Source: Oehlia diaphana (taxonomy: Eukaryota > Glomeromycota > Glomeromycetes > Glomerales > Glomeraceae). From it: a DNA stretch of 64,000 nt. Numbering within the stretch: the first letter of the stretch is position 1; each line of letters begins with the position of its first letter. The stretch covers positions 33,114 to 97,113 of the forward strand of contig QZLH01000158.1 of NCBI GenBank assembly GCA_003833135.1, read 5' to 3'. Positions 1 through 64,000 of this stretch are shown here, piece by piece. A model generated the notes under the pieces. That model did not search any database, was not told the origin of the DNA, and saw nothing but the letters and a program-made list of their open reading frames with translations. The position numbers and the translations under genes are program-made.

Positions 1-1776
1 TTGCTGACCTTTTTAAATCATTAAATGGACTCGCTATACTCAGAGAAAATAATGAACAAATTTATACAAATATTAAATCTTGTGTAAAGAATGATAATGT
101 AAGACAAAACTTATAAACCATTACCAGTCACAGGTCGCATTGATGGCGGAATTAGACTATCAGGTAAACGTGTAGGTAATGGTACACCAGCTATTTTTTT
201 AGTAATTAAATGCATAGCGACTGCAAATTCATCTCTACTGAGACGACCAGATTTATTAATGTCTGCAAGATCCCTTTAAAAAGATTTAAATAATAAATTT
301 TAATTTTTTTCTTTTTTCTTTTCAAATGATAAAAATAATATCAACCATATCTGAGCCAACTGATCTGGATGCAGTTTTGACTTCATAAAGAAATTTGCAG
401 CCCCTTCACCTGTAGTATTTCATATTTTTCTAAAAGTTAATTAAAATATCATGGCTTTTGCTATTCTTAAAACTCCTAACTATAGAAAAGATAGCACGAT
501 ATAAAAACCTGTAATATAGCCATTTTTATTTTCTTCATCAAAAAGCCGATCAAATGATGCTTTCTCTCTTTCAGTCACATCCCATGAATTATCCTGAAAA
601 ATAGAGGGTGTTATTGTACCTGAATCTAATGTCATGTGTCTTGTAACAGGAGATTGTCCTGGTCTAGGTGAACTTAAATTTCTAGCAAAAATCGGCGGAG
701 AAGCCGGAGTTATTCCTGTCCCTGATGCCATTTCATAAAATCCGTTGGGGAGTTCAGAAGGAAGTGTTTTAATTGAACCCTTCATAGTTTGTTGTATAAG
801 ATGCATAGCTATAATAAACTCTGGCAAATCCAATTTTCCGCGCACTTTTGTATCGGCCAATGTCCTTAATAATTAATTAAATAAAACAATTATTCATTTT
901 AATGAAAAGAAAGTAATGCAACACTAAAATAAATACCAAATCTGACCAAGCTTTTCAACATTTAACTTTGATCTCATGAAAAATTCCTTAGCTTTTCCAC
1001 CTGAATAATAATTGTGTTAATCAATCAAAAGACAAAATAATTTACATATTTAAAAAACTGAAAATACCCTCTAAAATGCCATTAATCGGATTAAGCTTAT
1101 AAAACATGTCTTTATATTTTTCACGATCTTCATCTGTAATAATTTGTCCCGGCTTTTCATATGGTTCAATGTCAATACCCTCAAACCGAGGGACAGGTAC
1201 TTCTAATATATAAACAAAAAAAATCAAAATTTTATCATATGTGCAATTTAAATAAATATTGTCACAGTATTCTTATTTACCAGCGTTAAGGTTAGACGGA
1301 TCAGGCGATTTACCACTTTGTACCTGAGCGATCAACTTTAAAGCAACACTAAAAGTTTGTTGTGTTAAAAAACCTTTATTTTCATTATCGGCAATTTGCC
1401 AGATCTATATGAATTATTGATAATCAAAAAAATTTTTTAGTCAGAAATAATTAAAATTGCATCAATTATATGCTAATCATTTACGTACATTGCTAAGAAC
1501 TGACGATGGCAAATGAGATTTCACAAAGAGTTTAACAGCATTTTGTCCAGAAATCACACCTTTGTTCTCTTCATCAGCAACTTGAAAAAGTTGGCTATAT
1601 ACACGTTTTTCTTCACTTGAAAGAGTAATTTCTGGCCCTTTTTATTAATAAAAAAAGAATTATAATCAAAATACTTTTCTTGAACGCTTATTAATATAAA
1701 GCATTGTTTGTTAAGAAGTTATTCTTTTTCGCATACCCTTGGTTTTAATAAGGGAAGGAGACCGAGAAAGATCCAT
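1..1776 (-). CDS. EDE1: Ede1/Eps15-like endocytic scaffold, N-terminal part with three EH domains (partial)
   Basis: EH domains bind NPF motifs in endocytic adaptors at clathrin-coated pits. I see three EH domains in minus-strand exons. The start is the ATG at 1774-1776 ([14 protein letters not shown], spliced at a GTATGC donor). EH1 has [18 protein letters not shown] then [15 protein letters not shown]2 has [17 protein letters not shown] then a [12 protein letters not shown] helix and [18 protein letters not shown]3 has [19 protein letters not shown] then [21 protein letters not shown] Pro/Ser/Thr linker separates EH2 from EH3. A last in-frame segment ([10 protein letters not shown]) reaches the window edge, so the coiled coil and any UBA domain lie outside. 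Three EH domains fit fungal Ede1 better than two-EH Pan1. It is head-to-head with the Tel2 gene. Exon joins at the far left are less certain. Confidence 0.85.
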
Positions 1777-2074
1777 AGTAATATTATAAACGATATATTG
1801 TTTCGATCTTTATAAAAATGTTAATAAGCTTCAATGCCAAAAAGTAAATCAATTATGATAAAAAGCTAATTGTTTACTTGCAATAAAAGAAAGTTGTAAG
1901 AGTTGGATTATGTAGTATAAAGATAAAAGTTTAAACGTCCTGATCTGCTCAAAATTTGATCGTCGACAAGTTTTCTAGAATCTCGACTCAAAATGGAAAT
2001 ATTCTAGTAAATATTATTATAATTTAAAGTTTAAAATCTGAATCAGTTTTTCAGTTATATTTTATGCTCTCATT
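1777..2074. promoter_or_regulatory. shared intergenic region between divergent EDE1 and TEL2 genes
   Basis: The 298 bases separate two start codons pointing away from each other, so the promoters of both genes must lie here or overlap their 5' ends. The stretch is AT-rich with no ORF. I see no clear TATA box or known operator, so only the position supports the call. Confidence 0.4.
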
Positions 2075-5000
2075 ATGGAAGGAACCAATTTTTCAACCGA
2101 AAAACTTTTACGTGGCAAATTACAAACTTTTCAAAACGATTTAAAGGATAACGTTGCAATAAAAGAATATTTTGTTCCTACTGGGACAAAGAATTCAAAA
2201 AGAGCAAGCATTTCATTGAAAGTCTTAGTATCTCATTTTTCTACATTTCAACCACAGGATGATTTGAAGCTAGATAATAAACAACAAATTTATTTACTTA
2301 CAACAATCCAAAAGTTTATTATTTCACTTTTGAAAGGTTATACTATTCAGGACTTTTTTGATGCTATTTTAAAGAATGAAGAAGTTGATTTAAGAGTAAG
2401 ATATTCGAATTGGAAAGATTTTATAAGTTTGATATGTTCTATACCTGAAAGATCCGCGAATTTGATGGCTTTGGATAAGAGCTCAGGATACACGGAAGAA
2501 AATAATTTTCTCAATGAAGCGTATCCCGTTAGATATTCAAAATATTTTAAAAATATAATTTATTTTATCTTTAATGTTATGAATAATAATCTGATAGAAA
2601 TTTATTTGATAAGTTTACGACTGATAGTGAACTTCTTATTTATAATAAAAGTGGAAAAAGTGATTTGGAAGGCATGTATTACAACTTCATTGAAAATCTT
2701 GATTATGTCGAATCAATAATTTCAATAAAAAAAAAAAATCTTACCTAAATTTTTTTGTTGATCTTATGGACAATAAACTTTTAGAGGATGAGACTAAGTT
2801 ATTAGTATTTGCATGCGGTGAATTATTTTCCAAAATATGCAGGATTGGACACTCAAGTGTGAAATTTATTTGGGAATTTGTAATTTTTTTTTTTTTTCAA
2901 AAAGAGAAAGTATTTACCAATTACCATTTTTTTACAACAGAAATTCTCGCGCAAATGGTTTATTCTAAGCTACTAATTCGTATTCATAATTCCACATCTC
3001 ACATATATTACAAGATCTGGAGAAACATCATTTCATCATTTTCGTCACATACTGTTGAGCTATTTCTTACTGCTTTTCTTCTTAATTCTCAAAGTCAAGA
3101 TCTTTCAAAGATTACAAATCCTGTATCTATTGCAGATAAATCGCGTTATCTAGTACGCAAAGTCGCTACTTTGTTCAGTTTATTAATTGAAAGGGATAAC
3201 AGCGAAAATATATCATATTTAATTAAGTTTAAATATTTTATTGGAGGAAAATTATTTCATATTAGCATTGTAAGAGTTCTTTGTTGTTTCTTGAGTTGGG
3301 GTGAACTTCAAGATCAATTCGATGATATGTTACGAAAGATTATTTGTCAAACAGACAACCTTAAATTAAATGTTAATGATGGTATATATTGCCTTTTTCT
3401 TCTTAAAGAAAAAATTTTTTATTATTTCCGAGCGTAATTTTAATTTCTCTTAATGTTACTTCTGAAAATAGATCTTACACAATTACTTAAGACACTCATA
3501 TCATCTTGGTCCGATCCCACGTTTATTAAGCACGCGTCGAATTCCACGCAAATATGTATGTTTATCTATTTAAAAATGGTTAATAGAATAATAATGTTAA
3601 GTCAAATCTATTTTCTTAACAGACATTACAAGTGTCATTCTGATAATCTTTGGATATCTTCCAAAATATACTTTGATAAAAGCCGCTATTTCAAGGGAAA
3701 TCACACCTGGAATCACTCAATGGTTACAGAGTACATCTGAGGAATCGAGGAAGCTAGGAATGGTCCGTGTATATTCATCTTTTGTTTTATATAGGCTCAA
3801 ATATGGGTAATTGAGATTTACTCGTTTGTGACAAGTATCATACAGATATAAATAAATAACTTGTTTTTTAAAATGGATAAATAGGTTGTTGCAGAAATGT
3901 TATCAAAATTAATTGATGTATCAGAAAATGTTTTAGACTTTGAATTAAATCCTGACGATAAAGACGTGAAATATTTAAGACAATTGGTTGAACTTAAGGA
4001 TGGAATTGTAAACCTGCCCGATATCGACTACGAAGAAAATGTAGAAGGTATATGAAATTTGATCCTTGTACAATATATCTACTCTTCTACCTTTCTACCT
4101 TTTCATTTTGAAATATTTAAATATTTAATTTTTTTTTTGAAAATTTAAACGATGAATCGATTTTAGAAAAATTCTCTTATCAAGAGAATGAAAATACAAT
4201 CAATAATGAACTCGAATCGGCTACACATCAAAATGAAGTCAAGAGCGGGGTCTCCGTCGAGATTGGTTAAAATAATTTTTTTTTCTTTCAAGAATTGTTA
4301 AGCAAAAATAAATTATAACAATTGACGTTGTAATATATTCTATGAAATAGAGGATAGCAACGAAAGTGTAGTTGATTCTGATGATGAAGACGACTTTGTT
4401 CCCTATCCGATGAAAGAGGAAAGCGATGATGATGATGATGACAATGTTGAATCAATGCCACAAACAAAGAAGAAAAAGATACTCTCACCAGTGTATTTGA
4501 TGTTTCATTTTTATTTTGTAAAAACTTGTTGCGTTTTATGTCTCATATACACAATTCAAATTTTATATAGTTATATTATAGATCTATTATTTTATCTAAA
4601 AGCTTCAGATGACCCAGATAAATTAGAGGTAGCATTAAAGGCTGCCGAAAATTTGATTAGGGAAAAATCAGAATTTGGAATGGAGTTAGGTTGCATATAG
4701 TTTCCTTCATTTTTTTTTTTAATTTATTTTATTCTGCTAATAAAAAAAAATCTGTTATTCAAAGATGATCATGCCGTAGAATTAGCCAGGATCCTCATTG
4801 GATTGCAAAATAACTTTGATTTGAATAGATTTGAAGAGAACAGACACGCAGCGATGGTTGCACTTATATGCGGAAGTCCAAAAGTTGCTGTACCGTAAGT
4901 TAATTTGATGCAACGTTCCAATTTGTTACATTAGTTTTCTGTTAATTTATGTGTATATATATATATATATATAGCTATATTATTCAACAATTTTTCGAAA

Positions 5001-6005
5001 AGAAATATTCTCTTGCCGAAAAGTATATGATTTTGTCAGTATTATCAACAGGAGCGAGAGAATTAGCTGGACTACAAGTAAAAAAGGTTATTTAGGTTTA
5101 TTTTTTTGTCTCATCATACTTTATCGTTTATTAAAATATTTTAACTTCTATTCAAGAACATTGAAGATAAGAAAGAATTAGATACTTTGTCTCAAGAAAT
5201 TAGTAAACTTAATCTTATTCCTCTAAAAACTTTAAAAAATGATAAAGTTCGCAGGTTTTCCAGTAAACCTTTGGTCGAATCAATGCGTACAACTTCTGTT
5301 AATAGGTTTAATGAATTGGCGGCAAAAACTTTCTTTTTCCCACTGACGGCTGGATTTTGGAATCTTGCACGTGATAGGTAGAAGATAATATCAACAATTT
5401 CCGTATGATGAAAAATTTTTAATTTCCGTTGACTCGTCTTTTTTTTAGAAGTCGTGGTAACTTTATGAATGATCCTACTTTAGTTCAAAGATATGTCACT
5501 ACGTTAGGTATGATTGTTCAATGTTCAAGTAAGTTTTCTACTTTGTAATAATAAAAATATATTTTTTTAAAAATTTTAATAACAAAACTCACTTTCTTCT
5601 TAATATAGTAAACACTATTTCTCTTTCACAAATAACGCGTGAATTTTGGGATTTGATATTTTCTTTGAGATTTTTTGATGATCCAGCTGTATTGTCTTCA
5701 ATATTGTTTGGGATAAGTGCGATACTTAACGTATTATCAGAAAGAGAATTAGCGGAATCATTCGGTAAAGAATTGGTTGAATCACAACAATGGGTTACAA
5801 GTAGGTTAATTCTTAATCTTCTTATAATTACAATTGGACTCATTAATATTAATAATATTTCTTTAAAAATTTTTTTAAAGCTATATTTGAAAGTAAAATA
5901 AACGAACAAGTACAATCAATGGCTGCGTGGGTTTTAGTTAAAATCAAAGAAATTATTAAAGAATATCAAGTATTATTAATGGGAAACTTATTACCAATTA
6001 CATAA
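2075..6005 (+). CDS. TEL2: Tel2/TELO2-like telomere length regulation protein (TTT complex)
   Basis: Tel2 works with Tti1 and Tti2 as an Hsp90-linked co-chaperone that stabilises PI3K-like kinases (TOR, ATM/Tel1, ATR/Mec1). The N-terminal exon (ATG at 2075) carries the helical-repeat segment WKDFISLICSIPERSANLM, like the W..F..LLCSLPDRVAN block of the family. The C-terminal half has the conserved pieces DPDKLEVALKAAENLI, RHAAMVALICGSPKVAVPY, KYSLAEKYMILSVLSTGARE and FFFPLTAGFWNLARD. The last exon ends QVLLMGNLLPIT then TAA at 6003-6005. The gene is broken by at least eight short introns; an acidic run sits near 4370-4450 as in other Tel2 linkers. Domain order and total span fit the family. 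Exons between 3440 and 4300 are hardest to place and were not fully resolved. Confidence 0.83.
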
Positions 6006-6192
6006 TTATTAATTTAAATTTTCGAATTATTACAAGTACAAATAAATAGCATAATATTTATTCATAATTTCCAAAAATATACTTTTTTTTTTACACTTAC
6101 AAATATTACACAATATGTTATCACAATATCTAAATACAGTTGTTGGACACAAATATATCACAGAAATAGCAATAATTTAAATTTATTAACTT

Positions 6193-7871
6193 CTAACTTA
6201 CGAAAGGAGCAATCATTATAGTAAATCCAACAGTAAATACTAGTATACAAATATCTTCCCAAAGACTATTCCAAATTAAATTATATCTTAATAATACAGT
6301 AAGTACATCAGAAAATGGTGCAGGTAATTTACGTGCAAATTGAACTAATGTCGAACTTTGAAATACTCGATCCTATTATATAATATTAATTATGTTAAGT
6401 ATCTAAGTATTGATGAATTTAAAAATTATTAATTATTACCTGTTGGAAGAATATTCTAGAAGATTGTAATATAAGTTCCACAGTTATAAAATACCAAAAT
6501 GCGCCCTGTTTTAATAAATTAAATGTAAAAATTAAGCGCAAGAAAGTCTTTAATTACAGATTTACTTAAAAATAATACCATTGATGGAATCCTTTCAGCA
6601 GCGATTATATCTTCAGGTCTTTCATAATTTAATAAATAAAATCTGTTCCAAGCACCTTTTTCTCTCAATGATTCTTTCCAAACAATTAAACGGCCCAACA
6701 ATATCATTGCAACAAAATGTATAACTTGCCATAATTTCGATTGTAAATCCAAATTTTGTTGTTGATTTGCACTTCCAAATGGACTAAAAAATTGTTGAAA
6801 AGGAAAAGGAATTTGTTGTAATTGCTGTTGTTGTTGCAAAATATCTTGTTGAACATATTCATCCTGTGCAGTTAAAAGTGGATTATATTGACATTCACTA
6901 CCTCCAATAGTTGAAGCTAATGAAGTAGTACTGCTATTTCTTCTCTGATAATTTCCTGCATTTAAGTTATTAAAAAATTGACGAATATGTTCATCTTGAT
7001 CAATGTATCCATTTGGTTCATCTTCACCTAACAAATCGGATGTTGTTGGTATTGTTGATATTGTTGGAGGAATCGAAGTTGGTAGAGAAAATCTGGGTTG
7101 TGTTATCGGACGAGCTGATTTATTATCCTCCTGTGAAAAATTTTGCGGTAATGGTCCTCCAGACCATTCTGGAGGGTCGGCATCGCTACTAACTCTTACA
7201 CGAGGAAATGTTCTTTCAATAGCTATACTTGCATCTGATTGAGTCGACGTTAAAGGTTCTACATAAGAACCAACCATTTTTTAATGGATTCGATGTTTTA
7301 TAGTAAGATCATCATAAATAATATTAACAAAAATTTTTAAAATTAGAAAAAAATGATAATTTATTAATATCTGAAAATATTTACAATTTTTTTTACAACT
7401 TTTTACTATTTAATTTTTTTTTTTTTTTTATAAGTAAAAAAAAAAAAAATATCTTGATTCAAAATTCAATTATTCTATCTTTCTAAACACACCATTATGA
7501 ATCTATCCTTTCGCAATCTAATTTAAAAATCACGTACCAAGATTTCCTGTATTCCTTCTTCTTGGAGAGAATGGATTTTCTGGTGGTTCAATACTAGTTG
7601 GAGAAGATTTTAGACTAGGTTGAGGAGACGATTTCCTACTAACAAAAGGTGAACTTAAAGTAGAAGAAGTTTCTCCTAATGTATTTAAACTAGTACTATG
7701 AGTGGCTGTTATACGATGCAATCTACTACCAGCATCATTTAAGATTTTTCTTTCTCTTCTTGCTCTACGTCTTTCAGCATCACTAACAGATCTGCTCTTT
7801 TTGGGTGGGTTAGGTTGTTCATTTTCATTAACATTTGGAAGATTTTCTACATTTGAACTTTCTTCTGTCAT
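6193..7871 (-). CDS. GET2: Get2/CAMLG-like tail-anchored protein insertion receptor subunit
   Basis: With Get1, Get2 forms the ER receptor that takes tail-anchored proteins from the Get3 ATPase. Four exons join in frame: 7871-7538, 7258-6558, 6505-6440 and 6372-6193, with a 279-bp first intron. The N-terminus has the Get3-binding signature, a basic Arg stretch followed by a short loop (SDAERRRARRERKIL then AGSRLHRITAT), matching Get2's RRRxRERK...SRLxKI pattern. A long Ser/Pro/Gln-rich cytosolic linker follows. Three hydrophobic segments near the C-terminus (WQVIHFVAMILLGRLIVW, GAFWYFITVELILQSS and ICILVFTVGFTIMIAPF) match the three-helix Get2 fold. The protein ends FVS at a TAG (6193-6195). 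The N-terminal ORF and the membrane ORF look separate until spliced; the joined frame supports one gene. Confidence 0.85.
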
Positions 7872-8906
7872 AATTTTACAAAATTATTTTTTTTTTTTTG
7901 AAAAAAAAGTAAAAAAAAAAAACTATTAACAAAATGAATTTTTATTGCCTATTGTTTTCGAGAATGAAAAAAAATTTTTTAAATTTGAAATCATATGATT
8001 GTTGTGGCTTAGCAAAAAAAATTTATTTCAGCTTCCAAGATCGGAAATTATTTGTGTCCGATCATTATACACAAAAACAGTTGAGTGTTTCACAAAAGAA
8101 AAAATTTTTTATATGAATCACGCGTTTAGAAAATAAAGTTTACTAAGAAATCAAATCAAAGAAAAAAATTGATGAATCTTTATTTTGTGTAACAAATAAG
8201 TTTTCTCTTTTTAGCGCCACAGTTTAAAAATTCTAACCAAGTTAAATCGTCCCAAACATTTTTGGTTGTTTTAAACTCGTAAAATTCCATAAAAAACTTG
8301 CTAAATGCTTAGATAATATTCCTCGGAAACAAAACAACCGAGATTAAATTAATTCATTAGATGAATCAGGAAATTAATGCTTACCATATTTCTTTTTGAG
8401 ACATTTTGGTTAAAATCTCAGAAGGGAAATCTGGTATGGTAAAACTTGATATCATAATAATTTATATGGTAAGATGCATATAAATAACTTGATCAGATAT
8501 ATTATTAACAAGAATTACCTGATAAATTTAAGATTTATGTCCAAATCCTTTAAGAACATCATTCTTAATATTTATAGGTAGCATTATCCATTCGTACACT
8601 GAAAATATACATAATAATATAATTTGATTTGGATAATAGCCTTAGATCCCACAATCAAAGGAAATAAGGACGAACTTACACCATTAATTTAATTGAATTG
8701 AAAAGATAGTGATCAAATCGATTAGAAACGTTCAGATATATTGTTATTATTAATGAATTTCGAATTTTGTTGTTTGTGGGTAAGGGAGAGGGAGGGAGAA
8801 TAATGCCATACAAATTATTCGCTGAAGTACAAAAATAAACCCCTTAGTCTACCAAATTATGAAAATAATAATAATAAAAAAGAAATGATAGAAAAGAAAA
8901 AAAAAA
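7872..8906. other. AT-rich intergenic stretch
   Basis: About 1 kb upstream of GET2. It contains A/T homopolymers, a G-rich patch near 8774-8800 and only short low-complexity frames, including a 60-codon Lys/Phe-rich one at 7934. I see no RNA gene, repeat or regulatory site I can name. Confidence 0.4.
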
Positions 8907-9143
8907 TTAAAAATAAAATTGATTTTGTTTTTGCCTCCAGAATGGATCGGCGGGAATACCGAAATGTCTATCAATAAGGATGACGCGTCTTTTTTTGGTG
9001 ATGTAATCTAAGAATCCAAGAATGATGAACAATTGCGGATGGTCGGAGCTTTTGTTTTTCATCGGCGCTTCCTGTTGTTCTGACAATAATAACCCCGACG
9101 AAAAAGGACCGTAAATGTGCAAATCGTAATCTTCATCAAACAA
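8907..9143 (-). CDS. unrecognised ORF or 3' exon
   Basis: An open frame of about 78 codons with balanced composition unlike the surrounding AT-rich DNA. It reads DEDYDLHIYGPFSSG, then a hydrophobic LFIILGFLDYI segment and RRVILIDRHFGIPADPFWRQ. No in-frame ATG begins the frame; upstream there is an in-frame TAA just after a possible TATAG acceptor, so the 5' end cannot be built cleanly. It may be the last exon of a gene or a remnant. I recognise no family. The 400 bases between it and the next gene are less AT-rich than average but hold no convincing frame; they may be 3' untranslated sequence of the gene at 9549. Confidence 0.3.
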   Translation of the reverse strand: MFDEDYDLHIYGPFSSGLLLSEQQEAPMKNKSSDHPQLFIILGFLDYITKKRRVILIDRHFGIPADPFWRQKQNQFYF

Positions 9144-9548
9144 ACGTAGATTTGATTACTATATGCACAAAATGCACAAATCTTAAAGAAAAAAAAAGAT
9201 GAAACACGGACATTAAAATCCATGTATATCGTTTTTTATCTCGTAGAACTGTTACTTTCAAACCTATGAGAAGTAAATTTGTACAAGATTCTTATCAATA
9301 ACTCTAGGATCCTTGAAAGAGCACGAAACTGCGCCTCCACAGCCTCTAGTAACTATCACCACTGATTCGTCCTAAGACCTCTTTGAAATATCAACACTTT
9401 TGGTTTACCCGTAGCGTTAATTATAGTCGCTAGCCAATCCAAAGAGTTAAGTTGCCCAAATTTACACTTGAAAATACCACAGAAAACCCCTATAAGCATC
9501 CAGCGAACATAGTAAACAAAGCCTCCAATTTCCCACTGCCCTTACGTA

Positions 9549-10028
9549 TTACTCGTCATAATCATCATAGTCGTCGATTTTTTCAGCGCAAATACAGCGT
9601 CTTGCACGACGACATTCCGGACTCCACATAGCGCCGCATCTTTTCTTCTTTTTGACGACTACTTCAAATTCGCTTTCTTCTGAAGCATAAGAATCTGAAT
9701 CTTCAACAGAAGAATCGGAATATTCATCTGAGGAAGAAGAGGAAATGTCTGCTTCATACTCACTATTGTCAACTTCCGAAAACTCGAGTGTTTCAATCGA
9801 CTCAACTTCCAGTTTATGTGGAGCGACTGATTTATTGAGGTCCATTTCTTGAATATTATTATAATCAGCTATGATAGGAGTTTCTGTTGTATAAGGTTCA
9901 GATAAATTGAAGGGGAATAACTCCAAGAAAACTTCCCACTCATAACTGGATTTTTGTCTCTTTATTGGAATTACTAATTCCTGCAAGAGTTGGGGTTCAA
10001 CTTGTTCTATACTTCGTTTTACTTGCAT
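9549..10028 (-). CDS. unrecognised acidic protein with C-terminal cysteine cluster (159 aa)
   Basis: A single-exon frame with a clear ATG. The first third contains a basic IPIKRQK patch that could act as a nuclear signal. The middle is strongly acidic and Ser-rich (residues about 85-125). The C-terminus has KKKKRCGAMWSPECRRARR followed by CICAEK, giving four cysteines, then an Asp/Tyr tail. The mixture of acidic stretch, basic patch and Cys cluster suggests a nuclear or nucleic-acid-linked protein, but I recognise no family. It is head-to-head with PIN4, starts 321 bases apart. Codon use is ordinary, so I treat it as a real gene with moderate confidence. Confidence 0.55.
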   Translation of the reverse strand: MQVKRSIEQVEPQLLQELVIPIKRQKSSYEWEVFLELFPFNLSEPYTTETPIIADYNNIQEMDLNKSVAPHKLEVESIETLEFSEVDNSEYEADISSSSSDEYSDSSVEDSDSYASEESEFEVVVKKKKRCGAMWSPECRRARRCICAEKIDDYDDYDE

Positions 10029-10349
10029 ATTAAAGCTTGCTTTAAAAAAAATTATTTTGAAAAAATTTAAAAATACTTTTTTTTTATTAATAAAACAATT
10101 TCCCTTTTAAAACTCTAAAAAAAAACGCGGGAGCAAAAATGAGGGAAAAAAATTTTTTTTCAGTCGGATTTTTTTTTTGGGAAAATGAAATAAAGACGAG
10201 ATCATCAATTGATTGGTTGTTCAAACAGGTTACACGCACTGAACCGATTTTAGTTTACGAGGTCAATTAATCAGCCTCGAATTTCATCATAAGTTCTTTG
10301 ATAATCTTCCTCATTAAAAAGTTCTTTTGGATAGTTTTACTTATTTAAA

Positions 10350-11382
10350 ATGGGCAAATCAAAAGGTCAGGGAGGAAGTAGTAAAGGAAAAAGTAATAAA
10401 AAAACCGCGGATACTGAGGGTATGTTTGCGTTTTAATTCCTTTTAATTCAATTTATTCTTTAATTTTAATTAACGTTTCAATAGAGGAAAGTTCAGGAAA
10501 ATCTAATAAATTAAAAGCCGCAAACAGTGTGAAAGTAATTAAAATTAAATTTACCACAGCAAGTTTAGCCAACTATCAACCATTTACTTATTCTTAAAAT
10601 GGAAAAATTGTTTTTTTCATTGCAGGTTAGACATATATTGTGTGAGAAACATTCTAAAGTAACTTGTGAACATTTATTTTTTTTTTATTTAATATAATTT
10701 TGCATATAATTCAATTATTTTTTCCTTCAATTCAAATTTTATAGATCATGGAAGCTTTAGATAAATTAACGGTTGAAAACATGCGATTTGATAAGGCAAA
10801 TATTAGACCATTAAATCAATATCATAATTAAGATTTTTATTATATAATCGTTATCTTATTCTTTATTAGGTTGCGGAATTATATAGCGAAGATAAAGCGA
10901 AACAAGGAGGTTAGTAATATATTAATGAATAGTTTTAATTGGATCACATGAAAACTTTGGGAATTTTTGGCTTGAATAATAAATAATATTTAATGATTTC
11001 TAGGTAGTTTAGGTTGGATGAACCGCGGATCGATGGTAGGAGATTTCCAAGATGCCGCGTTCGCATTACAACCAAGCACATTAGGTACATTAATTGTTTA
11101 TCTTTAATTTATTAATTTGCAGATTTATCTCACATTTTAATAATATTTATTATAGACAATCCAATTTTTACAAATCCACCGGTATGTGTATAGTAAAAAA
11201 TATTAATATATAATAATATTTAATGGCTGATCTGTATTTCCATTTGTTAATAAACAGATAAAAACAAAATTTGGATACCATATAATATTGGTTGTAAGTT
11301 ATTTATATGAAATATGAAATATAATATAATTATTTATATTTTTAATTTTTTAATTTGATATTATTAGGAGGGTCGAAAATAG
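10350..11382 (+). CDS. PIN4: parvulin-type peptidyl-prolyl isomerase PIN4
   Basis: Parvulins catalyse cis/trans isomerisation of prolyl bonds; Par14/PIN4 is linked to ribosome biogenesis and chromatin. The spliced protein is 133 residues (human PIN4 has 131). The Gly/Lys/Ser-rich N-terminus ([18 protein letters not shown]) is the typical PIN4 basic extension. The parvulin domain starts at about residue 41 with [16 protein letters not shown], then [28 protein letters not shown] and the end [13 protein letters not shown], followed by TAG. It lacks the WW domain and phosphate-binding Arg loop of Pin1/Ess1. The gene has many tiny exons; one intron (10796-10869) appears to use a GC donor. Very confident in family and end points. 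Confidence 0.93.
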
Positions 11383-13021
11383 TAATTTAATATAGTGTAC
11401 ATCTTACCGCGAAATATACTGTATGTAAGGAATTTTTGGTCTTCGAAGATCTATGATAATTCACGTGAGTTTTATATTCAAGCATCAACATGTGAAAGAC
11501 TGTTATTCTGAAACTGTGTTCCAAATAAACCAGAAAAACGGTTAATCACGTGATATATAATAGCATTACATAATATTCTATTTTTCCGAATTTACAAGAA
11601 TTACAGTTACATTAGAAGGTTTTCGTGACAAAATAATTGTTTAAATGGATGGTAACTAGGTGATTTTCTTTTCTTTTCGTTTGCTTAAAGCCGAATTACT
11701 TAATAAATTGCTAATAAATTTCATAAGTCAAATGATAATGTAAAAAATGCTTATCCATATTCGTTTATCAATCATATTTTAGTATTGAAATTATTTAATA
11801 CAATAAAATAATACCGAAGAAAATGACGAGCTCAATTGTTGACATTTACACAGATATCATGGGGTCCAACTATACTTCCACACATGACCTCTAAGACTGC
11901 ATCATCATTTTATAGTATCACCCATGTAATGTACCCCTCAAATTCGATATATTATAAGCCTTTTAATTTACACATGATAAATTATTTATTTTAATGCGCG
12001 TTTGATTGTCAGCAATCAAAAAATTCTGATGTATGCACTCGAAAAGCCAAAAGTCCCAAATTAAATGAAAAACCTTGGGAAAAAATGATCCTTTTATCTC
12101 CGTTCATCCAAATAAAGAAAGAAGATTCTATTATTATTTATTATAAACCAAAGTATATTTTTACATTATTTCAAGAATAAAATTTAATCGGAGACAATAA
12201 AAAAAGAAAACATCATTGTTTAATAATTTACGTTATCAGATATTTCATTTAAAATATGTATTATATAAAGTAAAAGTATCATCAAAGGTCATCAAAGTTC
12301 AACGATGCATGCATGTTAAATTAATTTAAACTTATTTAACTAATTTAAAATTTTCGAGATTATCTTTATTTTTAACTTCTTTAAAAAGAAAATTTTTTTT
12401 TTCTTAAAAAAAAAAAGAAATAATAGTATTGATTTATTAACCGATAAAAGAAAATTTCATAAAACCATTTTTTCTTTTAGGTAAAATAAGTAAAATAAGT
12501 TGGTCATAAAATTTTATAATGTAGTGACTCACTTAATATGCGGAACGCTTGTACCTAGACATACATCCTTTAGACATGCCTAAACATCCGGTAATATTAA
12601 AATCGAAAAATAAAGTTTATTTAAACAAAGCCCTTCAAATTTATAAGATATTCATGAGATTTTTTTTAAAACTTGATTTATTGATTATATTAATATGCTT
12701 AGACTAATGCTTTAACTTATGCTCATAGTTTTTTTTATCATTGATTTATGTTCGCTATGCAACAAACTCAATATGTATTTACTTTTTAAAGCTTCATAAC
12801 ATAACCTTATTCAATAGCAGAAAAAAAAACCAAATTTGACATCATACATTTAGCTACATTGGGAGTTTATTAGATAATCTCAATTTATTATATATATTGA
12901 GCCAAAAAACAAAAAAAAAAAAAAAAAAAAATTTAAAAAAATTTTTTTTCCTTTTTTTTTTTTTAAAAAAAAAAAAAAATCATAGTGTTGTTAACTCGTT
13001 GATTCATTATTAAAAAAAAAC
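11383..13021. other. AT-rich intergenic region without recognisable genes
   Basis: About 1.6 kb. Two CACGTG hexamers occur near 11463 and 11548, and an A/T-only block lies at 12910-12980 just upstream of the next gene. I see no frame with coding character, no tRNA-like fold and no inverted-repeat element here. Confidence 0.4.
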
Positions 13022-15682
13022 ATGAAAGACATAAATAATATTGAAACCTTAAATGATATGTTTATGAAAGATGATGATGAATTATCATTGTTGTCGACGG
13101 ATACGGAATTTTCATTTTTCGCGACATCGAATCATACATCAACAAATTCGAATTCTCTTACATCGATCACAACGCATGGGATAAATGAACAAATGGATAA
13201 TATTGAATTACATATATTTAAATTAAATGATCCATCAATTATCAATATGATGGAAAAACAATTATGTAAAGTGAATGGTATAAAAAATGTTGAAATTAAT
13301 TTTGCAACAGGAAATGCTCTAATAAAATATGATAAAAATTTATTGGGAACAAGAGATATAATAGAAAAAGTTGAATGTTTGGGATTAAAATGTAAATTCA
13401 TTAATAATGTTAAATTAAATCAATTGGAATATTTTACTAGAAGAAAAAGTATTTTAAAATGGAGGAATGCACTTTTTTATTCTTTATCATTTACTATACC
13501 AATTATTATCATTTCCTTGATACAAAATATTGTCGATATAGAATTATTTCATGGTTTATTCATTGGTGATTTAATCTCATTTTTATTAAGTATTCCTGTA
13601 CAATTTGGATTTGGAAAAAATTTTTATATTAGACCATTTAAAGATCTTAGATATGGAAAATTTACTACGGATATGTTGTTCATAATTACTACTTTATTAT
13701 TATTCATTATTTCTTGTGTCTCAATGATTTATTCAATTTTTAGCACGAATTCATCACATCCTTTGATAATGTTTGATATATCTACCACGTTAATAACTTT
13801 CCTTATGTTAAATCATTATTTAGAAAATATGATCAAAAGAAAAAGTTTGGAATCTATAGCAAGATTATTATCCCTTATTCCTGAAATAACAACTATTATT
13901 TATATTAATTCTAAAACTGGAGAAATCACTGGAAAAAAGACCATTCCAACAGAATGTTTACAAGTAGGTGATATAGTAAAAATTACACCAGGAACTATTA
14001 TTCCTTCGGATGGGAAAGTTATATCAGGAGTTTCTGACGTAGATGAATCAATTATAACTGGCAAAAATATTATTAATAAAGTATTAAAAAATGTTCGTCG
14101 TGGTGATGAGGTTTTTGCTGGAACAATTAATGGATCAGGATACTTTGAAATGCAAATTGTACGCGTAGGAAATGATACTATTTTATCGCAAATTATTAAA
14201 TCTGTTAAAGAAGCTCAAACGAATAAAGCACCCATTCAATTATTTGTGGATAAATGTATGACTTATTTTATTCCTATAATTATATTATTAGGAATCATTT
14301 CTTTTATTTTATGGGGAGAATCAAGCATCTCAATTATAATTATGGCTTGTCCTTATATATTAACTTTAAGTAGTTCAATAATTGTTATGATTGGTACAGA
14401 GATTGGAACTCAAAATGGTATATTAATTAAAGGAGGAAGAATAATTGAAGTTGGATCTAAAATAACAGAAGTAGTTTTTAATAAAACTGGTATATTAACT
14501 CAAGGAAAATTTGATGTAGCTCACTATGAACTGAACTTATCAGAAATCACTCCTGAAACATTTTTTACAATTATTGAGGCTGCAGAATCTTCAAGTGATC
14601 ATCCAATAGGAAAGGCTATAGTTGAATTTAGTAATCAATTATTAAGTTCAAATGAGAATGAATATGATATTGATATTAATAATTTTGAGTCCATGACGGG
14701 ACATGGAATTAAATGTGATGTTTTACTTAATACTTCCACTCGTTTTTCATCTTACGCTACATCAAAAGTTTATAACGTTTTAATCGGAAATATTGAATTT
14801 ATTTCACAATTATATCAAATTGAAATTCCTCAATCAGCTTTGATAATTAAAGAAAAACAAGAATTATTAGGTAGAACAACAATATTTGTCGCTATTAATG
14901 ATTCTTTTATGGGTTCATTATTTTTATCGGATTCAATTAAACCTGAATCAAAATTAACTGTCGATGCATTAAAATCTATGGGATTAAAAGTTTCTATGAT
15001 AACTGCAGATCAAAAATTGACTGCTCAATCGATTGCTTCTAAATGTGGTATAGACATTGTTTATTCACAACTTTCATCAAAAGGAAAATTAAATGTTATT
15101 CAATCATTACAATTGTCAAATGAAATAGTAGCGATGGTAGGAAATGCTGATGATACAAATGATTCTTTAGCATTATCAAAAGCTGATATTAGTATATCAT
15201 TATCTTCTTTAACCACGGATTATAATATGGATTATTCTTCTGATATTATGTTCATGAATGGAAATTTATTAACTGATATAATATCTTTATTCGATTTTTT
15301 AAGAAAATTATTTAACCGAATGAAATATAATTTTATTTATATCGGTTTATGTAACTTATTATCAATACCTATAAATTTATTATTATTATTATTAGGTTTT
15401 TATTTAAATCCTATTTTGGCTGTTATCTTCATTTATTTAATTAGTTTGCCTGTTGTATTTTCAAATTTGTTATTAAAATCTTGGGAAAAACCTCTTTGGA
15501 TTAGAATTTCTGAAGATAATGTTGTTAAATTGGAAAATAGAAAAAATTATATGCCGGTAAATATCAGTAATAGTAATAGATTAATAGATTGGTTTAGAAA
15601 CAAAAAGTTGAAGTTGATGGAAACGATGTTTGGCACTTGTAATGATTCTAGAGTAGAAAACGAAAATATTATTCGGGTGTAA
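13022..15682 (+). CDS. P1B-type copper-ATPase-like protein, predicted catalytically dead pseudoenzyme (886 aa)
   Basis: The fold and order are those of Cu+ P-type ATPases (CCC2/ATP7): HMA-like domain (about 59-130), membrane helices (from about 148), actuator domain, core helices, phosphorylation and nucleotide domains, and a final helix pair. Family landmarks are clear: NKAPIQLFVDK, NGILIKGGRIIEVGSKI, SSDHPIGKAI and NPILAVIFIY. Yet key residues are changed. The phosphorylated Asp of DKTGT is Asn487 (FNKTGILTQG). CPC is CPY (443-445). TGES is TGKN (346-349). TGDN is TADQ (661-664). GDGxNDSPAL is GNADDTNDSLAL (707-718). The HMA lacks CxxC, and the last-helix MxxSS site is gone. There are no stops or frameshifts and no intron, while neighbours have many. 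It should neither hydrolyse ATP nor move copper in the usual way; a regulatory role or a decaying retrocopy are both possible. Confidence 0.88.
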   Translation: MKDINNIETLNDMFMKDDDELSLLSTDTEFSFFATSNHTSTNSNSLTSITTHGINEQMDNIELHIFKLNDPSIINMMEKQLCKVNGIKNVEINFATGNALIKYDKNLLGTRDIIEKVECLGLKCKFINNVKLNQLEYFTRRKSILKWRNALFYSLSFTIPIIIISLIQNIVDIELFHGLFIGDLISFLLSIPVQFGFGKNFYIRPFKDLRYGKFTTDMLFIITTLLLFIISCVSMIYSIFSTNSSHPLIMFDISTTLITFLMLNHYLENMIKRKSLESIARLLSLIPEITTIIYINSKTGEITGKKTIPTECLQVGDIVKITPGTIIPSDGKVISGVSDVDESIITGKNIINKVLKNVRRGDEVFAGTINGSGYFEMQIVRVGNDTILSQIIKSVKEAQTNKAPIQLFVDKCMTYFIPIIILLGIISFILWGESSISIIIMACPYILTLSSSIIVMIGTEIGTQNGILIKGGRIIEVGSKITEVVFNKTGILTQGKFDVAHYELNLSEITPETFFTIIEAAESSSDHPIGKAIVEFSNQLLSSNENEYDIDINNFESMTGHGIKCDVLLNTSTRFSSYATSKVYNVLIGNIEFISQLYQIEIPQSALIIKEKQELLGRTTIFVAINDSFMGSLFLSDSIKPESKLTVDALKSMGLKVSMITADQKLTAQSIASKCGIDIVYSQLSSKGKLNVIQSLQLSNEIVAMVGNADDTNDSLALSKADISISLSSLTTDYNMDYSSDIMFMNGNLLTDIISLFDFLRKLFNRMKYNFIYIGLCNLLSIPINLLLLLLGFYLNPILAVIFIYLISLPVVFSNLLLKSWEKPLWIRISEDNVVKLENRKNYMPVNISNSNRLIDWFRNKKLKLMETMFGTCNDSRVENENIIRV

Positions 15683-15892
15683 ATGTTGGATTTTAACTCA
15701 AAATTTTTTTGGTTTTTTTTTTTAATAAATATTCATAGAATACTTGTACATTAAATAATATTCATGTTTTAAAAAGTGTGAAAGTGTTTGTTAAAAAGAT
15801 AAAAATGATGTGACTTGATTTTTAACCAATCATATTGAAGGAAGAAAGATAAGACAACTGACAGGTTAATCATTCAAATCGCTCCTGAAAAA

Positions 15893-17082
15893 ATGTCCTC
15901 CCAAAACAATGATGATTCTAAAATTCAACGTGCTCCTACTAGTGAAGAATTAAAAGAATTTGAATTTATTCAAGTTCTTAATGAAGGTGATTATTAAAGT
16001 TGGTTTAAAAAATTAAACATTTATTAAATATTATTTTTTTTTTTTCGTCAAAGACCCTCGTACAAAAGGAGTATGCATTTTAGGAAAACTTAAATCTTCA
16101 TCATCATCTGAAGACCCAAAAGATGCAATATTGTTATTAGAAAAATTACATTTTGGCAGTCAAGAACTTCCTATCCTTTTAAAGGAAAGAATTCTTCAAT
16201 GGATTTCCACAGATAATAATGACATATACCATTGGTACAATGGTTTATTGACAAAGGACGAAAAATTCCCAGATTTCAAAGCTACGCTTATTTGGCCTGC
16301 TACTGAAGCGGTAAACTCTTTTCTTTTATCATTTGTTTGGTATTTACTTTTAATTATATGTATAAATTTTCAATAGCATATACGAAAATACAGTTTTCAA
16401 CCTCGTTTCTTAATTCGAGAAACTCCTCATATTTACGAAACAATCGTTAAACCTTACATTGAATCTATACCTACAAGCAGAATTCAATGGGTTTACAATA
16501 TCTTGTCCAAGAAAAGTGAATCTGAAAGGATCGTGTTAGAAGTTGAAGAAGAATCAACTGGATTTATTTTATTACCGGATATGAAATGGGACACTGTAAC
16601 GTTGGAAAATCTTTATCTTGTCGCCATTGTACATAGAAGAGATATTCGTTGTATACGTGATTTAAATGACACGCATTTGCCATTGCTTAAGAATTTAAGA
16701 CATCAAATTCTTCATTTCGTTCCACAAAAATATCCTGGAATAAGATCTGATGAATTACGCCTTTTTGTTCATCATTTGCCATCATATTGTAAGTATATAT
16801 GTACGTGAGTCAATTTTTTTCTTGAACCGAGTTAAAAAATTCTTTTTATTTCCCTAAATCACAGATCACTTTCATGTCCATGTTACACATCTTAGAAATG
16901 ATACTATTGCTGGGGGAATAGCAATTGCTAAAGCATACCTATTAGATGACATTATAGAAAATTTGGAGAAGTTTGCTAAGGATTATTATAAGAAAGCGAC
17001 ACTAACTTATGTTTTGGGTGAAAATGATCCGTTATTTTCTCAAATGAATGATATTGGAGCAAGGGTTACAGCTGATACTTAA
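15893..17082 (+). CDS. DCS1: scavenger mRNA decapping enzyme DcpS/Dcs1
   Basis: DcpS hydrolyses the m7GpppN cap left after 3'-5' mRNA decay. Four exons (15893-15986, 16054-16310, 16377-16788, 16865-17082) give 326 residues, close to human DcpS (337). The N-terminal half contains the domain-swapped region (ELKEFEFIQVLNEDPRTKGV). The C-terminal HIT domain carries RIQWVYNILSKKSESERIV, PDMKWD, LHFVPQKYPG and LPSYYHFHVHVTHL, whose His-x-His-x-His set holds the catalytic middle His. The splice at 16788/16865 recreates the SYYHFHVHVTHL motif. The stop is 47 bases from the stop of convergent Elongin C, so transcripts may overlap at their 3' ends. Confidence 0.95.
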
Positions 17083-17129
17083 TATTAATACAAAATAATT
17101 CCTATTGTATTTTTTTGATATTATTCAAA

Positions 17130-17599
17130 TTAACAATCTAGAAAGTCAGCTGTCATAAGTAATTCTAAAGCTTGATTTGGTTCAATTTGAAATTGTGGTA
17201 TTTCTGTCTGAGATCCGGTATATCGAACTTTATAATATAAATATTGACATACTTTCTCCAAGATCACAGCTCTAATTATAAAAATACATAACGAAGTTAT
17301 AGAGTATGTCGTTAAATCGAATTATCTCGATAAAAATTAAAAAAAATTTCATACGTAATATCTCGAAAATGTACTTCGTTTTGTTCGGATTCCATAAATT
17401 GTCCTAAAATAAGTTAACAATACTTTAAAAAGCATTTAAAAAACAGAGAAAAATAGTTCAATTTTTATTTACCAGGACTTGATAACATGTTCTTTATAGT
17501 ACCGGAGGCTAACGCAGCATTTCTTTCAATAATAAATTCAAAACCGTCTTTACTTATAAGCTTTACATAATCTGTTGAAGGCTTGTCTGTCCGTGACAT
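17130..17599 (-). CDS. ELC1: Elongin C (Skp1-fold ubiquitin ligase adaptor)
   Basis: Elongin C bridges cullins and BC-box substrate receptors, and binds Elongin A. Three exons (17599-17473, 17403-17355, 17271-17130) give 105 residues, close to the usual 99-112. The frame reads [60 protein letters not shown] and the family ending [13 protein letters not shown]. These match the SxDGxEFxxxR and ANFLDC landmarks that separate Elongin C from Skp1. No exon is long enough to stand out alone; splicing makes the call. It is convergent with DcpS. Confidence 0.95.
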
Positions 17600-17845
17600 C
17601 GTTCCAGAGATCTACAGTAAATACGGAAAGGAAATTGCGCAACACTTTGCGCAACTATTTCCTTTATAAAGTAAAAATCACATGATTTTAAATAACTGTT
17701 AAACTGTGTAACGTAAATTTAAGCTACTATTGCTATAGCGGCTTTTACTTTATTAACAATCTAGCTAATAAAACATACGGTAATTCCTTATCTGTTATCA
17801 GTTATCAGAATTTAACATTCTATTGTATAAAAAAAAAAAAAAAAA

Positions 17846-19588
17846 TTAATAAAAACTTTCTATCTTTTTTAAATTGACTTTCAAATCGAAAGAACGATTC
17901 GTACCAAAATATACTACTTTAGCAGGACTAATTTTATCAATTAATTCAACATTATATTTTCTAAATAATAATATTAATAAACATTTTAATATAACTATAG
18001 CCAATTTTTTTCCTGGACAATTCCTAATTATACCATCACACCAAGGTATAAAACTATTTTTTTCTTTGTCATTTTCTTCTTTATTATTATTACTATTATA
18101 AAATCGATCCGGAATAAATTTTTCTGGTTCATACCAAGAAATTTTATCTTTATGAAGTTTTTCTTGGTGTAACCATATTGGAGTATCTTTTTCAATTATA
18201 TGTCCATTAAGTGCTGTTTTAACATGTGTTTGACGTGTTATTAATGGATTTAACGGGATTATTCTTTGTGTTTCTTTAATTATTGCTTCGAGGTATTGGA
18301 ATTTATTTAAGTCTTCGAATGTTATTGGTCGTAAAAAATCGTTGCCCAATACTTCAAAGATTTCTTCACGTAAACGCTGTAACACTCCAGAATTTTTGCA
18401 AATATTATAAACTGCAAAACAAAATGTACTAGCAGTCTAAAAAAAAATAATAATAATATTGTAAGTTAATTATATTATTAAATTTTTCAATAAGAAAAAA
18501 ATTATAATTTTTCTTTTTCTTTTTACCGGATCTCTGCCGCCAATATCAATATCTAATATAGTTGCAAGAATTTCATGATCAGTCATTGATTTTTCATTAT
18601 CAAATTCATCAAATCCAAATCCGAACCCGTTTGGATCACGTGGAGTATTTATTGTTAACAAAATATCCAAGAGATCTGTTGAATCGATAGGTTCATTTTC
18701 TCTCATTAAATCGATTTCTTTTCTTCTTTGTTTAATAATTTCTAATAAATTATAAAATAACCATTTATTATTTCTTCTAAATTTTTCTGATAAACCTCTA
18801 AATCCTGGTAAATAATTTCTAATCAATTGAGGAATTGAATTAGAATAAATTAATGAATTAAAATAAGTTTCAATTGAATTAAATAAATTTAAAGAATTGA
18901 TCATTTTTTCTCGTGTTTTACTAATACGTTTATCATTATCCTTATTATTCTTATTATTAATTGCTTTCATAAAACAATATGATGATTCTTTTGTTGATGT
19001 TGATAATATAATATCTGTTAAAAAATGTCTACTCCAAACTGATAAATCTAATGAAATAATATCATTATTCCAATTTAATTCTACTTCATTAAAAATATTT
19101 TGAATAGATTTTGTTAAACCTTTTAAAAAATTTATGGAACAAATAGATTTTTCAAAAACTCTTCTATAAATTTTCCATTTTTCATGATCATTATTAAATA
19201 TAGCACCATAATTTATAGTAATATTATCTAAATCTAATTTAACATCTTTATATTTTGTAAAATAATTTATTGAGTTATTATTTTCTTTATATAATTCTTG
19301 TATTAATCTTGGTTGTGATATAACAATATTTCTTTGATTTCCTATATAAAATTCCCAGAAATTTCCATATTTTTTGGTCTGTTCATTAGCAAATTTATTA
19401 AATCTTATTCCGATTTGATGTAAATTTCCTATAATTGGTAAAGGTATTGGCCCGGGAAGTGAATTTCTTTTTCCTATAAAATATCTAATATAATATTGTA
19501 ATACATAAAAAATCAAAGAGGAAATCAAAAATTTCAAAAAGTTTTTTAAAGAAAAAAACTTTAGATTTAATAAAAAAGGATCAAACAT
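17846..19588 (-). CDS. cytochrome P450 with unusual I-helix and heme loop (550 aa)
   Basis: P450s are heme monooxygenases, usually anchored in the ER. Two exons (19588-18527 and 18436-17846) join in frame inside the I-helix. The N-terminus has a hydrophobic anchor (about 20-38) and the Pro-rich hinge LPGPIPLPIIGNLHQIG. The K-helix ExxR is present (KETQR), as is the PDRF meander. The Cys loop reads FIPWCDGIIRNCPGKKLA: the Cys ligand and R at Cys-2 are present, but spacing shows one extra residue and the usual Phe/Gly positions differ. The I-helix reads GGRDPTAS, with Pro where the first Thr of the usual [AG]GxDT[TS] lies. It looks full length; substrate cannot be inferred. It may be a specialised or weakened enzyme. 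Confidence 0.9.
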
Positions 19589-19817
19589 TATAAAATAAAA
19601 AAAGGAACTATAAAGAAAAATATATTAAAAAGAGTTAAAAAGAGAGGTGTATATATTTCCGTCGTTAAGTTAAAGATTTACTCAATTAATTTTATTGGTT
19701 TATTTGAAATTTATTTTGTAACACGTCGAAATTAAATGCATAATTAAATTCAAATTAATACAGTACAAATAATGCAGTAGATCATTTTTATACCAAAAAA
19801 AGCCGTGAATAATAACT

Positions 19818-22800
19818 TTAAGTAGTGGTAGTAGTCTTCTGTAATTTATCATTATTTTTTAAATTGTCTCCAAATGTTTTTATTTTTACGGAATATTTAG
19901 GTTTATTCTCTTGAGCCAATCGTCGTTCTTTAGATTGTTTCAAAGCTTTCTTTGAATCTTTAACATCGGATTTCGTTATACGATGTCGTTTTCTTGAGAA
20001 TTTCATTGATTGTAATGATTGATGAATGATCGTTTCACAATTTGATTTCATTTCAAGTGCTTCTTGAATATTTAAAAATGTCTCCGATAATCTATAACTG
20101 TTTTCATATTTCAATAAAGTAAATTAATAAATAATCAAATATTTATTTATTAAAAATGAGACCTATACATGGGAATGTAATAATTCGGCGTAATGGTGAA
20201 ATATACTACACCAAATTATGATTCATATCACACCGCTGTAATGCCAAATTGGTGTAATGTGCCGAACCCAATTCATCCCCATGTATAGGTATGTAAAACC
20301 ATGAAATCGTACCTTAGCCACAAATATAACATGATTATACGATGTTTCAATTCAATATGAGATAGACCTAACGTATCTTCTGGTACTTTAACATCAAGAG
20401 ACACGACTGAATTAAGTGAAATTGGTTTTCGTTCACTGTAATGTTTTGCAAACTATTTATTAAGAAAAAAAAGTAATTTAGTATTTATAAAAATTAAAAA
20501 ACAAATGTCGATATTTTATATTTTTCGTAATACCATTTTGATAATAGTAACAAGTTTTGGATCTGATATATTTACGGGAGATGTTGCGAAAATAAAACGT
20601 TCAGGTATAGTCAAATCAACGTGTTCAATCGATTTAGCAATTGCCTAAAATATAATTTATTTTTAATTATTTTGATTTAAAAAAAGAATAAACAAAACAA
20701 CTACTTAATTTACCTTCTGAGTATCAAAATTACACAAAAAGAATTGTCCATCGACACGAGCTAAGTCTTCAAATTTTTCCTATTATAAAAAAGTAAAATA
20801 ACGAATTTAAGAAATCTTTCAGGTTAGAGAAATAACAATTCAAAAACATACCAAGAGCTTTTCAAATTGTTTAATATCGGGCAATTGATGAGCAAATTGT
20901 TCAACCATTTCCATTGTAGGTTGCAATCCTGCAACCTTATTTAATTAGAAGTTAACATAAATATTCTCTTAAAATGACAGAAAGTTTTAAAACGGATAAT
21001 AAAATAAATACCTCTAACTCAATAGAAGGTGTGACCATTGCTTTTTGGACATATCTCAAATCTTGAGATTCCAAACTATCAAATAATCGATATTGTATTA
21101 ATATTTATTATTATATTATTATTTTAATATGAAAAAAAAAAACTCTCCTTACGCAGTAACTTCACCAACTGAATTTTCAAACCCATATCGCCCAGCCCGT
21201 CCAGCAATTTGTTTAATTTGTGGAATCGGAACATATCCAACATCCTTCCCATCATATTTCCTTACAGTCTCAAACACAATTCGCCGGATATTACTGAAAT
21301 TCCAAAGGTTGAATTTAAATCTAATTCGTGAATATAATTTCAATCCAGAACTCAAATAACAAAATCTCACAGATTTAAGCCCATTCCGACCGCATCGCTA
21401 GCAACTAAAACATCATATCCGCTATTTGGATCATTGAATAACTTAGCCTGCATTGCTCTAGTCTCTTAAAAGTTACAAATATATTTTAATATTTTTTTTA
21501 AAAAAATAATGAATTACATATAAGTATATATGTTACCTGGTGGTAAAGCACCGTAAACAACAGCACATCGAAGACCCGTAGCTGTTTCAATTTCATGCTT
21601 AAGACCAAAAATCGCCTTTCTAGAAAATGTTACCACACAATCTCCTTTCCGAATTTTCTTTATATCCCCATCAAGACTTTCATTTGCTACTACAAGTTTT
21701 GAAAGTCTGTTATACTCTCTAACTTCGACATCTTCGTTTAAACTAGCACATATTGATTTTACTAATTTAACAGCTGAAGCTTCTCCACATAAATGAATTT
21801 CTTTTGCTTGCAAACCCAAGAGTGCCTGAGTCCATGCCCAACCTCTTTGCTGATCAGATATCATTTGAATCTCATCTATTACTGCAACATCTAATGGAGT
21901 ATTTAAATTAGCCATTTCTATAGTTGAAGCGGTTAAAGGAACATGATCTCCTAATAATGTCCTTCTTTCTTCTCCTGTTACAAGATTACATGGAATACTT
22001 TTGTTATTCATCCTATCAAAAATTTCATGAGCAAGTAATCTTAGAGGTCCACAATATATGCCTGATTTAGCTTTTTCTAACTTTTGAAGTGCGTTATATG
22101 TTTTCCCTGAATTTGTAGGTCCAACATGCAGGATGATTTTACTATCAATTTGATACATAATTGTTATAAGACTTCAATATTATAGAAAAGATTAATTTAT
22201 TCATTGTATGAAGCATACCGTTGCATAGCTCTTGCAGACGGATGCCATTCTGCAGGAAAACTCAAGTCACTTAATTGTTTTAGTGAATGATATTTTTCTT
22301 TATCCTGCTCTTCCATATATTCTGGAATATACTCCAAAAATGCACTCGTTAATGTTCTTTTTACTCCTTCTTTCTAGATAACAATAATAAGATTAAATCA
22401 CGAATATATATACTTCCTTTTGATGAATTTGAAAAAAACTTACCCCATTAGCATTATAAGCAGATTGTAAAGTTTCAGTTTTACATCTGGTAAGTTTATT
22501 ATCCCAAACTTCGCCAACAAATTTTTGCATTACTTTTTTAAATTTACTAGGTGATAAACCTAATTCTAGAGATTTCTTCTTAATTTCAGTAGAACTTTTA
22601 AATCGTAATAATAAATCAGATAGTAAATCTGCACTCCATTTTACTTTAAGGCCCAATGCTTCTTCAAATAATGATAAATAACTTCTTTTTGTATTATGCT
22701 CTTCCTTTTTTTGTTTTGATAGTGTTTTATATAAAGTATTTGATAAGTTCTTTATTACGCCATGGTTTTTTGGTGGATTTGGAGAACCGTGACGCGATAA

Positions 22801-22929
22801 AATTTTTGATGTCGAAAAAGGAGTTATAATCCTATTTTGAAAATAAAAAAATTCTATATTCGGTAATTTTAACTTTGATGTTATTCGGTATGAATTCACG
22901 TTTGAAGAAGAATAAAAAACAGGTCTCAT
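19818..22929 (-). CDS. SUV3: mitochondrial ATP-dependent RNA helicase SUV3
   Basis: Suv3 unwinds RNA for the mitochondrial degradosome. The first real ATG is at 22927-22929; a frame extending upstream begins only at TTG. The N-terminus is basic and Ser/Asn-rich, fitting a mitochondrial presequence. Helicase motifs appear in order: GPTNSGKTY (Walker A), VIDEIQMI (motif II), [35 protein letters not shown] and [10 protein letters not shown]. The MGLNLNIRRI join needs an acceptor at 21293, skipping 78 bases that stay open in one frame. Later exons give [46 protein letters not shown] and [19 protein letters not shown], the family's C-terminal region, then a basic tail ending in a Thr run. The last intron (20098-20312) contains an inverted-repeat element. 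Confidence 0.93.
20161..20290. mobile_element. 130-bp inverted-repeat element (MITE-like) in the last SUV3 intron
   Basis: The left end ACCTATACATGGGAATG is matched by the right end CATCCCCATGTATAGGT read on the other strand, giving terminal inverted repeats of about 15-17 bp with one mismatch. The interior contains further inverted pieces around TTCGGCGTAATG and GTAATGTGCCGAA. It has no coding capacity. It makes up over half of a 215-bp intron, far longer than the neighbouring introns. I could not define a target-site duplication with certainty, so the superfamily is unknown. Inner motifs recur near 46830-46910. Confidence 0.7.
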
Positions 22930-23109
22930 TTTTTTTTTTGAAATAATTTTCCGAAAATCTGGTATCTCAAATAAGATTATCAAACCACCCCCATATTAGG
23001 TTATAAGCGTAAACGCAGTATCACACGAGAAATAAATTTTGCGTCGATCGATTTGTTATAAATATTTATCCAAAAAACATTCATTTAATACTAATTATCG
23101 CTCTTAAAA
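22930..23109. promoter_or_regulatory. 180-bp shared 5' region between divergent SUV3 and COG1
   Basis: The start codons of SUV3 (minus) and COG1 (plus) are only 180 bases apart, so both promoters are packed in this stretch. It is slightly less AT-rich than its surroundings (for example GCGTAAACGCAGTATCACAC near 23005). No specific factor site is recognised. Confidence 0.45.
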
Positions 23110-26100
23110 ATGTCCATAAAAACACCGACGAAATACGGGTTTAATGCTGACTTTAGTTCTACAACTGACGCGGATGAACTTTTCATAAAGCACAGTATTC
23201 CCGAACTTCGGTCCCTTGAGAAAAGAACAAGGTTTGATATTCGTTTACATATCATTTCTTTCATTTTATTTCGCAAATTGTAATTAAATATAATAGATCA
23301 GATATCGAGGAAAAGAAGCAAGAATTACGACTTATGGTCGGGTAAGTGACATTGTTATTATCGCGAATTATCACATAATCAGAATTAATAAATGACTAAA
23401 TTATTGCAATTTCAGTGAAAGATATCGTGATCTAATAGATGCTGCTGATAGCATAGTTAATATGCGTAAATGTGCTTTGTCAATTCAAGAAGAATTGCAC
23501 CATATGCAAGATTCTTGTGATGTTCATGCTTTGAAAAGATCCGTACGAACTCAAGTCAATGAAGACAACAAGGGCACAAAAGGTAGAATGTAAGTCTTTT
23601 ACTTTGCTTGATTTGACATAGAAACTTACTGTAGTGTTTTTTATGTATAAAGATGAAAAAAAGCATCACCTATATTCTTCGGCTGCACAAATCAAATTAC
23701 TAGTAGACGTACCTGAGCAGGTATATAATTATTCCAATAAACATTAAATGATGTAATCATTTTTTTATTCTAAAAAAAAAAAAAATCTTTTTTAATAGAT
23801 TTGGAGATCATTGGAAAGTCACAAGTATTTGAATGCAAGTCGTTTATATCTTATTGCCAAGTTGGTGTATAAGAATCTTCAAGCTCATGACGACACTCCA
23901 TTCAACGTTTCAGTAATTATTTAATTTAATCTTATGATATAAATATTTTTATAAATTTAATTCAATTACCAATCAAATTAATTATTTGTAGGTAACTTTT
24001 CCTGTTGTTCAAAGACAATGGGATGCTGTGAGTCATTTTAAGTCACAGATTCTTCAAAAAGCTAGACATTATTTAAAAATAACAGAACAATCTGAGCAGG
24101 TGAATTATAAACTAGTATAGTGTATTTTTATTTTTATAAAATTTTAAAATTCATTACTTACTATTTTAATTCTCTTTTAAATAAGAGTCTAGCAGAAACT
24201 TTATGTGCGATTATGTTGTTGGATGATGTGACTAAAAAAGATGTATTTCAATTGTGTCTAGATGGGAGAACCTCAGTGTTGTCGCAACTTCTAGAGAAAT
24301 CAATCACCAAAGATGTGAAATCTTTAACAGAACAATTTAAGGAGATGATTCATATAATTAGAAGCAGTGTTTTTCATATAGGATTAGTTTTTATTCGAAC
24401 AGGAGATGATCTGTCATTATTTGAATCTTACCTTCACCAGCTTCAACAAGGATTTTCTGTTAATGAGGATAATTTACATACGCCGTCCTCAGTAATGTCA
24501 CCATGTGACTCGAAGGTTTCACTTACACGGTTATATTCTTCTTCAGCTAACATTCATCTCCTGATGCGTTATTTGCCAGAATCAATTCAGACCTTTACAC
24601 CATTTTTTCATATGTCAGGGCCTCGTGGAAATTTTACACAAGATGACATTCATGAACGTATGAATGGATGGTTCGATTATATTGTACAATTATTTCGAGA
24701 GAAACTTGGAATGCTCCTATCGAAAGTTACATGTGCTCGAGATTTAAATGAATTAAGAAAAAATATATGGAATATTTTAAAGGATGATGAAAGTTCAAAG
24801 GAGGAGGAAAAATCGACGACCATTAAACACCCAAGCAAGGTTCATAGAACTAGTTTAGGATTTATATTAAACATTCAACGAACTGCTTGGTCTTGGTCTT
24901 TTGTGAGTAAATTCTTTGTTTTAATCAGTGCTAAATTAGATTATTAACTCTGATTATTGTAACCCATTTTAGGCTTGTAATCTTGTTTTCAATAATTGTT
25001 TTTCCATTTGGAATGATTTGCTAAGACAAAGTTTTAATAAAAGATTTCAAGATATTATTCAATCTTCATTTGCTGAATTATCTAAGCAACCGGAAAAATT
25101 GCTTAAAAATCGATTACATAAATTAGTTAATCCAAATAATGAAGGTAAGACTTCCGCATTTTTTCATATAAATAATGTATTTATTTACTTAACTATCTAT
25201 CAATTAAAAGAGCGTCATTTGGGAAAATTCATCTGGGCACATGATTCCATATTTTCTAGTGCAAATGTTCAAGAAAACATGATATCAAGTTTTAAACAAA
25301 AGATCGAATGTCTCGTATTAGCACAAACATCCATTGTCAGTGAAGCAAAATTAACATTTGACAAGAATTTGAGAGATATTCGAGATGACATGGAAATTGT
25401 CTTTGCATTAATTAATAATCGTACAGATGAATTACTTTACGGCAAAAAGTTTAATGGAAAATTATTTAATGCTCATAGGTATTTTAAGTTTCTTTAAATA
25501 TTTTAACTAGAGTGGACAAGCATTAAATAATTCCTTTTATTTGTTAGTGACACTGAAGACTTGTCTAGTTTTTTTCAAGAAACGTTAATGAATTCAGTTG
25601 TTTCTTATCGTAATCAGCTAAACGGACTAATAGAAGAAATTGACATACTCGAAAAAACACGGGAAAATAAATCCATTTTAGAAAATAATGGTAATTATTT
25701 AATGTTTTTCTAATTTTTATACTGGTACGTTTCACACTAAAAATTTGATTATTTTTTGTCCTTTTTTATTAGCAAAACGTTTGCTTATTGCCCGAATTTC
25801 GCAAACAATTGCTTATGAATCCTTGGAACTTCCTACACTTTTACAAACAACTACAGGACGTGATAAGCCAAATTATTTTAGTTCTCGTCTGTCTTCAGCT
25901 CCAGGTATAAAAATCATCTCGTAGAAGATTCTGATTTTCCAATAAAATATAATTAATAATTCACATATTGATCTTTAATATAGATCCACGGTTAGTAAAT
26001 TTACGGCAATTATTAATGGAAGTTTATTTTTCAGCACATAAACCTTGGATGCAATGGATTACTAATAATGCTCAAGAAGCTGTGCTTAAAATGTTATATA

Positions 26101-27150
26101 ATTCACCTTGGAATGAATCAAATATTCAGACTTTGATTTGGGAAGGTAAACATTATTCATTATTAGTTGTTTAATTATGCATTCTAAATTTTTAAAATTT
26201 TTTAACATATTGTATTATCATTAGAAATATCCATGCAAGATAAAGCAAATTCTAGTGATAATAAAGGTGCAAAGATAACTTTACCTTCACAATCCTCAAA
26301 TGAACTTTTAAGGTGCTTATATGATATATGTAAAGAATTAAACAGAGTTGGTAGTCCAACTTTGCATGAGGTTAGTCTAATATACATATATTTAAAATTC
26401 AATAACTTAATTTTCCAGCTTTACATATGTAAAACCAAGAACCCGATTTTTTAAATGATCTGGAAAGTTCACTAATGGTAATAAATTTTTATAATTTTAT
26501 TAGGACATTATCAAGGATTTTTTTGCAGAATTATCTCTGAAAATAATCGAAAAATATAATTCTTTTACATTGGATGAGGAAAGTTTTACAAAAGTGTCTG
26601 AGAAAGGAGCTATACAATTATTATTTGACATTAAATTTTTAAGAAAAGTGTTTGAAGGGTGCTGGTCATCGGACCAAGATGATGATGATGACAATAAAGC
26701 ATATCAAAAGAAAGAGGAAATGTTTAATCAATCATTAAGAGCTATAAAACAAAAGGTATTTGTATAATAATACCAAATAAATATAATTATTTTTAAATAT
26801 ATTAATTTGTTTATGTCTTATTTTTATATAGATTGACCCTATTGATTTGACTGTATTTGAACCGTATTTGAATAAGAATGTTGAAAGACATTATGCAAGA
26901 AGTTCTATCATGTTGGGTTTATTGTTTCAACTAAATCCGAAAATTACCGATATGTAAGTAATAATTATTTTAATTGAAGCCACATGGTTATAATGTTTAT
27001 TAATCTTATTTTATGATATTTAGGAGACGTAAAAGTATTACATTACAAGATTACCATAATATTATAATGCCAGTTGTACCACAAGCTGCCAGATTTACTT
27101 TATTACCAATTAGTCATAAATCTAGTGGAGGAAATTTCAAAAATTCTTAA
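23110..27150 (+). CDS. COG1: conserved oligomeric Golgi complex subunit 1 (COG1)
   Basis: COG1 is a CATCHR-family subunit of the tether for retrograde vesicles at the Golgi. The start is the ATG at 23110 (MSIKTPTKYGFNADFSS). The N-terminus carries the family signature ELFIKHSIPELRSLEKRTR, DIEEKKQELRLMVGERYRDL and IDAADSIVNMRKCA. Helical exons follow, including IWRSLESHKYLNASRLYLIA and FPVVQRQWDAVSHFKSQIL, both typical of the Cog1/Vps51 superfamily. The longest exon (about 24187-24904) contains LLMRYLPESIQTFTPFF. The last exon gives ITLQDYHNIIMPVVPQAARF, then a short Ser/Gly tail and TAA at 27148-27150. More than a dozen exons, all with GT-AG introns. End points are well supported; small exons in the middle were joined by eye. 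Confidence 0.9.
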
Positions 27151-27493
27151 TAGTGATGATAGTGATGATCTAAGAAATAAGTGGATTAATGGTTGCCATG
27201 CTAGGATGTAAAAAAATATTATTTTTTGATAGTAATATTTATCGGATAATTAAACTACAATATAATAATTAATTAAAAAAACTACCATTACCTCAACATT
27301 TAGTGTATAAAATATGTTATGGCATTGGTATAAAATTTATTTGAATAGAATACACTATTAGACATAATCATAAAATCTGATATATAATAGAAATTAATAA
27401 AATTAATAGTTTTATATGTTAAAGTAATTAAGTTATAGTTTTTTTTGTTGCACAATGCCACGTGCGAAGCAAAAATATGATATATTTTTATTA

Positions 27494-27711
27494 TTAGGCG
27501 GGACGACTCCTCTCCAGTTGGATCAACTCGCATTCGTTTAGTTTAGCTTCGATTTTGTAATTCGAACTTCTAGCATTTGCTTGTAATCCCGGTTCCTGTC
27601 TATATCATAAAAATATCAAGAATGACACTTTTTACCGGACACAACTTGCGTAGAAATAAATATACAGTCCTTCGTTACACTTCGGACTAATTAATACTTA
27701 CAGGAGGCCAT
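27494..27711 (-). other. possible small spliced gene, unrecognised
   Basis: A patch of more balanced base composition in very AT-rich DNA. On the minus strand ATGGCCTCCT is followed at once by a GTAAGT donor. A later segment stays open as NARSSNYKIEAKLNECELIQ and ends at a TAA (27494-27496). An acceptor at ACAAG would join them in frame to give about 31 residues, but other acceptors give a shorter product. A hairpin (AGTCC...GGACT, 27666-27688) lies within the putative intron. It could equally be a non-coding RNA or a remnant. No family is recognised. Confidence 0.25.
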
Positions 27712-27907
27712 ACCTTGATAAATAACAGTATAACAAATAAAAGAACAAATTTTTTTTGTAAATAAAATTATAAGTCAAAAAAAATAATTAATTTATTTAT
27801 TTACTTTCATTATTTCATTTGTTAATTTCTTAATTAAAATATTTGTATTACATTATATTAATTTCTATTGTTAATAAACATAATTTTCTTGTAAAAAGGC
27901 AAAATCA

Positions 27908-28349
27908 TCACTTTCTAGATATATACTTCACGTTGTAAATTTCTAAATGATTCTGTAGTTTTGATTCCCGAATCCTGCACCTCACCTTGGGTAAGAATAC
28001 CAAAAGAACTTTGGCTTCTGGTAAATTTCGAACCTGATTTGGAAGATTGCCAAGTGTCAAAAATACTGAATGACTTGCATCACTCCAATGTGCGGGTATT
28101 TTTAGGAAAAAAAATATATAATAATAAAAAATAACGACAGCAAATTTGACTATGGGAAAACTTTTAAGTAATGATATAAAATGGCATGCTGAAATTTTTC
28201 CAAGTCCATCAAAAGTTGATGTGTCAGAATACAAAATGATGGATAGTAGGTGGTTGAGAGTCTTTTCTGCTTCTAATGTAATTTGTGGAATATCCTGTTA
28301 CCATTCACCCAATTTTAATTTACATTCACGTTCTGTGAATTTATCTTGA
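27908..28349 (-). pseudogene. decayed transposase fragment, Plavaka-like
   Basis: The minus-strand frame reads ITLEAEKTLNHLLSIILYSD, TSTFDGLGKISACHF, then, after an AT-rich interruption, HSVFLTLGNLPNQVRNLPEA and KVLLVFLP. This resembles the core of large fungal transposases of the Plavaka type, where a line like 'ILYSD.T.LD..GK..HPIFLTLGNIPN..R..P.AK.L.GYLP' is common. An in-frame stop upstream of the block, the interruption and absence of flanking domains show it is broken. Family assignment is from memory of the pattern and is moderate. I found no terminal repeats. Confidence 0.55.
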
Positions 28350-31253
28350 ATACAATAAATTACAAGTATGAATAAAGAATTTGACAAGTAAAAACAACAT
28401 ATCTGAAATGCAGGAAAATGGAGAAAGTGTGATAGTTGTAAATTATTAATGGTCAAAATCAAAGTTTACCATATATGCAAAATCCAAATTATTAGATTCT
28501 TGTAAATACTGAGATATTGAAATAGTTATTCAGAATCCAATTCGTCAGAAACTATAGTATCTGTAATTTATGTAACCAACTTTTATATTGTAACAAATTG
28601 CAATATTTTTAGTTCATTTGTACTTTGGAGACTGATCTTTTAGCAATATAGGAAAGAAATTCTTATAAACCAATTTCTATTTACAGACCACCTCACCAAA
28701 TCTGACATGTACATTATGGCCTTTCCTTCATTAGGGTGCTTTGAAATATTCTTCTGAAACTTATTGTCCATATTTCAACTTCCAGAGTGGATTCACTAAT
28801 AGGTTTGATAGGTTTGATGGGTTTGATGGTCTAATGAGACTAACTCCATTAATTTGATCTGGTGACTCAGGTCGAGCTCTATTTTAGCACTCAAGACATT
28901 CCCCAGTATTCAATTTTTAAAAATATAAAATTTTACACTCAACTCTCAAGTCAGTCAGACCGTTAGCAAAAATTACTATTTTTAATAACGATAATGAGCA
29001 TATTATAAATTTCCTTCTTTTCTTAACTGTTAATCTATTAATTACTTTTTACTTTTTGAAAGAAAAAAGTATCAAAGTGATGTAGTGATGAAACCGTAGC
29101 ACGCGTGGTTGTAGATCATTATATTTAATTCGGGCGGATCATGTGAGAGTAGAAATTTAATATTAATAACTTTAAACTGATATTATACTAGTAAAGTGCA
29201 ATCTCAAGAGAGAGATATCCACATTTCGAACAATCCTACTCATCTTCCCATTCATTACTATTATAAAATAAATAACATTATAAATATTATCCATCATATT
29301 TAGTCACCAATTAAATAACTAATTAAGTGTAAAATTTAAGTTTTTTTCACCTGAATAATAGTATAATGTTTTATACAGTTATAGGTTAATAAAAAAAAAT
29401 TCCCATACTTTAAATATCATTAAAAAGAAAAACGTTTTTTTTTCTTTAAAAGGTTAGGTGTAATATTTTTCTTAATAAAGTTAAAGTAATAAAATAATTT
29501 CTATTAATACTAATTCAATAATCTATTAATATCCGATAAAATTAGTTTCGGAATCCTTTTTTATTGAATATTATATTTTTGGGAATTTTTTTATAGCAGA
29601 ATCTAGCATGTCCAAGAACAATAAATAATCTAGGTAATAGAGATACGAAGAATGATGTTAGATTTACTGCATAAAAAACTTCCGTGATTATATTATAATG
29701 TTTAAAAGTTAACGATGACAGTTACATGTGATATTTAAAACTTCGCTTATTGGGTTAGCCGGCTTATCATAATTCCTTAATTGTCAAAGTCAATTTGTAC
29801 ACGTGAATATTTTCAAGTCAGATTTATCCTTACCTAATTTCCATTGACGAGTGCCTAATTTGTACAGGAAATAAAATAACATTCTAGAAAAATTCAGAAT
29901 TCTGATTTGATGAAAAAAAATTTTTTTTTTTTTTTAATTTATCATTTTTATTACTGGGAAATAAAAAATATGAGAAGTTTACTCGTCAGAATGACGTCCT
30001 TTATTATTTGATAATAGGGGAGCATGTGAAATAAATAAACCAACATGACTTGGATCATTTGGTTTATAAGTGATCTTTGATCCCTTGCCAAGAAACCTTT
30101 AGTTATTATAATCATATGATTAACATTAACGATATGACAATTTTTTTTTAACAATTTTTTGTAATCTCAAGAAATTATTATCTTAAATTAACGCGAAATG
30201 ATTGCTTTTTTTTGATAATTTGAAATGCGACACGAAAAAAAAAACAAAAAAGTAATCCGTCAAATTCAATTTGGGAAAGGATTTTCCGAGAATCGAGTTT
30301 TTTTAATTTTTTTGATTTAATTCATTGTATGTGAAAAAGAGATTCGATGAAAATTTTATTCCCACATTTTCATAATTTTAACTCCATTAGGAAAGGATAG
30401 TGGAGTTTTGAAAAATAACGCCACAAAATTAGACAAAGTTGGTGAATTACTGATGCCATAAAAGAGAAATTAGGATCTTTATCATGGACCCAAAACACAT
30501 TACACAAAGATTCTAATTAAGAAATGATCTTTAAAGACGATAAACAAGGGGGAAATTAAAACTCACTTGCATCATGATGACGACATTTAAATATTCTTGG
30601 TTAAAAAATTGTAGAAATTATGCCATCTTTGTTTTGATAAGAAATGTTTTATTTATTAACCGAAAAAGGTCAAAATAAAATACAAAAATTTTTAGGTACC
30701 GAATAGTTCAGGGTCTTCCAATCCCACAATATTATTTCATTAAACTCAGTGTTTATGAATTCATAAATTTCATCATAATATCATAATTGATCCTTTGATT
30801 CTTTTATTACGAAATCATTATGATCAAAATACCCGTGCCAAAATAAACGTATAAAAAAAAATTTTTTTTTATTATCGTCACTTTTTTTAAATTGTTGTAG
30901 ATCATGACGATTTTTTGATTTAATGAAACATTACATCACAAATAACCCTAAATTTTTTTTGATCGGGGAAATTTTTATTTTCCAATATATAATGTGGTTT
31001 TTCTTTGTTCTCATTCTCTCAAAAAATTTTTTCTTTTTGTAAATCTTGAAGAGAAGAAAAAGAAAAAAATTTCGTTCTGTAGAAAATAAATAAATAATAA
31101 ATAAAGAAATATATGTATATAAAGTATATATATATGTATTTTTTTATTTTGAACTTAGAAATATAAATAAATAATTTAGTAAATAGAAAAAAAACTAAAA
31201 AAAGTACGATTAAATAGATAAATTATTTTCTACAGTCCTATATATCATTAATC
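28350..31253. other. non-coding AT-rich region
   Basis: About 2.9 kb. It holds a short tandem of GGTTTGAT units near 28800-28830, several A/T homopolymers (29919-29935, 30857-30870) and a run of (TA)n near 31110-31135 just upstream of the next gene. The part next to the transposase fragment (28350-28900) may be further decayed element sequence, but I could not show this. No convincing exons or RNA genes were seen. Confidence 0.4.
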
Positions 31254-32118
31254 ATGCAGGTCAGTCCTCAAAATCCTAAGGGTAAATCAAACATGGTTTA
31301 TGATGATGAATTTAAAAGACACGCTGGAACTGATAAATGGATGGTATCTATAGTTATTGAACAAGGTAAATATACTTATAATATACATATATATATATAT
31401 ATATATATTTAATGAGTAAAAAATTTTAATTCTAATAAATTAATTATAATTTACAGGACGAATATTATCAAAATTCGAATATAAAATGACGTCATATGAT
31501 CCAAATACATACCGAGCGTTTTTCGAACCTGTCAAAACAACAAAACCAATGCGAGTATACGCTTCTAATTCAAAACGTCACAGACCACAAATAATATCAA
31601 TTACATTACTTGAATACAATCAAGGTCGAATTACAGCTGAAGAACAAATTTCTTTACATCCACTTTCATTTTCCGTTAATGAACCTGGCACATTTTGTTT
31701 ATTCCGTGATAAGTCATTTTGGCATATGTTTGTTCAAGTTACAATGGAAGAGCATTTACATGAATTTAACAGAAAAAGAGATCCTCAAAGATGGGTTACA
31801 CCTTTAGGATTCGAAGTTGAAGTTGTCATGGATGATGGCTTCTCAGATGAGAAAAGTCCAAATGTTGTTGTTGAAGAGTACGTTGAAACCGATGATAACG
31901 AACCAAAAAATAAGAATGTCATTAAGAATGTAATTAAGAATGAATTTAGTCCAGAAAATGTTACAACACCACCACCAATTGCTCGTTCAACTTCCTCATT
32001 TCCATTTCATAATCGCACCTTCACTGAGTGGTGTGTACATAAACCACCAAAATGGAGAAGAAAATTGAAAAAATTCGGTAACAACGTTCGTAATGCATTT
32101 AACCGAACAAGATTCTAA
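31254..32118 (+). CDS. unrecognised 257-residue protein
   Basis: Two exons (31254-31365 and 31457-32118) join in frame across a 91-bp intron that contains a (TA)n run. The first exon starts at MQVSPQNPKGKSNMVYDDEF and ends KWMVSIVIEQ. The main body looks like a compact beta-rich domain: GRILSKFEYKMTSYD, YRAFFEPVKTTKPMRVYA, PQIISITLLEYNQGRITAEE and FCLFRDKSFWHMFVQVTME, then RWVTPLGFEVEVVMDD. After about residue 165 it becomes low complexity with a KNVIKN repeat, and it ends in a very basic tail (PPKWRRKLKKFGNN). There is no signal peptide or membrane segment. I recognise no family. Codon variety and the clean splice argue for a real gene. Confidence 0.75.
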
Positions 32119-32235
32119 AAAAAAAAATTCATCTTGTTTTGTAAATATTCATAACACAATTTGTTCATATATCTTATCCTCCCTTCCAAAAAAGACATTT
32201 TTTTTTCTCTTCTGTAATATTTTCATATTATTATC

Positions 32236-32246
32236 AAAAAAAAAAA

Positions 32247-32306
<60 letters not shown>

Positions 32307-32332
32307 TTTTTTTTTTTTTTTTTTTTTTTTTT
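32236..32332. repeat. A/T homopolymer block
   Basis: A run of 12 A, then a short TAT, about 43 T, 14 A and 26 T, ending at 32332. It directly follows the gene at 31254 by about 120 bases. It may cause slippage in sequencing, so its exact length is uncertain. Confidence 0.8.
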
Positions 32333-34414
32333 GCCTTTTTTGATCGTAAATTACGATTCAAGTTTCATCGAATCGTGTTCCTTTAAATTAGATGATACAA
32401 TATTACATGCTAGTTCTTCAAAAACGTAGAGATCCTTTTAAGGACTTCTCAAATTATCACATATCACCACCATAAGCTTTTTTTATCACCATATAAAACT
32501 CTAAGCAAACCCTTCTCAAAATTAAGATTTATATATATAAACCTCATTTTCATTACCCGAATCTAATTTAATTATGCCTAAGAATTATTTATATGTATTA
32601 TTAGTTTATATTTATTATTTATAATTTATTATCATCATATTTATTATCGTTATTTTATAATTATTTTTTCTTTTAATTATTAATTTTTTTTTTTAATTAA
32701 TAATCATTTTATAAAAAAAGATGTATTTTTAACGTTTTTTTTTTATAATCTTAATTTTAATTAACAATTATGCTTAAAATTGTGATAATTTGTAGAAGTC
32801 TGTGATTTTTCTTATTCATCTTTCTTTTGTTTGTAATTTATTCTAGAATTTGGATTTGTATATTTTGTATCAGTAATTTATCATCTTTGTTCTTTTTATT
32901 TTATTCGGCAAAAAAAAAAAAAAAATAAAACTATTGAAATTTCATGAAAAAAGTTTGACTGCGCGTTTATTTTTTGAATCACTAATAATGAATTTTTATG
33001 CGTTGTGCGTTATACAGTATTTCATTATAACAGATAAGCCATTAGTTAAATTATACTATAACTACTTATAGGTTCATATGTCACTGAATTTTTAATTCTA
33101 TGATCTTCGCGCATTGAAATATGGTCCGAATGACTAAAATTGTTTCATCCTGGTAAAATCATATTTTTAGGTTATTTTAATAGTAATCAAACCTTAATCA
33201 AATAGGATCTTATTACTTTAACTTGCCATTGGAGATTTTAACTTGGAATATATTGTTATTTATGATCTTGATAAACTGATCCTTTGAAAGGTTGAAACAG
33301 AAATTGAATTTTCAAAGATTCTCCCAAAACAATACATCCATATTATTATAAAACCAACCAAAATGAAATTTCAGGATTATCAAGATTCAAGAAAACAAGA
33401 AAATTCCATATGCTTTTATGAAATAGTATATATGATTTTTAATTATGTTTATTATAATAGAATTCAGAATATTAATATTAAATTAAATATAAAGATTTGT
33501 AAATAAAGAAAAGAATGTATAATATTATTTCATATTATTTAGAATTATTGAATTTTATTTAAATTTTTTTTTTTTTCCTTATAAAATATTTTATTTTACA
33601 TTTTAAAGAAAGGTATCAATATTTTTTTTTTTATTTTATTTTATAATAAAATAAAATTTCTATAAAAAAAAATCCTAAAATTATTTGAAATTTATCTTCA
33701 TTATTTTTAAATAATATTTATATCTTTATTATCTTAATATATTACTTAAATATCTTAAATTTCATTATTTTTTTTAAATATAAATATTTTCTGAATATTT
33801 CTGAACATGTTTACTGCAATTTTCAAATATTTCTTTTTTGTAAAAAATTAACAATCTAATTATAAAGCAAATATATTAGTTAATTTGCAATTTATTGTAG
33901 TAAAAAATGTGGCAAATTACTATAAATTATATTAGTAAATGGAATATAAATTACTTAGTAAATTTATGAAATAAAATTTTTATTTTCTAATGAACTATTA
34001 TCAATTCAAAGAAAGATTATATTAAATTTAATTTTAATGTTAAATAATATTTTTAATTAAAAGGAATAAAACTGTAAAATTATTATATTATATACATTTC
34101 CAATTTTATTAATAAGACATGTTCAATTCTAATAAAATTACTAATCAATTTATTTAAAGGGAAATATTTTAAATTCAAATCCAAAAATTCCTAATACTTA
34201 AATTATTTATTTCTTAATTTAAAATTAATTAATCAATTTTTACTTTATATTCAGTTAAATAATTAAAATAAATCTTATTTAATACCTTTTAAAAAATATA
34301 AGAATTTTCCGAGATTCTAACAATACATGCAACCTTTAAATTTTATCAAGTTCATTATAATTGGTTAGAATTTCTAGCTATTCTAACTTTAATTCCATTG
34401 GTTGATAAATTATT
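32333..34414. other. non-coding AT-rich region
   Basis: About 2 kb of nearly pure A/T sequence. A small hairpin with an 8-bp stem (GTTAGAAT / ATTCTAAC) lies at about 34363-34386. Nothing else is recognised. Confidence 0.4.
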
Positions 34415-34732
34415 TTATTGCTGATGACTTATTGCAGCTTTATTAACTTTATTAGCTTTTGTAGTTCGTAAATAATAATAAATTAAGGTAAAAAACAATT
34501 CCACTAGAAATATCCATATGGTCCATCTCTAAGAAGAATATAAAAGATAATTTTATTTAATATTACCATAAATTAATAAATTTTGTTAATAATTCATTAT
34601 GATGTAACCAACAGTACCAGCTTTTAATATAAATTCGTTTGGATAACTTATTATTGGTTCTTCTCGTGCATATATTTGTTTTGAAATAATCAATCACAAG
34701 ATGATGTGCCGTGTTTTTAGTTTTGGTGGCAT
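34415..34732 (-). pseudogene. possible small single-membrane-pass protein with an internal stop
   Basis: On the minus strand, ATG at 34732 opens MPPKLKTRHIIL, then an in-frame TGA, after which the same frame continues IYAREEPIISYPNEFILKAG. A GT donor at 34612 and an AG acceptor before 34528 (84-bp intron) join this in phase to RWTIWIFLVELFFTLIYYYL, then RTTKANKVNKAAISHQQ and TAA. The result resembles a roughly 77-residue protein with one membrane helix and a basic tail, the size of a small mitochondrial or ER subunit. The in-frame TGA means a pseudogene, an undetected splice or a sequence error. No family is recognised. Confidence 0.3.
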
Positions 34733-35145
34733 TTTAATTTATCAAATCATTGGAAATTATAAATGGTAATTTCTTTACTAAAAGAGATTTTTATAATGAA
34801 GAAATACTTGTTCGGATTTCGGGTAAATGTAACGCTTAAGGCTGCCATATTTAATATTTTTATAATACAAATATTCGTAAGGTAGGACAAATTTTAAAAT
34901 TTCGCAACATTTCTCCTTTTTTCATTTATTAGATTCAATAAACAAATTGATATCCTTATTAATTTTTTTTAGGTGGTTTTTTTTTTTCTTCTGATTTTTT
35001 GATCTTTATAGATTTCTCTTTCATTTGAGGATTAGAAATTGCTTGAGGATTAGAAAAATATTTAATCACATGATCTTCACGAAATTGGCTGTCTATAAAT
35101 ATTTCTTAAGATCCATTTAATATTCAATGCCAATTGTTATATCGA

Positions 35146-35398
35146 TCAAGAAACAAAAGCACCAAATCTACGTATTGTTTTTTCGTTTTGATGATTACAT
35201 AAACATTGAGTAATTCTTTGTTTTTGCATAAATGCTTTTTTATATGCGCGAATTTCACTTTTAGATGTTTTTTTTCCGATTGATTTTAATATAATTAGTG
35301 ATACATGTATATGTATATTTTTTAGAATTTACATAAAAGGATACTCATTCGGGTCTGGAACGTTCTGGCCTACTTTTTTCGAACATTTTCTTTGGTAT
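35146..35398 (-). other. possible two-exon coding remnant, unrecognised
   Basis: Two minus-strand segments stay open and splice in phase. Exon 35398-35333 reads YQRKCSKKVGQNVPDPNEYP, and exon 35257-35146 reads EIRAYKKAFMQKQRITQCLC then NHQNEKTIRRFGAFVS and TGA. The 75-bp intron has GTAAAT and AAAAG ends. The first exon is preceded by a TTTAAAG acceptor, but I found no ATG exon upstream, where the histidine kinase 5' end lies on the other strand. It is basic and Cys-containing. It could be the 3' end of a gene or a remnant. Confidence 0.3.
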
Positions 35399-35491
35399 CT
35401 TTAAAGCAAAAAACATAAAAATTATCGTTTTTTTTTTTTATAATAAATATTTATTAAAAAACCTTTTAAGGTAACACACATTTATTTAAAC

Positions 35492-38400
35492 ATGAAGGAA
35501 GAATTGAAACGGTCAACTATGTGTTCAGGTAAATTTTATGTTTGTTTGTTTTAATGTAAACATCTCATCCATGCCAAGTTTTATTCTTTCCTTAATTATG
35601 ATAGTCTTTTAAATTTTACGTAACATAATTAATTATTAAACCCATTATATTAATATTACTAATTGATAATTTATAATATGAATGATATTTTTAATTTTTA
35701 TATTTAAATAAAAAAAGACTTTTTTTTTGAATATTTTCTTTCTTTTTTTTTTATCATCGACATTTAACTATATATATCAATAAAAAAATATTGATTATAA
35801 AATACATTGATTGATTCTTATGCTTTTTTAAATAGCATATATGTCAGTACTAGGAAAAGAAAGCCCCTATGCCGACGAAACTCCAGTTGCTGACCTAGTC
35901 CATTCGTTTGACTGGTCAACAACTCCACTTGGAGATAGGTCAACGTGGCCACCCTCTTTGAAAACTATCGTGGTATGAATTTAAGCATGCGAAATCATGT
36001 GACATCAAGATTGTCAAGGATTTCAAGATTCAAATTTGTCAAAGATTGACACGTAAAAAATTATAAATAAAGAAAAAAATTTTCATTAAATTTTGTTAAT
36101 TTCTAATTTTGATTCTTGATAAATTAACCACAGGACTTATGTTTACATTCAGTTTTTCCGATTGCCATTTTCTATGGGCCCGAATTAAGGATGATATATA
36201 ATCAAAGTGAGTGATATTAAAGCAGAAAATATCATATGTCCACATATCGGTATCAATATTAATTTTATTTCTAAATACGTATAGTGTATCGACCCATATT
36301 AAAAATGAAACATCCGCAAGGTATTTAAAGATACTATAAAATAAGTTACATAAAAAATTCGTTAATTAATTAATTCATTATATAGCAATGGGACGTTCCT
36401 TTAAAGAAGTATGGTCTGAGACGTATGATGTCATGGGACCTATATTTGAAGAGTAAGACAATCATTAAAATTTTCGTCTATCGATTTATCTTCAATTCTT
36501 AAATGAAATCGACTTCCTTTATTAATTGAAAGTTGTTCAGCAGAGTCGAAACTACTTGGTTATTAATTTTTATATTATCATTCATTTTTCAATTTGTCCT
36601 TTATAATTAGAGTAAATTTAACTGGAATAGGTTCATTCCAAGATGATATGATGCTTTTATTGCATCGTGATGGTTATGCTGAGGAATGTTATTTTTCATT
36701 TACTCTTAGTCCAGTATTTAAGGAAGATGGAACTATTACTGGAGTTTTTAATGCTGTTCAAGAAACAACGCAAAGGGTATTAGCAGTTAGAAGATTAAAA
36801 ACTCTTGAAGATTTAGGGAATAGAACTCCAGGTATATTTATCTGATCGCGTTCATCGAGTAATCTCATATATCAGAATATTATAATATCATGTAATTAAA
36901 AACCATATGTACATACGGATTATTTTTTCTAGGTGCAAAATCAGCTGAGAATGCCTGTCATTTGGTTACATTAGCATTACAGGATAATAATGATGATATA
37001 CCATTCGCAATGATTTATCTTTTAGATGATGATAATCGTACGTGACCGAATATTTCTCATATTCAATTCTTTATTAACGACATAATTTATATTTATTTAT
37101 TTTATTTAATTTAATTTTATTTTATTTATAATGAAATATAAATAATAATAAAAAAAAAACCAGACCAAAAAAATATTAAGAAAGTTAAATTAATTGCAAC
37201 AACTTATGATACAAATTTAATGACAATTAAAGGAGATGATGAAATTGAGGAATTAGCTTTTGTTAATGGAACCTCAAAAAGAACATTGCCAGATTTCTTG
37301 TCAGAAGAATTTACCAATGAATTTATCTATGATGGCAATATAGTAATGGACAAAAATAATAGTAATGATATTTCCCATTGGCACTTACAAGAAGTTATTA
37401 CAAGGAATTCTCATGTCATAGTAACGCTTAAAGATGGTTCCAAGGCAATACTCTTACCGGTACTATCTTCATTTGCTGGAGAAACTAATACAACAGCCAT
37501 CATGATCTGCGGACTTAATCCAAGAAAAGCACTTGATAGAGATTACATGGAGTTTTTACGGGTAATTAAAATTTTGTGATATTTTAAAGTCATCATAAAA
37601 TAATTGATTATTTCTATGGTAAATCATATTAGCTTGCTGTTAGTCATGTAAGTACAAGTTTAACACAAGGGAGATTAAGAGAAGGAGAAAGGAAACATGC
37701 CCAACTTCTCGCAGACCTAAATAAACAAAAAATTAATTTTTTCCAAAATATAAGTCATGAATTGAGAAGTAAGCTTTTTCTTTTTTTATTATGTATTGTA
37801 TTTTTAATTAATTATACTAATTTTACATTTTTATATTATAGCTCCTCTAACTTTGATGCTTTCACCATTAGAAGATGCAATAGCGTGTTGTCCAAATAAT
37901 TCACCCGTTTTATTACATCTTCAAATGGTCCGTCGTAACTCTCGTAGATTACTTAAACTTGTTAATACATTGTTACAAGTAAAATTCCTTTTATTTTTAG
38001 CTTATTATTTATTTATTTTTATTTATTTAAAGCCGAATATCAAACATGCAATTTATTTTTGAACTAGTTTTCTCGGATTGAAGTTGATAGCATTAAAGCA
38101 CAATTTCACGAAACCGAAATAGCAAAGTTAACCGCAGAACTTGCGTCCAGTTTCGAGAGTATGGCTAAGTCATTTGAATTAAAATATATCATTGACGTGC
38201 CAAATGAATTAAATCTTTCCCGTGGTCTCTTTATAGACCAGAATATGTATGAAAAGATTTTATTTAATTTATGTAAGTATAAAAAATTTTACGTTGATCT
38301 TAAATATTTTATCATTTTTATTTATTCATTTATTTTTTACAGGTTCAAATGCTTTCAAACATACTTGGACTGGAAGTGTTACCGTTCGGTTATATTCCGA

Positions 38401-41217
38401 AAACGAGGATGATAAAGAATTTATTGTCCTCGAAGTTGTTGACACGGGTGATTAATCTAGTTCTTGGTTTTAAATTTACGTAATATTCCTTGACGTAGCA
38501 TATATTTACACATTTTGAAATTTTAGGTGTTGGTATACCAAATGACCATATTCCCAATTTATTCAATCGCTTTTATCGCGTTGAATCACGTCAATCACGT
38601 AGTTATGAAGGGACCGGAATAGGTCTTGCTCTCGTAAAAGAATTAGTTAATCGACACGGTGGCGATATATCTGTAATCTCTGTTGTTGATAAGGGTTCTA
38701 TATTTAAAGTTCGGTTACCAACTGGATGGGAGCATTTGCCACCGGATCAAGTATACTTTGATGATGAGTACAACGCTAAGCATATACATGAAGAGAAATT
38801 ATATTCAAATCGTGATCTATTTCTGGAAGAATCAGCACAATGGATTCAAAAGAACAATATTGAAGAGTCTGATTATAAAGACATGGATTTGGATGATAAT
38901 TTAAACGACTTAACTACTGAAGGTCACACTATTCCGTCTTCATTGGAAGACAATCCCTTAACTTTTGGTGAAAACTTTACAGTGCTTATCGTCGATGATA
39001 ACACAGATATGAGGTAAACATAAAGTTTTTTAAAAAAAATTGCGAGATTAAATTTAAATTGAAATTTTTTTTAATTCTAGGGATTATATATTTGGGGTGT
39101 TGAGTAAAGATTTTGATGTTTGTTGTGCTTGTGATGGTCTTGATGCTTTGAGAACCTTAAAAAAACTGAACAAACAACCAGACTTAATTTTAAGTGGTAA
39201 GGATTCTATTTATTTAACCATCTTAATTAAGGATACAAGTTTAAAATATTATTATCTTCCTTTATTTAGATGTTATGATGCCTAACATGAATGGGTATGA
39301 TTTATTAAAAGCATTGAAAAATAATAAATCAACTCAATTGATTCCAGTAATTTTGTTATCCGCTAAAGTTGGAGAAGAAGCCAGCCTTGAAGGTATTCAT
39401 TTTTTAAGGTTTTAAAAAACAAATTTTTAGTTTATTAAATAGTCGATACATTTCCTTAAATAGGGCTGGAACAGGGAGCCGATGATTATTTAATTAAGCC
39501 GTTTAGTGCTAAAGAGTTGATTGCGAGAATACGCGTCAACATTAAACTTAGTTGTCTTCATCGACAACTTTTCTTGCAACAAAAACGACATTTAGAGACA
39601 AAACGACTATTGTTCTCGATAAGTCGATCAGGATTAAATATTCAAGAAACTCTTTCAACAGCTGTTCAAGAAATTCATCACGTCCTACCATGTGATAGAT
39701 TTTTTATTGTTGCTGTTGAGAATGAAGAATCAAGAATAATGGCATTTTCGTCAACAGACCAAAGTGAACCAAACCTACAAGGAAAGTTGGTCTATTTTCC
39801 AATTAAAGAAAATAATCAAACTGAAAATTTGGATCAAAATAGCCTTGAAGTAGTAAATGAAATGGAAGTTGTAATATTTCCAAATTATTATTTATTGGCC
39901 GTCCAAAATTTAGTTTCACTAATTGCCCTTCCCATTAAAATCGATTCAAAAACATGGGGATGGGTAGTTGCAAATAGACCTCCAAATAATACTTGGTTAA
40001 ACAGCGAAAAAAGTTTCTTGCAACAAATGGCTAACCAGATTGGTTTAGCCATCAATCACTCTATACTTTTAGAGGAAAAATTAAAGAAAGAAGCGCAAAT
40101 GGAAGCGATGGAGGCAGCAAATGAAGCCAAAAGTCAAATATTGGCTAATACTTCTCATGGTTTGTGTTGTTTATGTTTATTTATTGTTTTGATATAAAAT
40201 ATTCTAATTATTTTATAATGTTTTAATATCGTAGAATTGAGAACACCATTAGGAGCAATTATAGGAATTTTATCAGCATTCGAAGATTCTCAACTTTCAG
40301 AGGATCAAAAGGATATGGTACAAATCATGACGAGAGCATCTGATGTAGTATTAGCAGTTGTGAATGATATATTGGATGCTGCAAAATTAGAGGCGAATAA
40401 AGTTGCCTTGTTGAATAGTACATTTGACCTATTTAGCTTGATGGAAAAAACCATGGAACTTTTTGGTGAAAAGGCTGGGGCCAAAAACATAGAATTAATT
40501 TTATGTTGCGAACCAACTTCTCTGCCAAAATTTGTAAAATCAGATCCCGAGAGGTAAAAGAATTAATAGTTTTATTTATTTATTATTACATGATTTACGT
40601 ACGTAATTTAAATTATTTATTTGGTTTATCTAGGCTGCAACAGGTTTTGATGAATTTGTTATCTAATGCGTAAGTATTATTATTACTTTACAAGACTAAT
40701 TGATATTCTATCAATTTTATAATCAATTCTGAATACTATTTTTCATAACATTACTTTTTTGTTATATTCTTCATTATAGTATCAAATTTACCGACAAAGG
40801 GGAAGTTTGTCTCAAGGTTACAATGAAGAACGATAATGAAAATGGAGCAAGTAATAAAAATACTACAATGAAAAAATCGTCATTACTTGTTGAAATAATT
40901 GATACCGGCATTGGGTACTTAAAGATATTTAACTTGTGTTTTCCAATAAATCATTAATATTTATTTAATTTTTTTATCTTTTAATCTTTTAGTATTGACC
41001 CAAGATTTATGAAAGTCATTTGGGAAAGTTTTTCTCAAGGAGACGCTTCAATGACAAGACGTCAAGATGGTACAGGTTTGGGTCTCTCAATCTGTAAACA
41101 ACTTGTAAAGATTAATGGAGGTGAAATGGATGTTCAAAGTGAATTAGGAAAAGGAAGCCGATTCTGGTTTACTTGGTATTCATTTTTTAATTAACTTAAA
41201 TATTTTGATTAATTCCA

Positions 41218-41248
<31 letters not shown>

Positions 41249-42728
41249 TTTTTAAAAAAAAGGATTGTTGAATTACCTTTATCTTGGTCAGCTATACCTA
41301 TTACATCTATCTCTCAGATTCCGCCTGGATTAAATTTACCCACTACTATAAGATTAAAACGTATATTAGTAATTGATTCCGTTGAGACGGCTAGAAATGC
41401 TTTAGTTAAATTGATTGGATCAAGTGTAGAGAGAATTGATTCATTTGATTCCTTTAGTGAAGGAGTTACAACGGCGAAGGTTTGGCGTGAAACTCATAAT
41501 GAGCCATTATATGACATGGCTTTTTTTAACGTCCATGAAGACAACGTAGAGGAAGTTAAAAAAGCTTCTGAAGAATTAAGAGTTACTTGCGATCAACTTT
41601 GCATAACACTTATGGTTGCATGGTCTGCAAGCGGACGTGCTATAGGACAGAAACTTATCAAAGACATCGGAGGACCAATTGTAACATTGTGTAAACCAAT
41701 AATGCAAAAGAGGTTATTGGATTGTTTACATAATAGCAAAATATTTAGATCGTCCTCATCCGCACCAAACCATCATAGAGTTAAGCCTTTAGCGGATATA
41801 AGAGTTGAAAAGTATTATAATGACAATCGCCATTTGTCATCATTACCGGTAGAGAAAGAATTAACAATTATAGGGCAATCGCCAAAAGATAATAATGAAA
41901 TGATTAAATTATCACAGGCATCTAGTAGAGATAAGTTGAAAAGAACAGCATCTTTTAATTCAGAACCTACAAAGAGGACAGCTTTAAAAAGAATGGAACC
42001 TAGCGGAGAAGATAATAATCAAATTGACAAGAATCGGGCTTCAAAGTCTCTTAGATCACGCCCTATTTCAAAATCAAAACGTATTTTATGTGTAGTACGT
42101 TCAAATATTTTTTTTTTTTTTTATTTTCTTTTTCTACAGTAAATATTATAATAGTATTTTAACGTTATTTTATTTAATTAGGAGGATAATCCTATCAATC
42201 TAAAGGTATTTATTTACAAGATTTTTTTTTTTTTGTGAACGTTAAAAATATTATTTATTTATTATCATTCGACTTTTTATAGGTTATTCAACACCAACTC
42301 AAAAAACTTGGATACCCATCCTTATCAGCAACAAATGGACAAGAAGCTGTTCATTTGATCCAAGCAGAATATAGTGAGGAATCCTCGAATTTATCATTGT
42401 CTTTAGCAAAAGAAATTCCAACAAAAATTTCTTTAATATTAATGGATTGTGCTATGGTAAGTTACATTATATTTAACATTTATTTCTATTATGTATTAAT
42501 TATGATTTTTATAATATTTTCTTTTATTAGCCCATTATGTCAGGATTTGATGCAACAAAAGCTATAAGAACTATGTCAAATATTCCTATAATTGCTTTAA
42601 CAGCATCAGCTATTCAAGAAACAAGAGATAAAGCTTACGAATCAGGAATGAATGATTATTTAACAAAGCCATTAAAAATTGGACAACTTAAAGATAAATT
42701 GATTCAATGGCTTGGAGATGATAATTAA
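35492..42728 (+). CDS. dual hybrid histidine kinase (PAS, HisKA-HATPase-REC-GAF-HisKA-HATPase-REC)
   Basis: A phosphorelay sensor of roughly 1,600 residues with two kinase cores. Order: PAS-like sensor ([20 protein letters not shown], then [12 protein letters not shown]); first H-box NISHELRTPLT (His codon 37756-37758), N-box NLCSNAFKHT, G-boxes DTGVGIP and GTGIGLAL; receiver 1 with VLIVDDN and [14 protein letters not shown] (Asp codon split by an intron); a GAF-like segment ([18 protein letters not shown] to [12 protein letters not shown]); second H-box NTSHELRTPLG (40156-40158), [26 protein letters not shown]; a degenerate receiver (RILVIDS, Asn in place of Asp at 41528-41530); and a final receiver with [11 protein letters not shown] and LILMDCAMP (Asp 42445-42447). 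About 18 introns. ATG 35841 is an alternative start; an upstream exon (35492-35528) splices in frame and extends it by 14 residues. Likely signals through a histidine phosphotransfer protein to MAPK or Skn7-type outputs (inference). Confidence 0.92.
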
Positions 42729-43861
42729 TTAAATATTTAATAATTTTGAAAATTTAGATGTAACTAATTGACTGTAAATTTTTATGTATATAGTATATTT
42801 TTATATATAAAATTATAAAATTTTAATAAATCAACTTTATTTTATTTATTTAATAAGTTATACCCTTAATTTTTACATATAGTTTATATTTTATGATTTA
42901 TTTTATAGAAAAAAATTTATCAGTAAAATGAACTCATTACACATTTTTATCAGTTTGTATTATAATAACTAATAGAGTAATGCAAATTTTTTTTTTAACT
43001 TGATTTTACAATTATTTTATTGTAGAAATTCTTTATCTAATATAGTTCAAAAATAGATTTTATAAGTAATATAATAATAATTGATTAATTAATAAATTAT
43101 TTTATATTATAAAATTTTTAATTTATCATTTATTTACTATAAAACATATTATTAATGTGAGTAAAATTAAAAAACAGGAAAAATCACATAAATAATGTAT
43201 TGGAATAAATGTCTTATAATTAAAACTAGCCAATCAATCTAAATTAGATATTATATTATTTATATTTGAAATTTATCTTATTCATATTTAATTTTAAATT
43301 AGATTAATGTATTTCTTTAGTAAGTCATTATATATTACCTAATAGTACAAAAATTGAAAAGTAATTTTTTATTAATTTAGTACAATTAGATAATAGCTAT
43401 TTCTTTTATAAGGATAATAATTAATATAAAGGTATAATTAATCTAAAAGATACAGTTCAAAAAATGGATTATATTTTCAAAAAAAATATAAATAAAATTA
43501 TCATTTATTTGTTATAAATAAATAATTTTTCTGAAAATATAAAATTTATAATAAAAAATTATATTAATCTATTAACAGTTTTTCAATTGATAATAGAAGT
43601 TAGTATTTTATTTATATTAAATATTAAAAATATATATATATTGTTTTAAATTTATTTGTTAAAAATATATTTATTTATTATTTTTCTACAGATGGTATTT
43701 AAAATTTTAAAGAAAATAATTTATATATAAATTAAATAATTATAAAAATAAGGTTACTTGTCTGAATTTTTCTAAAATCTTACAATTACTTTCTTTAAGA
43801 TTTTACTATAGTTTTATTATAATTTTAATAAGACTTTATATAATTTCAGCAAAGTTTTACT

Positions 43862-44330
43862 AGGACCCAGAAATATACATATAGGGGTAGGGTACACAGA
43901 TGCGTCACCATCATAGTGGAATTAGACGGAGTAAAGTTTTGATTTGCGTACAATTTAAGAAATTTTCATCCATAGTTAGGCATCAAGATTGCGTATTTTT
44001 TATCAAAATTTTTATGTTAACCGCATTGTAATACAAATTTAGTATTAATTGAAAGAAAATTCTAAGGGTGAAATTTTAGAAAAATATTAAAAAAATAGTA
44101 AATTAGAATAAATTCTATTTTTCACATTAGTATTTGATTTTATAAATAATATAGAAATTATGATAAAATAATTTATAACTTAATGTCTGAAATTTTATTT
44201 GCGTATTTTTGCAGGATTTTCAATATCAGGTGTCAATTATGCATACTACTCATATAAAAAGTCTCTGCGTACAGCTCATAGTAAAAAAATTTTTCGCCAC
44301 CTGACCCTTATATAAATATTTCTGTGTCCT
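43862..44330. mobile_element. 469-bp non-autonomous DNA element with 8-bp target duplication (hAT-like MITE)
   Basis: The left end AGGACCCAGAAATATACATA and the right end, read on the other strand as AGGACACAGAAATATTTATA, pair over about 30 bp with few mismatches and share a following GGG run. The element is flanked on both sides by GTTTTACT (43854-43861 and 44331-44338), an 8-bp direct repeat, the size made by hAT transposases. The interior has no transposase frame. It is somewhat less AT-rich than its flanks. The last base of the duplication could be shared with the element end, leaving 8 or 9 bp. Confidence 0.8.
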
Positions 44331-44466
44331 GTTTTACTATTTTAGCATTTTGACAACTTGCTAAAATCCTCTAGTTTCTTTAGTAACCATTCTAATATTT
44401 TTCATCTAATTTAATAAATATATATAATTAAAATTTTAACTTATAATAATTCAGTTAATATTAGTA

Positions 44467-44637
44467 CAGTTAACTCTTATTATAACAAATTTTAGTTTTA
44501 GACTTCAATTTCATTATAGGATTATAGTAAAGATTTTAAAAGATTTGATTGGTTAATTCATTATAGCAAGAGAAAATTTATTATAGTTGTCTGAAAAATT
44601 CATTATATCAAAAGTTTGCTATATCAAGGTTTGATTG
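44467..44637. mobile_element. 171-bp pogo/Tc1-like MITE, copy 1
   Basis: It begins TA-CAGTTAACTCTTATTATAA and ends TATCAAGGTTTGATTG-TA, imperfect inverted repeats flanked by TA dinucleotides. Its interior (GATTTTAAAAG, TTAATTCATTATAGCAAG, TTGTCTGAAAAATTCA) matches the element at 45264 closely. CAGT...ACTG ends and a TA target are usual for pogo/Tc1-mariner elements. No coding capacity. Confidence 0.75.
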
Positions 44638-45263
44638 TATTAAAAATGTAATTTTATTATTATTAAATTCCTTTTACTGAAATAAATCCAATAATATAAA
44701 ATTTATTAATTTATTAAAAACCAATTAGTAAATTATTTAAAAACAAAGATATATAGAATAAGAAAATTTGTAAAAATACCTCTAAAATAAACAACTTTTA
44801 AAAATTTTATATGATCAATAAGTAACTTTTACAACTAATTTATTTATATATTATTTAAAATTCTATTTAAACTTTTGAAATTCTTAATTTAAAATATTAA
44901 AATTTTTATATTTATTAAAGTAAAATCCATTTATTTTATAAAGTAAAATTCAAAAACCTAATATATTATTAATTATTATATCAGAGTTTGATTATATTCA
45001 ATATATATAATAATCATAAAAAAACTTTAATTTTTTTCTTTTTAAATCAATTAGTCAATAGAATTACTAATAAAATTACTAATAAATTTGGTATAAATAA
45101 GTAGAATTTTATTAAAGCTATTATAGTATTATTTATTATAATTGCAATTATACTTTTATTATTTAATATTATTTGTAAATAATTTATATTTATATTTTTA
45201 GATATAAATCTCATTAATATGCAAATTTGTCTAAAATTTTTTATATAATTTTTTTGAATTATA

Positions 45264-45425
45264 CAGTCAATCTTTGTTATAATGAACCCTAAGATCTAGA
45301 CCTCAATTTTACTATAGGGCTATAATGAAGATTTTAAAAGTTAATTCATTATAGTAAGGGAAAATTTATTATAATTGTCTGAAAAATTCACTATATCAAG
45401 AATTTGCTATATTAAAGTTTGACTG
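45264..45425. mobile_element. 162-bp pogo/Tc1-like MITE, copy 2
   Basis: It begins TA-CAGTCAATCTTTGTTATAA and ends TATTAAAGTTTGACTG-TA, so the terminal repeats are CAGTCAA(A/T)CTTT. It is the better preserved of two direct copies in the region; the shared core includes ATTATAGTAAGGGAAAATTT and TGTCTGAAAAATTCACTATA. TA dinucleotides flank both ends. Confidence 0.8.
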
Positions 45426-46799
45426 TATTATCAATAATAAATTAAAAGTTAAAATAAACCAAATATAGCATTTATTTTATTAAAGAAAATTTCTTAATGT
45501 ACACTAGTGTTTGAAACACATATCACGTGATACTATAAAAAAATTTTAAAAAAAATTCTAATAAATAAATCTTTAAAAGAAATATATAGGTCTGTTCTAC
45601 AAGTTTATTTAGTATGTTATAAACGGTTTTGAATATTATTTTTGAGTTATTTAACAATTTTTTTTTTTTTGCTTTTTTTTTGTTAAATATTAACATTAAA
45701 TGATTAGTATAAAAGTTTATTTTTTTTGGAAATTGTGTTCAAACACATAGTGTAGAAATCGTCTTTATTAAATATAATAAACTTAACATATTTTTATAAA
45801 TATAATATTTTTTTAATTTTGTTTTAATTTGAAACTATAATACTAATTGCATACCTTTTATATTTTATATGTATAATAAGTTAATATTAATATATAAATA
45901 TAATTTATAATTAAAGGTAACACTAACTGTTTTTTAAATAATTGTATAATTACATTTATAAAAAAATGTAGAGTTGCAGTTACAAATTATGAGTTGTGAT
46001 TAGTAAAATCTAATTGCAACTATATTTCTACTTTATAATAATATTTGAAATTTGATTAATATTTAAAAAAATTTTTATATTGTAAAATATTAAAATACTT
46101 AGCCAATATAAAAAATTTTAAAAACTTTATAATAATTTTAATGAAAATTTATATTATATAAAATAATTAATTTGTATATTTTACCATTTTTTGATTTCAG
46201 TTTAATTTTGCAAATTTATAGAATTTTAAATATTATCAGTTATATATTTAAATTAATATTCTTTTAATTTGTTGCAATTATGATTTTGCCATTTAGTAAT
46301 AAACTTTCTTTTGTTTTATAAAGCTTATTAAGATTTACAATTTTAAAAAAATTGTCTAAATTGGACTACTGGTTAGTAAAATAATATTTTAATTTGTTTT
46401 TTTTATTAATAAAGTTTTAATTAAAAAGTTGGATAAAAATATTTGAGATTTTATATTTTTAATATTTAATAATTTATAATATTCTATAAAAACTTAATTT
46501 ATAGAAGATTGATTTTCTTATTTTTGTTATAATTTTTAAAGTTAGATATAAACAATGGCAATATAAAAAACCTTTGCTTAAAGTTATTATTTTGGAATTT
46601 ACCTATAAGAATTTTCTGGAATTCTGATTTGGTGTTTCAGTTTTTAGTTGCTGAACAAGTTAAAACTTTCTCACCATTAACATTATCAACTATTATGGAT
46701 TTGTCTTGGATAATATAATTGCTAATTACTTTACTGCGCCTACACATCCTTCAAAATTATTTCCACTCTATCAAATTAGAAGCATGAATGTAGGTTTGG

Positions 46800-46925
46800 A
46801 AATCGTATGGGCCGGTGGCAAAATAGAAATGTATTACGCCGCTGTAATGACGTGCCGTCAAATTGCCAAATTGCCATAATGTCAACTTGCCGAATTATTG
46901 AATTCTCAAATTACCGAGACTTATA
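46800..46925. mobile_element. possible relic related to the SUV3 intron element
   Basis: This patch contains TACGCCGCTGTAATG, CAAATTGCCAAATTGCC, CATAATGTC and TTGCCGAATTA. The element at 20161-20290 has CACCGCTGTAATGCCAAATT, GTAATGTGCC and a GCCGAA near its end. Word order is shared but spacing differs and I could not find clear terminal repeats here. It may be a diverged or rearranged copy. Confidence 0.35.
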
Positions 46926-47390
46926 ATAATAAATACTTATGTAAAATATGTTTTTTTATTACATACAATACTCATTTATTTATTTATTAACTATTTAAGC
47001 AATTTACCAAATTTACAATGCCTATAATTGTAAAAACCTGTAACCATAGAAATTTCAGCTATTACGCTATACCCGATTTTTCGCTTTTTTTTGATGTGCA
47101 AGCAACCTATTATGACTAATATTACGGTTACGGTTAACATAATTTTTTTGATTTAAAAATTCAATTCCACTATTCATTTTGCTTTTTATTTTAAATATTA
47201 TAAAATATTTTATTTTTAAATATTGAACATAATAATTTTAAATTTGAAAATTAATATTTTAAATATAATTTAGAAGATAAAAAAAAGATAATCCTTTATT
47301 AATTAAAAAAATCTATATATAAATTTACAAATTAAAATTCTAATAATTTTTTTTAATAAAAAAAGGAATAAATATTTAAATAAATTTGTT

Positions 47391-49195
47391 TCAAGAATCT
47401 TGAATATTTTTTGTAAATACTTCCAAATTAAATTGACCTTGTTCAATATCATTTTCTTGTACATCTTTTGCTTTTTCATGTTTAATAAAATCTATTACTT
47501 CATGTTCTTGATAAGGATTTTGTGGTTGAGTATATTCACTTATTTGACTTGGTATATTACTTTGTTGTTCTCCATATTTAATATGCAAATCAGTATATTC
47601 ATTAGGTTGTTTCTCATAATCACTTAAAGCACTTAAAGATTCTTCATAATCATCTGCATTTTGGCTTCCAAATTCATTTGTTCTTCCTAAGTATTCATTA
47701 CTTCCATACTCGCTTGTATTTCCATATTCACTAATTCCATATTCGGTTGTTCTACCAAAATCATCATTTGCTTGACTATCATAATCATTATTTGTCCGAT
47801 CACCATAATCATTGCTTGCCCGATTACCGAAATTATTATTTGGTTGATTACCGTAATCATTGTTTGCCTGATTATTATATTCATTATTTGGTTGATTACC
47901 ATAATCATTATTTGTCTGACTACCATATTCATCTGTCCTCTCGCCATAATCATAATCATCATCATCATCTATATTACCACTATAATCTTCAACCTGATCA
48001 TAATCTTCACCTTGACCGTCATATCCTTCAGTTTGACCATTATAACTTTCATTTTGAACAACAATGTATTCATCATTTCGAACCATATATTCCTCATCAT
48101 CATCATCATCATCGTCTTCATCATCGTCGTCATCTTCTTCCTCGTCATTTTGATTAACATTTTCATCATAATTGTTAGTTGATTTACCTTGATTTTTATC
48201 AAATATTCCGCTAACAATACTTGTTTGTTTATTATATATTTTACTGATATTAATATTATCACTAACTTGTTTTGTATTTTCTTTGAATTCTATATTATTA
48301 TCTTTAGCTTGATCGTTCTTTTTGAAAATTTGCTGTGAGGTGATAATATCTTCCATTGGTTCTTCTTCATCGTCCATTTCAGGACTATTTCCTACAGATG
48401 ATTCCATATCATGTGGTGTATTATTATTGTTTGTCGTAATTGTTTCTCCAGGAGTACTAACTGATGTGAATGATGCTTGTGATGCTTCACGAAGCAACGA
48501 TGGTGCTTTTGGTATTGATAATAAATGTGGCAGTGGTCTCAAGAAATTTGTAGAGTCAGGTTCGGTCTCTGATGGTTGAGGTGTTGATGCTTCTGTTGGT
48601 GGTTGTATAATTGATGCAGTTGGTGTTGGTGTATCCTAAATATAATGTTATTGACATTAATATAAATTTAAAGACCGTCTAAGACTTGTATAAATATATT
48701 ATTTTACCTCAATAATTGGTTGACGAGCTGGTGTTGTTACACCTCCTAGATCATCATCATCATCATCGTTAAAAGTTATTTTTCTATCAGCTAAAATCAA
48801 TACAAAAAAAAAAAATCTTGAATTATTATCTCGATTATTCGAAAAGTAACTTGAATTATACGACAAATAATGATTTAATAATCATTCATCAAGATAATTT
48901 GACATTTTTTTTTTTAAAAAAAAAATTGATAAATTCCTTACATTTAACCCATTTCATTATTTTGAAACCTTTCACTCCATTAGAAGGATATTGCCACTTC
49001 CTTTCCCTAATATATCAAATAATAAGATTGGTATTAGATATATAATATAATAAAATAATTCAAAAATTGGGGAAAAAAATTCATCTTATGATACCATGAT
49101 TGAACTGGTTGTAATAATGAACGTTTTAAACGATCATGGTCCGCTGCACCATATCCTCGAAATCCATGGTGACGCGAAGGTCTAGTTGCTGACAT
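47391..49195 (-). CDS. BCL7-like N-terminal domain protein with long acidic, repeat-rich tail
   Basis: BCL7 proteins are accessory subunits of SWI/SNF chromatin remodellers. The start is ATG at 49193-49195 (MSATRPSRHHGFRGYGAADH). Three short exons then splice to give LKRSLLQPVQSWERKWQYPS, NGVKGFKIMKWVKSDRKITF. The spacing WE(R/K)KW...F/YKIxKWV matches the BCL7 N-terminal signature ([20 protein letters not shown]). The rest is disordered: a Pro/Thr/Ser linker, a dense Asp/Glu block (about 48080-48150) and tandem units of about ten residues such as NDYGNQPN (47735-47935). Known animal BCL7 proteins are about 200 residues; this is over twice as long because of the tail. The WE/KW signature depends on the splice at TCATG|GT (49096), so the BCL7 call is good but not certain. 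Confidence 0.7.
47735..47935 (-). repeat. degenerate tandem repeat coding for Asn/Tyr/Gly/Gln units in the BCL7-like tail
   Basis: At least seven consecutive units of roughly ten codons (NNDYGNQP, NNEYNNQA, NNDYGNQP, NNNFGNRA, SNDYGDRT, NNDYDSQA, NDDFGRT). In DNA, blocks such as GATTACC(A/G)TAATCATT recur. The periodicity also keeps the opposite strand open, producing shadow frames. Confidence 0.75.
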
Positions 49196-50569
49196 TTTTG
49201 GTGTTTTTTTCTTAGAAACTTATTTAATTATTAATATTATAGTTAATAAACTTCACTTTACGATAAAACCTCAAGCTCTAGAATAAAAACAAACTTCTAA
49301 AAAACAAACAAGTGCATATATGGTAAAGTCACGTGATTGCAAACACAAATGATGAAAACCCCGATCAATTTTCCTTAACATTTCGTTTGTAACGCAGAAA
49401 AACTTTGTCAATGTGGCATGTGAAGACCAAAAGAGCAGGGAATTGACTTTGTTAACGAAAAGTAGTGGTCGTTATGTTCTATCAATTTATCTATAGTATT
49501 AGGAAGTTTAATATTTTAACGTAAAGATTTAGGAAAAAAACCACCGACCATTCCACCATAGCGAAAGTTGTTTCTCAAAAAAAAAGCATAAAATGAATAG
49601 AACTCAATAATTAATTCTTCATTCATCTAGAAGATGTCCTCGTAACTTTAATAGCAAAGATGAATTAATTGTTTATATATATATATAAATGTATATATAT
49701 ATAATAATAATAATAATAAATTGGATGTATTTGATATTCACAACGTGTTAGAGCGATATTTTCGTTATTTCGTTATTGAAAATTGGGTGAGCTTGAATCT
49801 AGCAAACTGGTTAAACTTTTAGAAATTTCACATTTATTATGTTTTCAGATAATAAAGAATTAATTTTAACTTGAGAATTTATCTTAATCTTGCATCATTA
49901 ATTTGCAAAAGAATCAGTAAATTATTTTTATATGCTGTGTATATATCTTTTTTGTGAGTATAATAAGAAATAAAGCTAAATTTACATAAAATAAAGAAAA
50001 ACTAAACTAAATAAATTCAACTTTTTATTACAAGAATAAATGACAAAAATTTTACTCATAAATTTGATAGATACTTTTTGTCAGCAAAGATTTAAAATAA
50101 AATGCTAGGAAATTAACCAGGTTAGTAAAAGGGAAATAAACTATGTACATAAAGTAAAAATTACCTATTAAATATCTACTTTCAACTCGCAAATCAAAAC
50201 GCACAAACAGTATATAAATGTAACGATTATTATTCTAGGGGATATTTTTTGCTATTGAAATAAAAAGAAAAAAAAAATAATAAAAAAGAAAAAAAAAAAA
50301 AAATAACAATGCGTAATAATAATAAAAAAAGCCCAACTGTCCAACTACCAATATTAAATAAGAATAAAAAATCCTTAACTGTACGCATTAAATACAGCTT
50401 CAGCTTTCTTTTTCTTATTGGTAGAAGAAATCTTCGATCTTCTTTTTTTTATGATTATTGATTTTTATGCTGCTTTCTAATTATTTCATACGAATATTAT
50501 TGAACGTAGATTACGACCCTAACCCTAAATAAATTGCTGGAACTTGAATTTTGTAATGTGAGTATAATC
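49196..50569. other. AT-rich intergenic region
   Basis: Contains a (TA)n / (TAA)n microsatellite at about 49674-49720 and A-rich runs near 50260-50305. No gene or RNA recognised. The last 250 bases are probably 3' untranslated sequence of the bZIP gene. Confidence 0.4.
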
Positions 50570-52269
50570 TTATTTGTCTTCCAATTTAACCAAAACAGCT
50601 TCTAATTCTTCTTCAGGTACAACTGGACCGTTGCCTGAACACTTAGCCTTAGCTTTCAGCGCAGAACAAAGTTGATCGATTTCATCACCCTCTAAATCGT
50701 CAAACTTTGGGTGCTGCTGTATTCTTTCCCATACCTTATTACATGATAAAAATCTTTTATTACTAATTTCATCCAACGATGAACCAAAATTGCCACCCAG
50801 AGGATTTCTGTGTTCTTCAGATGGAGTAGCCATTGGTTCGAAAGTTCCAAAACCTTGGAAATTATCTTCGAAAAGCGGCGGTAATGGAGTAGATTCGGAG
50901 AAAGGATTATCAATATTAGGAGTAAACGGTGTTGGATCTCGATATTGTGTGAATGCGGATGGTAATTTACTAGATTCTCCCGTTGAACTTGATTTATTTT
51001 TTTTTTCTTTATCTTTGCAAAAACTATCTGTAAACTTCTCACAAAACTCTTCTGCACTTTGAGGTTTAGAAGAGTGTGACTGTGAAGATGATGGGAGAGG
51101 ATTAATAATTGTAGGTTCTATTTGGCTAGTATCAGGTACTTGTTTAGGAGAATTTCCTGCCGATGTATCTCTTATTTCCGAATTATTATCTGAATCCCCA
51201 ATAGAACCTGTACCAGACGGTGAACTTGGTTCTTCATCACTCGCATTTGAGGATGGAGGTGTATATGATGTAGGGATACTTAATGTACTTGTCTTTGATA
51301 CCGATGATGTCGCAGGCGTTGATGCAAGAAGTTCACTAATATCTTTGTCAAGGGGCGTATCATTCACTTTATCAATTGGGAAGTCAAAGGTGAAACTTGT
51401 TTGTTTTAATATGAAATTTTCAGCCTGTAATTGTTCAACAAGTGTTTTTAATTGTTGGTTTTCTTGAGCACTTTTTGCTGAAACAGATTCAAGTTCTTTG
51501 ATTTTATTTTCGAGTTCTTTTACATAACGTTCCTTTCTTTCTCGAAACGCACGTTGAGCAGCCCTATTTTGTGCCTTACGTTTCTATGATATAAAAAAAA
51601 AAAAATATTTATAAAATAAAATTGTAAAAAAATAATTAAATTAAATGTATTATTTCACAAATAAGAAACTTACTGAGCTAGGAGTATTAGTTAATGGTTT
51701 TCTACCCGGTTTTTTTTTCTGAGGTTCAGTCGATTGTTCAGACTGTACATCGGAACCTGTTTTATTAACTTCAGCTTCAGCTTTTATTATTATTAAATAA
51801 AATGTCAGTCTTTTATAAAAATTTAATCAAATAATAATAGGTTTTTATTTACTTTCTGCTGTAAGATCTGGATGCGGTACAGAAGAAATATTTAGATTAT
51901 CTAATAAAGAACAATAGAAAAAGTTTGTAAATTAGTATTTAGAAAAATAAATAAAAAAAAAAAATTTTTTTTTTATATTAAATCTCAAGGGATTCTCAAT
52001 CAAGAGAATGTACAAATAAAAAAATTTTATTATTACTTACGACTAACTTTTGAAGGATTTTGTTGAACAACGTCTTCCAACATTTCTAACTTTCGTTTTT
52101 GGTCGTCGTCATATCTATACTGATCGTTGTGTGCAATAGCAGCAGCCAATAACTTTTGCGCTTCTAAATTATCTTCGAGAGTAAAATCCCAAGGAAAGTT
52201 GTTATCATTCATACTGAAAACAGAATTTGAATTATCAAAGTTTGTTGAAGCAGAGAAGAAAGGATCCAT
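50570..52269 (-). CDS. Yap1/Pap1-type bZIP transcription factor (oxidative stress)
   Basis: AP-1-like fungal factors are exported by Crm1 until oxidation of paired Cys clusters hides the export signal. The start is ATG at 52267-52269 (MDPFFSASTNF); an upstream in-frame extension begins only at TTG. Exons give a PKKKPGRKP-like basic patch (QKKKPGRKPLTNTPSS), then the basic region KRKAQNRAAQRAFRERKERY and a leucine zipper (LENKIKELE...LKTLVEQLQ), followed by a Ser/Pro-rich linker. An N-terminal Cys domain is visible as EEFCEKFTDSFCKDK, and a C-terminal one as FLSCNKVWERIQQHPKFDD, DQLCSALKAKAKCSGNGPVV. The NxxAQxxFR signature in the basic region is the Pap1/Yap1 class. Four introns lie 5' of the zipper. 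Both redox clusters are present, so redox control is likely. Confidence 0.92.
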
Positions 52270-53877
52270 GGCGTTAAAAAAAAATATAGATTTAGTCAAA
52301 AAAGAAAAGATTCTGGGAAAAAATTTTTTTTTTTTTTTTTTTTTTTTTTAAGAATGACGAATTTTAACTCTATATAAAGAAAAAAACTCATGGGAAATTT
52401 TGATGCTTTTAATTGGTTATGGGGAACACGTCATTGTTTAATAAATATTCCATATTTGTATGTTTATGTAGTATCTAAAACTTTTTCGTAATACAAATTC
52501 CTAATGATATCAATTTTAACTGTGAGTGACTTAATATAAAGTAATTTAATCATTAAATTTGTATCACGGAGAATTTGAATTTGGCAAATCCTCAGAGAAA
52601 AAAAAAAAAAAATAGTAGTACAATGATAACTGATTTACCTTCAATGTACTTCTATGAGCAAGGTTGAAAAAACGTGGTATCAAAGAAAACATTATATTTC
52701 AATGTATTCTCGAAGTTTAATTCTTTGTAGTTACGTCATAGAAAAATATCGAAAAAAAAAGATGAAAAAAAAAAGATTCTTTATCAGAAATTCCCAAATC
52801 CATGAAATTCATATTATATTTAAAGATGTGTGAAGATACTGTGAAATTTTCTCATATTCTATTGTCATTCCGCAGTTTAGTGTTCATCAAAATTTGCCGA
52901 AGTTCCGAAAACGGCAAATCAAAAATTTTGAACCGGTACATCATTACTATTTTAAAATAATTATCCGATATAAATAAACAAGATTAAAAAACGTTATCAG
53001 ATAAACCTGCATATCTTAATAAAAGTGGATATTTAATTCAGGATATACATAACTCTTTCTAATGGATTTTAAAATAGTTATAGTTTAAAGCTAACTTATT
53101 ATGGTACCTTCCTTATTTTCCTTGAACAACAAATCTGCAAATTGATTCACTAAGAGATTCGCGCGGCAATTCGCGGCAGGCTCAATAAAATAATAAAGAC
53201 ATCACATGAACAAATTTCTGTAACAATCCTCTCGTTTCAAATGTATGCAGTGTAAAATACTTGTATTCACCGCAGTAGAGGATGAAAATCATTACCTTAA
53301 CGATAGTTCGTCGTATAATGCTAGAGAAGTACTTCTTTTAAATGCATATATATACGCCATACCAAAAGTAAAAGTGAAGTATCACATGCATGAATAATAT
53401 GCAAGGACGTAAAGTGATCGAATTTGTGATTTTGAGTCACCAATGTGGGAGTTAAATTCTCAAATGGTTAATTAAGGAACGCCTTTTAAAAAATTTAAGG
53501 AAATTGGATATTTATGGTAGTATTTTTTTGGAGAGATGTACATCTTATCAGAAAAAAATTAAAGGAGTGTCGCAGTATCCTGATTGCGTAATTCCTATTT
53601 TGTGTACCTTATTGGTTACTTATGACAATTTAACAATTGTCAGCAAATATCAAGTCGATTAATAATAATTGATGAATAATGATGATTTAATTTTATATAT
53701 ATATATAGTAAGTTACTGACACTAAACAAGGGTCTAATTTTTTTTTTAATGCCAAAATTTTATTCATTTGCTAATCGATCAAATTATTATATAAATTTGT
53801 TTAGTTTTTATGTCAAATTTACTGAACTTTATTCTTTAAATAGACTTTGTAAAGCCAATTTTGAATTCATTCGCGCT
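52270..53877. other. divergent intergenic region between the bZIP and hydroquinone reductase genes
   Basis: About 1.6 kb. A T run of about 28 bases lies at 52322-52349 just upstream of the bZIP start, with A-rich runs near 52600 and 52750. Sequence near 53150-53180 is locally richer in G/C. No frame, RNA or element recognised. It must contain the promoters of both flanking genes. Confidence 0.4.
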
Positions 53878-54164
53878 ATGTCCACCCTTAAGTAAAAAAA
53901 AAAATGTTTAAATTATATAGATTATCTACATCTAAAATTTTATCTTATTTTATTTTTATTTTTTTTCTTTATTTATATAGTAAGGACCAATCTGAAATTC
54001 TTAAATGGGCCTCACCTGATGGTGAATTCCGCAGAAAAGCCTCTTCATTTCGTAATACAATCAGCAAAGATCCCAATGCAACCTACACTGTTGAAAAGTA
54101 ATTTTTATTGTTTATTATTTTTAATTAAAAAAACTTTAACCCCATTAACCATAATTACCGATTA

Positions 54165-54197
<33 letters not shown>

Positions 54198-55567
54198 TAC
54201 AGAGACAGATATCACTTGTATGTTAGTTGGGCTTGTCCTTGGGTAACTTAACTTATTTATCTTCATTTTATTTTTAATTTATAATTTTTTAATTTAAAGT
54301 TAATTGATTAGGCACATCGAACCGTTATCGTCCGTTCACTTAAAGGTCTTGATAATTTGATAGGGTTAAGTGTTGTCAGCTATTTTTTGGGCGAAAAAGG
54401 ATGGAAATTTAGCACCCCTGAAGAAATTCCTGGTGCCATTCCAGATAATGTTAATAACGCTCAATATCTTAGAGAATTATATTTCAAAAGTGACCCCAAT
54501 TACGGTGGAAGGTAAATAGTTCACATTGTGAGAAAATTTTTTATCAAAATACTAAATTTTACATTGTTCTTTAGGTTTACTGTACCTGTTCTTTGGGACA
54601 AAAAAACTCAAACAATAGGTAAAAAAAAAAAAAGAATTCTATTTTTGGAATAATCGACATCGTATGATTCTTATTTCACGTGACTTTTTTGATAGTTAAT
54701 AATGAATCTAGTGAAATTATCCGCATTTTTAATGATGCATTCGATGATTTTACTCCGGAAACAAAAGGATTAACTTATTATCCCGAGAATTTACGTACAC
54801 AAATTGATGAAATTAACGAATGGGTTTATGATACGGTTAATAACGGCGTGTACAAATGCGGTTTCGCTACGACTCAAGAAGCTTGTAAGCAATTTATAAC
54901 AGACGATGATAATTATCAAAATATCTCGAATTATTTTACTAATTAATTATTATTATTATTTAGATAATCGTAATATTGAACCACTTTTTAAGTCATTAGA
55001 TCGATTGGAAGAAATTCTTTCAAAAAATGAATTTCTTGTAGGAAATACTTTTACTGAAGCTGATATTAGACTCTGGACAACAATTGTTAGGTAAATCCAT
55101 AATTTTTTTTTTCTATATTTATAAAATTTTCACAATAACCGACGTATTCATAATAATTATTATTATTAGGTTTGATCCCGTATATCATACACACTTTAAA
55201 ACTAACAAGAAAACAATTGCACATGATTATCCTAATATTCTTCGTTGGGCTAGGCAAATTTATCAAATGCCAAAAAGTTAGTAATAAATGATATTTAAAT
55301 TTTAAATAAATTGAAATAATTTTATAATTAACTTTTTCTTTTTTTTTCAGTTTCTGATACCGTTAATATGTATCATATTAAGCATCATTACTTTGAAAGT
55401 CACAAACAAATCAATCCAACTGGGATAGTACCAATTAATAATGGTCCAGGTAAATATCATAAGCTTGATAATTATTATCATTCATTAATAATTCTCTTTT
55501 ATTAATTTATTTTACTTTAAATTCTACAGATCTTGCTCATCCTATTATAAAACCCAAAAATGTTTAG
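53878..55567 (+). CDS. ECM4: glutathionyl-hydroquinone reductase (Ecm4/GST-omega-like)
   Basis: These xi-class glutathione transferases reduce glutathionyl-hydroquinones using a catalytic Cys. The first exon is only 14 bases (53878-53891, MSTL + split codon); exon 2 starts at 53981. The thioredoxin-fold domain reads DGEFRRKASSFRNTI, then YVSWACPW|AHRTVIVRSL, with the active Cys in CPWAHR split by an intron. It continues DPNYGGRFTVPVLWDKKTQT and NNESSEIIRIFNDAFD. The helical domain has EINEWVYDTVNNGVYKCGFA, LFKSLDRLEEILSKNEFLVG, TFTEADIRLWTTIVRFDPVY and PNILRWARQIYQMP. The end ISDTVNMYHIKHHYFESH and NPTGIVP fit the family. About eight short introns. Complete, around 330 residues. It is convergent with the hydrolase at 55613, with 45 bases between stops. 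Confidence 0.95.
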
Positions 55568-55612
55568 AATACTTTATATTTATGTATTTTATATATCGTC
55601 TGAAATAATATA

Positions 55613-56890
55613 TTAGTTTGTTTCACTTATGAACTTGTTTATTGCTTCCACATATCCTTTGTGTATATATGTATCCATATGTAATGCTTTGTCAAAATTA
55701 ACCCATATCTTCTTCTCAGATTTTTCAGCCAATTTGTATAATTCCAACATTTGTTCCTGAGGAACAATTTCATCATTACGCGATGATAAAAATAATATTG
55801 GAGCTGTAACTTCCTGAATCACTCGAGAATTTTCCCATTTATTCCAAAGTACAAATGGTAAACGTACAAGATATTTATATGGCAACCAATTTTGAGGATA
55901 AATAGTTGTAACCATATCTTTTATAGAAGTAAAAGTATTCTCAATGATAATTCCTCTCAAATCTTTTTGAATATTTGATTGAGAAGCCAAATAAAGTCCA
56001 ACGGCACCTCCCAAGGAATGACCATAAACATAAAGAGGATTTTTTGGGAAAAGTTTTCTCACAAATTCATAAATTGCTATTGCATCCTTTTGAAGCCCAT
56101 ACTCAGAAGGTGAACCAGTTGAAAGCCAATAACCTCTATAACTTATAGCGACTATATACAAATTTGTGATTGAGCTTGTTGGAGGAAGTAAAAGAATAGA
56201 GAAAAGCGGTAATCGAAGTAGTGTATTACCAGCATTACTATTAATATGACCGAGTAAATATATCAGTTAAGACCACTGATGAACTGATGATCAAGTTATT
56301 AAGTGATTTAAGTTTGCATGAATATATATATATGTAACTTACTTACCCTTGAAAATAAATCATAACTGGAACATCGTCTCTATAACGTACATCAACTTTT
56401 CCTTCCACAGATTTTGTTAAAATAATTCCAGCTAATTTACATTTATCAACAGTTTCAACTGTTACTTGTTTGCATACCAACCTTTTATCAATTAATGACT
56501 CATCGAATGTGAGCTTACGTCCATCCCAAGGTATAAATGGCATATATATCAACTTATTTTGGAATAACGTTAATACAGTACACTATTAAATAGAAAATAA
56601 AGTTTTTTTTTTGATTCATTTATTAAAAGAATATCACCAACATACCAAACCTTATAAAGGTATATTCCTAATGGAACTCCAAAAAATAAATATAACATAG
56701 TTTTCCATGAGAATTGTTGTATCGTTTCATTGGAAGATAAAAAAGTAAAATCTCTAAATTGTGACAAGTTTCGTTTTTGAACCGTATTCACCATTAAAGG
56801 TTTAAGTTTATTTAGACCAAATAATGAATTCTTTCTAAAATTTGAATATTTTGAATGAAAAAGCGTATTACGAAAAATTAGTTTTCGCAT
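55613..56890 (-). CDS. alpha/beta hydrolase, ABHD13/Bem46-like (366 aa)
   Basis: Bem46/ABHD13-type proteins are membrane-anchored serine hydrolases of poorly known substrate, linked to polarity in fungi. Three exons (56890-56651, 56582-56347, 56237-55613) join in frame. The ATG at 56890 opens a basic, possibly mitochondrial or ER N-terminus and a hydrophobic anchor (TMLYLFFGVPLGIYLYK). The core reads KLIYMPFIPWDGRKLTF, VMIYFQGNAGNTLLRLP, ISYRGYWLSTGSPSEYGLQ, then the nucleophile elbow YVYGHSLGGAVGLYL. The acid is likely in SSRNDEIVP and the His in ALHMD. These match the family landmarks (HGNAGN, SYRGYG.S.G.PSE, GxSxGG). Triad complete, so likely active. Longer frames from a TTG upstream are not needed. 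Confidence 0.9.
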
Positions 56891-59085
56891 TATCAAAAAA
56901 TGCTGATAGCAAAAAATTTTTATTTCACGCGTTACAGTAAACTGATGTTAATCAGTTATAAATACTTACACGGATCAGTCGGATCACGGATCATGGCGTG
57001 CTTTCAGTTAAAATGAGTTTGCTCTGTTACGTCGGTTATAGTGAATATAGTAATGTTGTTGAATATATTCACGTCTTTATTAAATATTTCAGAGCTGATA
57101 TTTAGCCAGTATTAATTTCCAACGCTGAGACGATAGACTATTTGACGAAAAAAGAAAAAATTTTAGCTTAAAAATATAAAGAACTGTGTATAAAAGACAA
57201 TGTAATGAAATGGTAATAAAAAGTCGTGATATCATTTTTTAATATATAGGATATTGTATACTAGAACATACATATTACGACTTGAAGCTGAATTTAATCT
57301 ATAAGAATTAGCTTATTAACCAGAGCATTTAGTGCAATATAATGACAGTCACGACTTTGGGTACTATATAGACAAACATCTTATAAATTCCTAAAATTTT
57401 ACCTATTTATAATTGCTATTCCTAAAAAAAATGAATGTTTTATGAATCAGAATCATGGGAGATGATGAGATGATGGTAAAAGAAAAGGTTTAAATGGAAT
57501 CAAAAAAAAACAGAGGAGACCAAACAAACAACATGAAGATATATATAGAAACATGATCCGGGAAAGACAATTTCAATGATCTCGAAAAAAATTACCAATT
57601 TCTTTTCCAATATTTTTCCACCATCACCAAGATTCCTAGAACTATCCTGAAAAATAACGTACTACTAGTAATTATGTAGGTGATCTGATAATGACTTTTT
57701 TAGATGAAAAAAAAAGTGGTAAAATAAATTTTACCAAAAAAAAATGGGACATTTGTATTGGTGATATAATTTTATACTGTACACTACTAAATAATAAATT
57801 ATTCGTGACTTAATATAATATAACATAGATCTTTAGAAATAAAATAAAGAAAAGGAGTTGTAAATTATATTTCTGTAATTAATCTCTCAATGTATCCAAT
57901 TAACAGTTATCAAATTTATCTATAATTCACGTGAATAAAATTACTTCCATAACGAACATTCATTCATGCATTCGATGCATGTAATTTGCCATAAGTAAAA
58001 ATTATTGGGTATTTTATTAAGAAAATTATATGAATGGTCACATCAAAGATTCATTCACTTAATAATGGTACACTACCAAAAAAGCGATTACTATAATGCA
58101 ACATTTTTTTTTAAAATTAATAAAAACAAATTCCATTAATTTAATAATTGTTATCAAACAATACTTTCGTTAAGAACATAAATAAAATATCATTAATTTT
58201 TTGAATTGATTGACCATAACTTTTTCCAAGAAAGATCACAAACCCTCCTAAAATTAAATATATACATCATTGTATCTATTTTATCTATTGTATCTGCAGT
58301 TTATCTATTATAGAACCATTTACCTATCTGTAAATATAATAATAATAGGAGGATGATCCAATTCACCAATTCACTGCCATGAAATTTCCGAATCAAGTAT
58401 AGATCTCTCGATGAGACATTCTTTCCAAAGAATTTTCATTGCCACATGGTTTTCAAGCTGGATAAGTCGGTAAGTCGGTGCGAAGTCATAATTTCACCTT
58501 GTATAAAGTTTTCAATAACGTAGGTTTGATAACCTAGGTAAATAAATTCAAAAATTAACACAACTATTAAAGTACTTTAATTCTTGTTCGTAATAAATTT
58601 GAACCTTAAATAAACTTTCACCTTTTTTTTCTCTTTGATTTCCTGGAGGTCAATTACGTTTTTCAAATATTCCGACCATTTATTTATTTGTTTATTTATT
58701 TATTGTTTTTACTTTTTTGAAAAATTATTTTTGTAAAATGAAACTCGTTTATAATTTCAAAGTTTAAAAATTAAAGTGGAAAGGTTAAAGCAAAAAAAAA
58801 AAAAAAAAAATTTCTTTATTTTAAATACAAGTCAAAAATTTAACATGAATCAAATTGTGTGAAGGGGGGAGGGGTGCACTATCAAAATTTGAACAATTTG
58901 TCAAATGACCTGTTTTCGATAAAAGTGTTCGGAATTTTGACACGTCTAAAAAAAATTTTTTTGTACAAGTCCCTGAATGTTTTTTTTTATGACAGGGGAT
59001 GAAAGGGTTAATACTATAAAATTTGGACTTAGAATTAATACCGTCAAAAAAAAAAAAAAAAAAATAATTATTTATATAATATGTA

Positions 59086-59116
<31 letters not shown>

Positions 59117-60426
59117 CTAAGTTTTTCTAAAATGTTGTGCCGAATTTGAAAGAAAAAAAATAAATAAATATTTGTAATAAACAAAATAAAAAAATTAAAC
59201 AAAATTGGAATTTAGAAAACTCGTGTTCTGTAATCGGTGGATCATCAAAAAAAAAAAAAGAGGATTTTCATTGTTTGTAATAATTAAAATTGGAATATTT
59301 TGGATGAGAATCAAAAATTAAGAGCGTCAATTTTTTTTATTATTCTTTTTATAGATTTCCTTATTATAAATAGAAACTAATTATTAATAACCTGTCAATT
59401 ACTTGACAAGGAAACTTGATTGATGTGATTGTTGTTGATCTTATAAAACTTTCTACATTATATAATATGTGTTTGCATGTATTAAATGTATGATTTACCA
59501 TATATGAAAGTGATGTCAAATGAAGAGTTTTGACGCTGGAAATTTGGTGAGACAGTCATCACTTCGTCACCGTTTTAGAACAAGATCATCATCATCAAAA
59601 GCGAATTTTTCAGGATTATCATTGGGAATACAATTTTCTAATACTTTTTATTCGTCAATTACGGATATACGAATATATAATTTTAATAAAATGAATGAAA
59701 TATTAATTATAAAATTAAAATGATTGGTAATCGAAATTCAAATAATTATGACAATATTTTTTTTTTAAATAATTATATAAATTTGTATGAATATAAGTCA
59801 TAAATCATCGAGTCTATAAGAAGAAGAAGAAGAAAAAAAAAAAATTTTAAATAATAAATAAATTTTTTTATGAAAAAATGATTATAAAAACTGTCAATAT
59901 AAGAATATTCTAATTTTATTTATCTATTTATTTATTTATTTATCTGATTTTAAAAGTCCTATAATAGGTTAATTGTTTAGATTGTTCTTGTTTTTGTTTC
60001 TATTGATGTAACTCTGATTTAATAATTTTTTTTTTTTTTTTCAACGATCGTTTCTTTAGTTGTTTTAATGCTGAAAAATTAAAAAAAAAAAAAAAACTTA
60101 GAAAAAAAAATTATTTGATAATAAAAAAAAGTGTCAGTCCGGAATTCGAGACCCAAATACTTTTTGCCAAAACCCTAAAAAAACATTTACAGTAGAGAAC
60201 CAATAAACACTAAAAGATCCAGCCAAATTTCCCAAATCGAAAGTAAAATAAAATAAAGTTTTTTTTTTTCTCGAGTCTGAAGTTAATATAATAATGATAA
60301 TCAAGGATTGTTACGGTTTTAGTGGTACACTCATTATTATTAATATTTGTATTCCAATAAATAATAAGAGAAAAAATTCGGATTACCGCAAGGCCGGAAC
60401 ACAAGAAGTCCATTAAAAATTCTCAC

Positions 60427-60463
<37 letters not shown>

Positions 60464-60838
60464 GTAATATTTCATAATTAATTAATAGTCTTACGTCAAA
60501 TCAGCATATCAGAATAATCAGATATATCAGAATATCAGAATATCTCGGCAACCGAATTTTCAAACATTGATTATGATGATTATCAATTTCTGTTGATTTT
60601 CTAAAGATCAAGGAGATCAATTCCTATCATATTAGAAGAATTATACGTAATTATGTAATATAACAAAAAATACGTGGGTGATACGGTTTAAAAAAAAATT
60701 GTAATGATAATTGAGCCTTGTAAAAATAAGTCGTAAAAGAGACCTTCGCGTTTGGAACCTACTTTGTTTAAATTATATTTGAAAAAAAATTATTACAATA
60801 AAGATTAAAGAACTTTTGAATTTTTAAAGTTATACAAT
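56891..60838. other. AT-rich region without supported genes
   Basis: About 4 kb with many homopolymers, a (TA)n run near 59090-59116 and a G-rich spot at 58861-58876. A frame of 67 codons at 59520-59723 (SSLRHRFRTRSSSSKANFSG) has a balanced composition in its first half but no recognisable family and no clear splice partners; its opposite strand is also open. A short palindrome TGTCAATTACTTGACA lies at 59393-59408. I do not call a gene here. Confidence 0.4.
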
Positions 60839-60904
60839 AAAACGCGCAATATCTGTCACGTGTATACCGACTCAAAAGTTTACATGACGAATATTGCGCG
60901 TTTT
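60839..60904. repeat. perfect 14-bp inverted repeat with 38-bp spacer
   Basis: AAAACGCGCAATAT at 60839-60852 is matched exactly on the other strand by ATATTGCGCGTTTT at 60891-60904. The arms are G/C-rich at their core in an AT-rich setting. The spacer contains CACGTG (60858-60863). It could be a hairpin, a small element or a paired protein-binding site. Confidence 0.7.
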
Positions 60905-61149
60905 CGGGGGTTTCCATTTTTACATGGCGCTTGTAATTTAGAGTTGTTCTAGTTATTCTTCTAAATTAGTCCTTATTTGTCCTACAAAGTTTTCAGTTAT
61001 TACTTGTCTTTCAAAAATGGATAATATTAAACCTGTTTTTTAAAATTGTGGTTTGGACAAAGAAAATTTATTAACTTTAAATTTTCTTTTTTAGAGAATA
61101 AATGAACCATTAAACGATTACCTGGGAGCTTAATATATTTGTAATATCA

Positions 61150-63180
61150 TGTCGCGAAATATTATTTTTAAAGAGTTTCACCACATGACTATTCGTTTAA
61201 CTTGGAATTATTTCCTCGTGTTTACTTTTGAGAGTCTTTGTCCACTCGCAGATAATACCCTATAGAAAATTTTCTTTAAAGTTCGCGACACCCTTTTCCA
61301 AAAAAATCAACAAAGAAATCTTATCTATTTGTGAAACCCTTACATTTTTACTTTATAAATATAACAACAAGAAATTCTCACATAATCAACTGTTAAATAT
61401 ATATTATAGTTTGATACTGTATCACTCATCCAACTGTAATTGCATGAGATACCGTTTCGAAAATTACACCGATTTTATGTATATTCTTGTTATGTCGGCG
61501 GTAAATGTTTACTAAGAGAAAACAAGAAGATTAACAAGTTATCTGATTTTTAAATGACTTAAATTTAATTTACTAATATTTACATAGAAATTAATAGAAA
61601 TTATCGAATTTTTCTAATTAGTTTTGATGTCATGGTTCGATGAATTATTGCTAATTCAACGTTTAATAATTATCAAATCTTTATCGCATTTAATTACTTT
61701 TCATCAGACAAAGAGTATTAAAGGTACGGAGAAGGATACACAAAGCGACGAAACATTGAACTGCATTATCCATCGATTATATGCATGCGGTTATCTTTAT
61801 AATAGCTTTATAATAGATTTTTTTTTATTAACAAAAAAAAAAAAACTTTAATTTTTTTTTGGGGGTTGGGGTAAGAACAGAAAAAAAAAAAAAAAATTGG
61901 TTATCGAATCAATTCATTAATTATTCAACATATCATGCAGATGTTTGGTATACTATTCCGTTAAAGTAAAAAAGTTCTCGTGTGGCAGTTGTGGTATTAT
62001 CAAGTTTTTTTGTAATCTATTAAACTTTTTTTTTTTTTTTGTTAGAAGTTCATTTTAATTCTTTGAGACTTTTTTTTTTAAAAAAAAAAGCACCAATTAA
62101 TTTGTGGCTGTCATTCGGAGAAAAGTTTAATCGAGCTTACGTTAATAGTTTAATTCACATGATATATATACTGTATATTATAAAATTGCATCACATGACT
62201 TTAAATATAAATTTTAATCCGTCAAATCTGATACAAAAGAATTTTTTTTATCAACTTTCTTTTACGCGATCAAAAAATAATCGATTAGATAATGCATTGT
62301 CCATCTTACCAAAATCGAAAGAATCCGAAAAGGTTTAAACCACACAAAAAAAAGGGGAGATGGCTGGTAAAAAAAAAAAAATTTTTTTTTTCCAATAGAG
62401 AACGCACTGGACTTAATTCGCGTGGCAAAATCAAGTTGATGATAAACCGCCACTTGTCTAATTATAGTACGCGTGGCCAGATTTATGAATATTTTTCTTT
62501 TTTACAAGAAAAACAAATTATTACATCTCACTTTGGAATTTTTCTCGACTCTTCAATTTAAGAATACATCTTCGACCCCCTTTAAGAACGCCTAAGTTAC
62601 TTTTATTACCGGATTATGCAAAACGTTAGTAATATCACAGTATTTCTATATTTAGACAAATTACATAAACCGGAACTAATTCAAGAAAGTTCATAAAGAA
62701 GAACTTTTTAATATAATACCGAAAATTTCCGATTTTTTTATTGTATTATTTTAATTATATTTGTTTTAGGGATTGATGTTCATAATGATGAACTAGCTTG
62801 ACTGGAGCTAGATCAACATTCTTTAAAATAGGGAGTTACTAATTTTATTTATATTTTGTTAGGAAACAAATTTATTTTATTTTTATAATTTAACGAAAGA
62901 AAATGATTTGTGCGTACAAATGTTAAAGAAATTGATATAATTCGTTAAGTTTTTTAATATTTTAACTCACTAAAATTATCGAAAATAAAAAACTTTTTTT
63001 ATTTATTAAATAAATACGCGTGGACAAGATTATAAACGTAAACAGGCAAGATTACAAGAAATTTTGTCAAAGATAATACAACAGATGCATCCCGGATTAT
63101 TATGTTCGGGCAATATTTTATCAAGTTTGAAACAAATCATCGAGAAAGAAATTGAAGTAACATTTGGTAATATTTTTTTT
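61150..63180 (+). other. scattered open segments, possibly exons of one or two unrecognised genes
   Basis: Several plus-strand pieces have richer codon variety than the background. From 61627: MSWFDELLLIQRLIIIKSLS, then KGTEKDTQSDETLNCIIHRL. From 62090: APINLWLSFGEKFNRAYVNS. From about 62266: TRSKNNRLDNALSILPKSKE ending at a GTTTAA donor, which splices in frame from an AATAG acceptor at 62397 to RTGLNSRGKIKLMINRHLSN and QIYEYFSFLQEKQIITSHFG, then TAA. From about 63024: KRKQARLQEILSKIIQQMHP and SLKQIIEKEIEVTFG before a GTAATA donor. I cannot assemble a complete gene, and no family is recognised. Between pieces lie homopolymers. They may be a decayed gene. Confidence 0.25.
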
Positions 63181-63220
63181 TTTAAAAAAATTTAAAACAA
63201 TATTTTGATTTAAACCAAGG

Positions 63221-63272
<52 letters not shown>
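63221..63272. repeat. 52-base A homopolymer
   Basis: An uninterrupted A run directly after a possible exon end. The rest of the window to 64000 is similar low-complexity A/T sequence with no genes seen. Length may be unreliable. Confidence 0.8.
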
Positions 63273-63276
<4 letters not shown>

Positions 63277-63921
63277 CTGAAAACTAGTCTACAATTAATT
63301 AATTTGAATTATTTTATTTTCTTTTTCAAATAAAAATGTCAAGAAGGTTCAACTGGAAATATTTAATACAAATAATAATTGATTTGTTTGGATCGTCGTC
63401 GAAAAATAAAAACGATCAATTGGGAGAAGATTTTTTCCGAATAATAAATACTAGCCTCTATTGTTAGTATCCATAATTCGACGTGGTTTCCAAGCATATA
63501 AATGAACAACAATTTGGATTTTCGTGACATTTACTAAATGCTAATTGCTAATCCTACTTTTTTATTTCCTTTAAATATAAAAAAAAACTTTATTTAAAAG
63601 AGTTGAAAAAAAAATTTTTTTAATTGAAAAAAAAAAAAAACCTGTTTTTAAAACTACATCTAGTATATTTCCAGCCACTCCAACTTTTTTGACTTTATTT
63701 CAATTCAAACAAAAAAAAATTTTTTACAATACAGACTATCACATGTTTGATAATATATTTTATTTATACTACGAAAAAACTACTTCCAAAAAAAAAAAAA
63801 AAAAAATTATTTATATCTAATTATATTGATGAGAAAAAAAAATTTTTTTTAAACTAATATATATAAATAATAAGATTTTGGTTTTAGAAAAGAGAAGGGT
63901 ACCACATAAGATAAAAAAAAA

Positions 63922-63953
<32 letters not shown>

Positions 63954-64000
63954 TTTTGGGACGGAAATTGGGGAAATTGGGGGAAAAAAAATTTTTTTTT

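Follow-up and report, generated by a model that had tools for sequence, protein, structure and literature searches.

Pseudoenzymes are familiar among kinases and proteases. A degenerate P-type ATPase domain, of the P4 type, has been described in guanylate cyclase beta of Plasmodium (partial text of PMC6592433). In Rhizophagus irregularis, four P1B genes were reported as putative copper ATPases, three named CCC2 and one CRD1 (partial text of PMC4196481); the string 'DKTG' does not occur in the main text of that paper, as far as it was available. P-type ATPases are commonly defined by the DKTG motif and at least one published inventory drops sequences without DKTGT (partial text of PMC10763278), so that dead members of the superfamily can go unseen. 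In the literature searched, which covers few subscription papers and holds some sources as partial text, no dead P1B ATPase was found, and no paper combined 'pseudoenzyme' with 'P-type ATPase'. The available part of PMC10654040 contains nothing on dead P-type ATPases.

The gene described here is, with high confidence, a dead P1B paralogue that has been selectively kept. It offers a testable case: the gene is single copy, its genome also contains two intact, working paralogues, and three other species have dead relatives of it. Our preferred reading is that of an old, maintained pseudo-ATPase derived from CCC2, which would bind nucleotide and act by protein contact, most likely on the working CCC2 pumps; taken as a whole, this statement is a serious possibility that stops a little short of being probable.

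The locus and the P-type ATPases of its genome

The window is the whole stretch of DNA analysed, 64,000 nucleotides of contig QZLH01000158.1, from a genome whose assembly comprises 1672 contigs and totals 108.8 Mb. The coding sequence of the CCC2-type pseudo-ATPase lies at 13022–15682 on the forward strand and was recognised by its frame and by profile matches, its start being supported by the Funneliformis caledonium protein, the first residue of which falls at the corresponding position. The intact 886-codon frame announced by the sequence-only reading has exact coordinates: 886 codons plus a stop, intronless and free of internal stops. A DNA-level search showed the gene to be single copy in its genome, which rules out a recent duplicate.

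The protein scored 388.2 bits against the heavy-metal P-type profile TIGR01525, above the cut-off of 346.25, which places it in the P1B subfamily, and 360.2 bits against the copper profile TIGR01511, below the cut-off of 397. Pfam returned E1-E2_ATPase, Hydrolase and a sub-threshold HMA match.

Adjoining the gene are a DcpS scavenger decapping enzyme downstream (16017–16808, forward strand, with the N-terminal domain in one frame and the C-terminal domain in the next), a cytochrome P450 (17846–19624, reverse strand) and a Suv3-type helicase domain (21514–22173, reverse strand). The Pfam match of the P450 falls within 18470–19624, and the frame at 17846–18436 on the reverse strand resembles by eye its C-terminal part. 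Frames at 21149–21397 and 22393–22995 may represent other exons of the helicase. No functional link through these neighbours was apparent.

Four P1B loci were found by a search of the genome with the window protein. Two of these, L019 (contig C34, 1121 aa) and L020 (C127, 1211 aa), are working CCC2-type genes that keep DKTGT, CPC, TGE, TGD, GDGINDSP and YN, each in a single open frame; they differ from R. irregularis proteins at 17 of 1121 and 13 of 1211 residues, respectively (about 99% identity), and by this identity the genome is that of R. irregularis or a near relative. The fourth, on C2, is split over frames, has DKTGT and CPC and was taken for CRD1. The three CCC2-type genes (L019, L020 and L021) thus each occupy one uninterrupted frame, and the CRD1-like gene does not. 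Three CCC2 genes plus one CRD1 in PMC4196481 (partial text) equal the four P1B loci found here, so the window gene is probably one of those three CCC2 genes, for which Table 1 of that paper lists intraradical/spore ratios of 2.6, 1 and 0.7. A non-pumping protein may thus be included when copper ATPases of mycorrhizal fungi are counted. A PF00122 search of the genome gave at least 23 matches, grouped here into at least 18 P-type loci, some of which may be fragments; DKTG is present in 17 of the 18 loci found, and NKTG in the window gene alone.

Catalytic and metal-site residues

The two working CCC2 paralogues encoded in this genome served as reference for the motifs of the window protein. All features below are on the forward strand and were located by alignment unless stated otherwise. 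The DKTGT of the paralogues reads NKTGI, NKTG covering residues 487–490 (14480–14491), so the DKTG of a P-type enzyme is absent. Replacement of the phosphorylated Asp by Asn487, as first read, was confirmed by a codon check (codon 487, 14480–14482, is AAT). Likewise CPC has become CPY in M4 (residues 443–445, 14348–14356), which deprives the protein of the CPC typical of a copper transporter. In the hinge, GDGINDSP is replaced by GNADDTNDSL (residues 707–716, 15140–15169), and the two-residue insertion and loss of Pro noticed earlier are both there (GDG--INDSP to GNADDTNDSL, with D to N and P to L). In M5–M6 (residues 751–820, 15272–15481, by alignment and structure model), Cys replaces the Tyr of the YN pair in M5, giving CN, and Ile replaces the Met of M6, in agreement with the claimed loss of the final metal site.

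Two other changes had been overstated. The A-domain TGE is TGK (residues 346–348, 14057–14065), followed by an insertion common to three Asn-bearing species; it had been read as TGES turned into TGKN, but the working paralogues have TGEV and only the Glu to Lys change is a difference. Similarly, TGD is TAD (residues 661–663, 15002–15010), and of the supposed change from TGDN to TADQ only Gly to Ala holds, the paralogues having TGDQ. Neither the TGE of the A-domain nor the GDG of the P-domain of a P-type enzyme is thus retained, their places being taken by TGK and by GNA with two extra residues.

In 338 P1B proteins aligned from the matches listed, which are best matches and no census, the Asp column holds 332 Asp, four Asn, one Thr and one gap; the five rows with another residue belong to the dead clade only, the window gene entering twice, once per assembly. 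A rescue through deamidation of Asn487 to Asp was considered and, by reasoning, is unlikely because the Entrophospora relative has Thr and the other catalytic sites are gone.

The HMA-like domain and the predicted structure

A metal-free HMA-like domain spans residues 59–127 (13196–13402, forward strand, boundaries set here). It has no CxxC, an HMA-like fold in the model and the slowest change relative to the working paralogues of any part. The window protein contains no GMxCxxC motif, against three and four in the two working paralogues, and so does not carry the CxxC-bearing N-terminal HMA of copper-transporting P1B ATPases. No upstream exon with an HMA motif was found in six frames over window positions 5–22 kb. 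The missing HMA CxxC had been counted among the marks of degeneration; its absence is real but not special, as the membrane-proximal CxxC is absent from 29 of 29 Glomeromycota CCC2 rows of the tree set and present in all seven rows from other fungi. On these sequences the loss is ancestral. Working genes make up 25 of the 29 rows, and a metal-free HMA is fixed in the working copper pumps of the phylum. A copper-sensing role, one of those first suggested, is disfavoured because the protein has lost both the cysteines of the HMA and the Cys-Pro-Cys site.

An AlphaFold2 model built on 43 sequences (mean pLDDT 73.9, pTM 0.68) predicts a P1B fold in which an HMA-like fold, the A, P and N domains and eight long membrane helices can be recognised; the pLDDT falls below 50 for residues 1–56, 840–854 and 863–886. 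The model most closely resembles ATP7B, HMA4 and bacterial copper ATPases, with target-length TM-scores of 0.85 for 7r0g, 0.78 for 7xun and 0.72 for 8q74 (E1 with Cu). Two structures labelled E2P scored lower (4bbj 0.48, 8q75 0.45), but ATP7B entries 7si6 and 7si3 also score about 0.4, and the predicted conformation is weak evidence.

Relatives and phylogeny

Besides a 99% copy from another assembly (P0002), which shares the Asn, the matches listed included proteins of Glomus cerebriforme (P0003, 73.3% identity over 854 aligned residues) and F. caledonium (P0004, 58.7% over 678), both with Asn, and of Entrophospora sp. SA101 (P0005, 42.8% over 809), with Thr at the Asp position. The Asp loss therefore extends to relatives at 59% identity, with three Asn species and the Entrophospora Thr, and the question whether the substitution is shared, raised by the sequence-only reading, is answered in the affirmative. 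An orthologue with intact DKTG, which that reading had named as evidence against itself, was not found among the matches listed (best 120 of 245 and of 1332).

The Entrophospora dead protein keeps CPC, TGE, YN and the M6 Met and Ser, i.e. an intact membrane metal site without the Asp. Its model contains a subtilase (residues 180–422) fused to the dead ATPase, probably a gene-model fusion. In F. caledonium the model breaks off at about the position of residue 700, so that M5–M6 are missing, and its M4 is altered; it is either a poor model or a decaying gene. No dead copy of R. clarus, F. mosseae or F. geosporum was among the matches listed (best 120 of 245 and 120 of 1332), and working paralogues of all three were found. 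Based on the short F. caledonium model and these three species, some lineages may do without the dead gene.

In a tree of 36 rows (four dead, 32 working) and 839 columns, the four dead proteins formed one clade (support 100/99) beside CCC2B (90/80), within the Glomeromycota and after Paraglomus, Geosiphon and Ambispora branch off. The branches of the dead clade are long, and the tree tool flags a possible long-branch meeting. After removal of seven motif stretches, the Asn clade joined CCC2B (87/81) when Entrophospora was left out; when the Asn clade was left out instead, Entrophospora took a basal position in CCC2A that was practically unsupported (51/9). Both separate placements are close to where the two working clades diverge. 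Entrophospora and the Asn clade have 11 residues in common that are absent from the 32 working rows. The same count per working row was zero in 26 rows, among them the long Batrachochytrium row, and one in six rows. These shared unique residues favour a common origin of the dead clade over long-branch attraction, its exact placement being unsure.

Entrophospora belongs to an order of its own, Entrophosporales (NCBI taxonomy). In the standard code, Asp to Thr takes two base changes and Asn is one possible intermediate, which fits a single ancestral loss of the Asp followed by Asn to Thr in Entrophospora.

Distribution of constraint over the protein

Differences with G. cerebriforme were counted per domain for the dead gene and for the two working paralogues pooled. 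Membrane segments (93/310 in the dead gene, 64/684 in the working genes) and the A-domain (residues 287–403, 13880–14230, forward strand, Pfam E1-E2_ATPase, boundaries set here; 35/116 versus 21/226) each changed about three times faster. The counts were 23/117 versus 15/231 for the second P part, 28/126 versus 43/264 for the N-domain, 3/24 versus 8/48 for the P1 loop and 13/69 versus 31/138 for the HMA-like domain. In a test on the share of differences, the HMA-like domain (p 0.002) and the N-domain (p 0.025) stood out, the former alone surviving correction for nine tests. The pooled working rate of the HMA-like domain is raised by CCC2B (CCC2A 9/69, CCC2B 22/69, dead 13/69). Against Funneliformis, the HMA-like result was repeated (15/58, or 0.26, in the dead gene versus 0.29 and 0.33 in the working genes), but that of the N-domain was not (46/125, or 0.37, versus 0.16 and 0.24). 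With a metal-free HMA in all Glomeromycota rows and in none of the other fungi, the domain that the dead protein keeps best is one also carried by its working sisters.

The N-domain (residues 503–628, 14528–14905, forward strand, by alignment) retains Glu522, His527, Gly560, Gly562, Ile563, Gly589 and Asn590, which correspond to ATP-contact positions of ATP7B. The three Asn-bearing species have all seven, together with Thr661 and Lys689 of the HAD core. In other P-type ATPases, changes such as Asp to Asn raise the affinity for ATP. These residues, together with the few differences in the P1 loop, could also indicate a sensor of nucleotide or energy state, in which Asn permits ATP binding without hydrolysis and the signal is read out by proteins other than the CCC2 pumps. 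With an N-domain that is not slow against Funneliformis, and with the equivalents of Glu522, Gly560 and Ile563 (three of the seven) missing in Entrophospora, this is rather unlikely.

A transporter or channel with an altered mechanism or substrate, working without phosphorylation, would agree with the eight membrane helices of the model, which are still hydrophobic in the dead protein. However, relaxation is greatest in the membrane segments, and the sequence of M4 is different in each of three species, which makes this explanation improbable.

Constraint on the frame

Neutral drift was simulated from the window coding sequence to an amino acid difference of 26.2%, with 60 runs in each of nine settings that varied base composition and transition bias. 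Mean stop numbers across the settings were 15.1 to 24.8, and the lowest single run had seven (n = 540). The pair formed by the window and G. cerebriforme proteins, at a difference of 26.7%, has no stop and ten gaps, the longest of 14 residues. Its replacements have a mean BLOSUM62 score of 0.11, compared with −0.09 for the best of the 540 neutral runs and with 0.22 and −0.05 for working pairs. The simulation ignores indels and starts from the window sequence alone; it rejects neutrality and gives no omega. By definition an annotated protein has an open frame, and an intron in a gene model may conceal a stop. With these cautions, the comparison shows constraint on the frame of the dead gene.

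Of the two outcomes foreseen originally, the results favour a selected non-catalytic role, given an Asp loss common to relatives, an open frame where neutrality predicts 15–25 stops, and conservative replacements. The depth of the Asp loss and the open frame speak against very recent relaxation. The idea of a decaying pseudogene that is still open by chance draws on the faster change of the dead gene, which over the shared core differs at 195 of 762 positions against 182 of 1591 for the pooled working genes, and on the short F. caledonium model and the missing R. clarus copy among the matches listed. The absence of stops weighs against it, with the reservation that protein databases favour open frames, as do the small gaps and conservative replacements. 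Between assemblies, moreover, the dead gene has 10 replacements in 886 residues, no more per site than the working genes (13/1211 and 17/1121), and decay is accordingly very improbable. An assembly or strain error hiding a working pump has a negligible probability, since the same Asn is found in the independent 99% copy, in G. cerebriforme and in F. caledonium, which equally excludes a fresh pseudogene, and many further catalytic changes accompany it.

Proposed role and comparison with known systems

Catalytic residues are lost, and fold and frame are kept under selection: by sequence, simulation and predicted fold the window protein has the properties of a pseudoenzyme. In the preferred reading of a maintained CCC2-derived pseudo-ATPase, loss of the Asp would prevent formation of a phosphoenzyme and loss of the membrane copper site would prevent pumping, so that the protein presumably does not pump. 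The N-domain probably still binds nucleotide. Contact with other proteins could be made through the metal-free HMA-like domain and the cytosolic P and N parts, and, acting in trans, the protein would most likely regulate the two working CCC2 proteins, serve them as a scaffold or compete with them.

More tentatively, and with appreciable doubt, the dead proteins may constitute a stand-alone P-type pseudoenzyme family of arbuscular mycorrhizal fungi, derived from a CCC2 duplication before the split of Glomerales and Entrophosporales. The Asp would have been lost first, as Entrophospora still has CPC, TGE and the M5–M6 metal residues; loss of the copper site would have followed in the Rhizophagus-Funneliformis line, and the present function would be exerted in trans on working CCC2 through the metal-free HMA.

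By descent and predicted fold the window protein belongs to the same family as the fungal CCC2 pumps (R. irregularis CCC2.1, CCC2.2 and CCC2.3; partial text of PMC4196481), and its gene is intronless like the two working CCC2 paralogues; neither the phosphorylated Asp nor the CPC, TGE and CxxC HMAs of these pumps are present in it. The degenerate domain of the Plasmodium cyclase is of the P4 type and fused to a cyclase, whereas the window protein is a stand-alone P1B protein. A parallel for action by protein contact is the non-pumping signalling of Na,K-ATPase, as described in partially available sources, but there the pump itself is active. The engineered ATP7B C983S/C985S/D1027A (7xuk and 7xun) lacks the same CPC cysteines and catalytic Asp as the window protein; it is a laboratory mutant, whereas the window protein is the product of a natural, conserved gene.
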